A DNA stretch of 54,412 bases from an uncultured Psychroflexus sp. (GTDB lineage Bacteria; Bacteroidota; Bacteroidia; Flavobacteriales; Flavobacteriaceae), in the NCBI GenBank assembly GCA_913056525.1, contig CAJXLO010000004.1, forward strand, positions 1 to 54,412. The letters are read 5' to 3'. Numbering within the stretch: position 1 is the stretch's first letter; every line of letters begins with the position of its first letter. The notes beneath the pieces were generated by a model. The model was given only the letters and a program-made list of their open reading frames with translations, did no database searches and was not told the origin of the DNA. Positions 1 through 54,412 of this stretch are shown here, piece by piece. Position numbers and translations under genes: made by a program.

Positions 1-250
1 ATCCTAATATATCGGTAGCCTTATCGACAACATTTTCCAGTGAAAATTCCTTTTCTTTTGCCTTTGGTCTTCCTAAATGTGACATCAATACGGGCTGTCC
101 ACCTTTCTCTATGATTCTTTTAATGGTCGGTTTGGCCGCTTCTATCCTACTAGTGTCAGTAACTTCTAATGCATCGTTTAGTGGCACATTAAAATCCACA
201 CGGACTAACACTTTTTTTCCCTTTAGTTCCAGGTCATCTATTGTTTTCAT
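1..250 (-). CDS. pgk: Phosphoglycerate kinase, N-terminal part (runs off the left edge)
   Basis: Glycolytic and gluconeogenic kinase that transfers phosphate between 1,3-bisphosphoglycerate and ADP in the cytoplasm. Only the first 83 codons are present. They contain the N-terminal signature VRVDFNVP at residues 16-23 and the substrate-binding segment SHLGRP at about 61-66, both diagnostic of PGK. The start is the ATG at 250, 14 nt downstream of a TAnnTTTG promoter box. The gene diverges from holB. The rest of the protein, including the nucleotide-binding lobe, lies outside the window. Confidence 0.95.
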   Translation of the reverse strand, partial: MKTIDDLELKGKKVLVRVDFNVPLNDALEVTDTSRIEAAKPTIKRIIEKGGQPVLMSHLGRPKAKEKEFSLENVVDKATDILG

Positions 251-264
251 GGTTTAGTTTTTTA

Positions 265-272
265 CAAAAATA
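265..272 (-). promoter_or_regulatory. Bacteroidota -7 box for pgk
   Basis: Reads TATTTTTG on the minus strand and matches the Bacteroidota sigma-A -7 consensus TAnnTTTG. It ends 14 nt before the pgk start. No clear -33 TTG is visible at the expected distance. Confidence 0.5.
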
Positions 273-324
273 CTTAATTTCTAGAATGTCTTTTCGGTTC
301 GAGGTCAAGCTTAGGTAATTTCTT

Positions 325-332
325 TAATTTTG
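325..332 (+). promoter_or_regulatory. -7 box directly in front of holB
   Basis: TAATTTTG matches TAnnTTTG and leaves only 4 nt before the holB ATG at 337. A transcript starting at the usual distance would begin at or next to the start codon, so the message is predicted to be leaderless. The same 4-5 nt spacing recurs at mfd, fthC and the mini-ORF before trhO. Confidence 0.5.
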
Positions 333-336
333 CTTT

Positions 337-1476
337 ATGGACAGGATAGATCTACCGGAGCAGGAATTGGCGGTGAGAAGCATCAATAATATGATGGCGA
401 CCGGAAAATTCCCGCATGCTTTGTTATTAACTGGAAAGAACGGTTTTGGACCCTTGAAACTAGCGATGAACATTGCTAAGGTACTTCTATCACAAGGGAA
501 TGAACAGGATAATAAGCAACAGGTCCTTAAGGTTGAGAATGCTTCACATCCAGACCTTCACCTATTTTTCCCGATCAATACGACCAAGACCGTAAAAAGC
601 AAGCCCAGGAAGACAGATTTTATCAATGACTGGCGGGAATTCACTAAAATATCACTTTATCAAGACCATTCAGACTGGTTTCAGTACATAGGAATTGAAA
701 ATAAACAAGGCATTATCAATGTTCAGCAAGCCAGAGATGTTGTGGATTCATTAAAATTAAAACCCTATGAAGCGCAGGCCAAGGTTGCGATTATTTGGGG
801 CGCAGAGTTCATGAACAGGGAAGCTGGCAATAAGTTGTTAAAGGTAATCGAAGAGCCTCCGGCCAATTCTTATCTCATTTTGATGAGTGAAAGTAAGGAA
901 GCTTTATTATCTACTATATTATCCCGTTGTCAGGAGATACCGCTTACCCCTTTGAGCAATTCTTTTATCACCGATCATTTAGTTGCTCACTACAAACTGG
1001 ATAACATAAAAGCCGATATGATCGCAGAACAATCCGAGCATTCCCTTTCTAAAGCGATCCGTCTTGTCCAACAAACCGATGACGATGCTGATCATGAGAA
1101 AAGGTTCATCGATTGGGTGAGATATGCTTTTTTGGTAAGGAAGAACACGGCGGCCATGCAGGATCTTATGGAATGGAGCACCCAACTATCCAGAGAGAAA
1201 AAAGGATATCAACGCAGTTTCCTTCTATTTTGTCAACAATTCTTTAGGCAAGCGTATCTAAATAATTTAAAACTGTACGATCTGGTATTTTATAAGCCTA
1301 AGGATACGGATTTTTCATTTGATAAATTCTCTAAGTTCATTCATCATAAGAACTATCCACTTATCATGAAGAATCTGGAAGATTGTATTTTTCATTTAGA
1401 CCGTAACGTAAATCAAAAAGCTTTGCTAACTGATATGAGCCTACAGCTAACAAAGCTTATACATTTAAAGGATTAG
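337..1476 (+). CDS. holB: DNA polymerase III subunit delta prime (clamp-loader)
   Basis: Clamp-loader subunit that helps open and load the sliding clamp at the replication fork. The 379-residue protein begins with an AAA+ fold whose phosphate loop (GKNGFG at 33-38) lacks the normal Lys-Ser/Thr, as expected for the non-hydrolysing delta prime subunit. It keeps the conserved segment LLKVIEEPP at 167-175 and the SRC motif at 196-198 used by clamp-loader subunits to contact the neighbour's ATP. The ATG at 337 follows a promoter box by 4 nt. The gene converges on the Skp-like gene with a 6-nt gap, so the two probably share no long terminator. Confidence 0.9.
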   Translation: MDRIDLPEQELAVRSINNMMATGKFPHALLLTGKNGFGPLKLAMNIAKVLLSQGNEQDNKQQVLKVENASHPDLHLFFPINTTKTVKSKPRKTDFINDWREFTKISLYQDHSDWFQYIGIENKQGIINVQQARDVVDSLKLKPYEAQAKVAIIWGAEFMNREAGNKLLKVIEEPPANSYLILMSESKEALLSTILSRCQEIPLTPLSNSFITDHLVAHYKLDNIKADMIAEQSEHSLSKAIRLVQQTDDDADHEKRFIDWVRYAFLVRKNTAAMQDLMEWSTQLSREKKGYQRSFLLFCQQFFRQAYLNNLKLYDLVFYKPKDTDFSFDKFSKFIHHKNYPLIMKNLEDCIFHLDRNVNQKALLTDMSLQLTKLIHLKD

Positions 1477-1482
1477 ATGGGA

Positions 1483-2025
1483 TTATTCCTTAGATTCTGT
1501 TTTCTTTTCTTCTCCCTTGTTCTCATCCTCTTTGTTCAACATCTCGATAACCTCATCCGTGATATTCTTATTTTTATCGCCATATAATATGTTAGATGAT
1601 TGATTTGACCCGAAGATGTATGTATATCCTTCTTGATCGGCCCATTCTGCCACTTCTTTTTCCATGACCCTGATCAATGAATCGGCTTCTTCTCCCCTTT
1701 TTTGTTGTAAGGACCTTCCTTCCTGGTTTTGCTTCGACCGCAATCGTTGTTGCATTTGTCTTAATTGTTGCTCCTTTTGTTTCCTTTCCTGATCGGACAT
1801 GCTTTCTCGCTTGGCCATATATTCATCATAAAGCTTTTGAAAAGGAGCAGCCAAGGAATCTATTTCTTTTGATAACGCTTCTTGTTTATTGTCGTAGCGT
1901 TTGCGCATATCTTCAAGCTTGTAATACTGTTCTACGACTTTTTGATTGTCAACGTAAGCTGTTTTTTCTTGATTACAGGAAACAATACTGATTCCTATTA
2001 GTAGGAAGAAACTTATTTTTTTCAT
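1483..2025 (-). CDS. OmpH/Skp-family lipoprotein
   Basis: Probable periplasmic chaperone-like protein of the OmpH/Skp family, which in other bacteria escorts outer-membrane proteins. From the ATG at 2025 it has a short basic start (MKKIS), a hydrophobic stretch and a lipobox ending SIVSC (Cys17), so it should be a lipoprotein. The mature part begins with the Skp-like AYVDNQKVVEQY segment and continues as a long charged coiled coil rich in Gln, Lys, Glu and Arg, ending in an acidic-basic tail. An in-frame start at 2043 would add six residues before the signal peptide and is less likely. A good promoter box lies 15 nt upstream. Confidence 0.8.
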   Translation of the reverse strand: MKKISFFLLIGISIVSCNQEKTAYVDNQKVVEQYYKLEDMRKRYDNKQEALSKEIDSLAAPFQKLYDEYMAKRESMSDQERKQKEQQLRQMQQRLRSKQNQEGRSLQQKRGEEADSLIRVMEKEVAEWADQEGYTYIFGSNQSSNILYGDKNKNITDEVIEMLNKEDENKGEEKKTESKE

Positions 2026-2040
2026 GTTTTTTATTTTTAG

Positions 2041-2048
2041 CAAAACTA
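2041..2048 (-). promoter_or_regulatory. -7 box for the Skp-like lipoprotein gene
   Basis: TAGTTTTG on the minus strand, a TAnnTTTG match ending 15 nt before the ATG at 2025. This spacing also favours the 2025 start over the in-frame codon at 2043, which would fall inside the promoter region. Confidence 0.5.
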
Positions 2049-2076
2049 ATAAGTTCTGTTAGATGTGCAAATTCGT

Positions 2077-2895
2077 CTATTTGTCTAATTTTCTAAATAT
2101 AAACAGGTTACTTGAATATTCCTTTGAAGATAACGCTTTAAGGTTAGATAATGACCCAACCTTCAAGGCATTGAATAAACGTTTTTTCCCTTTATAAGAC
2201 TCCGATATGAGGCTAATGTAATAGGCATCTAACGGCATAGGTTTTTCATCCAATAGTTGAAACCCGTTATCCCTGAACAACTGGTGGATACTCTTCTTTG
2301 AGAAATGATACTGATGCCTTGGAACATCGTAAGCGGCCCAATATTCCTGATAGTATCTAGCATCATAAGCTTTGTAGTTCGGTACGGCTACAGCTATTAT
2401 CGCATTTACTTTGGTGATACGCTTCAGGAAAGTGAACCACGCTTGTATATCTAATACATGCTCTATCGCATGAAAGGCACTTACGACATCGAACCTTGTA
2501 TTAGTATCCTGATAACCAGCAATATAAGGTATGTTCTTATTTTTTATCTTTTGAATAGCACCCTTATTTAGCTCAAATGCCATTTTCTCCCAGTATTTAT
2601 CTGGCAAAAAATCCAGAAACTCACCAGTACCAGCTCCAAAGTCAAGCCAATTACCCTTATTTACATACCTGGCAATCCATTTATATTTTCTTGTGAACAT
2701 ATACTGCTTCACGATATTATAAATGAAACTTTTTACATCTTTTGAGTTCTCTTGATGGGAAAGGTATTCAGGCGTATTATAATATTCACCTATTGCTTCA
2801 ATATCCAGCTCAGGTTTTGTTTTGTAATATTCATAATGAGGATCTTTGACTAATTCAAAGGACTCACCTGATAAGAAATGGTCTTTTACTTTCAT
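2077..2895 (-). CDS. Class I SAM-dependent methyltransferase
   Basis: A 272-residue methyltransferase of the Methyltransf_23/UbiG-like type. The SAM-binding motif I LDFGAGTGEF is at about residues 84-93, followed by FDVVSAFHAIEHV (motif IV/V region), typical of enzymes that methylate small molecules or glycans. The substrate is unknown. The ATG at 2895 is chosen because upstream in-frame codons overlap the end of mnmG and translate through the parS palindrome. With this start the gene begins 22 nt after mnmG ends, with the parS site filling that gap, so it is probably co-transcribed with ybeY and mnmG. Confidence 0.75.
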   Translation of the reverse strand: MKVKDHFLSGESFELVKDPHYEYYKTKPELDIEAIGEYYNTPEYLSHQENSKDVKSFIYNIVKQYMFTRKYKWIARYVNKGNWLDFGAGTGEFLDFLPDKYWEKMAFELNKGAIQKIKNKNIPYIAGYQDTNTRFDVVSAFHAIEHVLDIQAWFTFLKRITKVNAIIAVAVPNYKAYDARYYQEYWAAYDVPRHQYHFSKKSIHQLFRDNGFQLLDEKPMPLDAYYISLISESYKGKKRLFNALKVGSLSNLKALSSKEYSSNLFIFRKLDK

Positions 2896-2901
2896 AGTAA
2901 T

Positions 2902-2917
2902 TGTTCCACGTGGAACA
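2902..2917. promoter_or_regulatory. parS-like ParB-binding palindrome, copy 1
   Basis: TGTTCCACGTGGAACA, a perfect 16-bp inverted repeat that fits the chromosomal parS consensus TGTTNCACGTGAAACA, apart from the symmetric G. It abuts the mnmG stop codon (2918-2920) and lies 6 nt before the methyltransferase start codon. A second identical copy lies 1.9 kb away at 4808-4823. Confidence 0.85.
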
Positions 2918-4792
2918 TTATCTTCCCATGTGAACAAGGAGCACAGAGATATCCGTAGGGTCAACACCGCTTACTCTTGAAGCTTGAGAAACGGTTTCAG
3001 GTTTAATTTTAGTTAATTTCTCTCTTGCCTCAAGAGACATTGACTGTAATTTATCATAGTTAAAATTGCTCGGTATTTTTAGGTCCTCTAATCTGTTTAG
3101 TTTATCTGCATGTTCTTTCTCTCTCTTGATATAACCTTCATATTTGATTTCTATTTCAGCTCTCTCGACTTCTTCTCTGGTGCAGTTGTTATCCTTTATA
3201 TATCGATTAAGGTCATCCACCTTTGATATATCCTTGTAATGGACATTAGGTCTTGTAAGGATCTTCCCAAGTTTCCCTTTCTGTTTAACAGGTGATGAGC
3301 CCTTTTGTTCTAATATAGGATTAATTTCCTTAGGCTCCACGGATAATCGATGGATAAAAGTCTTCAACTGGTCCGCTTTTTTAACCTTTTCTTCTACTTT
3401 TTTCATTCTTTGTTCAGAAGCAAAACCTATCCTATAAGAAAGCTCTGTCAGTCTTTCATCTGCGTTATCTTGTCGTAACAAAGTCCTGTATTCTGCCCTA
3501 GAAGTAAACATCCGGTAAGGTTCTTTCGTTCCTTTTGTGATGAGGTCATCTATCAATACACCGATATATGCTTCATTCCTTCTCAGCAAGAAAGGTTCAG
3601 CCTCTCTTGTTTGCAGCGCTGCGTTAATACCCGCTATCAGTCCCTGACAAGCGGCTTCTTCATATCCTGTTGTACCATTGATCTGCCCTGCAAAATAAAG
3701 TCCATCCACAAGTTTAGTTTCTAGACTATGTTTGAGTTGGGTTGGGGCAAAAAAGTCATATTCTATTGCATAACCTGGTCTAAAGAATCGAACATTCTCA
3801 AAACCCTTGACCTTTTTCAAAGCTTCAAATTGTATGTCTTCTGGAAGGGATGTTGCAAATCCGTTCACATAATACTCTACAGTATTCCATCCTTCGGGTT
3901 CAATGAACATCTGATGCCTTTCTTTGTCAGCAAACCTGTGTATCTTGTCTTCAACACTAGGACAATATCTTGGACCAATACTTTTTATTCGTCCATTGAA
4001 CATCGGCGAACGGTCAAAACCAGCCCTTAAGGTATCATGAACTTCAGGCGAAGTATAGGTGATGTAACAAGACCTTTGATTTTCCTCTAAATGGGTCCTT
4101 GTTTTAAGGAAGGAAAAGCATCTTGGGTCTGGATCTCCTTCTTGCTCGGTCATTTTTGAAAAGTCCAGCGATCTACCATCTACCCTTGGTGGCGTCCCTG
4201 TTTTCATTCTTCCGGTTTCGAACCCAAGCTCTTCCAGGTCTTTTGTGATACCGGTAGATGCTCTTTCTCCAGATCTTCCACCGCCAAAGTTCTTTTCACC
4301 AATATGGATCAAGCCGTTCAGGAAAGTACCATTGGTCAGAACTACTGCTTTGGATTTGATAAAAAGGCCTAAGGAAGTTTTCACGCCTTGAATACGCCCA
4401 TTCTTGACAACTACATTCGAAACCATTTCCTGATAAAATTCCAATTGAGGTATTTCTTCCAGTCTCTTTCGCCACTCTAGCGTAAATAGCATGCGGTCGC
4501 TTTGTACTCTTGGGCTCCACATTGCTGGTCCTTTTGACTTGTTCAGCATCCTGAATTGGATAGCGGTCTTATCTGATATTTCACCGCTTAATCCACCTAA
4601 AGCATCTATTTCCCTCAGTAGTTGTCCTTTTGCGATTCCACCCATGGCGGGATTGCAGGACATTTGCCCCAAATTTTGTAGGTTCATGGTCACTAATAGT
4701 GTTTTGTGACCCATGTTCGCACTTGCCGCAGCTGCTTCACAACCAGCATGACCGCCGCCTACAACAACTACATCAAATTCTTCATTAAACAT
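2918..4792 (-). CDS. mnmG: tRNA uridine-34 carboxymethylaminomethyl synthesis enzyme MnmG (GidA)
   Basis: FAD-dependent enzyme that acts with MnmE to build the cmnm5 group on wobble U34 of several tRNAs. The 624-residue length is normal. The N-terminal FAD dinucleotide fold VVVVGGGHAGCEAA lies at about residues 8-21. The family signatures CNPAMGGIAKGQ (about 46-57) and GPRYCPSVEDK (mid-protein) are intact, and the C-terminal helical tRNA/MnmE-interaction domain ends in ISVLLVHMGR. The ATG at 4792 fits the family start MFNEEFDVVVVG. It lies 5 nt downstream of ybeY and is flanked on both sides by parS-like sites, a placement that recalls the origin-proximal gidA locus of many bacteria. Confidence 0.97.
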   Translation of the reverse strand: MFNEEFDVVVVGGGHAGCEAAAASANMGHKTLLVTMNLQNLGQMSCNPAMGGIAKGQLLREIDALGGLSGEISDKTAIQFRMLNKSKGPAMWSPRVQSDRMLFTLEWRKRLEEIPQLEFYQEMVSNVVVKNGRIQGVKTSLGLFIKSKAVVLTNGTFLNGLIHIGEKNFGGGRSGERASTGITKDLEELGFETGRMKTGTPPRVDGRSLDFSKMTEQEGDPDPRCFSFLKTRTHLEENQRSCYITYTSPEVHDTLRAGFDRSPMFNGRIKSIGPRYCPSVEDKIHRFADKERHQMFIEPEGWNTVEYYVNGFATSLPEDIQFEALKKVKGFENVRFFRPGYAIEYDFFAPTQLKHSLETKLVDGLYFAGQINGTTGYEEAACQGLIAGINAALQTREAEPFLLRRNEAYIGVLIDDLITKGTKEPYRMFTSRAEYRTLLRQDNADERLTELSYRIGFASEQRMKKVEEKVKKADQLKTFIHRLSVEPKEINPILEQKGSSPVKQKGKLGKILTRPNVHYKDISKVDDLNRYIKDNNCTREEVERAEIEIKYEGYIKREKEHADKLNRLEDLKIPSNFNYDKLQSMSLEAREKLTKIKPETVSQASRVSGVDPTDISVLLVHMGR

Positions 4793-4797
4793 ATACT

Positions 4798-5229
4798 TTA
4801 AATTTTATGTTCCACGTGGAACAATTTTAAACATTCATCTTCTTTTTTTCGCATTTGCTCTTTTTCTTCCTGGGTTTTATCCTTATGGCCTAAACAGTGT
4901 AAGACACCATGCACCATCACTCGTCGCATTTCTTCTTCATAAGGAAGGCTACGCTCATCGGCATTATCCAGAACTCTTTCCTTGCTTATACAAATTTCTG
5001 CCGATACCTGACGATCTTCTGTATAATCAAAAGTGATGATATCTGTATAGTCATTATGTCCCAGGAACTTGATGTTGATCTCGTTTAACTTTTCATCGCT
5101 CATGAACTGATAGGTCAAATTACCGACATTCATATTCTGGCGTTTGACCACCCTTAGGATCCACATTTGGATTTTCTCAATCCTTCTTAGGCCATGGTCT
5201 CCAATTAGATCTATTCTATTCTCGGTCAA
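4798..5229 (-). CDS. ybeY: Endoribonuclease YbeY (rRNA maturation factor)
   Basis: Zinc-dependent endoribonuclease used in 16S rRNA 3-prime maturation and ribosome quality control. The 143-residue protein carries the signature HGVLHCLGHKDK, with H107 and H111 as two metal ligands. The third position is Asp117 rather than the His of the E. coli motif; I believe this is the usual Bacteroidota form. The start overlaps the end of the DUF4175 gene by 14 nt, indicating translational coupling. The last codons (Phe-His-Val-Glu-His) are spelled by a parS-like palindrome at 4808-4823, so the C-terminus is constrained by DNA as well as by protein function. Confidence 0.92.
   Translation of the reverse strand: MTENRIDLIGDHGLRRIEKIQMWILRVVKRQNMNVGNLTYQFMSDEKLNEINIKFLGHNDYTDIITFDYTEDRQVSAEICISKERVLDNADERSLPYEEEMRRVMVHGVLHCLGHKDKTQEEKEQMRKKEDECLKLFHVEHKI
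4808..4823. promoter_or_regulatory. parS-like ParB-binding palindrome, copy 2
   Basis: TGTTCCACGTGGAACA, identical to the copy at 2902-2917. It lies inside the last codons of ybeY and 15 nt upstream of the mnmG start. Together the two copies frame mnmG exactly. Confidence 0.85.
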
Positions 5230-8200
5230 AATAACGTTTGATAAGGGATTGATATTTAATTTGCAAAGGTAAGTTTTGTCTATTCAAAATTTCAACCCTT
5301 TTAAAATAATCTTTTGCCTGATCGATCTGTTCTTTGGACCTGTTAGAGAACGTTTTCTTATTTGTGGTGGATCGTCTTTTATTGCTCATGTTCTGCTTTT
5401 GAGCAGCATCCTTGAGTTTGAGCAACTCGTGTTTTATCTGTTCCATCCTCTTTAAAGAAGCATTGCTAAACCCTTTCATCAATAGTTCTTTTTCCAACTG
5501 TTCCATCGATTTTTCCAGCTTACCACTGTCATCTTCCAGACCTTGCTGTTTTATAAGGTCCTTTAACTGGTTTTTGAGCATCTGTTGTTTTTTGTAAACC
5601 TCATAAAGCTCTCTTTTCTCGCTCTCCGTATTCCCTTTTTTGTTTCCTTTACCGTTCTGTTGGCCTTTACCTTTGTTTCCTCCTTTTTCTCCCGCATTTT
5701 TTCCGTTTTTTCCTTGCTTTCCTTTTTGGGATGGTCTATTCCCTTTCTTCATCCCCTTTTTCATTTGCCTGGCCAACTCTTCCTGGGATTTTATGATATC
5801 TGATAACTGAAAACCTTTTCCTTTTCCCTGACCTTTTCCCTGACCTTTACCTTGAGCTCCCTTGCCACTCCCTTTGCCTAGCATCTGTTGCATTTGGTCT
5901 AATGAGTTGTCTAACATATTGGCCAGATCATTGGCATATTTCATAGCGAACTGTTGCTTTGAGGTGCCAACCCTTATCTGATTATCTGCTAATTTTTCCA
6001 GGGATTTGTCAATATTATAATCTACTTCAGTGATCTTATCGGTTATTTTCTGACCTATCATGGGGTTTCGCATAGCAAGCGCAAATAGACTATCATCCAC
6101 ATGTTTGAAATTTTCCTTTAGTGTAGCTTGTTTGTTCAGATATTCCCCAAAATTAGGACTTTGATCATTGATAGACCTGAACTTTTCCATTAGGGTTTCT
6201 TGCTCTTTTGAGTAAACGAGCAGATTTTGAAGGATTCTTCTGAGCATTTCTGCATCTTCCCGGGCTTGCTGTTGACTTGCCATCTGCATCATGCTGTTCA
6301 TCTTCTGGCTCATTTCTTTCATTTTCCTGGCTGCGTTCTCTTGGCTTTGTTTTGCGTCTTCTTCACTTTGTTGCTGTTGCTTCTTTGAACTTGACTGCTC
6401 GCTTTTTTCCAGGCTTTGTTTTGCCTCCTTTTGTTCTTTTTTTACGGACTTCTTTTCCTCTCTGTTGTCAGGAATAGGATAAGGTTCTTTTAGTTTTTTA
6501 TTTTCCTTCTGTAAGCTGTCAAGTTCTTTGGATACTTTATCAAAACTCTTGTTAAGGGAATCTTGTGAAAGGGATTCTTTTTCTCTCTTTTTATCAGCCA
6601 GTTCTTTTTGTTCTTTAGCTAATCTCTCAAGTTCTTTAGTGATTTTCCGCGTCTTTTCTTCAACGTAGTATCGTTTGGTCAACTCCAGGATCTCCTCAAG
6701 GTTCCTTTTTTGCTTTTCCGTTTCCTTTTCGTATTCTTCCAGGTCTTTTTGAAGGTCTTCATCCTCTAATTTTTTATTATACTTATTGAGTTGTTCTAAA
6801 AGATCCTTATTCTTTTTAATATTATCTTCGTTGGACTCTAACCTTTTTAGGAGGTCTTTCTTCTTCGGGTCTTTCTGACGGTCATTTTGCTTATTAAGGT
6901 CTTCTTTTATCGATTTGTTAAACCTTTCCATGAGTTCTTGTTGTTGCTTTTGGCGCTTGATAAAATCCTGGATTCTCTTTTTATCCGCATAATCCAATTT
7001 ATTTTTTTCTCGCTGTATCTTTTTTAGTTCTTCAAGATTTGACTCATTCTTCTTAAGTTCTTTCAGGTTCTTTTCCATATTTTCAATGCTCTCACTTTGT
7101 CGCTGCAGCTGTTCTTCCTTTTGCTCTTCACGGGTTTTTTTTCTAAAGAAATAGGTAGATGAACGCGTTGATTTATAACCATTTACGCCATCATTGTCCA
7201 ACGTCTTAAAATAATATCCATAAGTTTCACCTTCAAGCAAGTCTAGCCGTTCATTCGGGAAGGTATAATAAAACTGGGCAAATGTTGCCCGAGGTTTTTT
7301 AAGAACGATACGCTTTCCCTTTTTCTCATTATCTACTGGATAGTAAACTATGCTTATACGGCTTATTCCGTAATCATCACTGACAGTTCCTGAGAAATAC
7401 TTCTTATCGGCATCTAAACTATCCTTTTTCATTTGTATATTTATTTCAGGAAGTTCATCTTTTATCACCTGGATGGAATAATCCAATCTGTCATAATCCT
7501 TTAAGAACTGGTTTGAAGAACTTATCACATAGCGTGAAGAGCTAAAGAGCTTTTTACTGAACGCAAAACGCTTATTTTCTCTTTTGAACTCATAGACGGA
7601 GTCGTTCAATTCTATACTTAACTGTTCTGCGGCGGTCGTATTGACCAGCCAGGTCAAATTCGTTCCCTCGGGTATTTCTATATTGCCGGTCCCATCCACT
7701 TGTTTATCGCTCATTCCGGTATGTTCAGGTATGTCGGCCATTAATTTGATATTGTCTATCCTAGGCACGCTGAGCACCTTTATATCATAGTTCTTTGACC
7801 TTACCTTATTCGCACTCAAATAGAATGACCGCGATTCTCTAAGGTGCTCAATATCAAAATGGAAGCTGTTTTTATCCTTACTTCTCATCAGGAACGAGCG
7901 TCCATTGTCCATGTGGATCTTCATCGATTTGGGGCTTACATCGCCTACGGTCTTTGCTTTAACGGTAAAGGTACCTTGATCGGTTGTAACTAAACTGTCG
8001 TTCAACACTTTGATGTCGAATGGAGCAGGCGGCTCGTAAGCCTGCCTGTAATTGACAACGCGCTCATAACTATCCGTAAAAAGTTCATATTTACCGGTAA
8101 GTGCGATCAATAACATTATCAATATAGGGAAAAAGGCATATTTGAGATAAGGAATGTTCGACCGAAAATCTATAGCGTTTTGGAACGGTACAGGTTTTAT

Positions 8201-8605
8201 CTCTGCAGCTTTCTGCTCGATGCCTTTGAGGACAAGGTCGGAATCCTGCTGCATCGACCTTAATTGCAATATGTTAGTAAGCCGATCATTTACTTCTGGG
8301 AAAGACCGGCCTATCATCTTAGAGGCATATTCATGGTCGATACCTTTAGTGATCTTGAAAAGCTTTGTGGCCGGATATATAATGAACTTGCTGAAAAGGG
8401 ATATTTCCACTAAAATAAAAGCCCAAAAAAGGATCTCTCGGAAGAACGGCGAAAGCCAGAGAAAATATTCAAGGGTCAATATGATGATGAAGTACAGTAA
8501 CCCTGTAGCGAGGAATAATATTCCTCCTTTGATAAGTTCGTTATAGTAGTATTTTTTTATAAATTGCTCCAGTTTCTTTTCTATCAGTTCATATTGCTGC
8601 ATCAT
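5216..8605 (-). CDS. DUF4175-family giant membrane coiled-coil protein
   Basis: A 1129-residue protein of the Bacteroidota DUF4175 family; its biochemical function is not known to me. The N-terminus has two adjacent membrane helices (about residues 27-80) and a third at about 150-170. A beta-rich extracytoplasmic region of roughly 300 residues follows, with Ig-like character and a segment ending YGYYFKTLDNDGVNG. Then comes a very long charged coiled coil (about 490-790), a Gln/Ser-rich patch, a helical stretch, a Gly-Lys-Gln-rich low-complexity region (about 915-1010) and a basic tail. The layout suggests an envelope-spanning scaffold. It overlaps ybeY by 14 nt and heads the DUF4175-ybeY-mnmG-methyltransferase run. 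It diverges from rsmI. Confidence 0.8.
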   Translation of the reverse strand: MMQQYELIEKKLEQFIKKYYYNELIKGGILFLATGLLYFIIILTLEYFLWLSPFFREILFWAFILVEISLFSKFIIYPATKLFKITKGIDHEYASKMIGRSFPEVNDRLTNILQLRSMQQDSDLVLKGIEQKAAEIKPVPFQNAIDFRSNIPYLKYAFFPILIMLLIALTGKYELFTDSYERVVNYRQAYEPPAPFDIKVLNDSLVTTDQGTFTVKAKTVGDVSPKSMKIHMDNGRSFLMRSKDKNSFHFDIEHLRESRSFYLSANKVRSKNYDIKVLSVPRIDNIKLMADIPEHTGMSDKQVDGTGNIEIPEGTNLTWLVNTTAAEQLSIELNDSVYEFKRENKRFAFSKKLFSSSRYVISSSNQFLKDYDRLDYSIQVIKDELPEINIQMKKDSLDADKKYFSGTVSDDYGISRISIVYYPVDNEKKGKRIVLKKPRATFAQFYYTFPNERLDLLEGETYGYYFKTLDNDGVNGYKSTRSSTYFFRKKTREEQKEEQLQRQSESIENMEKNLKELKKNESNLEELKKIQREKNKLDYADKKRIQDFIKRQKQQQELMERFNKSIKEDLNKQNDRQKDPKKKDLLKRLESNEDNIKKNKDLLEQLNKYNKKLEDEDLQKDLEEYEKETEKQKRNLEEILELTKRYYVEEKTRKITKELERLAKEQKELADKKREKESLSQDSLNKSFDKVSKELDSLQKENKKLKEPYPIPDNREEKKSVKKEQKEAKQSLEKSEQSSSKKQQQQSEEDAKQSQENAARKMKEMSQKMNSMMQMASQQQAREDAEMLRRILQNLLVYSKEQETLMEKFRSINDQSPNFGEYLNKQATLKENFKHVDDSLFALAMRNPMIGQKITDKITEVDYNIDKSLEKLADNQIRVGTSKQQFAMKYANDLANMLDNSLDQMQQMLGKGSGKGAQGKGQGKGQGKGKGFQLSDIIKSQEELARQMKKGMKKGNRPSQKGKQGKNGKNAGEKGGNKGKGQQNGKGNKKGNTESEKRELYEVYKKQQMLKNQLKDLIKQQGLEDDSGKLEKSMEQLEKELLMKGFSNASLKRMEQIKHELLKLKDAAQKQNMSNKRRSTTNKKTFSNRSKEQIDQAKDYFKRVEILNRQNLPLQIKYQSLIKRYFDRE
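5820..5855 (-). repeat. 12-bp tandem repeat encoding Gly-Lys-Gly-Gln units
   Basis: Two perfect copies of CCTTTTCCCTGA (5820-5831, 5832-5843) followed by a third copy with two changes (5844-5855). On the coding strand they spell successive GKGQ units in the low-complexity part of the DUF4175 protein. This is the kind of repeat that expands or contracts by slippage without breaking the frame. Confidence 0.75.
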
Positions 8606-8704
8606 CTCTAATTTGTTCAGTAAAATTATGAATTTTGTAAACGATAAGACCGATTATTACTAAAAATTAAGGATCAAGCAATTACTAAAAAAATTTGATC
8701 GATC

Positions 8705-9373
8705 ATGGGACAACTTTATATCGTTCCCACACCTATCGGGAACCTGGAAGATATCAGCTTTAGGGCTGTAAATATCCTTAAAGAGGCAGATCAGGTCCTG
8801 GCGGAAGATACAAGGGTAAGTGGTAAGCTTCTAAAGCATTACGCTATAGCAACACCTATGCGGTCTTATCATCAGCATAATGAGCATAGAATAGTCGATC
8901 AGATAATAGCAAGACTGCAAGGTGGAGAAGTCATTGCGCTTATCTCCGATGCGGGAACACCCGGAATATCCGATCCCGGTTATCTCATCGTAAGGGAATG
9001 TGTGGCCAGGAAGATAAACGTCATTTGTTTACCTGGAGCTACGGCCTTAATTCCCGCGATCGTTCAAAGCGGAATACCATCAGACCGTTTCGTATTTGAA
9101 GGGTTTTTGCCCGTGAAGAAAGGTAGGAAGAAAAAACTTACCGCCTTAGCTGAAGAGGAAAGAACGCTTGTTATCTATGAATCACCTTACAGGGTTTTAA
9201 AAACCCTTCAAGATCTAAAGGAATATTTGGGACAGGATAGGTCTATAAGTGTCTCACGTGAAATAAGCAAGAAATTTGAATCAACAGTAAACGGGAAGCT
9301 CGCCGAAGTATTAGAATACTTTGAACATAAGAAACCCAAAGGAGAATTCGTATTCGTAGTTGCCGGCAAATGA
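8705..9373 (+). CDS. rsmI: 16S rRNA (cytidine-1402-2'-O)-methyltransferase RsmI
   Basis: Adds the 2'-O-methyl group of Cm1402 in the ribosomal P-site. The 222-residue protein opens with LYIVPTPIGNLEDIS and has LAEDTRVSGKLLKHY and SDAGTPGISDPG, the characteristic tetrapyrrole-methylase-fold motifs of RsmI. It stops after the catalytic fold and lacks the extra C-terminal domain of the approximately 286-residue E. coli enzyme. The start ATG has no Shine-Dalgarno sequence. It converges on pyk with a 5-nt gap. Confidence 0.95.
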   Translation: MGQLYIVPTPIGNLEDISFRAVNILKEADQVLAEDTRVSGKLLKHYAIATPMRSYHQHNEHRIVDQIIARLQGGEVIALISDAGTPGISDPGYLIVRECVARKINVICLPGATALIPAIVQSGIPSDRFVFEGFLPVKKGRKKKLTALAEEERTLVIYESPYRVLKTLQDLKEYLGQDRSISVSREISKKFESTVNGKLAEVLEYFEHKKPKGEFVFVVAGK

Positions 9374-9378
9374 CGGCT

Positions 9379-10806
9379 CTATACTTGAGAAACCCGTAAT
9401 GTGTTGACCATGCCTTTTTTATCTATTGGCATGGATGCAAGATTGATAGAATAATCCCCTTTTTGCAAGAATTCATGCTCCATAGCGATCTTGTTCACAT
9501 CCTCTATGGTCTTATCTGTGCTTACGAACTTATCATAATAAAATGCACGAACGCCCCAGAGCAAACTTAACTGGGTAAGGATGCGTTTATTGGATGTAAA
9601 GGCCAGAACATGCGCTTTAGGTCGCCATGCTGATATCTGAAAGGCAGTATAACCACTGTTCGTCAAGGTATGTATGGAAGTCGCGTCGATCTCATTGGCC
9701 ATGGTAGAAGCATGATAACAAACGGCTTTCGTGATATATCGTTTGGTCTTAATGTGTGGAGCTCTATGCGGTACTTTTATCAATGGTGAATCCTCCACGC
9801 TTTTGATGATCTCACACATTTTCCTGATGACCTGCACTGGATATTTTCCAACGGAGGTCTCGCCGCTCAGCATAACCGCGTCTGCACCGTCCATGACAGA
9901 ATTAGCAACGTCGTTCACTTCAGCTCTAGTAGGCGTAAGGCTCGTGATCATGGTCTCCATCATTTGTGTAGCGATGATCACTGGAATCCTACCTTCCTTT
10001 GCTTTTTGAACGAGTTTTTTCTGGACTAGTGGTACTTCCTGAGCTGGTATCTCGACTCCAAGATCACCTCTTGCGACCATAAGACCGTCGCAGTAAGCTA
10101 TGATCTTATCAATGTTCCTTACACCTTCTGGTTTTTCTATCTTAGCTATGATAGGGATCTTATGTTCGCTATGTTCTTCTATTAAGTTCTTAAGAAGTTT
10201 AAGGTCGCTTGCATACCTTACGAATGATAGAGCAAACCAATCCACTTTTAAGGAGCAGGCAAATTTTGCATCCTCTACATCCTTTTCTGTCATTGCAGGC
10301 AAGGAAATGTTGGTATTTGGGAGGTTGACCCCTTTTTTTGATCTAAGCGGACCACCTTGTAATACTTTGGCCTCTACTTCATCTTCACGATTGGACTTTA
10401 TGACCTCAAATATGAGCTTTCCGTCGTCAAGTAAGACCTTCTCACCGGCCTTAACATCCTGCGGAAACGTATCATAGTTCATGTAAACCTCTTCAGCCGT
10501 TCCCTCAAAGGGTTTTCCAGTTTTGAACTTTATCGTTTCACCATCAGTAACGATGACATCTTCTTTCATAACGCCTACCCGTAGTTTAGGTCCCTGGAGA
10601 TCGGCGAGGATTCCTGTATTGAAACCTTCTTCCTCGTTCAAACGCCTTATCATTTTTACACGTTCTTTCACATCATCATAATCAGCATGAGAAAAATTGA
10701 TCCTGAAAATATTAACGCCGTTCTGCATCATCGAACGCAAGGTCTCTTTACTACTGGTTGCCGGGCCAAGCGTTGATACGATCTTCGTTTTCTTACTATG
10801 TTTCAT
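9379..10806 (-). CDS. pyk: Pyruvate kinase
   Basis: Last step of glycolysis, phosphoenolpyruvate + ADP to pyruvate + ATP. The 475-residue protein has the N-terminal KIVSTLGPATSS segment (about 8-19) and RINFSHADYDD (about 35-45). The active-site lysine region PIIAKIEKPEGV is present, as are the signature MVARGDLGVEIP and the TRAEVNDVANSVMDGADAVMLS block. It is the last gene of the acpP-fabF-rnc-IPExxxVDY-pyk run and lies 32 nt after the IPExxxVDY gene. Its C-terminal domain is the standard length. Confidence 0.97.
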   Translation of the reverse strand: MKHSKKTKIVSTLGPATSSKETLRSMMQNGVNIFRINFSHADYDDVKERVKMIRRLNEEEGFNTGILADLQGPKLRVGVMKEDVIVTDGETIKFKTGKPFEGTAEEVYMNYDTFPQDVKAGEKVLLDDGKLIFEVIKSNREDEVEAKVLQGGPLRSKKGVNLPNTNISLPAMTEKDVEDAKFACSLKVDWFALSFVRYASDLKLLKNLIEEHSEHKIPIIAKIEKPEGVRNIDKIIAYCDGLMVARGDLGVEIPAQEVPLVQKKLVQKAKEGRIPVIIATQMMETMITSLTPTRAEVNDVANSVMDGADAVMLSGETSVGKYPVQVIRKMCEIIKSVEDSPLIKVPHRAPHIKTKRYITKAVCYHASTMANEIDATSIHTLTNSGYTAFQISAWRPKAHVLAFTSNKRILTQLSLLWGVRAFYYDKFVSTDKTIEDVNKIAMEHEFLQKGDYSINLASMPIDKKGMVNTLRVSQV

Positions 10807-10838
10807 TTGAAGGTCTTTAAGCGGGTAAAATTAGAAAA

Positions 10839-11324
10839 TTAATCGATAATCAAATGTCCTTTGGACTTTATTTGTTTGTTAGGGATGATCAAAGCACTGG
10901 CGTCTAGATCTGCTTGATTGATCTTTTTTACCAGTTCGTCTAAAGAAATGATGTTTTGTTCGTTCTCAATCTTTATCAAATAATCCAGATGTTTGAGCTC
11001 TGGGAGAAGCTTATATACTCTTGACCTTTCTACCTGCTTATCGAAGAGTCCCGTACTGATTCTTTTGTCTTCCTGCTTAGTAACCCGGTTAGCGATCAGG
11101 AAAACATCTACTTCCCCATTATGATACTTGCTTTTGTACATCGGGAATTGAACGAAGGTATCCTTGTACTTGATGTCAAGGTCTAGCGGTAAACGCTCGA
11201 ATTGCCAACCCAGGTATAGGTTCAGTAAAAAAGCTAATCGATAGTTCTCATAAGATGAATAGACCCCTATAATACTAAGATCATCCATTCCGACCTCATC
11301 CAGTAATGTGGTCTTTTTTTTCAT
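10839..11324 (-). CDS. IPExxxVDY family protein
   Basis: A small cytoplasmic protein (161 aa) of a family found in Bacteroidota and named after a C-terminal IPExxxVDY motif, here LPELKHLDY at residues 107-115. The function is unknown. It has no signal peptide or membrane helix and is an alpha/beta protein by appearance. The gene lies between rnc (15-nt gap) and pyk (32-nt gap), and I recall the same order in other flavobacteria. That suggests a housekeeping role tied to translation or central metabolism, but this is only context. Confidence 0.8.
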   Translation of the reverse strand: MKKKTTLLDEVGMDDLSIIGVYSSYENYRLAFLLNLYLGWQFERLPLDLDIKYKDTFVQFPMYKSKYHNGEVDVFLIANRVTKQEDKRISTGLFDKQVERSRVYKLLPELKHLDYLIKIENEQNIISLDELVKKINQADLDASALIIPNKQIKSKGHLIID

Positions 11325-11339
11325 TTAAGGAATTGGTTT

Positions 11340-12068
11340 TTAATCTATTTGGTCCTGCAAGGAATAATAAGCTCTGCTTGCGGCCTTTTCCATCGCATTT
11401 TTCTTTGAGATCTCCCTGGCCTTGGAGATAAGCTTATCGTCTAAATAAAATCTTACAATAAAGTAATGCTCTTTATCGACACCAATCTCATCTTCTACTT
11501 CAAATTCGTACTTGAACTTGTTCTTTTGACACCATTCTATGATGAGACCTTTATAACTGATGATCTTCTTCTTGAAACGGTCTAGGTCTATATAAGGGTC
11601 GATGATCTTATCATAGATGAAATGTTCGCAGATCTTATAGCCTTTGTCCAAATAGATCGCGCCAACGAGAGACTCGAACAGATTCCCGTAAATATTCTGC
11701 CCATATTTATCAGAATTGACCTCTGAATCCAGAAGCTCCAAAAGATCAAGGTCTTTTCCCAATTGGTTCAGGTTTTGCCGGCTTACGATCTTAGAACGCA
11801 TCTTTGTAAGATAACCTTCGTTCTTATCTGGCATTTGTTCAAATAGGAAACAACTTACCACTGAACTCAATATAGCGTCACCCAGGAATTCCAGACGCTC
11901 ATAATTAATGGGACTTCCATCCTTGTCCACTTTTTTTAAGGAACTATGGGTGAAGGCTTGCTGAAACACTGCAACGTTCTTAGGTTTAAATCCTATGATA
12001 GAAGCAATATGCTGAGAGAATTCCGCTTTCGCAGATGTGTTCTTGGCAAAAAGATTAATCAGCTGCAT
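11340..12068 (-). CDS. rnc: Ribonuclease III
   Basis: Double-strand-specific endoribonuclease for rRNA processing and mRNA decay. The 242-residue protein has the signature ERLEFLGDA at residues 57-65 (with the metal-binding Glu60 and Asp64), the second catalytic block FESLVGAIYLD at 131-141, and a double-stranded-RNA-binding domain from about 165 to the end (KNAMEKAASRAYYSL). The start codon overlaps the fabF stop by one base, implying coupling. The acpP-fabF-rnc order is widely conserved in bacteria. Confidence 0.96.
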   Translation of the reverse strand: MQLINLFAKNTSAKAEFSQHIASIIGFKPKNVAVFQQAFTHSSLKKVDKDGSPINYERLEFLGDAILSSVVSCFLFEQMPDKNEGYLTKMRSKIVSRQNLNQLGKDLDLLELLDSEVNSDKYGQNIYGNLFESLVGAIYLDKGYKICEHFIYDKIIDPYIDLDRFKKKIISYKGLIIEWCQKNKFKYEFEVEDEIGVDKEHYFIVRFYLDDKLISKAREISKKNAMEKAASRAYYSLQDQID

Positions 12069-13327
12069 CAGGTTTGATCAGTAAAGGATTTAAAAGCGAT
12101 ACAGGCATTATGACCACCAAACCCAAAAGTGTTGCTCAAGGCAATATCAACATTCCGCTGTTGCGCTTGGTTGAGGGTCAGGTTAAATTGATCATCGATC
12201 TTATCATCCTGGACTGAATGATTGATCGTAGGTGGTATGATGTTATGTTTAATGGAAAGAATGGCCGAAATGGCCTCGATAGCACCAGCCGCTCCTAGCA
12301 GGTGACCGGTCATGGACTTTGTAGAGTTGATGTTGATGTCATAGGCACTTTTCCCAAAAACATCCTTGATAGCGATTAACTCAGCAACATCACCTAATGG
12401 AGTTGAGGTTCCGTGCGTGTTAATATGGTCCACATCCTCAGGTTTGATACCTGCGTTTTGAAGACAACTTTTCATTACAGCTATTACGCCTTTTCCTTCA
12501 GGATGTGGAGCAGTCATGTGATAAGCGTCAGAAGATAGGCCACCGCCTATGATCTCACCATAGATCTTAGCTCCGCGTTTTTTGGCATGGTCCAGGCTTT
12601 CTAAAATGAGCGAACCTGCGCCTTCACCCAGGACAAACCCGTCACGTGTTGCATCAAAAGGACGTGAAGCGGTTGCCGGTGTATCATTCCTTGTAGATAG
12701 GGCGTGCATGGAATTGAATCCGCCCATTCCAGCTTCAGTGATCGCGGCCTCGCTTCCGCCGGTAACCACCACATCAGTATAGCCTAACCGAATATAATTG
12801 AGCGCATCGAAAATAGCATTAGCAGAAGATGCGCAGGCAGAAACGGTCGTGTAATTCGGTCCCATGAACCCGTGTTTTATAGAAATATTACCGGGAGCTA
12901 TATCTGCTATCATTTTTGGGATGAAGAATGGATTGAACCTTGGCGTTCCATCACCTTTGGCATAATTGATCACTTCGTTCTGGAAGGTCTCCAGCCCACC
13001 GATACCAGCACCCCAAATCACGCCGGTCCTGTATTTATCCACTACATCAAGGTCTAGTCCCGCATCAGCAATAGCTTCATCTGAAGCGATGAGCGCATAC
13101 TGGGTGAACTTGTCCAGTTTCCTAACGGTCTTCCTGTCAAAATAATCGGCTGCCTTGTAATTCTTTATCTCACAAGCGAACTTGGTCTTGAATTTTTCTG
13201 TATCAAAATAGGTTATAGGACCAGAACCACTCTTTCCAGATTTCTGGGCTTCCCAGTAATCTGGTAGGTTGTTCCCTATAGGAGTAATCGCTCCTAAACC
13301 TGTTATGACAACTCGATTCAAGTCCAT
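12068..13327 (-). CDS. fabF: Beta-ketoacyl-ACP synthase II
   Basis: Condensing enzyme that extends acyl-ACP with malonyl-ACP in fatty-acid synthesis. The 419-residue thiolase-fold protein has the nucleophile Cys165 in TVSACASSAN, the catalytic histidines His305 (in THGTSTPLGD) and His342 (in TGHLLGAAGA), and Lys337. It follows acpP, its carrier-protein substrate, by 28 nt, and shares one base with rnc. Confidence 0.97.
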   Translation of the reverse strand: MDLNRVVITGLGAITPIGNNLPDYWEAQKSGKSGSGPITYFDTEKFKTKFACEIKNYKAADYFDRKTVRKLDKFTQYALIASDEAIADAGLDLDVVDKYRTGVIWGAGIGGLETFQNEVINYAKGDGTPRFNPFFIPKMIADIAPGNISIKHGFMGPNYTTVSACASSANAIFDALNYIRLGYTDVVVTGGSEAAITEAGMGGFNSMHALSTRNDTPATASRPFDATRDGFVLGEGAGSLILESLDHAKKRGAKIYGEIIGGGLSSDAYHMTAPHPEGKGVIAVMKSCLQNAGIKPEDVDHINTHGTSTPLGDVAELIAIKDVFGKSAYDININSTKSMTGHLLGAAGAIEAISAILSIKHNIIPPTINHSVQDDKIDDQFNLTLNQAQQRNVDIALSNTFGFGGHNACIAFKSFTDQT

Positions 13328-13355
13328 TGATTAAAACGCTTAAGTTGAGAAGTTC

Positions 13356-13592
13356 TTATTTTTTGGCGTCTTCTATATAATTGACCGCCTGGCCAACGGT
13401 TGAGATGTTCTCTGCCTGATCATCAGGTATCTGGATATCGAATTCTTTTTCGAACTCCATGATCAATTCTACGGTGTCTAAAGAATCAGCTCCAAGGTCA
13501 TTTGTGAAACTCGCTTCGTTAACAACTTCGTTCTCATCGACACCTAATTTGTCAACGATGATCGCTTTTACTCTTGATGAAATGTCTGACAT
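13356..13592 (-). CDS. acpP: Acyl carrier protein
   Basis: The 78-residue acidic carrier of fatty-acid intermediates. The phosphopantetheine attachment serine is Ser37 in [15 protein letters not shown]. It heads the fabF-rnc-IPExxxVDY-pyk run. A promoter box (TATTTTTG on the minus strand) lies 28 nt upstream, and the intergenic region with purN is shared between divergent promoters. Confidence 0.98.
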
Positions 13593-13620
13593 GATCTTAT
13601 GTTTTGTTTGAAATTTGAGG

Positions 13621-13628
13621 CAAAAATA
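13621..13628 (-). promoter_or_regulatory. -7 box for the acpP operon
   Basis: TATTTTTG on the minus strand, ending 28 nt before the acpP start. It would drive the whole fatty-acid/rnc/pyk run. Confidence 0.45.
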
Positions 13629-13718
13629 AAAAACTTTCTATTATCAGCACCTAATAAACTTTAAATGTAGATAAAAATACATATTTTTATCCTTTTGGCA
13701 ATTTTTGATCAATACTCC

Positions 13719-14315
13719 ATGCAAAACCCTGAAAGTAAAAAACCTGCTATCGTTATATTTGCATCTGGCAGCGGAACGAATGCAGTTAAGTTGATAGAGC
13801 ATGCCTCTATGAACAACACCTATCGTGTTCTGAGGGTGTTTTCTAACAAAAAGAATGCTCCTGTTTTGGAGAAATCGCAAACCAGGAACATTCCCACGAC
13901 AATCTTTAACAAAGAAGCCCTTTATAAGAGTGATACGGTCAAGGATCAACTCGAAGAGCTCAAGCCAGAATTGATCGTTCTGGCAGGTTTCATGTGGATC
14001 TTTCCACAAGACATCTTAGCAGAGTTCCCGCAACGAGTGGTCAATATACACCCGGCGCTTTTACCCAAATATGGCGGTAAAGGCATGTATGGCGACCATG
14101 TGCATAAAGCTGTCCTGGAAAATAATGAAGAAAAAACAGGCATAACTATTCATTATGTCAATGAAAAATATGATGAAGGAAAGATCATCGCCCAATATGA
14201 AACGCCAATCGCTCAACAGGAGACTTTAGATTCGTTAAAGCAAAAAATACATCAATTGGAACATAAATATTATCCAATAGTTATTGAACAACTTCTAAAA
14301 GGACAGCATGCCTAA
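13719..14315 (+). CDS. purN: Phosphoribosylglycinamide formyltransferase
   Basis: Third step of purine synthesis, using 10-formyl-tetrahydrofolate to formylate GAR. From the ATG at 13719 the protein has 198 residues. The phosphate-binding SGSGTNAVK is near the start. The catalytic Asn109 and His111 lie in NIHPALLPKYGGKG, and Asp152 in EKYDEGKII. A TTG at 13695 would add eight residues of no family character and was not chosen. The stop overlaps rnh by 8 nt. The gene diverges from acpP. Confidence 0.95.
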   Translation: MQNPESKKPAIVIFASGSGTNAVKLIEHASMNNTYRVLRVFSNKKNAPVLEKSQTRNIPTTIFNKEALYKSDTVKDQLEELKPELIVLAGFMWIFPQDILAEFPQRVVNIHPALLPKYGGKGMYGDHVHKAVLENNEEKTGITIHYVNEKYDEGKIIAQYETPIAQQETLDSLKQKIHQLEHKYYPIVIEQLLKGQHA

Positions 14316-14916
14316 ACTAAAATATTATGTAGTTTGGGAAGGTCATGAAATAGGGATTTGCGATTCCTGGGAAACGTGCAAACAATGGATCGCCAATTAT
14401 CCCAATGCTAAATACAAATCTTTCAAGTCTAAAGCCCAAGCGCTTGATGCGTATGAGAAAGGCTATTATAATTACTTAAAATTTGGTGCTATTCAGCCTT
14501 TACCCAAAGGCGTGAACAAAAATTCTATCTGTGTGGATGCCGCATCAAGCGGAAATCCGGGAAAAATGGAATATCGTGGGGTTGATACGGTGAGCCGGAA
14601 ACCTATCTTCCATCAAGGGCCTTTCCCTAAAGGCACTAATAATATCGGAGAGTTTCTGGCAATAGTCCACGCCCTCGCACTGATCAAGCAAAAGAACAGC
14701 TCGCGTGTTGTTTATACAGATTCTACCATCGCCATGGGTTGGGTTAAGCGAAAAAAATGTAAGACCAAACTTATAAAGGACAGACAAACCGCAGAATTAT
14801 TCGAATTGATCGATCGGGCCGAGAGCTGGCTCAAGAACACTGACTTTTCCACGAAAATTATTAAATGGCCTACACAACAATGGGGCGAAATACCGGCTGA
14901 TTTTGGGAGAAAGTGA
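14308..14916 (+). CDS. Ribonuclease H with N-terminal viroplasmin domain
   Basis: Degrades RNA in RNA-DNA hybrids. The 202-residue protein has a caulimovirus-viroplasmin-like hybrid-binding domain at 1-50 (KYYVVWEGHEIGICDSWETC) and an RNase H fold from about 72. All four catalytic acidic residues are visible: Asp77 (CVDAASSGNPG), Glu115 (NNIGEFLA), Asp138 (YTDSTIAMGW) and Asp198 (PADFGRK). The start overlaps purN by 8 nt, so the two are probably translated from one message. Confidence 0.92.
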   Translation: MPKLKYYVVWEGHEIGICDSWETCKQWIANYPNAKYKSFKSKAQALDAYEKGYYNYLKFGAIQPLPKGVNKNSICVDAASSGNPGKMEYRGVDTVSRKPIFHQGPFPKGTNNIGEFLAIVHALALIKQKNSSRVVYTDSTIAMGWVKRKKCKTKLIKDRQTAELFELIDRAESWLKNTDFSTKIIKWPTQQWGEIPADFGRK

Positions 14917-14957
14917 CCGAAAGGTAATCGCAGATATCTTTATATATTAGAAATCAT

Positions 14958-14965
14958 TATATTTG
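14958..14965 (+). promoter_or_regulatory. Orphan -7 box
   Basis: TATATTTG, an exact TAnnTTTG match. The only reading frame downstream on this strand is a 12-codon ORF beginning at 14991. It may be left over from a gene displaced when the DUF3800 gene arrived. Confidence 0.35.
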
Positions 14966-14990
14966 CATATTAAAAAAAAGCCTGTGAAAC

Positions 14991-15029
14991 ATGAAAGTCG
15001 ACTCCAAGTCGTTATTTTATTTTAAATAA
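14991..15029 (+). other. 12-codon ORF behind an orphan promoter
   Basis: Reads M-K-V-D-S-K-S-L-F-Y-F-K then TAA, 25 nt after the -7 box at 14958-14965. It ends 2 nt before the tail of the convergent DUF3800 gene. It could be the stub of a truncated gene, a leader peptide, or chance. I do not recognise it. Confidence 0.25.
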
Positions 15030-15031
15030 AA

Positions 15032-15838
15032 TTAGTGTTTTAATGGGCTTATTTTATTTCTAGGAGTCAGTGGGTTATTCTTGTTATCGTAATAATTCTG
15101 CCATCCTGCATATTTATTAGTATCATAGAGGTCGATTACTAATTTAATCTGACTTTTAATATGATTATAATATCTGACTTGTCCTCTCTCAAAAACACGT
15201 TGAACTGCCCAGCAGAAGTAATCAGCCAGGTTTAATAATGGGTCCTTTGTAGGGTAATTAACGTTAAAAACAACCTTGGTCTTAGTTTCTTTACTGGTTT
15301 TTCTAGAGAACCTTTGTTTTGCTTTCAAAAATGCTAATTCTAAGTTTTGATTTTTAGTGCTTTTTCCTCTTTCAGATATGTGCATAACCAATTTATCATG
15401 TTTTGAAAGTTTGTTTTTCAATAAATGAGATAACAAGTCAGCGTAAAAATATTCCTCCTTACCCTTATGCTTAGTTTCGTATCTCTCAATACTTTTCCTG
15501 CCAACTACTGCTTCGAAACTACAATTAATAGTTTTTATCAAATCAAACATTTCTTTTCTTATTTCAGGCAGATCATCTGTCGCATGTAAATAATAACCAG
15601 TTTTATTTATTTTCTTTTTAACGCTTGGTACCTTAAAGTAATCATCATTAGAAATTTTTTCCTGAAGGCTACTTATTTTTGCTCTAACCCCATCTAAGGG
15701 TTCTTTTACTTTAACTAAACCTAGAATAAAAACTTTAGAAACTCCCTCTTCTCCAATAATGCTTGTTTTACCTTTTCCGTAAAAAGTAGTATCTCCTGCT
15801 TCATCTAAAAATCTATGATAGTCTTTTAAGTCTTTCAT
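15032..15838 (-). CDS. DUF3800 domain-containing protein
   Basis: A 268-residue cytoplasmic protein with the family signature FLDEAGD at residues 10-16. Its acidic residues Asp12, Glu13 and Asp16 resemble an RNase-H-like metal site. The conserved C-terminal NLADYFCWAVQRVFERG block is also present. DUF3800 proteins are scattered through bacteria, often near mobile or defence genes; no reaction is established that I know of. The gene looks clearly more A+T-rich than its neighbours and is probably acquired. It begins only 2 nt after the thioesterase stop, so it is likely read from the mfd promoter. Confidence 0.8.
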   Translation of the reverse strand: MKDLKDYHRFLDEAGDTTFYGKGKTSIIGEEGVSKVFILGLVKVKEPLDGVRAKISSLQEKISNDDYFKVPSVKKKINKTGYYLHATDDLPEIRKEMFDLIKTINCSFEAVVGRKSIERYETKHKGKEEYFYADLLSHLLKNKLSKHDKLVMHISERGKSTKNQNLELAFLKAKQRFSRKTSKETKTKVVFNVNYPTKDPLLNLADYFCWAVQRVFERGQVRYYNHIKSQIKLVIDLYDTNKYAGWQNYYDNKNNPLTPRNKISPLKH

Positions 15839-15840
15839 AA

Positions 15841-16341
15841 CTATAATTGACCAAACTTCACATCCTCAGGCTTTTTCCCAAACTTCCGCGTATCTTCTTT
15901 CGTCAGAACTTTAAAATCATCGGTTTTTTCTAATTTTTCCATCAAGCTACGTAGATCGTTGGGTAAAGCAGTCAGCTTTCGGGTTTTAAGATCGATCCAG
16001 CTTCCCATCATTTCACATTGTGCGCAATGCTTGCCGTCCTGATTATAGATATTATGCTCAAAAGAAAAGAACATCCCGTCTTCTGATAAACCTTTAAGTT
16101 GCAGGTAAACGCGAGCCTTATCTTCAGGCAATAGTTCCTTAAAATAATAAAGGTGTTCAAAAAACACGACAGGTCCCAGGTTGTGCTGGATTAGCGTCTT
16201 TTGCGTAAATCCCTGCTCGATGAGAAAGGCCATTCTGGTATGGCTCATATAATCGAGATAGGCTGAATTAGCTAAATGTCTATTCGCGTCAATATCGCTC
16301 CAGCGGATATCAAAATCTTTGTAATAGGATCTTGTGGTCAT
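15841..16341 (-). CDS. Acyl-CoA thioesterase (hotdog fold)
   Basis: A 166-residue single-domain thioesterase of the 4-hydroxybenzoyl-CoA thioesterase type. The segment RWSDIDANRHLANSAYLDYM (residues 14-33) holds the conserved Asp and the helix start of the hotdog fold. The acyl group is not predictable. It shares one base with mfd (position 16341) and is followed 2 nt later by the DUF3800 gene, so all three look like one transcription unit. A second, shorter hotdog thioesterase lies at 43624-44025. Confidence 0.85.
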   Translation of the reverse strand: MTTRSYYKDFDIRWSDIDANRHLANSAYLDYMSHTRMAFLIEQGFTQKTLIQHNLGPVVFFEHLYYFKELLPEDKARVYLQLKGLSEDGMFFSFEHNIYNQDGKHCAQCEMMGSWIDLKTRKLTALPNDLRSLMEKLEKTDDFKVLTKEDTRKFGKKPEDVKFGQL

Positions 16342-19300
16342 TATTTTGTGATTTCTTGTTCTACGGGCACTTCTTTTTTAGGTAATTGAAGTTTACTTAA
16401 TTTTTTTACAGCTTTTTCTATACTATCAGTAGCTTTAAAGGACATCAAAAGTCTTAGACCATTACGTGTTTCCTTTTGTTTCATTTCCCCTAATTGCGGA
16501 TTTTCCTGAACGATCTGTAAGATATGGGTGAATGCGCGACTTTTATAAAAACGCGATTCCTGATCGGCAATAAAGTATCCGATGAGCTTATGGTTCTTTA
16601 AGACGATCTTTTCCATGCCGATGTCTTTGGCTATCCATTTAAGCTCAACAGTTTTCAAAAGATCTTCAGCTTGCGATGGTAGGTCGCCAAATCTGTCCTG
16701 GAGTTCATTTCTAAATTCAGCTAATTGTTGTTCATTTTCCAGCTCGTTCAGTCTGGTGTATAAGTTTAACCTTTCCGTGATATTGTTCACGTAATCATCC
16801 GGGAAAAGCAAGCTAAGATCAGTATCTATCTGTGGTTCCCTGACAAAGGTTTCATCTTCATATTCTTTCTGATGATAAACATCCTGAAACTCATTTTCTT
16901 TAAGTTCGTTTATCGCTTCATTAAGGATCTTTTGATAGGCATCAAAGCCTATCTCGTTGATAAAACCGCTCTGTTCGCCACCTAAAATATCGCCGGCGCC
17001 ACGGATCTCCAGATCTTTCATCGCAATGTTGATACCGCTTCCCAGGTCTGAGAACTGCTCAATAGCTTGTAGTCTTTTGCGTGCATCGTCGCGAACAACG
17101 CTCATAGGAGGCGTGATCATGTAGCAAAAGGCCTTTTTGTTACTTCTTCCCACGCGACCGCGCATTTGATGGAGGTCTGATATCCCAAAGTTCTGCGCAT
17201 CATTAATAAAGATCGTATTAGCGTTAGTTACATCTAAGCCGTTTTCAATGATCGTGGTCGAGACCAGGATATCATATTCATTATCGATGAACTTCAGCAT
17301 CAGGCTTTCCAGTTTCTTGCCGTCCATTTGCCCATGACCGATACCTATACTGGCATCCGGAACAATACGTTGTAAGAATCCGGCGACTTCCTCAATGTTT
17401 TCTACGCGGTTATTGATAAAGAAAACCTGACCACCGCGCTCTATTTCGTAGGATACCGCATCGCGGATAACTTCTTCTGAAAATCGGATCAGCTGCGTTT
17501 CTATAGGATATCGATTTGGCGGTGGCGTCTTAATAGTTGATAGATCTCTGGCTGCCATCAAACTAAATTGTAAGGTTCGCGGAATAGGCGTTGCTGTGAG
17601 CGTTAAAGTATCCACATTTGCCTTAATGGTTTTAAGCTTGTCTTTAACGCTAACGCCAAACTTTTGTTCTTCATCTATGATGAGCAAACCTAATTCTTTA
17701 AACGCAACATTTTTATTCACCAGTTGGTGCGTACCGATAACGATATCTACCGCACCGCTTTTTAAGCCTTCTAAAACATTCCTTCTTTCTTTAGCAGTTC
17801 TAAATCGGTTGAGATAATCAATGTTAACTGGGAAGTCTTTTAAGCGTTTTCTAAAAGTATTATTATGCTGGAAGGCTAGAATGGTCGTTGGCACCAGGAC
17901 GGCGACCTGTTTCCCGTTATCAACAGCTTTAAAAGCTGCTCTTATCGCCACCTCAGTTTTCCCAAAACCAACATCGCCACATACCAGCCGGTCCATAGGT
18001 TGCGGGCTTTCCATATCTTCTTTCACGGCTTTTGTAGCACTGCTCTGGTCTGGCGTATCTTCGTAAAGAAAAGAGGCTTCCAGCTCATGTTGTAAATAAG
18101 AGTCCGGCGCATAAGCAAAGCCTTTATTCATCTTGCGTTTCGCGTAAAGTTTTATCAGATCAAAAGCGATCTTCTTCACACGTGTCTTGGTCTTTTTCTT
18201 GAGGTTTTTCCAGGCTTTGCTACCTAACTTATAGATTTTAGGCACCTTAGCATCTTTACCGCTGTATTTAGATATTTTATGTAACGAGTGAATGCTAAGA
18301 TAAAGCACATCGCGCTCGCCATAGATCAGTTTTACGGCTTCTTGCTTATTGCCGTCGTTATCTATCTTTTGTAATCCGCCGAACTTCCCGATACCGTGAT
18401 CAATATGGGTCACATAATCGCCTACATTAAGATCGGTCAATTCCTTTAAGGTGATCGCCTGCTTTTTAGCATAGCCGTTCTTAAGATGAAAACGGTGGTA
18501 ACGGTCGAACAATTGATGATCGGTATAACAGGCCAATTTCACATCCCGATCGATGAATCCCTGATGCAAATTGATCAAACTGGTCTTATAATGTACGGTT
18601 TGTTCTTGTTCCTGGAAAATATCATGGAAGCGTTTGACTTGTTTTTCACTGGAACAACAGATATGATTCGTAAAACCTTCCTCGTGATTTTCCTGCAGGT
18701 TTTCCATGATCAGCTCAAAGTTCTTGTTGAACGATGGCTGCGGAATGATATTAAATTGATATTCTTTGAAGAAGGAAAATGATGAACTTGCTGAGGATTT
18801 GAAGAAGAAGCGCTTGTAATCTTCCAGTTGACTTCTTAGTAGCTGTGCATTGCAAAAAAGGTCTTCCGGACGTTGATGTTTGATATCCTTGCTGAGCTCA
18901 TTAAATGCTGACACAGCTTTATTGAACATTTCATCTAACTTATCGTTCAATAAGTGAAGGTCTTCTATGAAGACAGCGGTGTTGTCAGCAATGTATTCCA
19001 GGAAGGAAACCCGTTTTTCATCTACCAGTTTACCTTCCACGTTCGGCATGATGCTGATCTTTTTCTTTTTCTTTACAGAGAGTTGTGACTCGATATCAAA
19101 GGTGCGCAAACTTTCTATTTCATCGCCAAAGAACTCTATCCTGAACGGATGATCATGGCTGAATGAGAACACATCGATAATACCGCCACGAACCGAAAAT
19201 TCGCCGGGTTCGGTTACAAAATCAACCCGTTCAAAATGGTATTCAAATAAGGCTTCATTGATAAATTCACTATCGATCTCCTGACCTACTTTTAGTTCTA

Positions 19301-19730
19301 AGATACTTTTGTTCAGCTCTTTTTTAGTGATCACCTTTTCAGAAAGTGCTTCCGGATAAGTTAGGATAACCGATGGCTTCTTTCTGGAGTTGATCCGGTT
19401 AAGGACCTCAGCGCGGAGCAACACGTTCGCATTGTCGGTTTCTTCTATTTGATACGGTCGCCTGTAACTTCCCGGATAGAACAAGACATCTTTATCGTTT
19501 ATCAAGCGTTCCAGGTCGTTCAGGTAGTAAGCCGCCTGTTCTTTATCTTCCATGATGATCAGAAGAGGAATGTCTGTATTCTCAAAAAGTTTAGTGATCA
19601 GTAATGACCGTGCACTGCCTATCATTCCTTTAAGTAAATAAGGATGCGGCTGCGAGTCATTTAGATCAGCAGTGATTGCCCTTAAATGTGGATGATCAGC
19701 ATAAAAGGCTTGAATGTCTTGTTGGCTCAT
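16341..19730 (-). CDS. mfd: Transcription-repair coupling factor
   Basis: ATP-dependent translocase that removes stalled RNA polymerase and recruits UvrA to lesions. The 1129-residue protein has the UvrB-like N-terminal modules and the RNA-polymerase-interaction domain around residue 435 (LNVGDYVTHIDHGIGKF). The RecG-like motor has Walker A CGDVGFGKTE near 580 and a DEEQ box (LLIIDEEQKFGV) near 685. TLTATPIPRTLQFS and motif VI QMRGRVGRS follow, then the C-terminal TRCF domain. The start at 19730 is 5 nt from a promoter box, which suggests little or no 5-prime leader. Confidence 0.97.
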   Translation of the reverse strand: MSQQDIQAFYADHPHLRAITADLNDSQPHPYLLKGMIGSARSLLITKLFENTDIPLLIIMEDKEQAAYYLNDLERLINDKDVLFYPGSYRRPYQIEETDNANVLLRAEVLNRINSRKKPSVILTYPEALSEKVITKKELNKSILELKVGQEIDSEFINEALFEYHFERVDFVTEPGEFSVRGGIIDVFSFSHDHPFRIEFFGDEIESLRTFDIESQLSVKKKKKISIMPNVEGKLVDEKRVSFLEYIADNTAVFIEDLHLLNDKLDEMFNKAVSAFNELSKDIKHQRPEDLFCNAQLLRSQLEDYKRFFFKSSASSSFSFFKEYQFNIIPQPSFNKNFELIMENLQENHEEGFTNHICCSSEKQVKRFHDIFQEQEQTVHYKTSLINLHQGFIDRDVKLACYTDHQLFDRYHRFHLKNGYAKKQAITLKELTDLNVGDYVTHIDHGIGKFGGLQKIDNDGNKQEAVKLIYGERDVLYLSIHSLHKISKYSGKDAKVPKIYKLGSKAWKNLKKKTKTRVKKIAFDLIKLYAKRKMNKGFAYAPDSYLQHELEASFLYEDTPDQSSATKAVKEDMESPQPMDRLVCGDVGFGKTEVAIRAAFKAVDNGKQVAVLVPTTILAFQHNNTFRKRLKDFPVNIDYLNRFRTAKERRNVLEGLKSGAVDIVIGTHQLVNKNVAFKELGLLIIDEEQKFGVSVKDKLKTIKANVDTLTLTATPIPRTLQFSLMAARDLSTIKTPPPNRYPIETQLIRFSEEVIRDAVSYEIERGGQVFFINNRVENIEEVAGFLQRIVPDASIGIGHGQMDGKKLESLMLKFIDNEYDILVSTTIIENGLDVTNANTIFINDAQNFGISDLHQMRGRVGRSNKKAFCYMITPPMSVVRDDARKRLQAIEQFSDLGSGINIAMKDLEIRGAGDILGGEQSGFINEIGFDAYQKILNEAINELKENEFQDVYHQKEYEDETFVREPQIDTDLSLLFPDDYVNNITERLNLYTRLNELENEQQLAEFRNELQDRFGDLPSQAEDLLKTVELKWIAKDIGMEKIVLKNHKLIGYFIADQESRFYKSRAFTHILQIVQENPQLGEMKQKETRNGLRLLMSFKATDSIEKAVKKLSKLQLPKKEVPVEQEITK

Positions 19731-19735
19731 CGTTG

Positions 19736-19743
19736 CAAAGATA
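19736..19743 (-). promoter_or_regulatory. -7 box directly in front of mfd
   Basis: TATCTTTG on the minus strand with only 5 nt (CAACG) before the mfd ATG. One of four boxes in the window placed 4-5 nt from an ATG. Confidence 0.5.
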
Positions 19744-20281
19744 ATGAAGAATATCCCTCAAAAATCCTTTTAGAACTTAGTTAACTTCTATCATTCAGGG
19801 TTCTTTTTTAAAACGAATGGCACTTATTACGAAATGCGACCTCTGAGACGGTCATTTTAAAAGATCAAAAAGCTCACAACCTGAAACCATGGTTGTAGAT
19901 AAAGCTATAACCATCCATGCCAACATTAGGGTCAGCGGACCTTTAGTTGCCAGGGGTTTTTAAATAGTTTGATATTGTCATCAAATAATCGATAATAAAA
20001 AACAGTATCACGCTAGTAAACTGCCATATATTTAAAAATTGATAAGAGGTCAACTGATCTGTAGGAGTATATCGATGTAACCTCAGCTGTTCGATCATAA
20101 GCTTTGCGAACCTAATAAGAAAAAATTACCTCAGCTGTGAGATAACGGCTATGCGAAATTCGCCTTCCGTCCGTTAGGCTGGCAACTTCGCACTATGAAA
20201 AACAACCACCGGATCGTTTAAATATTGATAAAAAACAAGACATTCAACAGGATGATGGTACTTAAATTATAATTTAGCCTT
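19744..20281. other. Long non-coding gap between mfd and the DNA ligase gene
   Basis: About 540 bases without a convincing gene on either strand. It holds an imperfect duplicated segment (20080-20109 and 20128-20157) and an inverted pair TGCGAA/TTCGCA at 20152-20157 and 20188-20193 that encloses a smaller GCCT/AGGC stem. It also has a short dyad CAACC/GGTTG near 19879-19896. No TAnnTTTG box for the ligase gene was found. Confidence 0.5.
20080..20157 (+). repeat. Imperfect direct repeat, two units about 30 bp long, 48 bp apart
   Basis: Both units start with ACCTCAGCTGT (20080-20090 and 20128-20138) and end in a GC-T-TGCGAA-like block 19-20 nt later. The internal sequence is partly conserved (GATCATAAGCTTTGCGAA versus GATAACGGCTATGCGAA). 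Confidence 0.5.
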
Positions 20282-21874
20282 ATGAAGCAATTTGCCCATC
20301 TTATCGCTACGATAGACCATTCCAACAAAACAAGCGTCAAAGTCAATGCGCTGGCTGATTATTTTAATAAAGCAACGGATGCGGATAAAGTATGGACGAT
20401 CGCTATCTTATCGCATCGCCGGCCACCAAGACCGGTCAACAGTACACAGATCAGGCATTGGGCGGCAGAACAAGCAAAAATTCCCTTATGGCTGTTTGAA
20501 GAATCCTATCACATTGTAGGCGATCTGGCGGAAACCGTTGCGCTGGTATTACCGGATCATCAAAAAGAAAATCAGCAATCGCTTTCTCAAATTATTCAGG
20601 ATATCATCGATCTTAAACCTTATGAAGAAGCTGATAAAAAAAAGTACATGCTTAACATGTGGGATCGGCTGGATTATTATGAACGATTTGTGTTTACCAA
20701 GCTCATTACCGGCGGTTTCAGGATCGGTGTGAGTCAAAAACTGATGACCAGAGCTTTATCGCAAGCAACGGATATCGAAGAAGATGTCTTAGCCTTTAAA
20801 TTAATGGGCGACTGGAAACCGGCTGAAATAAGCTTTGACCAACTTATCTTAGCGCCAGATGATCAGGCGTCGCTGTCCAGACCTTATCCGTTTTATCTGG
20901 CCTATGCCATAGAAGACAGTACGCAAGAGGAAAAAGCAGCGGATTATTTTTTTGAACACAAATGGGATGGTATTCGCGCACAGATAATCATTCGCGATGA
21001 CGAAATTTTCATCTGGAGCCGCGGCGAAGAATTAGTAACCGATCGATATCCGGAATTACACCAACTGAAAGAAAAATTGCCGAATGGAACGGTTTTAGAC
21101 GGCGAAATACTTCCATTTCCCGATGGAGAATTAGGGAGTTTTAAAGATCTACAACAGCGTATCGGTAGAAAAAAAGTATCTAAAAAATTGCTAAAAGATG
21201 TTCCGGTGATCTTCAAGACCTATGATATCTTAGAAGATGAAGGGCAAGATATTCGGCAAGTTCCCTTTGAAGAGCGAAGGCATCGGCTGGAAAAAAAAGT
21301 GCAGGAAGCCTTGCGATCAACTGATATTCTTCATCTAACCCAAGTTTATAGCTTTCCGGATTGGTCATCGGCAGCAAAAGAAAGAGCCAGAGCGCGGGAA
21401 TTCCGGTCAGAAGGATTGATGGTCAAGAAAAAAGACGGCGTTTATCGCGTAGGACGAAAAAAAGGAGATTGGTGGAAATGGAAGTCCGATCCGCTGACCA
21501 TTGATGCGGTGTTGATCTACGCGATGCGCGGTCACGGCCGTAGAAGCAACTTGTTTACAGATTACACTTTTGCTGTTTGGGATGAGGCTAAACAGAATTT
21601 GATCACCTTTGCTAAGGCATATTCCGGCTTGACCGACAAGGAGTTTAGACAAATGGATGCCTGGATCAAAAAGAACACCATCGATAAGTTTGGTCCGATC
21701 AGAAGCGTCACGCCACATCATGTTTTTGAGATTGCCTTTGAAGGAATAGCTTATTCCAGGCGCCATAAAAGTGGCGTTGCGACCCGTTTTCCCAGAATTC
21801 AGCGCTGGCGAACCGATAAACCGATAGAAGAAGCCAACACTTTATCCGAATTAAAACAGATGATCCCGGATTGA
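20282..21874 (+). CDS. ATP-dependent DNA ligase (Lig B/C type)
   Basis: Seals nicks in DNA with ATP, separate from the essential NAD-dependent LigA. The 530-residue protein has an N-terminal DNA-binding domain, then the adenylation domain with nucleophile Lys227 in EHKWDGIRAQ. Further nucleotidyltransferase motifs follow (VLDGEILPF; FKTYDILEDEGQD; FRSEGLMVKKKDG; WWKWKSDPLTIDAVL) and a C-terminal OB fold. This class usually sits with a ligase-associated exonuclease, an Lhr-like helicase and a phosphoesterase, and none of them is here. It is isolated between two long gaps with repeats, suggesting transfer or loss of its partners. Confidence 0.9.
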   Translation: MKQFAHLIATIDHSNKTSVKVNALADYFNKATDADKVWTIAILSHRRPPRPVNSTQIRHWAAEQAKIPLWLFEESYHIVGDLAETVALVLPDHQKENQQSLSQIIQDIIDLKPYEEADKKKYMLNMWDRLDYYERFVFTKLITGGFRIGVSQKLMTRALSQATDIEEDVLAFKLMGDWKPAEISFDQLILAPDDQASLSRPYPFYLAYAIEDSTQEEKAADYFFEHKWDGIRAQIIIRDDEIFIWSRGEELVTDRYPELHQLKEKLPNGTVLDGEILPFPDGELGSFKDLQQRIGRKKVSKKLLKDVPVIFKTYDILEDEGQDIRQVPFEERRHRLEKKVQEALRSTDILHLTQVYSFPDWSSAAKERARAREFRSEGLMVKKKDGVYRVGRKKGDWWKWKSDPLTIDAVLIYAMRGHGRRSNLFTDYTFAVWDEAKQNLITFAKAYSGLTDKEFRQMDAWIKKNTIDKFGPIRSVTPHHVFEIAFEGIAYSRRHKSGVATRFPRIQRWRTDKPIEEANTLSELKQMIPD

Positions 21875-22195
21875 TTGAAGTAAATATTGCGCACTATTTT
21901 CCTGCCGATAAATTTATAATATAAGCAAAATAGGTTCTCTTCAATAAATTTTAAATCTGCTAATATTCTTAAATGAGTAAATATACTATACTAAATCCAT
22001 AATTCACCGTCTCTTCGAGTGTTTTTAATTATCGACGTTAGGAGATAAATAAATACCGGTGCTTCGGGGTTCCTCCTTATCAGTCAAACAAAACACTTGC
22101 CTATGCTGGCTAGGCAGGCCCGATATGATGTTAAACAATTGTAATTCAAGATGATAAGCAATTAATTTCAATAGCTCCGAAACTTCATTAATAAA
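21875..22195. other. Non-coding gap after the DNA ligase gene
   Basis: About 320 A+T-rich bases between convergent genes. It contains the hairpin at 22098-22116. A reading frame of 57 codons without a stop continues past the lipoprotein stop on the minus strand (22025-22195), but it has no start of its own and runs through the hairpin. I see no gene. Confidence 0.5.
22098..22116. repeat. Short hairpin TGCCTA-7-TAGGCA
   Basis: Perfect 6-bp inverted repeat with a 7-nt loop, followed by GGCC. It resembles the TGCCTGCC-type interspersed palindromes that I recall from flavobacterial intergenic regions. It may also serve as a weak terminator between the convergent ligase and lipoprotein genes. Confidence 0.4.
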
Positions 22196-22759
22196 TTATC
22201 GGATGATCAGGAATTGCGAACGTTCATCGCCGTTTATTTCGCCTAAACGGGCATCGAAAGTAAATTGCCATTTTTTAGCCGGTATTTCATAGATCGACCA
22301 TTTGTTCATTTGATCATCTATTAGTTTTCCATCTGGATAAGTGGCTTTGATCTTTTTTAATGAAGATTGGACACTGATGCTTTTGTTTGTTTTGATATCG
22401 GGATGAATGGCAATGATGGCTTTGATCTTTTGATTTTCCTTTTTAAGAATGGCAAAGACCGGTTCATTTTTATAGGAATACAGCCTTGCTTTTCCACCAC
22501 CATCAAACCCAAAGAAACTTGCATCTACCTTACTTTTAATAAGGTTGATATTACTGTTCAGCTTTCCATCATCAAGCTCATCTTTGATCAGCAAGTTTCC
22601 CAGACCTCCATTTGTAGCGATGATCTCATCTATAACAGCATCTGTTTTTTCTACGGGTTCATGCTTTTTTGTATGCTTATCATCAGATGCCTTCTTTTTC
22701 TTAAAGATGCCACAAGAAGCAACAAGCAGAAGAAAAAATACTGGAACGACTATTCTCAT
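22196..22759 (-). CDS. Lipoprotein of unknown function
   Basis: A 187-residue protein with a lipoprotein signal (hydrophobic stretch then VASC, lipidated Cys16), a Lys/Glu-rich linker, and a compact domain of about 150 residues containing DASFFGFDGGGKARLYSY and ending in beta-like segments. No family recognised. The start overlaps the deacetylase stop by four bases (ATGA), so it is the last gene of the DUF2723 operon and is probably placed in the envelope with the products of that operon. Confidence 0.7.
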   Translation of the reverse strand: MRIVVPVFFLLLVASCGIFKKKKASDDKHTKKHEPVEKTDAVIDEIIATNGGLGNLLIKDELDDGKLNSNINLIKSKVDASFFGFDGGGKARLYSYKNEPVFAILKKENQKIKAIIAIHPDIKTNKSISVQSSLKKIKATYPDGKLIDDQMNKWSIYEIPAKKWQFTFDARLGEINGDERSQFLIIR

Positions 22760-23382
22760 TGTTGTAGCCCTTTAAATAGAAATCCTTTTTTAGTATACAT
22801 TTCTAAGAACTTAGGAAGCGTGTATTGCATGTTATCAGCCGCTTTGACACTATCGTGGAAAACAATGATGCTTCCTTTTTTCAAGTTCGTAGTCGCATTT
22901 AGGAGGCATTCTTCCGGGCGGATGCTCTTATCATAATCTTTGCTCAACACATCCCACATGATCAGCTCATAGTTCATAGCTAACAATTCCTGGGCTTGTT
23001 TGTTCTTCATCCTTCCATAAGGAGGTCTCACAAGTCGGGTTTCCACACCATGTTCAAGGAATAGGCTATGGGTTTCCTCTACAGAGCTAAGATAACAGTC
23101 CGTTGTGGTTTTCCATCCGTTTTCATGCGCATAGAGATGATTTCCTATGGAGTGACCTTCAGCGACACATCTTTTAAAAATGGAAGGATGTAAGTTAACG
23201 TTCTTTCCGATGCAAAAAAAGGTCGCTTTGGCATTATATTGAGCGAGGATATCCAGGGTCCATTCTGTTACCTCAGGTGTAGGTCCATCATCAAAAGTGA
23301 GATAGATTTCTTTTTGATCGGTCTGAATATTCCAGGTTCTTTTAGGGAAAGTTCTTTTCAACAGGCGTGATGTCGTGTTCAT
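22756..23382 (-). CDS. Polysaccharide deacetylase (NodB homology domain)
   Basis: Predicted carbohydrate esterase family 4 deacetylase that removes N- or O-acetyl groups from a glycan. The 208-residue protein has YLTFDDGP (general base and metal Asp31/Asp32), the metal histidines His82 and His86 in GNHLYAH, and RPPYG near 117-121, so the active site looks complete. No clear signal peptide is present, so it is cytoplasmic or uses a non-standard N-terminus. It lies 10 nt after the basic-tailed gene and overlaps the lipoprotein gene. Its substrate could be peptidoglycan or a surface polysaccharide. Confidence 0.88.
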   Translation of the reverse strand: MNTTSRLLKRTFPKRTWNIQTDQKEIYLTFDDGPTPEVTEWTLDILAQYNAKATFFCIGKNVNLHPSIFKRCVAEGHSIGNHLYAHENGWKTTTDCYLSSVEETHSLFLEHGVETRLVRPPYGRMKNKQAQELLAMNYELIMWDVLSKDYDKSIRPEECLLNATTNLKKGSIIVFHDSVKAADNMQYTLPKFLEMYTKKGFLFKGLQQ

Positions 23383-23392
23383 CCTTAAATAT

Positions 23393-24136
23393 CTACAACT
23401 TCACATCAAACCATATTTCCACCGGGGATCTGTTTATCGTAATGGTCGTGGTGTTATTTTGTTGCATTCCGCGTCTCTGTCTTCCTCTTCGCCCCATTCG
23501 TCCGCGTCCCATCCGTCTAGACATCCTGTTGGCCGCGCTTGCTGTCCTTCTACGTTGTTTTACCGGTATCGTTCCTGATTCTATGCCTATTTTGAAAGCA
23601 TCTACCTGATCAGGGTTTTCCGGGTTGATCAGCTTTTTTGGCACTTCTAATCTATAGTGCACCACATCATCTTCATCTAAACGGACTTCACCTTTGACCT
23701 CTAAGCTGTTAAGTAGGATATTGAATATACGTTCCTTTCCATAATACCCATACTCGGCCTCATCTTTGATGTTCTTTAAGACGAGCTGGTAGTCGATCTC
23801 CTGATTCCTTCGTTTGGCCTGAAGTTCTTTTTGCTCTTCCTCATCAAGCCCTATTTCCGTTCTGATGCCTATGGGATAATTGATATAGATATCATCCCTC
23901 TTTTTCATTTCTTCATTGAAATAGATGTTCAGCCCAAGTTGCTCCATGAGCTTGACCAGTCTATTATTTTCACTGGAGAACTTTAGGACAATACGATTTC
24001 CATTTTCGTATACCTTAAAGTTAATATCCCTTTCATTGTGAAATACCGTATCCTTCTCCAGGTTCCGCGCTTTTGCTCCCAATATGACAAGTATCAGCAT
24101 GGAAGCCGTTACTAACTGTTTACTTAACTTTTTCAT
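23393..24136 (-). CDS. Exported protein with Arg-Met-Gly-rich segment
   Basis: A 247-residue protein with an N-terminal signal peptide (MKKLSK, hydrophobic core, cleavage near GAKA). A charged domain of about 170 residues follows, rich in Glu and Lys and with beta-like pattern. Then comes a very basic low-complexity stretch at about 198-222 (RRMGRGRMGRRGRQRRG), followed by Asn/Thr-rich sequence and a final VEIWFDVKL strand. No family recognised. The basic stretch could bind an anionic glycan or nucleic acid. It lies between DUF2723 (6-nt gap) and the deacetylase. Confidence 0.65.
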   Translation of the reverse strand: MKKLSKQLVTASMLILVILGAKARNLEKDTVFHNERDINFKVYENGNRIVLKFSSENNRLVKLMEQLGLNIYFNEEMKKRDDIYINYPIGIRTEIGLDEEEQKELQAKRRNQEIDYQLVLKNIKDEAEYGYYGKERIFNILLNSLEVKGEVRLDEDDVVHYRLEVPKKLINPENPDQVDAFKIGIESGTIPVKQRRRTASAANRMSRRMGRGRMGRRGRQRRGMQQNNTTTITINRSPVEIWFDVKL

Positions 24137-24142
24137 TATCCA

Positions 24143-27100
24143 CTAATTTAAAGAAGAATCCGCACCAACGGAATCAACCTTTGGTTTTTTGTTCAATTGT
24201 TTGAGCAGTTGCTCCTCCTCTTGTTGTTCGCCCGCACCTGTAAAGTGGTCGAAAAGCATCAAATAATCGTTGAACTCAGCGGCCTTTTCTTTACTGACCG
24301 ATTCCTCATCATGGATGATGATCAGGTCTACAAGGCTTCGATAGCGTTCAATATCAGTCAGGATCCTTTGCGCTATTCCATACTGTTCATCCTGAGCAAA
24401 GCTGCTGTAATAGTCTAATCTGGACTGAAATACCCTGGCTACCTGGTTCCAGATATTCCTTGCTTTTTCAGGTTTTTCCAACTGATAATAACCGCTTATG
24501 AAAGGTTCTAATAAAGTATATTGCTGGAAATGTTCCACGGGCATTTTTTCCATGGCCAGATCGATGACGTTCAAGGCTTTTCCCTCCTTATCTTCCTGGA
24601 TCAACTTTTCCACCAGTCTGGCCATATTGCTTCGGTAAGTGATGGAGTTCTTCCGGGTCTCAGGATCGTGATAGATCTTATCTGAGCCACTGTTTCCCCA
24701 TTGCCAGTTCATCACCACATCGTACATTTTTTCCGTATTGATCATGCCCATTTCAAAATCGCTCTTGTTCTCCGTTTGAACAGGAACTAACTTATAGACC
24801 ATACCATTAAGTTGTAAATGGTCCTTTAGCCAGATATAATCACCATCAGAGTAACTTCCGCCGGTAAAATATATAGGTCTTTCCCAGTCCGCATTGGCCA
24901 GAAGGTCAAGCATGAGTAAGCGGTTCTTATAGATGATATTATTATTAAGCGCTATCTGGACGGTATCTTCTATCCTGTCCTTATATTTTGGAGCAAGGAT
25001 ATTGTTCTCCAGCACCTTGTTCTTGTCAACGGGAACGGACAGGTTCTTGGCAGGAAAGGTATTGACCATCTGACCACTTTCAAGTTCAGCCTTCGTAGAC
25101 CTATTATCGCTCTTAATGTATTTGATCCACTTATCGATCATCAGGGTATCGGGAAATCGGGGGTCTTTCTGATACCAGACGGCTTCATTGGTACCATAAG
25201 TGTAATCATCATGTTCCAGGTAGGTTTTTATCGGTTCGCTAGAATAGGCCTTTCTTCTCATCTGATCAATATACCATTGCGTGGCGAAAAGCGAAGTGTT
25301 GATTACGCGGACATCCCGCCGGTAGCCTTCTATTTCCTGTGCATACCAGAGCGCAAAAGTGTCATTATCACCTATGGAGAACAAGATACCGTTCTTGTCC
25401 ACACCGTCCAGATAGTTCTTGGCCATCGCCAGCGTTGTATATCGGTTCGACCGGTCGTGGTCATCCCAATTTTCAGATGCCAGGACAGAAGGAACGCTGA
25501 GACAAAGAACTAACGCGATGGGCAAGGCTAGCTTTGGTTTCATGTAGTCTGCAAAAAGATCGAACAAAGCGTAAAGGCCAAAACCTATCCAGATGGCGAA
25601 CACATAGAACGATCCTACGAGTGCATAATCGCGTTCGCGGGGTTCAAAAGGCCTTTCGTTAAGATAGAACTTAAGTGCTATTCCGGTGAACAGGAACAAG
25701 ACGGTCAAGACCCAAAAGCTCTTTTTATCCTTTTGGAAATGGAACACCAGACCGATCACTCCCAGTATCAAAGGCAAAAGAAAATACGTGTTCCTGGCCT
25801 TATTGGTTTTCAGATCTACCGGAAGGTTGTCTTGCGGCCCTAGTCTCATTTCATCCAGAAAGTTGATGCCAGAAAGCCAATTCCCGTTGAACTTGCCTTT
25901 TTTTCCTTGCTCATCGTTCTGTCTACCGGCAAAGTTCCACATGAAATAACGCCAGTACATATATCCTAATTGATATTCGAAGAAATATCTTAAATTACTC
26001 ACCATACTGGGCTTTTCCACGTCCAGATACTGTCTGAAGTCTTTAAGGAATTTCACATAACCTTCATAACCTATCTTTCCCGCTGCATAGTCTTTTCGAA
26101 ATTGATCTACCGCATTCTTCAATCTTTGATTTCCCTGATAATCCGGTTTAATGCTAAAGTCCAATGCGCCAGTGTACATCATGTAATTTTCCGCATGTTC
26201 CATGCTCCACATTCGCGGGATCAGGGATTTATGTTCCCCTGGTGAATTTTGTTTCGCGTTTTTATAATCGTTGACGATCACATATTCGCCTTTTTCCTCG
26301 TCTCTTTCATACTTAGGTTCTTCATCTGAATAAGGATCGTCCTTATCAAGGCCTGCAAATATCTCCGTGAACTGTGGTCCGTAGAACAAGTGCGTTTCCG
26401 GATATTGATCCCGGTTATAATAAGCGAGCAAAGCTTCGGCACTACTCGGGTTGTTCTCGTTGATGACCGTACCAGCATTGGCTCTGATGGGCAACATGAC
26501 CCAACTGGAGAACCCGATGAGCACAAAAAGCAAGCATAATATGATAAGGTTCAATTGACGATAACCCTTTTTCCGGGTATAATTGATAAGATAATAGAAA
26601 GCACCGGCAATGATCAGGCCTGCTATGATCGTTCCGGAGTGAAAAGGCAAGCCTATACTATTAACAAAAAAGAGCTCAGCTCCGGCGAAAAAGCTCAAGG
26701 TATACGGCAAGAGCAACTTGAAAACAAAAAGCAGCACACCTACAACGACCAGTGTAGCAATGATGAAGTTCTTAGGGGTAATACGGTTGGTCGTTTTAAA
26801 GAAATAGATATAGCCTACGGCCGGTATGGTCAGTAGCCCCATGAAATGTACGCCAAAGGTTAGGCCTACGATAAAGAAGAACAGAACGAGCCATTTATCA
26901 CCTCTAGGTTGGAGCATGTCGCGGTCCCATAACAAACCTATATAGAACATCAGGGCGACAAGGCACATGGCTGCGCCATAAACTTCCGCTTCCACTGCGT
27001 TGAACCAGAAGCTGTCTGTAAATATAAAAGAGACTGACCCTATGAATGCCGACGCAAGCACAGCATACTTTTTTTGATCCGTTACCTCATTTATCTTGAT

Positions 27101-27418
27101 GAACTTCTTGAACAACAACACGATCGACCAGAACATAAAAGCCACCACGAAAGCACTTGAAACCACGGAAATGGAATTCACGGCCAGTGCGATCTGGCTA
27201 TTCGTAAAAGCGAATATGGAAAAGAAAGCACCTAATAGCTGGAAGAACGGAGCTCCAGGCGGATGACCAACTTGCAGCTTTGAAGAAGTAGCTATATATT
27301 CACCGGCATCCCAGTAACTTACAGTGGGTTCCACGGTCAACCAATAAACAAGGAGCGCGATGGAAAAGACCAACCAGCCACCAACTTTACTATATAGATC
27401 CAATGTTTTTTGTTGCAT
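24143..27418 (-). CDS. DUF2723 multi-pass membrane protein (GT-C / O-mannosyltransferase-like)
   Basis: A 1091-residue integral membrane protein. Following a first helix, the loop WDAGEYIATSSKLQVGHPPG (about 36-55) has the acidic residues and position expected of a GT-C glycosyltransferase first loop. About a dozen membrane helices continue to around residue 650. A large soluble region of about 430 residues follows, ending in a helical repeat-like part with an acidic tail. The DUF2723 family is related to protein O-mannosyltransferases, so a lipid-linked sugar donor is plausible but unproven. It heads the operon with the basic-tailed protein, the deacetylase and the lipoprotein. Confidence 0.8.
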   Translation of the reverse strand: MQQKTLDLYSKVGGWLVFSIALLVYWLTVEPTVSYWDAGEYIATSSKLQVGHPPGAPFFQLLGAFFSIFAFTNSQIALAVNSISVVSSAFVVAFMFWSIVLLFKKFIKINEVTDQKKYAVLASAFIGSVSFIFTDSFWFNAVEAEVYGAAMCLVALMFYIGLLWDRDMLQPRGDKWLVLFFFIVGLTFGVHFMGLLTIPAVGYIYFFKTTNRITPKNFIIATLVVVGVLLFVFKLLLPYTLSFFAGAELFFVNSIGLPFHSGTIIAGLIIAGAFYYLINYTRKKGYRQLNLIILCLLFVLIGFSSWVMLPIRANAGTVINENNPSSAEALLAYYNRDQYPETHLFYGPQFTEIFAGLDKDDPYSDEEPKYERDEEKGEYVIVNDYKNAKQNSPGEHKSLIPRMWSMEHAENYMMYTGALDFSIKPDYQGNQRLKNAVDQFRKDYAAGKIGYEGYVKFLKDFRQYLDVEKPSMVSNLRYFFEYQLGYMYWRYFMWNFAGRQNDEQGKKGKFNGNWLSGINFLDEMRLGPQDNLPVDLKTNKARNTYFLLPLILGVIGLVFHFQKDKKSFWVLTVLFLFTGIALKFYLNERPFEPRERDYALVGSFYVFAIWIGFGLYALFDLFADYMKPKLALPIALVLCLSVPSVLASENWDDHDRSNRYTTLAMAKNYLDGVDKNGILFSIGDNDTFALWYAQEIEGYRRDVRVINTSLFATQWYIDQMRRKAYSSEPIKTYLEHDDYTYGTNEAVWYQKDPRFPDTLMIDKWIKYIKSDNRSTKAELESGQMVNTFPAKNLSVPVDKNKVLENNILAPKYKDRIEDTVQIALNNNIIYKNRLLMLDLLANADWERPIYFTGGSYSDGDYIWLKDHLQLNGMVYKLVPVQTENKSDFEMGMINTEKMYDVVMNWQWGNSGSDKIYHDPETRKNSITYRSNMARLVEKLIQEDKEGKALNVIDLAMEKMPVEHFQQYTLLEPFISGYYQLEKPEKARNIWNQVARVFQSRLDYYSSFAQDEQYGIAQRILTDIERYRSLVDLIIIHDEESVSKEKAAEFNDYLMLFDHFTGAGEQQEEEQLLKQLNKKPKVDSVGADSSLN

Positions 27419-27444
27419 GAACGAGATGTGATTTGATGCGAAAA

Positions 27445-27452
27445 TAAATATA
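27445..27452 (-). promoter_or_regulatory. Probable -7 box for the DUF2723 operon
   Basis: TATATTTA on the minus strand (one change from TAnnTTTG). A TTG at 27474-27476 lies 21 nt further upstream, an acceptable -33 element. Confidence 0.35.
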
Positions 27453-27616
27453 ATATTTCATTCAGCTTAACTTCAAGAAACTCAAGTATGACCATTCGGT
27501 CAATTACTATAGAACAGCGGATAATAATGCGGTAATATCTTTTACTATCCGGGCGTTCAATTTTCTTTTGTGTGACCTGAACATCCAAATATTGCAAAGA
27601 TTCTACTTTGAATAAC

Positions 27617-27624
27617 TATCTTTG
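27617..27624 (+). promoter_or_regulatory. -7 box for trhO and its mini-ORF
   Basis: TATCTTTG, 4 nt before the ATG of a 6-codon ORF (27629) and 26 nt before the trhO ATG (27651). Confidence 0.5.
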
Positions 27625-27628
27625 TAAC

Positions 27629-27649
27629 ATGAATTTAAATATTGTATAG
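27629..27649 (+). other. Six-codon mini-ORF ending one base before trhO
   Basis: ATG-AAT-TTA-AAT-ATT-GTA-TAG (MNLNIV). Its ATG has the same 4-nt spacing from the -7 box as the predicted leaderless genes. Its stop is separated from the trhO ATG by a single C, in a different frame, which would allow termination-reinitiation. It could be a regulatory leader or chance. Confidence 0.35.
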
Positions 27650-27650
27650 C

Positions 27651-28682
27651 ATGCAACTGTACAACACATTAAGTGCCACTGAGCGCGCCAGACTACTCGA
27701 AGAAGCTGGTGAACAGCGACTTACATTGTCATTTTATAAGTACGCAAAGATCGGTAACCCGCAGATCTTTAGGAACTATTTGTTCGTAGCCTGGGACAGG
27801 ATGGACGTGTTAGGCAGGATCTATGTCGCCCATGAAGGAATCAACGCTCAGTTATCCTTACCTGCAAAAAGATTTGATGAGTTCAAAGCCATGATAGACG
27901 ATATTCCTTTTCTGAAGGATGTCCGTTTAAACATTGCGATAGAACAGGATATCAAGTCGTTCCTCAAGCTCAAGGTCAAGGTTCGCCCAAAAATAGTAGC
28001 AGATGGTCTGGACGATGACACCTTTGACGTAACCGATAAAGGTGTTCATGTAGATGCCGAAAAATTCAACAGGCTCATTGAGGATCCGGATACGGTATTA
28101 GTAGACATGAGGAACCATTATGAAAGTGAGATCGGTCATTTTAAGAACGCGGTAACACCTGATGTTGATACTTTCCGCGATTCTCTTGACATTATTGAAG
28201 AAGACCTGAAACCCCACAAAGAAGACAAGAAACTGGTTATGTACTGCACGGGCGGCATCCGCTGCGAAAAGGCAAGTGCTTATTATAAACATAAAGGGTT
28301 CAAGAACGTCTATCAATTAAAAGGTGGCATCATAGAATATGCAAGGCAGGTCAAAGAAAAGCAACTTCCTAATAAGTTCATCGGCAAGAACTTCGTGTTC
28401 GATGAACGCCTGAACGAAAAGATATCCGATGAGGTCATCGCCAAATGCCATCAATGTGGCAAAGCTTGTGATCAACATACGAACTGTGCCAATGACGCCT
28501 GTCATCTCCTGTTCATCCAATGTGAAGAATGTGCCGAAACGATGAACCATTGCTGTTCCCGGGAATGCAAGGATTTCATAGCCTTACCAATAGAAGAACA
28601 ACGCAGGCGAAGGAAAGGGAAGAAGACACTACGCAATGTATTCCGTAAAGGCCGATCAGAGAAACTGGTTTTTAAGCAGTAA
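27651..28682 (+). CDS. trhO: tRNA uridine(34) hydroxylase TrhO (YceA-type rhodanese protein)
   Basis: Oxygen-dependent hydroxylation of wobble uridine in a subset of tRNAs (first step to ho5U-type modifications). With the ATG at 27651 it has 343 residues: an acylphosphatase-like N-terminal domain, a rhodanese domain with the active loop YCTGGIRCEKA (Cys199, Cys205), and a Cys-rich C-terminus (CHQCGKAC...CANDAC...CEEC...CC...C) that could bind metal, ending in a basic tail. An upstream TTG at 27642 would add three residues; ATG is preferred. Confidence 0.92.
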   Translation: MQLYNTLSATERARLLEEAGEQRLTLSFYKYAKIGNPQIFRNYLFVAWDRMDVLGRIYVAHEGINAQLSLPAKRFDEFKAMIDDIPFLKDVRLNIAIEQDIKSFLKLKVKVRPKIVADGLDDDTFDVTDKGVHVDAEKFNRLIEDPDTVLVDMRNHYESEIGHFKNAVTPDVDTFRDSLDIIEEDLKPHKEDKKLVMYCTGGIRCEKASAYYKHKGFKNVYQLKGGIIEYARQVKEKQLPNKFIGKNFVFDERLNEKISDEVIAKCHQCGKACDQHTNCANDACHLLFIQCEECAETMNHCCSRECKDFIALPIEEQRRRRKGKKTLRNVFRKGRSEKLVFKQ

Positions 28683-28721
28683 GTCTCTAGCTGATAAAAG
28701 GTCATAAGCAAGACACTGGAA

Positions 28722-28768
28722 AATAAAGATGAAGATCAGGATCTAATAATGTTCATATCATCTTTATT
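28722..28768. repeat. Perfect 11-bp inverted repeat downstream of trhO
   Basis: AATAAAGATGA (28722-28732) and TCATCTTTATT (28758-28768) enclose a 25-nt loop that itself contains GATC-AG-GATC. It starts 40 nt after the trhO stop and lies about 155 nt before ricT. It has no following T-run, so it is not a classic terminator. It may be an RNA hairpin or a protein-binding dyad. Confidence 0.6.
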
Positions 28769-28923
28769 GTCAAGCGTGTTCGATCAGCAGGTGGAGATCT
28801 AAAGGAACATACGCTTGTCCATATAACTTCATAGCTCGTTAATATTTACTATTTTTACCCCTTAAAATTATCCGCTCTTTGCAAATAGATAGCAGAGAAT
28901 GCGTCAATATAAATATAAACAAT

Positions 28924-30072
28924 ATGGGATGTGGAAGTTGCCAGACCGCAGAAAACGGTTTACCTAAAGGATGTAAGAACAATGGGAATTGTAGTTCTGG
29001 AGGATGTGAGAAGTTGAGCGTGTTTGACTGGTTAGCGAACATGCAATTACCCGATGACCAAAAGCCCTTTGATAAGGTTGAGGTCCGTTTTAAGAACGGA
29101 CGAAAAGACTTTTTCCATAATAAAGAAGAATTAAGCCTGAGCATGGGCGACACGGTAGCTACTGAAGCACAAAGCGGCCATGATATAGGGATTGTCAGCC
29201 TCACTGGCGAACTGGTTAAGGTACAGATGAAAAAAAAGAAGGTCAATCCTGAAAGGGATGATCTTCCGGTTATATACAGAAAGGCCAATCAGCGCGACCT
29301 GGACAAATGGCACGAATGCCAAAAAAGGGAAGAGCCCGTAAAAAAACAAGCCCGGGAAATAGCCATTGCACTTAAATTACAAATGAAGATCAGTGATGTA
29401 GAGTTCCAGGGAGATGGCACGAAAGCAATTTTTTATTATACGGCGGAATCACGAGTGGATTTTCGGCAACTGATCAAAGAATTTGCCAGGACCTTTAAGA
29501 TACGTATAGAAATGAAGCAAGTAGGCTACAGGCAAGAAGCCTCACGCCTGGGCGGAATAGGCTCCTGCGGTAGAGAGCTTTGTTGCTCTACCTGGCTTAC
29601 AGATTTCAGGACCGTCAAGACCTCAGCCGCCAGATATCAGCAACTCTCCCTGAACCCACAAAAGTTAGCTGGTCAATGTGGAAAGTTGAAGTGCTGCCTG
29701 AACTATGAGCTTGACATGTACCAGGAAAGCCTACGCGCATTCCCAAAGATGGATAAGAAGATCATTACCCAAAAAGGAAAGGCTGTTTGTCAAAAAATAG
29801 ACATATTTAAGAAAAAGCTCTGGTATGCTTACCTGGAAGACAAGAACAACTGGATAGAACTGGACCTTGAAGATGTTCAGGAGATCATCAAGGCGCAGAA
29901 AGAAGAAAAATATGTAGCATCACTGGAAGATTTTGTCCAGACCGAACCAGAAAAGAGCGAAGCGGTAGATTTTGAAGATGCTGCCGGTCAAGACAGCCTA
30001 ACAAGGTTCGACCATAAGAACAGACCTAACAAAAAAAGAAGGAAAAAACGAAAAAAGAGGAAAAAGCAATGA
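28924..30072 (+). CDS. ricT: PSP1-domain protein RicT-like
   Basis: Homologue of RicT (YaaT), a subunit of an iron-sulfur complex that in Bacillus affects RNA processing by RNase Y. From the ATG at 28924 it has 382 residues. The Cys-rich start (MGCGSCQ, CKNNGNC, GGCEK) is followed by the PSP1 domain with the conserved cysteine blocks GSCGRELCCSTW and QCGKLKCCLNYE, and ends in a Lys/Arg-rich tail. A TTG at 28879 would add 15 residues; the ATG was kept. The stop overlaps gldH by four bases. In gliding flavobacteria a PSP1 gene next to gldH is a known arrangement. Confidence 0.85.
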   Translation: MGCGSCQTAENGLPKGCKNNGNCSSGGCEKLSVFDWLANMQLPDDQKPFDKVEVRFKNGRKDFFHNKEELSLSMGDTVATEAQSGHDIGIVSLTGELVKVQMKKKKVNPERDDLPVIYRKANQRDLDKWHECQKREEPVKKQAREIAIALKLQMKISDVEFQGDGTKAIFYYTAESRVDFRQLIKEFARTFKIRIEMKQVGYRQEASRLGGIGSCGRELCCSTWLTDFRTVKTSAARYQQLSLNPQKLAGQCGKLKCCLNYELDMYQESLRAFPKMDKKIITQKGKAVCQKIDIFKKKLWYAYLEDKNNWIELDLEDVQEIIKAQKEEKYVASLEDFVQTEPEKSEAVDFEDAAGQDSLTRFDHKNRPNKKRRKKRKKRKKQ

Positions 30073-30563
30073 TCAGAACCCTTCTTTTCTATTGTCTGAT
30101 ATTCATATTGCTTAGCTGTAATGACGACCAGGAGTATGCGGAGTTCCAAGACCTAAATGGTGTATGGAAAAAAACCGATACTGTAAAATTCCGTTTCCTA
30201 CAACCTGTGGACTCCGTAAAGTACGATCTTTTCTTCAACATACGGGTAGACCGGTCGTATGGATTTAATAACTTATATTTGATATCAAAAATAAAATTCC
30301 CTCATGGCAAGATCGTTCAGGATACTTTAGAATATAGAATGGCAAAACCTAATGGAGAACTCTTAGGCAAAGGCGGCACAGGAGTTAAAGAAAGCAAGCT
30401 GTGGTATAAGCAAGGGGTAACTTTCCCCGAGGAAGGTAGGTATAAGGTATTTTTAAGACAAGCCATGAGAAAAAGAGGAGAAGTGAAAGCTTTGGACTCA
30501 TTGGAAGGTGTTATGGACGTGGGACTTATCATAGAAAAACAAAAGAAAGATGACAACAGATAA
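30069..30563 (+). CDS. gldH: Gliding motility lipoprotein GldH
   Basis: Lipoprotein required for gliding and associated with T9SS function in Flavobacterium. The 164-residue protein has a lipobox FILLSC (Cys17), an N-terminal DLNGVWKKTDTVKFRF segment and an all-beta body with DLFFNIRVDRSYGFNNLYL, which I recognise as GldH. The ATGA overlap with ricT and the 14-nt overlap with pbp1A bind the three genes into one translational unit. It strongly suggests an organism that glides or has kept the motility machinery. Confidence 0.92.
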   Translation: MIRTLLFYCLIFILLSCNDDQEYAEFQDLNGVWKKTDTVKFRFLQPVDSVKYDLFFNIRVDRSYGFNNLYLISKIKFPHGKIVQDTLEYRMAKPNGELLGKGGTGVKESKLWYKQGVTFPEEGRYKVFLRQAMRKRGEVKALDSLEGVMDVGLIIEKQKKDDNR

Positions 30564-32856
30564 AACTCCTAATTATAAAAAATACATAAAGATATTCTGG
30601 GGTTTGTATATCAGCGGAATAATGCTTGTCGTGCTTTTGTTCTTATTCGCCAGTTGGGGTTTCTTTGGGGAAATGCCCACTTTTGAAGAACTGGAAAATC
30701 CAGAGACCAATCTGGCAACAGAAGTTATTTCATCAGATGGCAAAACAATAGGTAAATATTTTAAAGAGAACCGAACCCCAGTTAAATATGAAGACCTACC
30801 GGAAAATCTAGTAAAAGCTTTAGTCTCAACAGAAGACGAACGCTATTACAGCCACGCCGGTATAGATGCGCGCGGCACGATCAGAGCGGCGATCTACTTA
30901 GGCGAAAAAGGTGGGGCCAGCACCATCACTCAGCAATTAGCCAAGTTACTTTTCACAAAGATCAGATCGGATAATAAAATAGAGCGCATCCTGCAAAAGT
31001 TCAAAGAATGGGTGATCGCCATTCGCTTAGAGCGTCAATACACAAAGCAAGAGATCATTACCATGTATCTCAATAAGTTTGACTTCATTTATCAAGCGGA
31101 TGGCATCCGATCGGCTTCCAGGATCTATTTTGGTAAAGAACCTAAGCAGTTAGAGGTTCACGAATCAGCAGTTTTAGTGGCGATGTTAAAAAACCCTACA
31201 CTTTATAATCCGCATATAGATCGTTTTAAAGAAAATTCGAAGCAAAGAAGAAATCAGGTTTTTGTACAAATGCAACGCAATGATCATCTCAACGAAAAAC
31301 AAGTTGATTCTTTGCAACAATTAGCATTAGACCTAAATTATTCGCCAGAGCAACATGATCAGGGAATGGCTACTTATTTTAGAGCTCATTTGCGGGAATA
31401 TTTACAAGATTGGATTGATGAAAACCCTAAACCCGACGGAACGGAATATAGTCTTTACAGCGATGGGATAAAGGTCTTCACCACAATTGACTCCAGATAC
31501 CAGCAATATGCCGAGACCGCAGTAGATAAGCACATGAAGAACTTACAAAAGGTCTTTGATGAAAAGAACGAAAGGAACTCCACAGCACCATTCAGGGATG
31601 TAACGCCAGAGGAGATCAAAAGGATCATCAATCGCGAGATCAAAAATTCCGACAGGTACAGGGACATGCTCGAAAAAGGAATAGACAAAGAAAAGATCAT
31701 GGCATCCTTTGAAAAGAGAAGGAAAATGAAGGTGTTCAGCTGGAACGGAACTATAGATACCACGATGACGCCCAGAGACTCCATCCGCTACTATAAATCA
31801 TTCCTGAATACTGGTATGATGTCCATGAACCCGCAAAGCGGGGCAATTAAAGCATGGGTTGGCGGCATCAATTACAAGTACTTTAAGTATGAACATGTCA
31901 AACAAGCTCAGCGACAAGTAGGGTCCACTTTCAAACCGTTCGTCTATGCTACTGCTATCGATCAGCTCAACCTTTCTCCCTGCTATGAGCTACCTAACAC
32001 CAGATTTACCATACCTAAGGGAAAGTTTGGACTTTTAGAAGACTGGTCTCCTGAAAATGCCGGAAATGAATATGGTGGTATGAAAAGCCTGAAGCAGGCT
32101 CTGGCAGAGTCCATTAATACTATAACCGCCAGGGTTATGGACAAAGTAGGGCCAACGGCCGTGGTGAACATGGTAGATCGATTAGGAGTGGACACCTCTG
32201 ATATAAAGGCCTATCCGTCCATCGCCCTGGGAACGGCCGATCTTAGCGTTTATGAAATGGTCGCCGCTTATAGTACATTTGCTAATAAAGGCGTGTATAC
32301 AGAGCCTTATTTTGTGACGCGGATAGAAGATAAGAACGGAACGATCCTTTATCAACATAGCCCCAGAACAAAAGATGTCCTGAACAAGGAAACCGCTTAT
32401 GTGGCCACGCAATTATTAGAAGGCGTAACAAGGTTCGGCTCCGGTAGAAGATTAAGAGGAACCTATGCAAAGAACTTACCCCATTACAAAAAAGCCGTAA
32501 CAGGCTATCCTTACGATTTTGAAAATCCTATTGCTGGAAAGACCGGAACGACCCAAAATCAAAGTGATGGCTGGTTCATAGGTATGGTGCCGAACCTCAC
32601 GACCGGCGTTTGGGTAGGCGGTCAGGACCGATCGGTGAGGTTTCCCTCTTTAACCTATGGACAAGGAGCGACCATGGCGTTGCCGATTTGGGGTCAATAT
32701 ATGAAAGATCTATATAAAGATGAAAAGATACAGGTCTCCAGGGAAGATTTTGAAAAACCAGAGAACTTGTCTATCAAAGTGGAATGCAAAGGAGATGATA
32801 AGAATGAAGATGATGACGGGAAAGAACAAACCGAGGAATATCAGGTGGATTTTTGA
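30550..32856 (+). CDS. Penicillin-binding protein 1A (bifunctional transglycosylase/transpeptidase)
   Basis: Class A PBP that polymerises and cross-links peptidoglycan. It is 768 residues, with one N-terminal membrane helix (about 14-37). The GT51 domain has catalytic Glu95 in STEDERYYSHAGID and STITQQLAK. The transpeptidase domain has nucleophile Ser459 in GSTFKPF, an SIN motif, and Lys664 in GKTGTTQ. An acidic Asp/Glu-rich C-terminal tail ends the protein. It starts inside the end of gldH. Confidence 0.95.
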   Translation: MTTDKTPNYKKYIKIFWGLYISGIMLVVLLFLFASWGFFGEMPTFEELENPETNLATEVISSDGKTIGKYFKENRTPVKYEDLPENLVKALVSTEDERYYSHAGIDARGTIRAAIYLGEKGGASTITQQLAKLLFTKIRSDNKIERILQKFKEWVIAIRLERQYTKQEIITMYLNKFDFIYQADGIRSASRIYFGKEPKQLEVHESAVLVAMLKNPTLYNPHIDRFKENSKQRRNQVFVQMQRNDHLNEKQVDSLQQLALDLNYSPEQHDQGMATYFRAHLREYLQDWIDENPKPDGTEYSLYSDGIKVFTTIDSRYQQYAETAVDKHMKNLQKVFDEKNERNSTAPFRDVTPEEIKRIINREIKNSDRYRDMLEKGIDKEKIMASFEKRRKMKVFSWNGTIDTTMTPRDSIRYYKSFLNTGMMSMNPQSGAIKAWVGGINYKYFKYEHVKQAQRQVGSTFKPFVYATAIDQLNLSPCYELPNTRFTIPKGKFGLLEDWSPENAGNEYGGMKSLKQALAESINTITARVMDKVGPTAVVNMVDRLGVDTSDIKAYPSIALGTADLSVYEMVAAYSTFANKGVYTEPYFVTRIEDKNGTILYQHSPRTKDVLNKETAYVATQLLEGVTRFGSGRRLRGTYAKNLPHYKKAVTGYPYDFENPIAGKTGTTQNQSDGWFIGMVPNLTTGVWVGGQDRSVRFPSLTYGQGATMALPIWGQYMKDLYKDEKIQVSREDFEKPENLSIKVECKGDDKNEDDDGKEQTEEYQVDF

Positions 32857-32892
32857 CCCAATGCAATAAATGCCCTCTCCATTTGACCGATA

Positions 32893-33276
32893 ATGAAAAT
32901 TGACGACTTCAGAGAATATTGTATAGCTAAACCAAAAACCACGGAAGAACTTCCTTTTGATAACAATACGCTGGTCTTTAAGGTTATGGGCAAGATGTTC
33001 GCATCAACCTCACTAAAATCCTGGGAAGAAGGCGACCACTCGGTAAACTTAAAGTGCGACCCTAAGAAATCTGAAATGCTTAGGAATAAGTATCCAGATG
33101 ATGTTCAGCCCGGATATCACATGAACAAAAAACACTGGAACACGGTCAACATCGATTTAACGGAATTAAGTGAAAAATACGTTCGTTATCTCATAGACCA
33201 TAGCTATGAACTAGTAGTAAGTAAACTGCCAAAGGCTAAACGAATAGAGGTTCAGAAGCAATTAAAAGATCAGTAA
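32893..33276 (+). CDS. MmcQ/YjbR family protein
   Basis: A 127-residue cytoplasmic protein of the MmcQ/YjbR family, a CyaY-like fold with proposed but unproven DNA binding. Recognised by the block DFREYCIAKPKTTEELPFD at the start, the central LVFKVMGKMFA with a strand-turn pattern, and HMNKKHWNTVNID near residue 80. The start lies 36 nt after pbp1A. Its stop is 9 nt from the convergent exported protein gene. Confidence 0.85.
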   Translation: MKIDDFREYCIAKPKTTEELPFDNNTLVFKVMGKMFASTSLKSWEEGDHSVNLKCDPKKSEMLRNKYPDDVQPGYHMNKKHWNTVNIDLTELSEKYVRYLIDHSYELVVSKLPKAKRIEVQKQLKDQ

Positions 33277-33285
33277 CTACTCCGG

Positions 33286-33909
33286 CTAATCCACAAAATC
33301 AGCTTCAAAGATAATGTAATGTTCTATGCCAAATTTATCACCCCAATTATCAATGTCTTTTCCAGCAGAACCTACATCGCAATATGAATAGCCGCCGTCT
33401 TCGCGTTGATAAGGCATAATATAAGCCATGAAAATAAAAGGTGCTTTATAGGTTATTGATAATCCGCTTTCACTGACTAAATCTCTTAAACTATATCGGT
33501 TTGAATTTGTAGTATCATAATATCGGGTGATCTTTAATTGACCCAGGTCAAACATGATCTTTAATTTTTGCGCCTCTTTCATCTGCCGGGCAATGACCTC
33601 TACATCAAAGTTTTTTTCATTAATGGTTTGTAGGTTTTTAACCGGAAATAAAGAGCTATCTATGATCGTATCTATATTTTTTAGCTGACCACCCCAAATT
33701 TCTTTAGCGGTAAAGATGAATTTTTTATCAGGCAGAGCTTCTCCTTTAAAAACCAGGTCATAATATTCAATACCTTGAAACGCCATTAAGTCTGATAAGA
33801 CTTCATTATCATGAAAGCTCATGTCTGAAGAGAGTTCAAGATCGGTCTTTTGTGCTTTTAAAGAAGTCGCTAACAGGAAAAAATACAATAATATTAAATA
33901 GATTTTCAT
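33286..33909 (-). CDS. Exported protein, possible NTR/TIMP-like fold
   Basis: A 207-residue protein with a signal peptide (MKIYLILLYFFLLATSLKAQ, cleavage near 20). The mature part has YYDLVFKGEALPDKKFIFTA followed by EIWGGQLKNIDTI and later APFIFMAYIMPYQRE. This strand pattern recalls NTR/TIMP-like domains, but the cysteines of that family are missing, so this is only a suggestion. It stands alone and no promoter was recognised. Confidence 0.6.
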   Translation of the reverse strand: MKIYLILLYFFLLATSLKAQKTDLELSSDMSFHDNEVLSDLMAFQGIEYYDLVFKGEALPDKKFIFTAKEIWGGQLKNIDTIIDSSLFPVKNLQTINEKNFDVEVIARQMKEAQKLKIMFDLGQLKITRYYDTTNSNRYSLRDLVSESGLSITYKAPFIFMAYIMPYQREDGGYSYCDVGSAGKDIDNWGDKFGIEHYIIFEADFVD

Positions 33910-33975
33910 GAAATTTTATTTTAAGGATAGACGCAACTTTATTTAAAATGTTACGATTTTGATGGATCCAAATTT

Positions 33976-33983
33976 TACTTTTG
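33976..33983 (+). promoter_or_regulatory. -7 box for the MutS-like gene
   Basis: TACTTTTG, a TAnnTTTG match ending 7 nt before the ATG at 33991, giving a very short leader at most. Confidence 0.45.
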
Positions 33984-33990
33984 TGATTTT

Positions 33991-35760
33991 ATGGAAATGA
34001 TAAGGCAAAGCTACCAGCAAAGAATAAAAAAAATTGAACAAGAGCGCAAAAGCGTAGTTACGAAAAGCAACGCACTAACCATTCTAAGGTTGGCCATCTT
34101 TGTGACCGTAGCGTTATCCATGTACTTGCTGTGGCCGTCCTATAAGTGGGTAGCTGCTGTGTTCATCGTGGGAGGTCTATTGTTCCTTATCGCGGTCAGC
34201 TATCATCAAAGGATCGGCAGGAAAAAACGCTATTTATCTAAACTGATCAAGATCAATCAGGATGAGCTCGCTTATCTCAACGGAGATCTATCAGCTTTTA
34301 ATACGGGCGAAGAATTCAAGGACGATCAGCACGATTTCAGCAATGACCTGGACCTTTTTGGGTCGCAGTCTTTGTTCCAAAGGATCAATAGAACCGCGTT
34401 AAAGGACGGCGAAAAGAAGCTGGCAGAAACCTTGACCGCAAACGATACGAATAGTATAGAAGCTAAACAGGAAGTCGTTCGGGAGTTAGCAGAAAAGATC
34501 GACCTGAGACAATCCTTCACCGCGGAAGCATCATTAGTGGAATCGGATATTTCAAATAAAGCCTTAACTAAATGGCTGAAGGAATATAATAGCTTTACGC
34601 CTAATTTCGCTCCCTGGTTGAGCTTTGTCTTTTCCGTTTTGTCCGTTGCCTTCATAAGCTTGCTCTTTCTGGGTTTCCTTGAGCTTAAGCATGTTCTTCT
34701 TTGGCTACTGATCGGTATCGGTATTACAGGCATCTATCTTAAGAAGATCAACGTACTACTTCAATTCATCAACCAAACGCAAAGCATCTTCCAGCAAAAT
34801 AAAGCCTTAATACGACTTTTAGAAGATGCTAATTTCACATCAGAAAAGCTTAAAGATATTCAATCTCATCTTAGGTCGGATACACAGAGCGCATCTAACC
34901 ATATCCATAGATTAACTAAACTGATAGATGCATTGGAGCAGCGGAACAACCTGTTACTGGGTATTTTCCTGAATGGTTTTTTGCTATGGGACATCCGGCT
35001 TTGTCACAAGATCGAAAAGTGGTTGGCCGTTCATGGTGCTAAGGTAGACAACTGGCTTGATGCCATTGTTGAAATAGATGCCCAAAATAGCCTGGCGAAC
35101 TTTGCATATGATCACCAGGATCACACGTATCCGCGATTAACAGATCAGTATCAACTGAAAGTGAAGAACCTTGTTCATCCATCCTTAGATAAACAAAAAG
35201 CTGTAGGGAATAGTATTGAAATGTCATCTGATGATTTTTTGATCATCACCGGAGCGAACATGGCAGGTAAGAGTACTTTCCTGCGCAGCATTGGGACACT
35301 TATCGTTATGGCCAACTCGGGCTTACCTGTTGCCGCTGATCAATGTGAGTATCAACCAATTAAATTGATTTCCAGCATGCGAACGGCCGATTCGCTGGCC
35401 GGAGAAGCATCCTATTTTTATGCTGAGCTGGCCAGGTTAAAGAAGATAATCGATAAGATCAAAAAGGAAAGCCATTTTATCGTGCTTGATGAGATCTTGA
35501 AAGGGACGAATTCTGAAGATAAAGCAAAAGGATCTCAAAAATTTATAGAAAGGCTCATAAAGACGGATTCTACCGGATTAATTGCTACGCATGATCTAAG
35601 TTTATGTCAAGTGGCAGGTCAACATCAAAGCGTCACTAACTACCATTTTGACGCTCAGATCATCAAGGATGAACTATACTTTGATTACCAGTTAAAAGAA
35701 GGTGTTTGCCAAAACATGAATGCTTCTTTTCTGCTAAGAAAAATGAAAATTGTGGATTAA
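33991..35760 (+). CDS. Membrane-anchored MutS-like ATPase
   Basis: A 589-residue protein that shares only the helical core and ATPase of MutS. The ABC-type ATPase is complete: Walker A GANMAGKST at 421-429, the MutS SMRTADSLAGEASYFYAEL block, Walker B FIVLDEILKGTNSEDK near 495-510, and ATHDLSL. Mismatch- and connector-domain motifs are absent. Two membrane helix pairs are visible (about 28-75 and 205-250). So it is unlikely to be canonical mismatch repair and may act at the membrane. The family appears in Bacteroidota without a known role. Confidence 0.85.
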   Translation: MEMIRQSYQQRIKKIEQERKSVVTKSNALTILRLAIFVTVALSMYLLWPSYKWVAAVFIVGGLLFLIAVSYHQRIGRKKRYLSKLIKINQDELAYLNGDLSAFNTGEEFKDDQHDFSNDLDLFGSQSLFQRINRTALKDGEKKLAETLTANDTNSIEAKQEVVRELAEKIDLRQSFTAEASLVESDISNKALTKWLKEYNSFTPNFAPWLSFVFSVLSVAFISLLFLGFLELKHVLLWLLIGIGITGIYLKKINVLLQFINQTQSIFQQNKALIRLLEDANFTSEKLKDIQSHLRSDTQSASNHIHRLTKLIDALEQRNNLLLGIFLNGFLLWDIRLCHKIEKWLAVHGAKVDNWLDAIVEIDAQNSLANFAYDHQDHTYPRLTDQYQLKVKNLVHPSLDKQKAVGNSIEMSSDDFLIITGANMAGKSTFLRSIGTLIVMANSGLPVAADQCEYQPIKLISSMRTADSLAGEASYFYAELARLKKIIDKIKKESHFIVLDEILKGTNSEDKAKGSQKFIERLIKTDSTGLIATHDLSLCQVAGQHQSVTNYHFDAQIIKDELYFDYQLKEGVCQNMNASFLLRKMKIVD

Positions 35761-35829
35761 TGTATTGTTAAATCAACAGGGATTAAGGTCAATTAATTCT
35801 TTATTAGAGCTTTAAATTTATAAATATCG

Positions 35830-36705
35830 ATGTTAATTATATTTATCCAAAAGAAACTTTTACTCTTATTAGGGACAGCACTTTTGTTCTCAGTCGATCT
35901 TATAGTTGCTCAGAACAACCTTGAAAACGCAAAGGAACTTTATGATGCAGCGCAATACGAAGCCGCAAAAGATCTATTAGAACCTATCCGTGCTAAGCAG
36001 GAAAACGACACCGCCGTGCAATCGCTTTTGGGTTCGGTCTATGCTAAGTTAGAACTTTGGGAAAAGGCGGTCGATGAGGTTGAAGTCTTAGTAGACAAGT
36101 ATCCGGATAATGCGGAGTACAATTTTAGATATGGCGGTGCGTTAGGAATGGTGGCCAAACAAGCCAATAAATTTACCGCCTTGATGATGCTGGACGATGT
36201 CAAATTCCATTTAAAGAAAGCCACACGATTAGATAAAGATCACATCAACAGCCGCTGGGCTTTAGTCCAACTTTACGTTGAACTTCCCTCCATTATAGGT
36301 GGAACTAAAGCTAATGCAATGCAATATGCTGATGAACTGGCCGATATTAGTCCTGTGGATGGCGCGCTCGCCAGAGGATTTGTGGAAAGGGCTGAAGAAA
36401 ATTACCAGGCAGCTGAAAAGTACTTGAAACAAGCTGTTGATATCGGCCGATCAGCAACAACCTATACCAAGCTAACCGAGCTTTACCTGGAAATGGAACT
36501 ACCGGAGAAAGCATTTGCTACTTTACAAGAAGGCATCGGTCAGACGAAAGCCACCGCCTTAAAGATAAAATTTGCAGAGATGGCGAACAAATACGACAAG
36601 AACAAAGCTAAGGCGGTGGCTTATTTAAAGGACATCAGCGCTAAAGATATCGACGCAAAGCTGCAAAATAAAGTAAAAAAACTCTTAGCGCGATCAAGGT
36701 CTTGA
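35830..36705 (+). CDS. Exported TPR protein (paralogue of the one at 47631)
   Basis: A 291-residue protein with an N-terminal signal peptide (cleavage near VAQN) and tetratricopeptide-like helical repeats. The central part contains YNFRYGGALGMVAKQ, MMLDDVKFHLKKATRLD and the striking ELPSIIGGTKANAMQYADEL. The same order of motifs occurs in the protein at 47631-48503, so they are clear paralogues. The function is unknown; TPR proteins usually scaffold others. The gene runs into the convergent PmtA-like gene with stop codons abutting (TGATCA). Confidence 0.8.
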   Translation: MLIIFIQKKLLLLLGTALLFSVDLIVAQNNLENAKELYDAAQYEAAKDLLEPIRAKQENDTAVQSLLGSVYAKLELWEKAVDEVEVLVDKYPDNAEYNFRYGGALGMVAKQANKFTALMMLDDVKFHLKKATRLDKDHINSRWALVQLYVELPSIIGGTKANAMQYADELADISPVDGALARGFVERAEENYQAAEKYLKQAVDIGRSATTYTKLTELYLEMELPEKAFATLQEGIGQTKATALKIKFAEMANKYDKNKAKAVAYLKDISAKDIDAKLQNKVKKLLARSRS

Positions 36706-37248
36706 TCAGATCGAACATCGATAGACAAAGGCCGGCGGAAAGTTAAGTGGAGTAAAGCTGAGCTTCACTTCTTTAAAATGCGATTTTAAAAGTTCATATT
36801 TGTCCAGACTATATTGATATTGAATGAAAACGCCTTGAGGATGAAGATGAGCCTTGACCTTTGCGAGCAAGTTATCAATATCATTTTCATTGAGCAAAGA
36901 CAGCGGTAAGCTTGAGATGAACTGATCGACCTTTTGAATTTGCCGCTGCTCTAAGTACTGGTCAAAAGAAAAGGCAGAACCATTGACCAACCAAAACCTA
37001 CCATCTACCGGAAGTTTTGATTGAGCTTTTTCATACATCGTAGGGTTTAGCTCAAACGATATCAACCTGGACCGGAGCGACTTCTTTTGAAGGATGTTCT
37101 TTGTAATCTTTCCATTTCCCGTCCCGAATTCCACAATGACATGATCTTCCCCATTAATACTTCGGGTCATTTTATTGACCAGGAACCGGGAACTGGGCAC
37201 GACAGAGCCGGAATTCCTTAGATTTTTTATCGCTTCAATAGAGAACAT
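36706..37248 (-). CDS. PmtA-like phospholipid N-methyltransferase family protein
   Basis: A 180-residue SAM-dependent methyltransferase. SSRFLVNKM at 19-27 and SAM motif IVEFGTGNGKITKNIL at 38-53 match the PmtA/KsgA-like group. The acidic loop FELNPTMYEKAQ follows, and FISSLPLSLLNE takes the place of motif IV. Similar proteins methylate phosphatidylethanolamine in other bacteria, but many homologues are uncharacterised. A promoter box lies 17 nt upstream. Confidence 0.7.
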   Translation of the reverse strand: MFSIEAIKNLRNSGSVVPSSRFLVNKMTRSINGEDHVIVEFGTGNGKITKNILQKKSLRSRLISFELNPTMYEKAQSKLPVDGRFWLVNGSAFSFDQYLEQRQIQKVDQFISSLPLSLLNENDIDNLLAKVKAHLHPQGVFIQYQYSLDKYELLKSHFKEVKLSFTPLNFPPAFVYRCSI

Positions 37249-37265
37249 CCATATTTTTCCTACTG

Positions 37266-37273
37266 CAAAGCTA
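37266..37273 (-). promoter_or_regulatory. -7 box for the PmtA-like gene
   Basis: TAGCTTTG on the minus strand, a TAnnTTTG match, 17 nt before the ATG at 37248. Confidence 0.4.
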
Positions 37274-37289
37274 ATTAAATATTAGGTAG

Positions 37290-37577
37290 TGGCTTTCATT
37301 TTTATTGGGTTCAGGTATTGCAGCCACTTTTTGTCCGGTGATCATCTTATCGCTTTTCTGGAAGAAGTATAGCGAGCAAGGCGCTATCGCCTCGATGGTA
37401 TCGGGATTCTTATGTGTGCCATTCGTAAAATTCGTTTTACAGGAATTAGACAGCGTAGGCATTTATTTTGAAAAAATGGATGTCTTATTTCCGTCTTTTG
37501 TCTTTTCGATGTTAATAGGAGTTTTGTTTTCTAAGTTGTATCCGGTGAAGGGTATTAAATCTAAAAATAAGTTTTGA
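37290..37577 (+). pseudogene. Remnant of a sodium/solute symporter (C-terminal fragment)
   Basis: An open frame of about 95 codons without a proper start, preceded by a stop at 37287-37289. It reads GSGIAATFCPVIILSLFWKK then GAIASMVSGFLCVPF, a typical late membrane segment of SSS-family sodium/proline-type symporters, and ends in a short basic tail. The N-terminal 400 or so residues expected for the family are missing. I read it as the surviving end of a deleted transporter gene. Confidence 0.75.
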
Positions 37578-37957
37578 TCAAATAAGACCCGGAAAAGTTT
37601 GATCATAATTGTCAAAGCACAACTCCATAAATAAAGCTGCGTAAATTTGGGACTATAATTATAACTGAGATGTTCAATTCCTTTCCACCACCTGCGATCA
37701 ACTGGTCATGAAGTTCGGACATGGCATCAATATCAAATGCTTGATTTACTGTGGTAAAGGACAAAGAGCAGGCATTATAATGCTACCTGAGGATCAGATT
37801 AGTTCTCTTTGTTTTTAAGTTCAGGGTCATAACTTTATAAAATAGGTCCTGCAATATCTCTTCGCTGAGATGAAAGCTTAATACAATGCTACCTGAACAT
37901 TCTTTTCCTCTGAATTTCCCTTGCTAAATACTATCTTTACAGCTTTAAAAACAGTCT
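37578..37957. other. Non-coding gap before mpl with possible gene remnants
   Basis: About 380 bases with no clear gene. A minus-strand ATG frame of 36 codons (37612-37722) has protein-like composition but no recognised family. The 12-mer AATGCTACCTGA occurs twice, at 37779-37790 and 37885-37896. A near-match promoter box TATCTTTA (37932-37939) may serve mpl. The stretch is probably the decayed remainder of the locus that held the symporter. Confidence 0.4.
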
Positions 37958-39313
37958 ATGAAAATTCATTTTATAGCGATAGGCGGAAGCGCAATGCACA
38001 ATCTGGCCATAGCTTTATACGATCAGGGTGAGCAGATTACTGGAAGCGATGATGAGGTGTTTGAGCCTTCAAGGTCCAGGCTGGCCCAGAAAGGCTTACT
38101 TCCTGAAAATGACGGTTGGTTCCCGGAAAGGATAACTACAGACCTGGATGCGGTCATTCTGGGCATGCACGCTAAAAAAGATAATCCTGAGCTCAAAAAA
38201 GCGCAGGAATTGGGCTTGAGGATCTATTCTTATCCAGAGTTCATCCACGAAAAAAGCAAATATAAAACGCGGGTCGTCATCGCAGGATCACACGGCAAGA
38301 CCACCATCACTGCCATGGTGTTACACGTACTAAACTACCACCATAAACCTACTGATTTCATGGTGGGTGCTCAGTTGGAAGGATTTTCTACTATGATCAA
38401 ATTAACACAAGAAAACGATTTCATCCTGCTGGAAGGCGATGAATACTTGTCTTCTCCCATCGACCCTCAACCCAAGTTCCTTTGGTACCAACCCAATATC
38501 GCCCTGATCAGCGGTATTGCCTGGGACCACATTAATGTTTTTAGTACTTATGATGAATACCAGGCGCAATTTGAATATTTTGTCGATAATATGACCAATG
38601 GAAGCACATTGGTCTATAATGAGGAAGATGAAGCGGTAAAAAAGATCGCTGAGAATGCAAAAAGACCAACCCGCAAACATGCCTACCGAACACCAGGATA
38701 TGAGATCATTGATGAAGAAGTACATCTCGATACGCCGGAAGGACTGATGCCACTCCAGATCTTCGGCGAACACAACCTGAGCAATTTAGCAGGAGCCAAA
38801 TGGATCTGCCAACACATGGGCGTGGATGAAGATGATTTTTATGAAGCGATCGCCGAGTTCAAAGGTGCGGACAAACGTTTGCAAAAGGTGGTAAAAACTG
38901 ATAAAGCCCTGGTCCTCAAAGATTATGCGCATTCGCCATCAAAGGTCAATGCAACGACACAAGCCGTAAAAAAACAGTTCAGTGAACATAAATTACTGGC
39001 TTGTTTAGAGTTGCATACGTATAGTAGCCTGAACAAAACATTCCTCAAGCATTATAAGAACAGCTTGAACGATGCGGATGAAGCCGTAGTGGTCTATGAC
39101 CCAAAGGCGTTGACCATCAAGAACCTGGAACCTATTGATGAAGAACTTATCAAAGAAGCCTTTGGCAGAGAAGACCTTCGGGTTTTCACAACACCGGAAG
39201 CTTTTCACGACTTTCTAAGGTCTTATCATTTTGATCATCACCTACTGCTTTTAATGAGCAGCGGAAACTATGCTGGTCTGGATCTTGAAGAGTTGAAGAA
39301 GTGGGTAGAATAA
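37958..39313 (+). CDS. mpl: Murein peptide ligase (UDP-MurNAc:tripeptide ligase)
   Basis: Recycles cell-wall peptides by joining L-Ala-gamma-D-Glu-meso-Dap to UDP-MurNAc. The 451-residue Mur ligase has the MurC-type N-terminal domain (HFIAIGGSAMHNLA), the ATP-binding loop GSHGKTTITAMV near 108-119, the central LLEGDEYLSSPIDPQPKF segment typical of Mpl rather than MurC, and a C-terminal domain with YAHSPSKV. Its presence suggests the organism recycles its peptidoglycan. It begins the long co-directional run up to lspA. Confidence 0.88.
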   Translation: MKIHFIAIGGSAMHNLAIALYDQGEQITGSDDEVFEPSRSRLAQKGLLPENDGWFPERITTDLDAVILGMHAKKDNPELKKAQELGLRIYSYPEFIHEKSKYKTRVVIAGSHGKTTITAMVLHVLNYHHKPTDFMVGAQLEGFSTMIKLTQENDFILLEGDEYLSSPIDPQPKFLWYQPNIALISGIAWDHINVFSTYDEYQAQFEYFVDNMTNGSTLVYNEEDEAVKKIAENAKRPTRKHAYRTPGYEIIDEEVHLDTPEGLMPLQIFGEHNLSNLAGAKWICQHMGVDEDDFYEAIAEFKGADKRLQKVVKTDKALVLKDYAHSPSKVNATTQAVKKQFSEHKLLACLELHTYSSLNKTFLKHYKNSLNDADEAVVVYDPKALTIKNLEPIDEELIKEAFGREDLRVFTTPEAFHDFLRSYHFDHHLLLLMSSGNYAGLDLEELKKWVE

Positions 39314-39365
39314 TGAAATTAACACTTCTCAACAGGTTTGATCAAGTTTTACTAAATTGCCTCCT

Positions 39366-41147
39366 ATGGACAGATTTATATTGATCATAGTGCTTTTTCT
39401 CACGATCGACCTTTCAGCACAAAGCTTGAAGGTTGCGGAGAACTACATGGACCAGGGAGAAATAGAAAAAGCAAGGGCTTTATACGCAAAGCTCTATGAA
39501 AAGAATCCTGCCTCCCGAAAGATCGCCCTTTCTTATGTAGATGCACTGATACAGCTAGAAGACCTGCAAAAAGCAGAAAAAACGCTCAAAGCTTATGTCA
39601 AAGACCGGCAAAAACCAGTAGCAATTGTGGTCCTGGGTCATGTCCATACCTTAAAGAACGAATCGCAGCAAGCGGATATTTGGTATGAAAAGGCGATAAA
39701 ATTGATAGAAGAGAATCCTTATTTTGGGTTTTCAATTGGAAAGAAATTTGAGGAATATGGCTTGCTGGATAAGGCTGCCAGAACCTATGAAAAGGCAAAC
39801 ACCATTAGACCAAGTATCAACTTCAAGGTCAAGTTAGCCAGGATCTACGGAGAACAGGGCAAGCTGGAAAAGATGTTCGAAAATTATATCAATCTGGTCG
39901 TGGAAAGGGTCAACTACAGGTCCGTGATCAAAAGGAACTTTGATGCCTATATCACAGATAACCCGGAAAATGAAGCCAACAAGGTATTTAAGAACCTGCT
40001 CATCAAGAACATTCAGGAACAGCCCGAGGTATATCTTAACGAACTGCTCGCATGGCTTTATGTTCAGGAAAAAAAATATATCAAGGCGTATGCCCAACAA
40101 AAAGCGGTGGTTATGCGTTCTAAGACCTCTTATTCGTCCCTGATCAATATTGGTGAGGTTGCAGAAAAAGAAGGTAATATCGATCAGGCCGGGATCATTT
40201 ATAATAAGATAATACAAGGCTCAGTAGCTAAAAGACCAAAGATAGATGCCGCCACTGCGCTCATGCAATTAAGAATAAAGCTAGCCGATAATGAAGAGCT
40301 TGCAGAACTGGAAGAGGATTTTGAGGATTATTTGAACAAATTCGGGAAAGGTAAAGATACGGAAAGCTTACAATTAGATTTTGCCAGATTCCTGGCTTTT
40401 AAAATGGAGAATACTGATAAATCTAAAGCCATCATCAACGCCTTGTTAGACAAAAACCTCTACCGGTTTTCAGAAGGAAAGGCCAAATTGCTCTTAGCTG
40501 ATATTCTAGTGCTCGAGGAAAAGTTCAATCAAGCATTGATCTATTACACGCAGGTGGAAAAAATGTTGCCGAACAATCCATTAGGACAAAAAGCCAAGTT
40601 CAAAGTGGCTAAGACCAGTTATTACAAAGGTGATTTCGATTGGGCAGTGACCCAGCTCGATGTGCTTAAAAAAGCCACTTCTCAACTTATCGCCAATGAT
40701 GCTTTAGAATTAGCCTTACACATAAAAGACAATGGTTTGCGCGATTCTACAAGAACCGCCCTTAAAAATGTCGCTCAAGCCGACCTAAAGTTGTTCCAGA
40801 ACAAAACGATATCGGCTAAAAAGCAACTTGCAAAGGTTATTTCAGCGTTTCCAGACCATGACATCATCGATGAGGCGCATTTTCGATTGGCACAAATTCA
40901 TCAGCAGCAAGGAAATTATCAACAAGCCTTTGATGCTTACAAGGTCATCATCAACAATTATCCGGATAGTATCCTGATTGATAACGCTTATTTTCAGGTG
41001 GCAGAAATCCTTCAATATCAATTAAACAACAAACAGGAAGCTAAGGATTATTACGGGAAAATATTATTTGACCATCAAGACAGTATTTTTTACGTAGAAG
41101 CACAAAAAGAGTTTAGGAAACTGCGCGGCGACCAGCAAATCAATTAG
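39366..41147 (+). CDS. Large exported TPR protein
   Basis: From the ATG at 39366 it has 593 residues: a signal peptide (MDRFILIIVLFLTIDLSAQ) and then TPR-type helical pairs over nearly the whole length, for example NYMDQGEIEKARALYAKLYE and ADILVLEEKFNQALIYYTQV. The last repeats resemble the YbgF/BamD tail (AHFRLAQIHQQQGNYQQAFD). It is probably a periplasmic or outer-membrane scaffold. A TTG nine bases upstream was rejected because the ATG begins a good signal peptide. It lies 52 nt after mpl and 2 nt before the DUF4286 gene. Confidence 0.8.
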   Translation: MDRFILIIVLFLTIDLSAQSLKVAENYMDQGEIEKARALYAKLYEKNPASRKIALSYVDALIQLEDLQKAEKTLKAYVKDRQKPVAIVVLGHVHTLKNESQQADIWYEKAIKLIEENPYFGFSIGKKFEEYGLLDKAARTYEKANTIRPSINFKVKLARIYGEQGKLEKMFENYINLVVERVNYRSVIKRNFDAYITDNPENEANKVFKNLLIKNIQEQPEVYLNELLAWLYVQEKKYIKAYAQQKAVVMRSKTSYSSLINIGEVAEKEGNIDQAGIIYNKIIQGSVAKRPKIDAATALMQLRIKLADNEELAELEEDFEDYLNKFGKGKDTESLQLDFARFLAFKMENTDKSKAIINALLDKNLYRFSEGKAKLLLADILVLEEKFNQALIYYTQVEKMLPNNPLGQKAKFKVAKTSYYKGDFDWAVTQLDVLKKATSQLIANDALELALHIKDNGLRDSTRTALKNVAQADLKLFQNKTISAKKQLAKVISAFPDHDIIDEAHFRLAQIHQQQGNYQQAFDAYKVIINNYPDSILIDNAYFQVAEILQYQLNNKQEAKDYYGKILFDHQDSIFYVEAQKEFRKLRGDQQIN

Positions 41148-41149
41148 TT

Positions 41150-41458
41150 ATGTATATTTATAATGTTACCATCAATGTAGAGGAAAGCGTTCATGACGAA
41201 TGGCTGGAATGGATGAAAAAAGACCATATCCCGGATATGCTCAACACGGGAAAGTTCAAAAATGCTGACTTGATCAGGGTTAATGTTAAGGAACCTACCG
41301 GCGGAATTACCTATGCGGTGCATTATAAGGCAGAAAGCAAGCAAGAGCTGGAGGATTATTATGAAAACTATGCGCAGCAGTTGCGTAATGACGGCTCTAA
41401 GTTCAGGGACAAGGTCGTGGTATTTAGAACGGAACTCGATGTTATTGCTCAGTTCTGA
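41150..41458 (+). CDS. DUF4286 family protein
   Basis: A 102-residue soluble protein of the DUF4286 family, recognised by the start YIYNVTINVEESVHDEWLEW and the central HIPDMLNTGKF. The ferredoxin-like beta-alpha-beta pattern suggests a small dimeric fold; no activity is known to me. Its stop overlaps the rsmA start by one base, and a DUF4286-rsmA pair is usual in Bacteroidota. Confidence 0.85.
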   Translation: MYIYNVTINVEESVHDEWLEWMKKDHIPDMLNTGKFKNADLIRVNVKEPTGGITYAVHYKAESKQELEDYYENYAQQLRNDGSKFRDKVVVFRTELDVIAQF

Positions 41459-42282
41459 TGAAAAAAAAGGCGCATCCGTACCGAGTTAGACCAAAGAAGA
41501 AATTAGGACAGCATTTCCTAACTGACGAAAGGGTCGCTAAAAGAACCGCCGATCTTCTTGATGCTAATGATGTGAATGTCGCCCTAGAAATAGGACCCGG
41601 CAATGGCGTGCTGACAGATCATTTATTGAGAAAAATAAACCATTTAATAGCAGTTGAACTCGATTACGAATCTATTCCGGTCTTGCGTCAACGTTTTGCT
41701 CAGGCGCTGGATTTACCGGAAAAGCGGAAAAGCTTTGAGATCTTGCATCAGGATGTGCTGAAGATGGATGTCGGCGAATTAGCAGAAAAGCACGGCCAGC
41801 TTGCGATCATCGGTAATTTTCCCTACAACATATCCTCGCAGATACTTTTCCAGCTTCTGGAAAACAGAAATGACGTGCCTTTTCTCGCTGGTATGTTTCA
41901 GAAAGAAGTCGCAGAGCGCGTTGCGGCCAAGGAAGGTTCAAAAACTTATGGCATCCTTTCTGTATTAACGCAGGCTTTTTATCAGGTTGAATATGCGTTT
42001 ACAGTAGAAAAGGAAGCGTTTTATCCGCCACCTAAAGTGACCAGCGCGGTGATTTCGCTTCACCGTTTGAAAGAGCCACTAATCCATGAAAACATCGATC
42101 TGTTTTTCAGAGTGGTCAAAAAAAGCTTTCAATTACGTCGTAAAACACTAAGAAATAGCTTAAAAACCTTTCAACTCAGTGATAAATTAAGACAAGATCG
42201 TATTTTTGCCCAGCGACCCGAACAACTTAGCGTGCCGCAGTTTGTTGAACTCACTAAAAAAATAGCGCATGACGGAAATTGA
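41458..42282 (+). CDS. rsmA: 16S rRNA dimethyladenosine transferase
   Basis: Dimethylates A1518 and A1519 in 16S rRNA during late small-subunit assembly (KsgA). It has 274 residues. KKKLGQHFLTDERVAKR at the start, SAM motif LEIGPGNGVLTDHLL and the catalytic GNFPYNISSQI loop are all typical, and the C-terminal helical domain includes SFQLRRKTLRNSLK. It overlaps DUF4286 by one base and mgtE by 14 nt. Confidence 0.96.
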   Translation: MKKKAHPYRVRPKKKLGQHFLTDERVAKRTADLLDANDVNVALEIGPGNGVLTDHLLRKINHLIAVELDYESIPVLRQRFAQALDLPEKRKSFEILHQDVLKMDVGELAEKHGQLAIIGNFPYNISSQILFQLLENRNDVPFLAGMFQKEVAERVAAKEGSKTYGILSVLTQAFYQVEYAFTVEKEAFYPPPKVTSAVISLHRLKEPLIHENIDLFFRVVKKSFQLRRKTLRNSLKTFQLSDKLRQDRIFAQRPEQLSVPQFVELTKKIAHDGN

Positions 42283-43621
42283 GATCACGCAAGAATTCCT
42301 GGACAAGATCAAATCCCTCATTGAACAACAAGATAATGACGAACTCTTGCTGCATTTTAAAGGGCTCCACCATGCTGATATCGCTGAGGTTTTTGATCAG
42401 CTGAACATCGACGAGGTCATTTATATTGTCAAGTTGTTAGACAGCCAAAAAACGGCTGAGGTTTTAATGGAGCTCGATCAGGATGACCGGCAAAAGATAC
42501 TTGATAATCTAAATGCCAGGGAGATCGCTGACGAGATCCGGGAAATGGACACGGATGATGCGACCGATATCATAGGAGAGCTTCCCGATCATGTGATGAC
42601 CGGCGTTGTTAACAATTTGCAAGGCACGGAAATGGGACGGCATATCCAGGAGCTGATCAAGTATGATGAAAACTCTGCCGGCGGACTTATGGCCAAGGAA
42701 TTGATCAAGGTCAATGAAAACTGGAGCGTGACCGGTTGCTTAACGGAAATGCGCGCTCAGGCTGAAAATGTGACGCGGGTGCATTCCATTTATGTCGTTG
42801 ATGACGATGGCGTTCTGAAAGGCAGATTATCTTTAAAAGACCTGATCACTGCGCCAAGCGATGCGCATATCAATGATGTTTACATTAAGAAAGTAGATTA
42901 CGTAGACGTCCATACTGAAGGAGAAGAAGTGGCTCGTGTGATGAAAAAATACGATCTGGAAGCCATTCCGGTGGTCGATGAGCTCAACCGACTTGTAGGC
43001 CGTATTACCATTGATGACATTGTAGATTTTATTACAGAAGAAGCTGATAAGGACTACCAGTTGGCCGCCGGTATTTCAGAGGATGTCGCACCAGATGATA
43101 CGGTAGGTCAGTTTATTAGAGCAAGATTGCCCTGGTTGATCCTTGGGCTCATAGGCGGTTTAGGCGCGGTTTATATCTTACAGGGTTTTGAAGGTGCATT
43201 GCAGAATTATCCTTTACTCTTCTTTTTTACACCGCTTATCGCTGCAATGGCCGGAAATGTAGGTGTCCAGTCCAGCGCGATCGCTGTTCAGGGTTTAACC
43301 CGTGGCACTTTTGGGAAAAGCATCTTGAAATTGCTCGCTAAGGAAGTATTGATCGCCTTGCTGAACGGCATGGCCTTAGGGCTTTTGATATTGGCATTTG
43401 GCTATGTCATGGATATCCCAAATCTGGTAGGTTTGACTATTGCGCTTTCCATTATCTGTGTGATCATGGTCGCGGCATTGATCGGCACGTCCATTCCTAT
43501 CATATTGGATAAACGAGGCATAGACCCGGCAATCGCTACCGGACCTTTCATTACTACAAGCAATGATATCTTTGGGATATTCATCTTTTTCTTTATCGCT
43601 AAAATGATATTGGGGTTTTAA
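42269..43621 (+). CDS. mgtE: Magnesium transporter MgtE
   Basis: Mg2+ channel of the inner membrane. The 450-residue protein has the N-terminal helical sensor domain (LLLHFKGLHHADIAEVFDQL), two CBS domains (about 140-255, with KKYDLEAIPVVDELNRLVGR), a plug helix, and five membrane helices containing TPLIAAMAGNVGVQSSAIAV, the pore signature with the selectivity Asn/Gly. The start is inside the last codons of rsmA. The CBS and sensor domains normally close the channel when internal Mg2+ is high. Confidence 0.95.
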   Translation: MTEIEITQEFLDKIKSLIEQQDNDELLLHFKGLHHADIAEVFDQLNIDEVIYIVKLLDSQKTAEVLMELDQDDRQKILDNLNAREIADEIREMDTDDATDIIGELPDHVMTGVVNNLQGTEMGRHIQELIKYDENSAGGLMAKELIKVNENWSVTGCLTEMRAQAENVTRVHSIYVVDDDGVLKGRLSLKDLITAPSDAHINDVYIKKVDYVDVHTEGEEVARVMKKYDLEAIPVVDELNRLVGRITIDDIVDFITEEADKDYQLAAGISEDVAPDDTVGQFIRARLPWLILGLIGGLGAVYILQGFEGALQNYPLLFFFTPLIAAMAGNVGVQSSAIAVQGLTRGTFGKSILKLLAKEVLIALLNGMALGLLILAFGYVMDIPNLVGLTIALSIICVIMVAALIGTSIPIILDKRGIDPAIATGPFITTSNDIFGIFIFFFIAKMILGF

Positions 43622-43623
43622 CT

Positions 43624-44025
43624 ATGAATTCAAAAATATTTCAAACCAATATTATAGTAAAGTCAGAACACATTGATCATTTCAATCATGTGAACAATGT
43701 ACAATATGTGAAATGGGTAAACCATGCAGCGCATTTACACTGGGAACAGGAAACCTCTAATGCGCAAAGAGAAAAATATGCCTGGATGGTCACACGTCAT
43801 GAGATCGATTATAAACATCAGGCTTTTTTAGAGGATGAGCTGATCTTAAAAACCTGGGTAGATGCCTTTACGCATGTTGTTTCCATTAGATGTGTAGAAA
43901 TATTTAACAACACAAGCGGGAAGATCTGTGTTCAGGCCAGGTCTAAATGGTGTTTTTTAGAAAAGGCCACCAAAAGATTAACACGCATTCCTGATGATAT
44001 AAAACAACCTTATATTGCCGATTAA
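43624..44025 (+). CDS. Acyl-CoA thioesterase (short hotdog type)
   Basis: A 133-residue single hotdog domain with the signature HIDHFNHVNNVQYVKWVN at about 17-34 that marks the YbgC/FadM-like group. The acyl-CoA substrate is unknown. It follows mgtE by 2 nt and is 1 nt from the 2-hydroxyacid dehydrogenase start, so it is in the same transcription unit. It is not a close duplicate of the thioesterase at 15841. Confidence 0.85.
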   Translation: MNSKIFQTNIIVKSEHIDHFNHVNNVQYVKWVNHAAHLHWEQETSNAQREKYAWMVTRHEIDYKHQAFLEDELILKTWVDAFTHVVSIRCVEIFNNTSGKICVQARSKWCFLEKATKRLTRIPDDIKQPYIAD

Positions 44026-44026
44026 G

Positions 44027-44971
44027 ATGTTCAAGATACTCCATTTAGATGAAAACCACCCATTACTGATCAACCAGTTAGAACAATATGGCTTTGATAA
44101 TGAAGTGGATGTCAGATCTACTTATCAGGAAATACTCACTAAGATCGGCGATTATCAGGGTGTTGTGATCAGAAGTAGGATCCCGTTTGATAAAACCATG
44201 ATCCGGCAAGCCCGGCAATTAAAGTTTATCGCACGAGTAGGCGCAGGCATGGAAAACATCGATGTGAAAGCTGCAGAGGAAAATGATATCCAACTTTTCA
44301 ATGCGCCGGAAGGCAATCGCAATGCGGTAGGAGAGCATGCCATAGGCTTATTACTTAGCTTGATGAACCATTTCCCTAAAGCCATGGGAGAAGTTGCTCA
44401 GGGCCGGTGGTTAAGAGAAGCAAATCGAGGCATCGAACTGGAAGGCAAGACCGTGGGAATCATCGGATATGGAAATGCGGGAAAGGCCTTTGCCAGAAAG
44501 CTAAAAGGTTTTGATTGTGAGGTGTTTTGCCATGATATTAAAGCGGATGTATCCGATGAAAACGCCCAGCAGATCAGCGAGTCAAGTCTGCTAGCCATCG
44601 CTGATGTCATCAGTTTACACGTTCCATTAACGGAAAAGACCCAGTATCTCGTCAATGATGAATGGATCGGTCAGGTCAAAAAACCTTTTTGGCTTATCAA
44701 TACGGCGCGTGGTCAATGCGTCAGCACAAAAGCACTTGTCAAGGCGCTAAAAATCGGTAAAGTTCGTGGAGCAGGATTGGACGTTTTAGAATTTGAGAAA
44801 AGCTCATTTGAAGATCTATTTACTGATCAGGAAGAACTGCCGTCAGACTTTAAGTACCTTGTAGATGCACCCAATGTGATCATCACACCGCATATTGCCG
44901 GCTGGACCCAGGAAAGCAAGGAAAAATTGGCACAGACCATCGTCGATAAGATCATTCTGAACTTTGCGTAG
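44027..44971 (+). CDS. D-2-hydroxyacid dehydrogenase (SerA-like)
   Basis: NAD-dependent dehydrogenase of the phosphoglycerate-dehydrogenase family. From the ATG at 44027 the protein has 314 residues: the N-terminal catalytic half with VVIRSRIPFDK, the dinucleotide motif VGIIGYGNAGKAFARKL, the catalytic Arg in INTARGQ, a Glu in the following loop, and the His in HIAGWTQES. It lacks the C-terminal ACT domain of long SerA enzymes. The short form occurs in serine synthesis and in other hydroxyacid reactions. A TTG 12 bases upstream would overlap the thioesterase stop and was not chosen. Confidence 0.85.
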   Translation: MFKILHLDENHPLLINQLEQYGFDNEVDVRSTYQEILTKIGDYQGVVIRSRIPFDKTMIRQARQLKFIARVGAGMENIDVKAAEENDIQLFNAPEGNRNAVGEHAIGLLLSLMNHFPKAMGEVAQGRWLREANRGIELEGKTVGIIGYGNAGKAFARKLKGFDCEVFCHDIKADVSDENAQQISESSLLAIADVISLHVPLTEKTQYLVNDEWIGQVKKPFWLINTARGQCVSTKALVKALKIGKVRGAGLDVLEFEKSSFEDLFTDQEELPSDFKYLVDAPNVIITPHIAGWTQESKEKLAQTIVDKIILNFA

Positions 44972-45593
44972 ATTCCAGCTATTTATCGGTATTTTCTGCA
45001 CCATGGTTTTATCTATTAATGCACAGGTCAAGACCGCGCAACAAATGGATGCCGCCAGTATTCAAAGGATCTTCTTAGACCTTGATCAGGTCGCCTTTGT
45101 AAATATCCGTGCGACGCAGACGAATAAGATAATGATGAAAACCGTTTCCAATGGTGAATACAGTCAGGCGATAAGCTTTGATAAGCAGATCGATAAAAAG
45201 GAACTGAGGATACGATCGGTCTACGATGAAAAATTGAAAGGTGGGTTTGATAAATTGAGCGCGCATAAGGTGTTCTCCATAGGTTTAGCACTTACTGTTC
45301 CAGCCGATATCAAAGTAGATATAAGTACAGATATCACTAACATCAGCATGAACGGGGTTTTCCGGTCTGTTCATATTGAGAACAAGTTCGGTAACTGCGA
45401 ATTGATGGACTTTGAGGGAAGCGCCAATATCCATACATTTAACGGCCATGTTCACATCTTCACGCAAGACGCTAAAGTAGAGGCAAAGACAACTAACGGA
45501 GATAAGAACATTCATCGATTTAAAAGGGAGAAGCATTTGATAAGTGTGAGAACCGTAGATGGAAATATAAAAATCCAACCCCAAAAGGAATGA
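44964..45593 (+). CDS. Exported DUF4097-like protein, probable TTG start
   Basis: A 209-residue protein whose first codon appears to be TTG at 44964. Only from there does it have a complete signal peptide (basic MRRFQ, hydrophobic core, cleavage after SINAQ). The first ATG, at 45002-45004, is out of frame or would remove the basic end. The mature part has short repeating beta strands such as VDISTDITNISMNGVFRSVH and AKVEAKTTNGDKNI, as in DUF4097-type beta-solenoid proteins. The start overlaps the dehydrogenase by 8 nt. Confidence 0.7.
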   Translation: MRRFQLFIGIFCTMVLSINAQVKTAQQMDAASIQRIFLDLDQVAFVNIRATQTNKIMMKTVSNGEYSQAISFDKQIDKKELRIRSVYDEKLKGGFDKLSAHKVFSIGLALTVPADIKVDISTDITNISMNGVFRSVHIENKFGNCELMDFEGSANIHTFNGHVHIFTQDAKVEAKTTNGDKNIHRFKREKHLISVRTVDGNIKIQPQKE

Positions 45594-45599
45594 AAAACC

Positions 45600-45607
45600 T
45601 ATTTTTG
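45600..45607 (+). promoter_or_regulatory. -7 box for lspA
   Basis: TATTTTTG, a TAnnTTTG match 19 nt before the lspA ATG. It suggests lspA can be transcribed separately from the upstream run. Confidence 0.4.
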
Positions 45608-45626
45608 CTAAACCTTAAAATTTGTC

Positions 45627-46223
45627 ATGAATAAAAAAACCGCGATCGTTCTCATGTTCATTATCTTGTTGATCGATCAGATCAGCAAGATCTACATCAA
45701 GACAAATTTTCAATTGGGCGAATCGGTTGAGGTGTTCAATTGGTTCAAGATCTTGTTCATCGAGAACGATGGTATGGCCTGGGGCATCGAGATCCCTGGT
45801 AATTACGGGAAGATCATCTTAACGCTTTTTAGGGTGGTCGCTATTGGCGCGATAGGGTACTGGCTCAACAAAAGTATCAATGAAAAAGCGGCGAACGTAC
45901 TTGTACTGTCCATCACATTGATCCTTGCCGGTGCTATTGGGAATATCATAGATTCTGTTTTCTATGGCCTTATTTTTGACACTAGCTATGGCCAGGTAGC
46001 GACATGGTTCGCTGAAGAACCCTACGGCGAACTGCTCAAAGGGAAAGTTGTGGATATGCTGTATTTCCCTATTTATGATGATGTGCTACCGGAATGGTTT
46101 CCCATTTGGGGCGGCGAGCGGTTTGTTTTTTTTGAGCCGGTCTTCAACATTGCCGATACCTCTATCAGCATAGGCTTTATCTTACTACTGATCTTTAATA
46201 AAAAAGCCTTTCCTAAGAAGTAG
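45627..46223 (+). CDS. lspA: Lipoprotein signal peptidase
   Basis: Aspartyl protease of the inner membrane that cleaves prolipoproteins, needed for the many lipoproteins of this organism (including GldH here). The 198-residue protein has four membrane helices and the catalytic aspartates Asp109 (GNIIDSVFYG) and Asp177 (FNIADTSISIG). Its extra periplasmic segment between about 118 and 165 makes it longer than the 164-residue E. coli enzyme, as is usual in Bacteroidota. Confidence 0.95.
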   Translation: MNKKTAIVLMFIILLIDQISKIYIKTNFQLGESVEVFNWFKILFIENDGMAWGIEIPGNYGKIILTLFRVVAIGAIGYWLNKSINEKAANVLVLSITLILAGAIGNIIDSVFYGLIFDTSYGQVATWFAEEPYGELLKGKVVDMLYFPIYDDVLPEWFPIWGGERFVFFEPVFNIADTSISIGFILLLIFNKKAFPKK

Positions 46224-46376
46224 ATCAACGGGATGTTTTATCCATATTTTTGATGGTTTGAATTTATTTTGACCTGTTTATTATGCAATTCGCCCTTTGT
46301 AAATACAACCTAATCGGTTCTATCACATAAAAAGGATTCAATTCATATAAAAAAGCAGTTTCTCAAGGGAAGCAGA

Positions 46377-47258
46377 TCATAAAGACTCGTTGTTTAAAAG
46401 GTCCTTATAATGACCGATGGATCTTTTTAGGTCGGATTCGGGATATTGGATATCCGTATAAGTGGCCATACGCTCTTTTAGGATCTTAGCAACGAGATAT
46501 CTGGCAGTTGGTTTGTCATCGGCGGGAATATTATACCACGGGCTGTGGTTCTTAGCAGTGGCGTTGATCGCTTTTTCATAAGCGGCCAGATAATCTGACC
46601 ACAACGTTCTTTCTTCTATATCTTCTGGTGTGAACTTCCAGTTCTTATGGGGTTTGTCCAGCCTTCTCAATAATCTTTCTTTTTGCTCCTGCCTTGAAAT
46701 ATTGAGGAAGAACTTGAAAATGATAGTGCCGTTTTCCTGAATGATCTGTTCAAAATGATTGATCTGATTAAGCCTTTTTTGCCAAAAAACCTTTGTGATC
46801 TGCTCTTTCTTTTGGATATGGGGTAAGTTTTCCTTAAGTACGATCTCAGGGTGCACACGAGAGATCAACACATTCTCATAATGAGACCGATTGAAAACAG
46901 CATATTTCCCTCTTGCTGGCAATCGTTTATAATGACGCCAGAGGAAATCCTGATTCAACTCTAGTGGAGTAGGTTTTTTAAAACTATAACAATTGATCCC
47001 TCTTACATTAAAGTCTTTAAAGACTTCTCTTATCAAGCTATCCTTCCCAGAGGTGTCCATTCCTTGGATGCATACCAGCACACTATATTTATTATGCGCA
47101 TATAGCTTGTTTTGCATATCACCCAGTTCTTTCCTGACCTTTTTGAGCTCCTTTTCTATCTTTGTTTTTTTAGCGTCAAGGTCGAATGTAGTGGCTAGTT
47201 CCTTTATTGGAGTGTAAGGCGTGATCTCAAAGTCATCTATGTTCATGGAATCGATCAT
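46377..47258 (-). CDS. ppk2: Polyphosphate kinase 2 family protein (polyphosphate:nucleotide phosphotransferase)
   Basis: Transfers phosphate from polyphosphate to nucleoside mono- or diphosphates. The 293-residue protein has the Walker A loop QGMDTSGKDSLIREVF near 72-87, the family block FLWRHYKRLPARGKYAVFNR followed by SHYENVLISRVHPE, and WYNIPADDKPTARYLVAKIL near the end. The subclass (AMP or ADP acceptor) is not clear from the motif alone. It stands alone, convergent with lspA across 153 bases. Confidence 0.88.
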   Translation of the reverse strand: MIDSMNIDDFEITPYTPIKELATTFDLDAKKTKIEKELKKVRKELGDMQNKLYAHNKYSVLVCIQGMDTSGKDSLIREVFKDFNVRGINCYSFKKPTPLELNQDFLWRHYKRLPARGKYAVFNRSHYENVLISRVHPEIVLKENLPHIQKKEQITKVFWQKRLNQINHFEQIIQENGTIIFKFFLNISRQEQKERLLRRLDKPHKNWKFTPEDIEERTLWSDYLAAYEKAINATAKNHSPWYNIPADDKPTARYLVAKILKERMATYTDIQYPESDLKRSIGHYKDLLNNESL

Positions 47259-47630
47259 AAGCGAACAGGTGTTTTTTATTGATATTCAACAGCTATGCTC
47301 AAATAAACCGCTAATATAATCAAACACTGTGATCATAGTGTCTTTAAATCAGAGAAGCTTTCTTTCTTATCAGAGCCTTTGATCCGTATTGAAATATGAC
47401 GGACCTTCGTGAGCGTAGAAATCCCTTTTCAATGCCACAACTTCACTCGATAGTTTTCTGTGAAGACGAAACCCAAAAGATTCTATTATTTTAGAATATT
47501 CAATATTTCGAGGCTCAACTTTTGAACCTTTATTGAAAAGCAATGCTTTGTCTCCTAGCCTTTTATAATTTTATTTTTTGTGTTCAGGGTTGTTTTAATA
47601 TCTTTATAGGATATTTCTAACCAATTTTTT
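47259..47630. other. Gap between ppk2 and the second TPR gene
   Basis: About 370 bases. It contains a 66-codon minus-strand open frame without a normal start (47370-47570, listed separately) and, before the TPR gene, a near-match promoter box TATCTTTA. Nothing else seen. Confidence 0.45.
47370..47570 (-). pseudogene. Unidentified reading-frame fragment
   Basis: An uninterrupted minus-strand frame of 66 codons ending in TGA at 47370 and preceded by a stop at 47571-47573. It has no ATG; a TTG at about 47543 could start 57 codons. The translation is balanced and protein-like (for example YKRLGDKALLFNKGSKVEP and ESFGFRLHRKLSSEVV), unlike nearby non-coding DNA. I do not recognise it. It could be the tail of a lost gene or a small TTG-started gene. 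Confidence 0.35.
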
Positions 47631-48503
47631 ATGTTTAAAAGCAAATACGCTAAGTCCATCTTTTTTCTTTTATTGATCCTTACTTTTCACAACCTATTAG
47701 CGCAAAACGACCTGTCAAAAGCTAAGAAGCTTTACAGTCATGGAGAACTGAGGTCAGCAATTGAACTACTGGAGTCAATGGATGGAAAATGTGATATCGT
47801 TGAAGTCAAGTCCATACTGACAAAAGCTTATGCGAAATTAGAAAACTGGAAAGCTGCCAGCAAGCAAGCTGAGTTCCTGATCGCTTTAGAGCCGAAAAAT
47901 GCCGAATACCATTTTAGATATGGTGCGGCTTTAGGTATGATGGCAAAGAACACTAATAAATTAGCCGCACTGATCATGCTAGATGATATCCTTTTTCATC
48001 TAAAAAAAGCCACGAGATTGGACCCAGAACATACTTACAGTAGATGGAGCCTGATAAAGATATATCTTGAGCTACCAGCTATCATAGGAGGGACAAAATC
48101 GAAAGCCTTGAAGTATGCACAGCAACTCGTGAAGATCGACCCGGTAGAAGGAAACCTGGCGAAAGCCTACATAGAGCGTTCTGAAGCTAACCCAGGATCA
48201 GCTGAAGACCACCTGAACAGAGCCATTCAATTAAGTCAGTCCACCGCAAGCTCCTGGGTGATAAAATTTGCTAGAGTAGCTAAGCTTACAAGGTCTGATC
48301 AGCAAACGGCAATACGATATATTGAGGCTTTCGACCTTACAAGCATCTCCCAGAAACGCCTAAAAAGATTGTTCTTGTTACGGGGACAATTACATCAACA
48401 AATTGGAGAGGAAAAGAAAGCCATTTTCTATCTCAACCAAAGCCTAGCCATAGATGAAGGTTATCAACCGGCCAGGAAAGCACTGCTTGCCTTGAACAAT
48501 TAG
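47631..48503 (+). CDS. Exported TPR protein (paralogue of the one at 35830)
   Basis: A 290-residue protein with a signal peptide (cleavage near LLAQN) and TPR-like repeats. It shares with its paralogue the sequence YHFRYGAALGMMAKN, IMLDDILFHLKKATRLD and ELPAIIGGTKSKALKYAQQL at matching positions, and diverges more towards the C-terminus, which here ends in ARKALLALNN. The two copies are 11 kb apart in the same orientation. The role is unknown; envelope localisation is inferred from the signal peptide. Confidence 0.8.
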   Translation: MFKSKYAKSIFFLLLILTFHNLLAQNDLSKAKKLYSHGELRSAIELLESMDGKCDIVEVKSILTKAYAKLENWKAASKQAEFLIALEPKNAEYHFRYGAALGMMAKNTNKLAALIMLDDILFHLKKATRLDPEHTYSRWSLIKIYLELPAIIGGTKSKALKYAQQLVKIDPVEGNLAKAYIERSEANPGSAEDHLNRAIQLSQSTASSWVIKFARVAKLTRSDQQTAIRYIEAFDLTSISQKRLKRLFLLRGQLHQQIGEEKKAIFYLNQSLAIDEGYQPARKALLALNN

Positions 48504-48508
48504 CTCCT

Positions 48509-49111
48509 TTACAATTTTTCATCCCATCCTTTTGATCCTGAACCCTGATCAAACCAATATGTTCTTTCAGGCGTTTGGCAAGCATCAAGCCTGACATCGT
48601 TTTTATGCCCTGGGATCTTACTTTCAGCCTCAAAAAAGGAAAGGCCTATTTTGAGCACATCTTTCCTGCAATGGCTGAGAAATCTATCATAAAAGCCTTT
48701 ACCATAACCTACGCGGTTGCCTAGCTTATCAAATGCTAACAAAGGAACGAATACGACATCGATCTTATCTTCACCAACTTCAAAACCGTTCACTGGCTCA
48801 GGAATTCCCATTTTGTTCTCTTTTATCAAGGTATCGTCCGTGAGCAGAAAATGCTTCATGCTGTAATTCCTAAAATCCGTAGAAGAAAGGATCACGTTCT
48901 TGTCATGCGCTTGTAATGCGGTCATCAGGAATTCGGTATTGACTTCTTTCTGTCTTATTATCGGTAGGAACAAATGATAATTGGAGTAGTGCCAGATCGG
49001 TTGATCGATCAATCGGTTGGCTATTGCTATGCTCTTTTCATCTATCTCCGTTCCAGATAGCGGGGCGCGCATCTTTTTGTAATTTTTGCGGAGTTGATTC
49101 TTTTCGATCAT
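48509..49111 (-). CDS. 5-formyltetrahydrofolate cyclo-ligase
   Basis: Converts 5-formyl-THF to 5,10-methenyl-THF with ATP (5-FCL/MTHFS). The 200-residue protein has the basic N-terminal KNQLRKNYKKMRAPL, the mid-protein VFLPIIRQKEVNTEF-like region and the C-terminal PLLAFDKLGNRVGYGKGFYDRF signature with GYGKGFYDRFL. Its ATG is 4 nt from a promoter box, so a leaderless transcript is predicted. It diverges from the gene at 49197. Confidence 0.93.
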   Translation of the reverse strand: MIEKNQLRKNYKKMRAPLSGTEIDEKSIAIANRLIDQPIWHYSNYHLFLPIIRQKEVNTEFLMTALQAHDKNVILSSTDFRNYSMKHFLLTDDTLIKENKMGIPEPVNGFEVGEDKIDVVFVPLLAFDKLGNRVGYGKGFYDRFLSHCRKDVLKIGLSFFEAESKIPGHKNDVRLDACQTPERTYWFDQGSGSKGWDEKL

Positions 49112-49115
49112 ATGC

Positions 49116-49123
49116 CAAAATTA
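49116..49123 (-). promoter_or_regulatory. -7 box directly in front of the cyclo-ligase gene
   Basis: TAATTTTG on the minus strand with 4 nt (GCAT) before the ATG. Same sequence and same spacing as the holB promoter. Confidence 0.5.
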
Positions 49124-49169
49124 AAGTATTTGAAATGAATGATCAGTACCGATTCAGCTGCATAAGCCT

Positions 49170-49177
49170 TATATTTG
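49170..49177 (+). promoter_or_regulatory. -7 box for the gene at 49197
   Basis: TATATTTG, an exact TAnnTTTG match 19 nt before the ATG at 49197. Confidence 0.45.
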
Positions 49178-49196
49178 TTGTTTGATCAAAGATACA

Positions 49197-49622
49197 ATGT
49201 CAAGACAAGAAGAATTTGAGATCATCGACCTATCTTCAAGACTGAGGAATTTTGCCAACATAGCTTTATTAGCATATAAAGGAAAGCAAATATCAGAAGA
49301 GGATCAGGCCTTCCTTATAAAGATGGCAAGTAAAATAGAGGTGCAGGAACATCAAGTAGAAGGAGTCCGCAACAACCAGCAAGCTTACCCTGTACCTCAA
49401 GGGAAGAGCAAAGAGCAAAGGCTGGAACACCTCTTTGCCCTTTATAAGAAGATCTATGGTGATGTCAAATTTGATAAAGTAGAAGGATTGCTTAAAAAAA
49501 ACTTTGTCATAGGGAAAGAACTCAAGCTGGACCCGGCAGAAATCATCAACCAAAGGGGTTATAAACTGGTTTTAGAACGGTTTTTTGTCGTAGACCATAA
49601 AAATTTCATAAAACAAGCATAA
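49197..49622 (+). CDS. Small soluble protein of unknown function
   Basis: A 141-residue, charged, mostly helical protein with no signal peptide or membrane helix. The first half (FEIIDLSSRLRNFANIALLA) and the Lys-rich C-terminal part (LKKNFVIGKELKLDPAEIIN) do not match a family I know. A TTG at 49182 would add five residues; the ATG at 49197 was chosen because it follows the promoter at normal distance. It is 8 nt before hemW and probably co-transcribed with it. Confidence 0.6.
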   Translation: MSRQEEFEIIDLSSRLRNFANIALLAYKGKQISEEDQAFLIKMASKIEVQEHQVEGVRNNQQAYPVPQGKSKEQRLEHLFALYKKIYGDVKFDKVEGLLKKNFVIGKELKLDPAEIINQRGYKLVLERFFVVDHKNFIKQA

Positions 49623-49630
49623 ACGATCTT

Positions 49631-50773
49631 ATGGCCGGGATCTACATACATGTTCCATTTTGTAAACAGGCTTGTCATTACTGTGATTTCCACTTCTCAA
49701 CATCATTGAAGCATAAGCAGCCTATGGTAGAAGCTTTGAAGAGGGAAATAGCCATGCGGTCAGAAGATCTTGATCAAAACGTGGAGAACATATACTTTGG
49801 TGGAGGAACGCCCAGCTTGCTGGAAAGTGATGAAGTTCATTCGATAATAGACAAGGTATATGATCATTTTCAGGTCATCGATGAGCCGGAGATCACCTTA
49901 GAAGCTAATCCGGATGATCTACATACGGACAAATTGAAAGAACTGGTTGCAACACCGGTCAACCGCCTAAGCATAGGGATACAATCCTTCCTTGATCGAG
50001 ACCTGAAGCTAATGAACCGTTCACATAACGCAAAGCAGGCCATGGAAGTTCTTGAGAACGCCAAAAGGTACTTTGATAATATATCAGCTGATTTGATCTA
50101 TGGCATTCCAGGTTTATCCGATCAGGAGCTCAAAGCGAACATTCATAGATTAGTGAAGCTGGAGATTCCCCACATTTCTGCTTATGCACTGACCATTGAG
50201 CCGAACACGGCATTATCGAACTTTATCAAAAAAGGCATTGTGGCCGATGTCGATGATGAACAAGCAGAACGTCAGTTTCATTTGCTCACCGATGAACTAA
50301 AAGAAAACGGGTTCGATCATTATGAATTTTCCAATCATGGTAAACCCGGATTCTTTTCACGGAACAATATTGGTTATTGGACCGGAAGGCCTTATATAGG
50401 AATAGGACCAGCTGCCCATAGTTTTTCAACGGATACAAGGTCGTGGAACATCAGCAATAATATCAAGTACATCAAATCCATACGTTCAGGCAAAAGACCT
50501 TTTGAGAGTGAAAGATTATTAAAGGTAGATCGATACAATGAACATATAATGACCCGGCTCAGAACGAAATGGGGAATCGATATGAATGAAATAGAGGAAA
50601 AGTTTGGTGTTAATTACACGAACCATTTGATAGAAGAATGTTCAGAACTATTAGAGGAGAACCTGATAAGCATGGATAAGAACAAGGTATATATTACTAA
50701 AAAAGGCAAGTTCTTAAGTGATGGGATCGCTTCAAGATTGTTCCTGTTGAACCTGGACCATACTTCAAATTAA
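49631..50773 (+). CDS. hemW: Radical SAM heme chaperone HemW
   Basis: Heme-binding radical SAM protein that delivers heme to membrane respiratory proteins; formerly annotated as an oxygen-independent coproporphyrinogen oxidase. The 380-residue protein has the iron-sulfur motif CKQACHYC (Cys11, Cys15, Cys18), the GGGTPSLLE segment for SAM binding, and the HemW-type C-terminal domain starting near 300. The N-terminus MAGIYIHVPFC is typical of HemW rather than HemN. Confidence 0.93.
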   Translation: MAGIYIHVPFCKQACHYCDFHFSTSLKHKQPMVEALKREIAMRSEDLDQNVENIYFGGGTPSLLESDEVHSIIDKVYDHFQVIDEPEITLEANPDDLHTDKLKELVATPVNRLSIGIQSFLDRDLKLMNRSHNAKQAMEVLENAKRYFDNISADLIYGIPGLSDQELKANIHRLVKLEIPHISAYALTIEPNTALSNFIKKGIVADVDDEQAERQFHLLTDELKENGFDHYEFSNHGKPGFFSRNNIGYWTGRPYIGIGPAAHSFSTDTRSWNISNNIKYIKSIRSGKRPFESERLLKVDRYNEHIMTRLRTKWGIDMNEIEEKFGVNYTNHLIEECSELLEENLISMDKNKVYITKKGKFLSDGIASRLFLLNLDHTSN

Positions 50774-50775
50774 TT

Positions 50776-51012
50776 TTAGGTTTTGAACATGTTCAAATTG
50801 ATACCTAATTTGTCGTATATCTTTGTGCCTAGTTTTTTATAAAAATAAGTTGAACTCAAGGTCGCTACAAGCTCAGTAAGTAGATTTGTTACCGTAAGTC
50901 CTTTTTTAAGATAAATAAGGTCAATGGAAGCTTGCTGCTCGTAAATCTCGGATTTTAATTTGAGCAATTTCAAATCTTTATTGATTTCCTGAATGTTATT
51001 ATATCTTTTCAT
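50776..51012 (-). CDS. DUF6327-type small protein
   Basis: A 78-residue protein starting NIQEINKDLKLLKLKSEIYE, then a weakly hydrophobic C-terminal half (LTVTNLLTELVATL...). It matches what I recall as the DUF6327 family, which accompanies YtxH and holin-like genes in flavobacteria. Its ATG overlaps the holin-like gene by 4 bases. The function is unknown; it may bind the inner membrane complex formed by its partners. Confidence 0.65.
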   Translation of the reverse strand: MKRYNNIQEINKDLKLLKLKSEIYEQQASIDLIYLKKGLTVTNLLTELVATLSSTYFYKKLGTKIYDKLGINLNMFKT

Positions 51013-51389
51013 TCTTCAGTATGGTTTGAAGTAGAGGGTTCATCTTCAGAGTGGATGACCTTATAAATGAACTTTAAACTTACTTTTTCACTAATAGGCT
51101 TACCTGTAATGGCGAATATGATCAATAATACTAAGTAGGCTCCACCCATTATCATAAAGCCATAAGCGACGGAACCTATCATTTCACCTATAAAAAAGCT
51201 TAAACCTATAGATACGAACATAAATAACAAAAGCAAAAGCACACCTTTAACAGCCAACCTGAGAAGAGATGCGATTGCTTTTGTTGATTTTTTTAAAGCA
51301 TCAAGCTTATAATATTCTAATAAGCTCTTGATATATGCTTTTGAATCATCTGTTAAATCCGAAAAATGTTCATTGACCTTCTTAGCCAT
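51009..51389 (-). CDS. Holin-superfamily (phage_holin_3_6-like) membrane protein
   Basis: A 126-residue protein with a charged helical N-terminus (LTDDSKAYIKSLLEYYKLD), two membrane helices (about 48-70 and 74-98), and an acidic C-terminus. It fits the Phage_holin_3_6 (Actinobacteria/Bacteroidota-type) family, which despite its name is chromosomal and usually not a lysis gene. It lies between ytxH (3-nt gap) and the DUF6327 gene (4-base overlap), a three-gene unit often linked to envelope stress. No phage genes are nearby. Confidence 0.75.
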   Translation of the reverse strand: MAKKVNEHFSDLTDDSKAYIKSLLEYYKLDALKKSTKAIASLLRLAVKGVLLLLLFMFVSIGLSFFIGEMIGSVAYGFMIMGGAYLVLLIIFAITGKPISEKVSLKFIYKVIHSEDEPSTSNHTEE

Positions 51390-51392
51390 TCA

Positions 51393-51743
51393 CTATTTTT
51401 TCTGGCCTTTCAATTCGTCAAGGAGCTCTTTGTTCTTGTTCCTTAGTTCTGTGAGCTCAGATTCCATTTTAGAGATCATACCATCGGTTTTGTCAGAGGC
51501 TTTATTAAAAAGACTTTCTAATTGGTTTTCGAACTTTTCTTTGGTCGATTTGGAAAATTCACTGATTTCAGAAGAGGCGTTCTCGAACTGCTTGTTGAGG
51601 TTTTCCCTTGTCTTATCAGCTTCGTCTTTTAGTTGTTTTCTTGTCTTATCACCGCTTTGTGGAGCGTATAATAAAGCGATACCGGCACCTACCGTAATTC
51701 CTGTAGCTAGAGCTATGATCGTGTTTCCTGTGTTGTTTGCCAT
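51393..51743 (-). CDS. YtxH-domain protein
   Basis: A 116-residue protein with one N-terminal membrane helix (TGITVGAGIALLYAPQSG, about 14-31) and a long charged amphipathic helix rich in Lys, Glu and Asn to the end. The GVxxGxxxALLxAPxSGxxTR pattern identifies the YtxH (general stress) family. It is the first gene of the ytxH-holin-DUF6327 unit. Confidence 0.88.
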   Translation of the reverse strand: MANNTGNTIIALATGITVGAGIALLYAPQSGDKTRKQLKDEADKTRENLNKQFENASSEISEFSKSTKEKFENQLESLFNKASDKTDGMISKMESELTELRNKNKELLDELKGQKK

Positions 51744-51771
51744 AATATATATTTTTTATTGATTTACATAT

Positions 51772-51779
51772 CAAAAATA
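51772..51779 (-). promoter_or_regulatory. -7 box for the ytxH unit
   Basis: TATTTTTG on the minus strand, 28 nt before the ytxH ATG. Confidence 0.4.
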
Positions 51780-51832
51780 GGGAAAATCTATGATGATCGC
51801 TGTTAATGCATGGTTAATATATTTCTACACGA

Positions 51833-53506
51833 TCACTTCTTCCTCCAGTTGTCCCTAAGGGTTACCGTACGGTTGAAAACCCTCTTTTCTTCTGTGGAAT
51901 CCCGGTCCACACAAAAATACCCTATTCGCTGGAACTGATAGGTCTTGCCCACCTCAGCATCTTTTAAATTAGGCTCTATGAGCGCGGTCGTCACCTTAAG
52001 TGATTCCGGGTTAACAGACTCCAGAAAGCTCTCTTTAGCGTCTTTAACAGGGTTCTCATGAATGAACAACCTGTCGTACAATCTTACTTCTGCTTCTAGC
52101 GCATGTGCGGCAGATACCCAATGTAATGTCCCTTTCACCTTTCTAAGCGCAGCTTCCGTTCCGCTACCACTTCGGCTATCCTCATCATACGTACAATGTA
52201 CTTCCGTAATGTTGCCATCATTATCTTTTACCACATCATTCGCTTTTATAATATAACCGCTCTTTAATCTAACCTCTTTCCCTAATTTCAACCGAAAGAA
52301 CTTCCGATTGGCCTCTTCTCTAAAGTCGGCTTTTTCAATGTATAGCTCACGAGAAAATGGGACTTGATGCGTTCCTGCATTCTCGTCCTCCGGATTATTT
52401 TCTGTTTCTATCCATTCCACTTTATCTTCTGGATAATTAGTGATCACGACTTTCAGCGGATCGAGCACCGCCATAGCTCTATCTGCTACCTTGTTGAGGT
52501 CTTCGCGAACGCAAAATTCTAATCGAGAAACGTCGATGATGTTCTCGCGTTTTCCAATGCCTATGGCATCTGCAAAGTTCCTGATGCTGGCAGGTGTGAA
52601 ACCACGCCTTCGCATGCCGGCGATGGTAGGCATTCGTGGGTCATCCCAGGAATCTACATATCCTTTATCGACGAGCTCGGCTAATTTCCTTTTGCTCACC
52701 AGCGTATGGCTTAAGTTCCTTCTTGCGAACTCGCGTTGTTTGGGTTTGCGCTGATCCGATGAGGGTAATTTCTTGAGGAACCAATTGTACAACTCTCTGT
52801 GAGGTTGGAATTCCAGGGTGCAGAAAGAATGCGTGATCTGCTCAATATAATCTGATTGACCATGCGCCCAATCGTACATCGGATAGATCTTCCATTCGTT
52901 ACCGGTTCTGTGATGCGACTCGTGTAAACAGCGATACATCACCGGATCACGCATCAACATGTTCTTTGCACCCATGCTGATCTTAGCGCGTAGTACATTT
53001 TTCTTAGGTTCCGTTTCGCCATTTTTCATGGCTTCAAAAAGTGCCAGATTTTCCTCAACGGGTCGATCTCTGTAGGGACTTTCCGTTCCGGCTTCAGTAG
53101 GTGTTCCTTTTTGTTCAGCAATTGCCTCAGAAGTCTGGCTATCTACATACGCATCACCGTTTTTGATCATGTGGACCGCCCATTCATAAAGTTGTTGAAA
53201 ATAATCAGAAGCATAGCATTCCTTAGCCCATTTAAAACCTAACCATTCTACATCTTTTTTGATGGACTGGACGTACTGATCTTCCTCTTTTATAGGATTA
53301 GTATCATCAAAACGCAGATTGACCGGCGCGTTATATTTCTCGCCCAGGCCAAAGTTCAAACAAATCGCCGATGCGTGACCGATATGTAACAAACCATTAG
53401 GTTCCGGCGGAAAACGGAAACAAAGTTCGCTTTCCTGATAATCTGCTTTTAGGTCATCTTTGATGATCTGCTCTATAAAATGATCAGCCGAAGGAGTAGT
53501 TGCCAT
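51833..53506 (-). CDS. glnS: Glutaminyl-tRNA synthetase
   Basis: Charges tRNA-Gln directly with glutamine. The 557-residue class I synthetase has EPNGLLHIGHA (HIGH at 41-44), VNLRFDDTNP, and the KMSKS-equivalent LVSKRKL near 268, then the anticodon-binding beta-barrels. A GlnRS is typical of Bacteroidota and gammaproteobacteria; it suggests the organism does not need the GatCAB route for tRNA-Gln. A promoter box is 18 nt upstream. Confidence 0.97.
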   Translation of the reverse strand: MATTPSADHFIEQIIKDDLKADYQESELCFRFPPEPNGLLHIGHASAICLNFGLGEKYNAPVNLRFDDTNPIKEEDQYVQSIKKDVEWLGFKWAKECYASDYFQQLYEWAVHMIKNGDAYVDSQTSEAIAEQKGTPTEAGTESPYRDRPVEENLALFEAMKNGETEPKKNVLRAKISMGAKNMLMRDPVMYRCLHESHHRTGNEWKIYPMYDWAHGQSDYIEQITHSFCTLEFQPHRELYNWFLKKLPSSDQRKPKQREFARRNLSHTLVSKRKLAELVDKGYVDSWDDPRMPTIAGMRRRGFTPASIRNFADAIGIGKRENIIDVSRLEFCVREDLNKVADRAMAVLDPLKVVITNYPEDKVEWIETENNPEDENAGTHQVPFSRELYIEKADFREEANRKFFRLKLGKEVRLKSGYIIKANDVVKDNDGNITEVHCTYDEDSRSGSGTEAALRKVKGTLHWVSAAHALEAEVRLYDRLFIHENPVKDAKESFLESVNPESLKVTTALIEPNLKDAEVGKTYQFQRIGYFCVDRDSTEEKRVFNRTVTLRDNWRKK

Positions 53507-53524
53507 AGCTAAATTATTAAGCTA

Positions 53525-53532
53525 CAAATCTA
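53525..53532 (-). promoter_or_regulatory. -7 box for glnS
   Basis: TAGATTTG on the minus strand, a TAnnTTTG match 18 nt before the glnS ATG. Confidence 0.45.
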
Positions 53533-53729
53533 CTGAAATTATTAGTAGATGGTGTTTGCAGAATAATAATGTTGGGTGTTTTTTTGAACTAAGAGTAGCA
53601 TGCAGATCCACCTGAACGCTCAATCTTTGTAATCAGTGCACAACAAATATTATAATTTTAATATCACAATATCGCTCACATCATTTTCGATATTTAAAAC
53701 CAGTTATAAGTACAACAGAAGCCGGCAGC

Positions 53730-53749
53730 TTATTATCAGCCGATAATAA
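53730..53749 (-). terminator. Possible hairpin after the small exported protein gene
   Basis: TTATTATC-AGCC-GATAATAA: a perfect 8-bp stem with a 4-nt loop, lying 10 nt after the stop of the minus-strand gene at 53759. It has no T-run, so termination is uncertain. Confidence 0.35.
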
Positions 53750-53758
53750 AGCAGCCCC

Positions 53759-53953
53759 TTAGTGATCTTTCATTTTCTTCACTCCATAAGCAGCTCCAGC
53801 GATCAATCCTAAAGCAACTAGGGATGAAATAGGTGCCGGTTGTGAGTCGTTTTGCGAGTCGTCAAAGCCAGGTAATTGAGCGAAGCTTACGCTCGTGATC
53901 AACAAAAAGCTTATCATTAATACAGCTTGATTTAATTTATTTGTCTTTCTCAA
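53759..53953 (-). CDS. Small exported protein with C-terminal anchor (PID-CTERM-like)
   Basis: A 64-residue precursor. From a TTG at 53953 it has a basic start (RKTNK), a signal peptide ending near SFAQ, a short Asp/Ser/Gln-rich linker (about 13 residues), a hydrophobic segment SLVALGLIAGAAYGVKK and a charged end MKDH. The layout resembles the PID-CTERM protein-sorting signals of Bacteroidota, but the PID motif is PIS here. A longer TTG start at 53986 would fall in a hairpin. The internal ATG would leave no basic n-region. The mature function is unknown. Confidence 0.6.
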   Translation of the reverse strand: MRKTNKLNQAVLMISFLLITSVSFAQLPGFDDSQNDSQPAPISSLVALGLIAGAAYGVKKMKDH

Positions 53954-53975
53954 TGTAATGATTTTTATAAAACCT

Positions 53976-53995
53976 GTTCTAGTCAAGATTAGAAC
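53976..53995 (-). terminator. Possible terminator after the T9SS cargo gene
   Basis: GTTCTA-8-TAGAAC inverted repeat, followed on the minus strand by AGGTTTT. It lies 12 nt after the stop of the T9SS gene at 54008. The stem is only 6 bp, so it is a weak candidate. Confidence 0.35.
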
Positions 53996-54007
53996 TAGCT
54001 AAGTCTA

Positions 54008-54412
54008 TTATTTTATGATCAATCTTTCCTTGGCTGTCTCACCATTATTGATGACTTCTATGAAATAAACGCCGGCTTGATAACTGCCTAAATTCAATTT
54101 CAATTCGCCATTGCTCTCAAATGTTTCCTTTGTTTGCATTAGTCTTTGACCTAGCATATCGTATAAGTTTAGCTCAACATCATCGCCAGCCATCTGAGAT
54201 GCTGTGATTGTTAACTGACCGTCGGGTAACGGATTAGGATAAACTTCAAATTCAGCTAACTTCTCCTGATCGTTCACCCCAAAAGTCTCTACTTCAAAGT
54301 CCACACTAAAACGATCTGTAGCGATACTTCCCGGGATACTGGAATCTACCGTAAAGCTGATTGAATTAGCTCCGTTGGAAAGAAGCGTTTGATTGCCCGT
54401 ATAAGCATCAAC
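54008..54412 (-). CDS. T9SS-secreted protein, C-terminal part (runs off the right edge)
   Basis: The last 134 residues of a secreted or surface protein. The frame is fully open to the right edge. The end is a type A T9SS sorting domain (TIGR04183-like): FEVYPNPLPDGQLTI, then LNLYDMLGQRLMQ, GSYQAGVYFIEVINNGE and a final basic RLIIK. The part before it (NSISFTVDSSIPGSIATDRF) looks like a beta-rich extracellular domain. It shows that a T9SS must exist in this organism. Confidence 0.85.
   Translation of the reverse strand, partial: VDAYTGNQTLLSNGANSISFTVDSSIPGSIATDRFSVDFEVETFGVNDQEKLAEFEVYPNPLPDGQLTITASQMAGDDVELNLYDMLGQRLMQTKETFESNGELKLNLGSYQAGVYFIEVINNGETAKERLIIK

Follow-up and report, generated by a model that had tools for sequence, protein, structure and literature searches.

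Two parS palindromes flanking mnmG in an uncultured Psychroflexus sp.: a very probable chromosomal centromere

Two identical, perfect palindromes that flank the mnmG gene of an uncultured Psychroflexus sp. (Flavobacteriaceae) are very probably the chromosomal parS centromere, i.e. a two-site ParB-loading locus, of a canonical ParABS system. This reading is drawn from sequence and is supported by the fit of both palindromes to the parS consensus, by a parA-parB pair in the same genome, by a near-exclusive location of such sites at mnmG in close relatives, and by a constraint on codon choice where one site lies within a gene. The window, that is the whole stretch of DNA analysed, comprises 54,412 nucleotides (contig CAJXLO010000004.1 of assembly GCA_913056525.1), and the features of the locus are collected in Table 1.

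Table 1. Coordinates in the window of the two palindromes and the genes of the mnmG locus.
Feature	Position	Strand	Description
parS site 1	2902..2917	.	perfect 16-bp palindrome, between mnmG stop codon and likely methyltransferase start codon
parS site 2	4808..4823	.	perfect 16-bp palindrome, within the last codons of ybeY
mnmG (gidA), tRNA uridine-5-carboxymethylaminomethyl(34) synthesis enzyme	2918..4792	-	TIGR00136, 834.7 bits
ybeY, rRNA maturation RNase	4798..5229 (start codon from mechanical ORF list)	-	TIGR00043, 85.5 bits; PF02130, 79.2 bits
SAM-dependent methyltransferase (Methyltransf_23)	2077..2895	-	PF13489, 78.3 bits
OmpH/Skp-like protein	1483..2025	-	PF03938, 95.8 bits
DUF4175 protein, upstream neighbour of ybeY	5216..8605	-	PF13779, 28.3 bits (cut-off 27.3)

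A first-pass annotation had placed identical parS-like palindromes on the two sides of mnmG and had seen no other exact copy in the window. Both are indeed exact copies of the 16-mer TGTTCCACGTGGAACA, one on each side of the gene, and both match the degenerate consensus TGTTNCACGTGNAACA exactly; no further match to TGTTCCACGTGGAACA is found in the window even when three mismatches are allowed. Site 1 directly adjoins the stop codon of mnmG (2918-2920), and 6 bp separate it from the codon at 2893-2895 where the methyltransferase likely starts. Site 2 lies at a distance of 15 bp from the start codon of mnmG and is not intergenic but falls in the coding end of ybeY. Read along the minus strand, the genes follow in the order DUF4175 protein, ybeY, mnmG, Methyltransf_23 methyltransferase and OmpH-like protein, an order that is kept, the OmpH-like and DUF4175 genes included, in genome G047 of another genus. 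The closest named relative of the MnmG protein is from an unclassified Bacteroidia genome (72%), followed by those of Flavobacterium, Lutibacter, Tenacibaculum and Polaribacter (67-69%). The assembly to which the window belongs (1,971,519 bases in 93 contigs) is 80% complete (80.03), and in it the mnmG pair are the sole exact copies of the 16-mer; the fifth or so of the genome that may be missing could hold more. The scan that had been proposed as a check, run at up to one mismatch to the parS consensus, likewise returns the two mnmG-flanking sites alone, and two additional sites with two mismatches both lie off the contig of the window.

A missing ParB gene had been named as evidence that would count against a parS assignment, and the genome does encode adjacent parA and parB genes. 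Its single ParB_N match (119 bits) lies on a contig other than that of the window, in a protein that also has the HTH_ParB (127.9 bits) and ParB_C (30.9 bits) domains and matches TIGR00180 (174.9 bits). This ParB matches 13 distinct solved sequences at E <= 1e-10, which are named ParB, Spo0J, Noc and, in one case, KorB. Directly upstream is parA, coding for a 254-residue ATPase (AAA_31, 223.8 bits) that matches solved ParA and Soj structures in a sequence search; no NCBIfam model reaches its cut-off among the best 25 of its 29 matches. An excerpt of PMC7383237 names eight parS-contacting ParB positions, gives 179 and 184 as positions that vary among ParBs, and describes R173 and G201 as absolutely conserved across ParB orthologues. 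When residue equivalence is counted from the GKxR motif along the protein's own helix-turn-helix, with the residue numbers of that paper, seven of the eight are identical in the present ParB (Q162, G170, K171, R173, N178, G201 and R204), position 172 carries K instead of S, and positions 179 and 184 carry Y and R. A Noc binding site was considered and rejected: the protein has R173 and G201, not Q173 and R201, the site has the parS sequence, and the Noc model TIGR04285 scores 243 bits, under its cut-off of 315.

Sites at mnmG recur widely among relatives, when a site is counted as flanking if it lies within 160 bp of mnmG, has at most one mismatch to TGTTNCACGTGNAACA and retains an intact ACGT centre. 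A zero-mismatch match to the degenerate consensus is found in 26 of 27 same-genus genomes, the lone genome that lacks one being 52% complete and without an mnmG match. Both sides of mnmG bear a site in 25 of 26 genus loci, own included. In the remaining locus the contig breaks off within mnmG, and the upstream site is present; the downstream position is occupied, at up to one mismatch, in all 25 loci with an available flank. The 33 loci from the family outside the genus comprise 22 with both sites, eight with the upstream site only, one with an upstream site and a truncated flank, and two with none. For the order outside the family, the 36 genomes that have an mnmG match supplied 32 loci (G081, G085, G096 and G097 being left out), which divide into 15 with both, six downstream only, three upstream only and eight with none.

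Among 80 loci from named Bacteroidota, which were collected with peptide patterns from the MnmG of the window and do not sample the phylum at random, seven have both sites, 34 an upstream site (one with a truncated flank), eight a downstream site and 31 none (one with a truncated flank); in three of these 31 (L226, L228 and L256) a site lies 217-367 bp from mnmG. When the named loci are grouped, post hoc, by record title and general taxonomy, the upstream site alone is found in 14/14 Cytophagales other than Hymenobacter and Solirubrum and in 8/8 Sphingobacteriales, the downstream site alone in eight of ten Bacteroidales (two having none), both sites in seven of twelve Flavobacteriales (two upstream, three none), an upstream site in four of seven Chitinophagales (three none) and in six of twelve unplaced loci (six none), and a site on either side of mnmG in 0/14 Saprospirales and in 0/3 Hymenobacter and Solirubrum loci. 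The mnmG-parS arrangement is therefore not universal, since site-less loci make up 2/33 of the family, 8/32 of the order and 31/80 of the named sets.

Where the sites do occur they are strongly confined to mnmG. Over the own assembly and 13 one-contig relatives (14 genomes), mnmG accounts for 21 of the 24 zero-mismatch sites and for four of the eight with one mismatch, and the off-locus one-mismatch sites can be taken as background, because a reversed control pattern gave nine sites at up to one mismatch in the same genomes. The flank criterion returned no site in evenly spaced samples of five genomes (2.0 Mb), and around the 80 named loci it returned 91 hits in the 123,539 bases within 800 bp of mnmG, as against 11 in the 1,195,677 bases beyond. 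One genome, G071, has no site at up to one mismatch genome-wide, though a ParB gene is present. The remaining three zero-mismatch sites are all in genome G049, at 997-999 kb, where they surround a homologue of the methyltransferase (39.6% identity over 273 residues, L341) and adjoin a homologue of the window's OmpH-like gene (29.9% identity). The G049 mnmG gene lies at 1,277 kb, about 278 kb from these sites, and has no site within 800 bp; the simplest reading is that mnmG moved away while the sites remained.

This distribution bears on the proposal that the palindromes are operators of a transcription factor, or that the main role of ParB at them is to regulate mnmG and the methyltransferase locally. 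Such a role would suit the position of one site just upstream of mnmG and of the other just upstream of the methyltransferase, and an excerpt of PMC5521831 reports that in P. aeruginosa raised ParB potentiates repression of promoters beside parS3 and parS4. The G049 sites, near the methyltransferase homologue, would be compatible with regulation of that gene. However, the separation of sites and mnmG in G049, with three sites instead around the methyltransferase homologue, argues against regulation of mnmG as their main function; only one of the 14 genomes has zero-mismatch sites elsewhere than at mnmG, which is unlike a regulon; and the upstream site of the genus sits in ybeY coding DNA. A principally regulatory role is very unlikely, and a parS centromere is the preferred reading of the same sites.

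The overlap with ybeY gives further evidence on what is conserved. On the minus strand site 2 contains the codons TTC CAC GTG GAA (4810-4821), which encode F-H-V-E at the C-terminus of YbeY. All 26 upstream frames of the genus are YbeY homologues that run through the site, and all 26 have FHVE with the identical four codons. Across the genus, YbeY (26 loci) has 33 degenerate columns that are invariant in amino acid, and MnmG (25 loci) has 345; only four of these 378 use a single codon, and these are exactly the FHVE codons, the other 374 all varying in codon. Outside the genus the site lies in the YbeY frame in 14 of 65 loci (in L116 in another reading frame), the upstream frame ends before the site in 33 (in L110 within it), there is no upstream site in 16, and no upstream frame in two. 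YbeY homologues account for 31 of those 33 frames, the exceptions being L109 and L122, and the parS-like palindrome is kept in these 31 loci. Maintenance of the upstream site for the tail peptide rather than for DNA, although FHVE is present in all 26 same-genus proteins, is extremely unlikely, given that one of 32 possible codon combinations is used throughout the 26, and that the 31 loci outside the genus have the palindrome with the YbeY frame ended before or at it. As judged from the codons, the upstream site appears to be a clean case of selection on DNA, in which a centromere constrains the codons of the gene that it overlaps.

A function in RNA, as hairpins by the mnmG stop and methyltransferase start codons, would fit the perfect inverted symmetry of each site and its position beside a start or stop codon, yet deserves hardly any credence. 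Across the sites recorded, the two variable positions are C/G in 145, C/A in 30, T/G in 30, T/A in 22 and A/G in one; read in the mnmG sense, half-changed variants that would leave a U-G wobble (30) thus equal those that would leave a C-A mismatch (30), which speaks against a hairpin because RNA pairing would favour the wobble, although the sequences are related and not independent, and there is no Rfam match in the window. Chance, or a repeat artefact, is extremely unlikely, since in dinucleotide shuffles of the window (n=100) matches at up to three mismatches averaged 0.12, with two or more in 0/100, and the exact 16-mer is present in 56 of 100 genomes, own included, against 0/100 for the reversed control with no mismatches allowed.

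The relation of the locus to the replication origin was approached through the third-position GC skew of genes, sampled in twenty 20-kb pieces per genome; a model with two replichores was fitted to it in steps of 6 degrees. The fit assumes the usual rule of a G-rich leading strand; a C-rich leading strand would swap origin and terminus. In two genomes of the same family the fitted origin is close to mnmG, at 2 degrees in G058 (R2 0.47; 0/30 position shuffles as good; 0.97 of bootstraps within 45 degrees) and 8 degrees in G047 (R2 0.68; 0/30; 0.97). Three genomes of the window's own genus give 25 degrees in G019 (R2 0.25; 0/30; bootstraps 0.83), 53 degrees in G025 (R2 0.15; 0/30; 0.47) and 30 degrees in G009, where the fit is non-significant (R2 0.095; 3/30 shuffles as good; 0.53). 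Within a 400-kb stretch of G047, the cumulative GC skew bottoms out on a plateau of roughly 1.155-1.245 Mb, with its minimum at 1.234 Mb. The best break in gene-based skew falls at 1.135 Mb, the mnmG gene lies at 1.165 Mb, and both consensus sites of this stretch, which has no others, flank mnmG. The suggestion of an origin-proximal locus made in the first-pass annotation holds for G058 and G047, where the two are close; in the genus itself the fit is fair in G019, where they are near, weak in G025 and non-significant in G009. In the own genome the mnmG-parS locus is probably near the origin, to judge from the skew of these relatives.

In four of the five genomes sampled the dnaA gene is 118-171 degrees away from mnmG. 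Its distance from the fitted origin is 132-171 degrees in four genomes and 3 degrees in G009, with its non-significant fit; parB is 76-160 degrees from the fitted origin in the five. No cluster of DnaA boxes is found in the window or in the 400 kb of G047, with at most three boxes per 500 bp. The minimum of the window's cumulative GC skew, at 27.7 kb, was considered as an origin and rejected: third-codon-position skew has no switch there, and the minimum is not evidence of an origin because it follows gene direction. The simple GC skew of the 20-kb samples of G009 and G025 was set aside in favour of the strand-corrected fit, raw skew being uninformative because gene direction dominates it.

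From the known behaviour of the family we infer that ParB binds the mnmG sites, loads there as a clamp and slides, and that ParA drives the movement. ParB, whose gene lies next to parA elsewhere on the chromosome, would recognize each parS site as a dimer, close there into a CTP-dependent clamp, and slide into the DNA around the sites, across mnmG and its neighbours. ParA would then carry the ParB-coated region apart soon after replication, the early separation of this region following from a position near the origin.

Two of the usual condensin partners, SMC and ScpB, were sought in the same 14 genomes. SMC_prok_B (TIGR02168) is over its cut-off in 0/14, with weaker matches in 14/14 and controls over cut-off in 10/14; ScpB (PF04079) has a match in 0/14, the own 80% complete assembly included, and in 11/14 controls. 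SMC_N is over cut-off in six of the 14 genomes with 16 matches, of which 12 fall in open reading frames 365-376 or 550-564 residues long, which we take to be the sizes of RecF and RecN, and four in frames of 601-970. SMC-ScpAB is a common partner of ParB and not a defining feature of ParABS. Two gut Bacteroidetes without a known condensin are described in an excerpt of PMC10197239. A bolder proposal, put forward tentatively and rather unlikely to hold in full, is that the centromere of Flavobacteriales is a module of two sites whose near-constant spacing, ~1.9 kb, is set by mnmG, that the module is locked by the YbeY frame and the mnmG stop region, and that it works without SMC-ScpAB, the two loading points acting jointly, e.g. 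with clamps filling the mnmG segment, and the origin being passed on to ParA by itself or to some unknown condensin.

The first-pass annotation was correct on the main point. The kind of element, parS in a ParABS system, is already known, and its sequence is identical to the P. putida parS, given as TGTTCCACGTGGAACA in Table 1 of PMC7022226, of which an excerpt was available. Bracketing of mnmG by parS in Bacteroidota was not found in the titles and abstract openings searched, and the parS survey of Livny 2007 may contain it. Within this literature, three features look new: that the sites are tied to mnmG again and again in many Bacteroidota, that one of them overlaps YbeY in a codon-locked way, and that they coexist with undetected SMC and ScpB. 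The locus offers a handle on chromosome segregation in a little-studied phylum that needs sequence only: a search for a centromere can well begin at the mnmG flank, which may point to the origin better than dnaA does. Two defined sites, with neither an over-cut-off SMC nor a ScpB in the genomes surveyed, would also make a simple system for studying ParABS without its usual partner.

One B. subtilis parS sits within the spo0J coding sequence, and in this coding overlap it resembles the window's site in ybeY. The Spo0J-parS system of B. subtilis shares the ParB family and the consensus, given as TGTTNCACGTGAAACA in the excerpt of PMC7022226, with that of the window; in contrast to the SMC-ScpAB of B. 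subtilis, neither SMC over cut-off nor ScpB is detected in the genome set of the window (0/14 each). Hi-C on Bacteroides caecimuris and other gut species, as described in the excerpt of PMC10197239, indicates that clusters of consensus parS help to mark the origin, and that origin and dnaA do not always coincide; the excerpt mentions neither mnmG nor parS sites that overlap genes, and B. caecimuris belongs to the Bacteroidales, the group whose loci here mostly (8/10) have a site downstream of mnmG only. The ParABS systems of P. putida and P. aeruginosa have in common with that of the window the palindrome itself and the parA-parB pair (the palindrome as listed in that excerpted table), and share with some of the window's relatives an origin-proximal placement. 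They differ in that here two sites only are present, bracketing mnmG, and in that parB and dnaA are far from the sites in most of the one-contig relatives sampled.

The window's own genome encodes both ParA and ParB, and ParB was found in all 13 one-contig relatives of the same order, Flavobacteriales. In these 14 genomes, although ParB is present, neither ScpB (0/14) nor any SMC above the model cut-off (0/14) was detected.

In G019, G025, G047 and G058, 132-171 degrees separate dnaA from the origin fitted from third-position GC skew with a G-rich leading strand assumed. The genome records of G019, G040 and G071 start at dnaA, and for G019 at least, since dnaA is distant from the skew-fitted origin, the start coordinate probably lies far from the origin.

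Association of predicted parS sites with mnmG varies among groups. A parS-like site (at most one mismatch to the consensus, intact ACGT centre) is absent within 160 bp of mnmG in 17/17 loci of Saprospirales and Hymenobacter/Solirubrum, one of which, L204, was examined without its downstream mnmG flank.

Loci lacking a parS-like site within 160 bp of mnmG
Group	Loci
Saprospirales	L187, L188, L190, L191, L193, L195, L204, L210-L212, L214-L217
Hymenobacter and Solirubrum	L221, L235, L245

In G049 (loci L341 and L011) a three-site parS cluster lies ~278 kb away from mnmG; the genes among which it sits are homologous to the methyltransferase and OmpH-like genes of the window. In G020 the mnmG match (C48:266032-267878) is broken by in-frame stops into two fragments that overlap, which may reflect a frameshift or faulty assembly; both parS sites are retained in this genome.

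Two Chitinophaga loci carry several consensus sites each, extending outward from mnmG to ~2.4 kb in L199 and to ~1.3 kb in L201, a site cluster that exceeds the two-site pair of the window.
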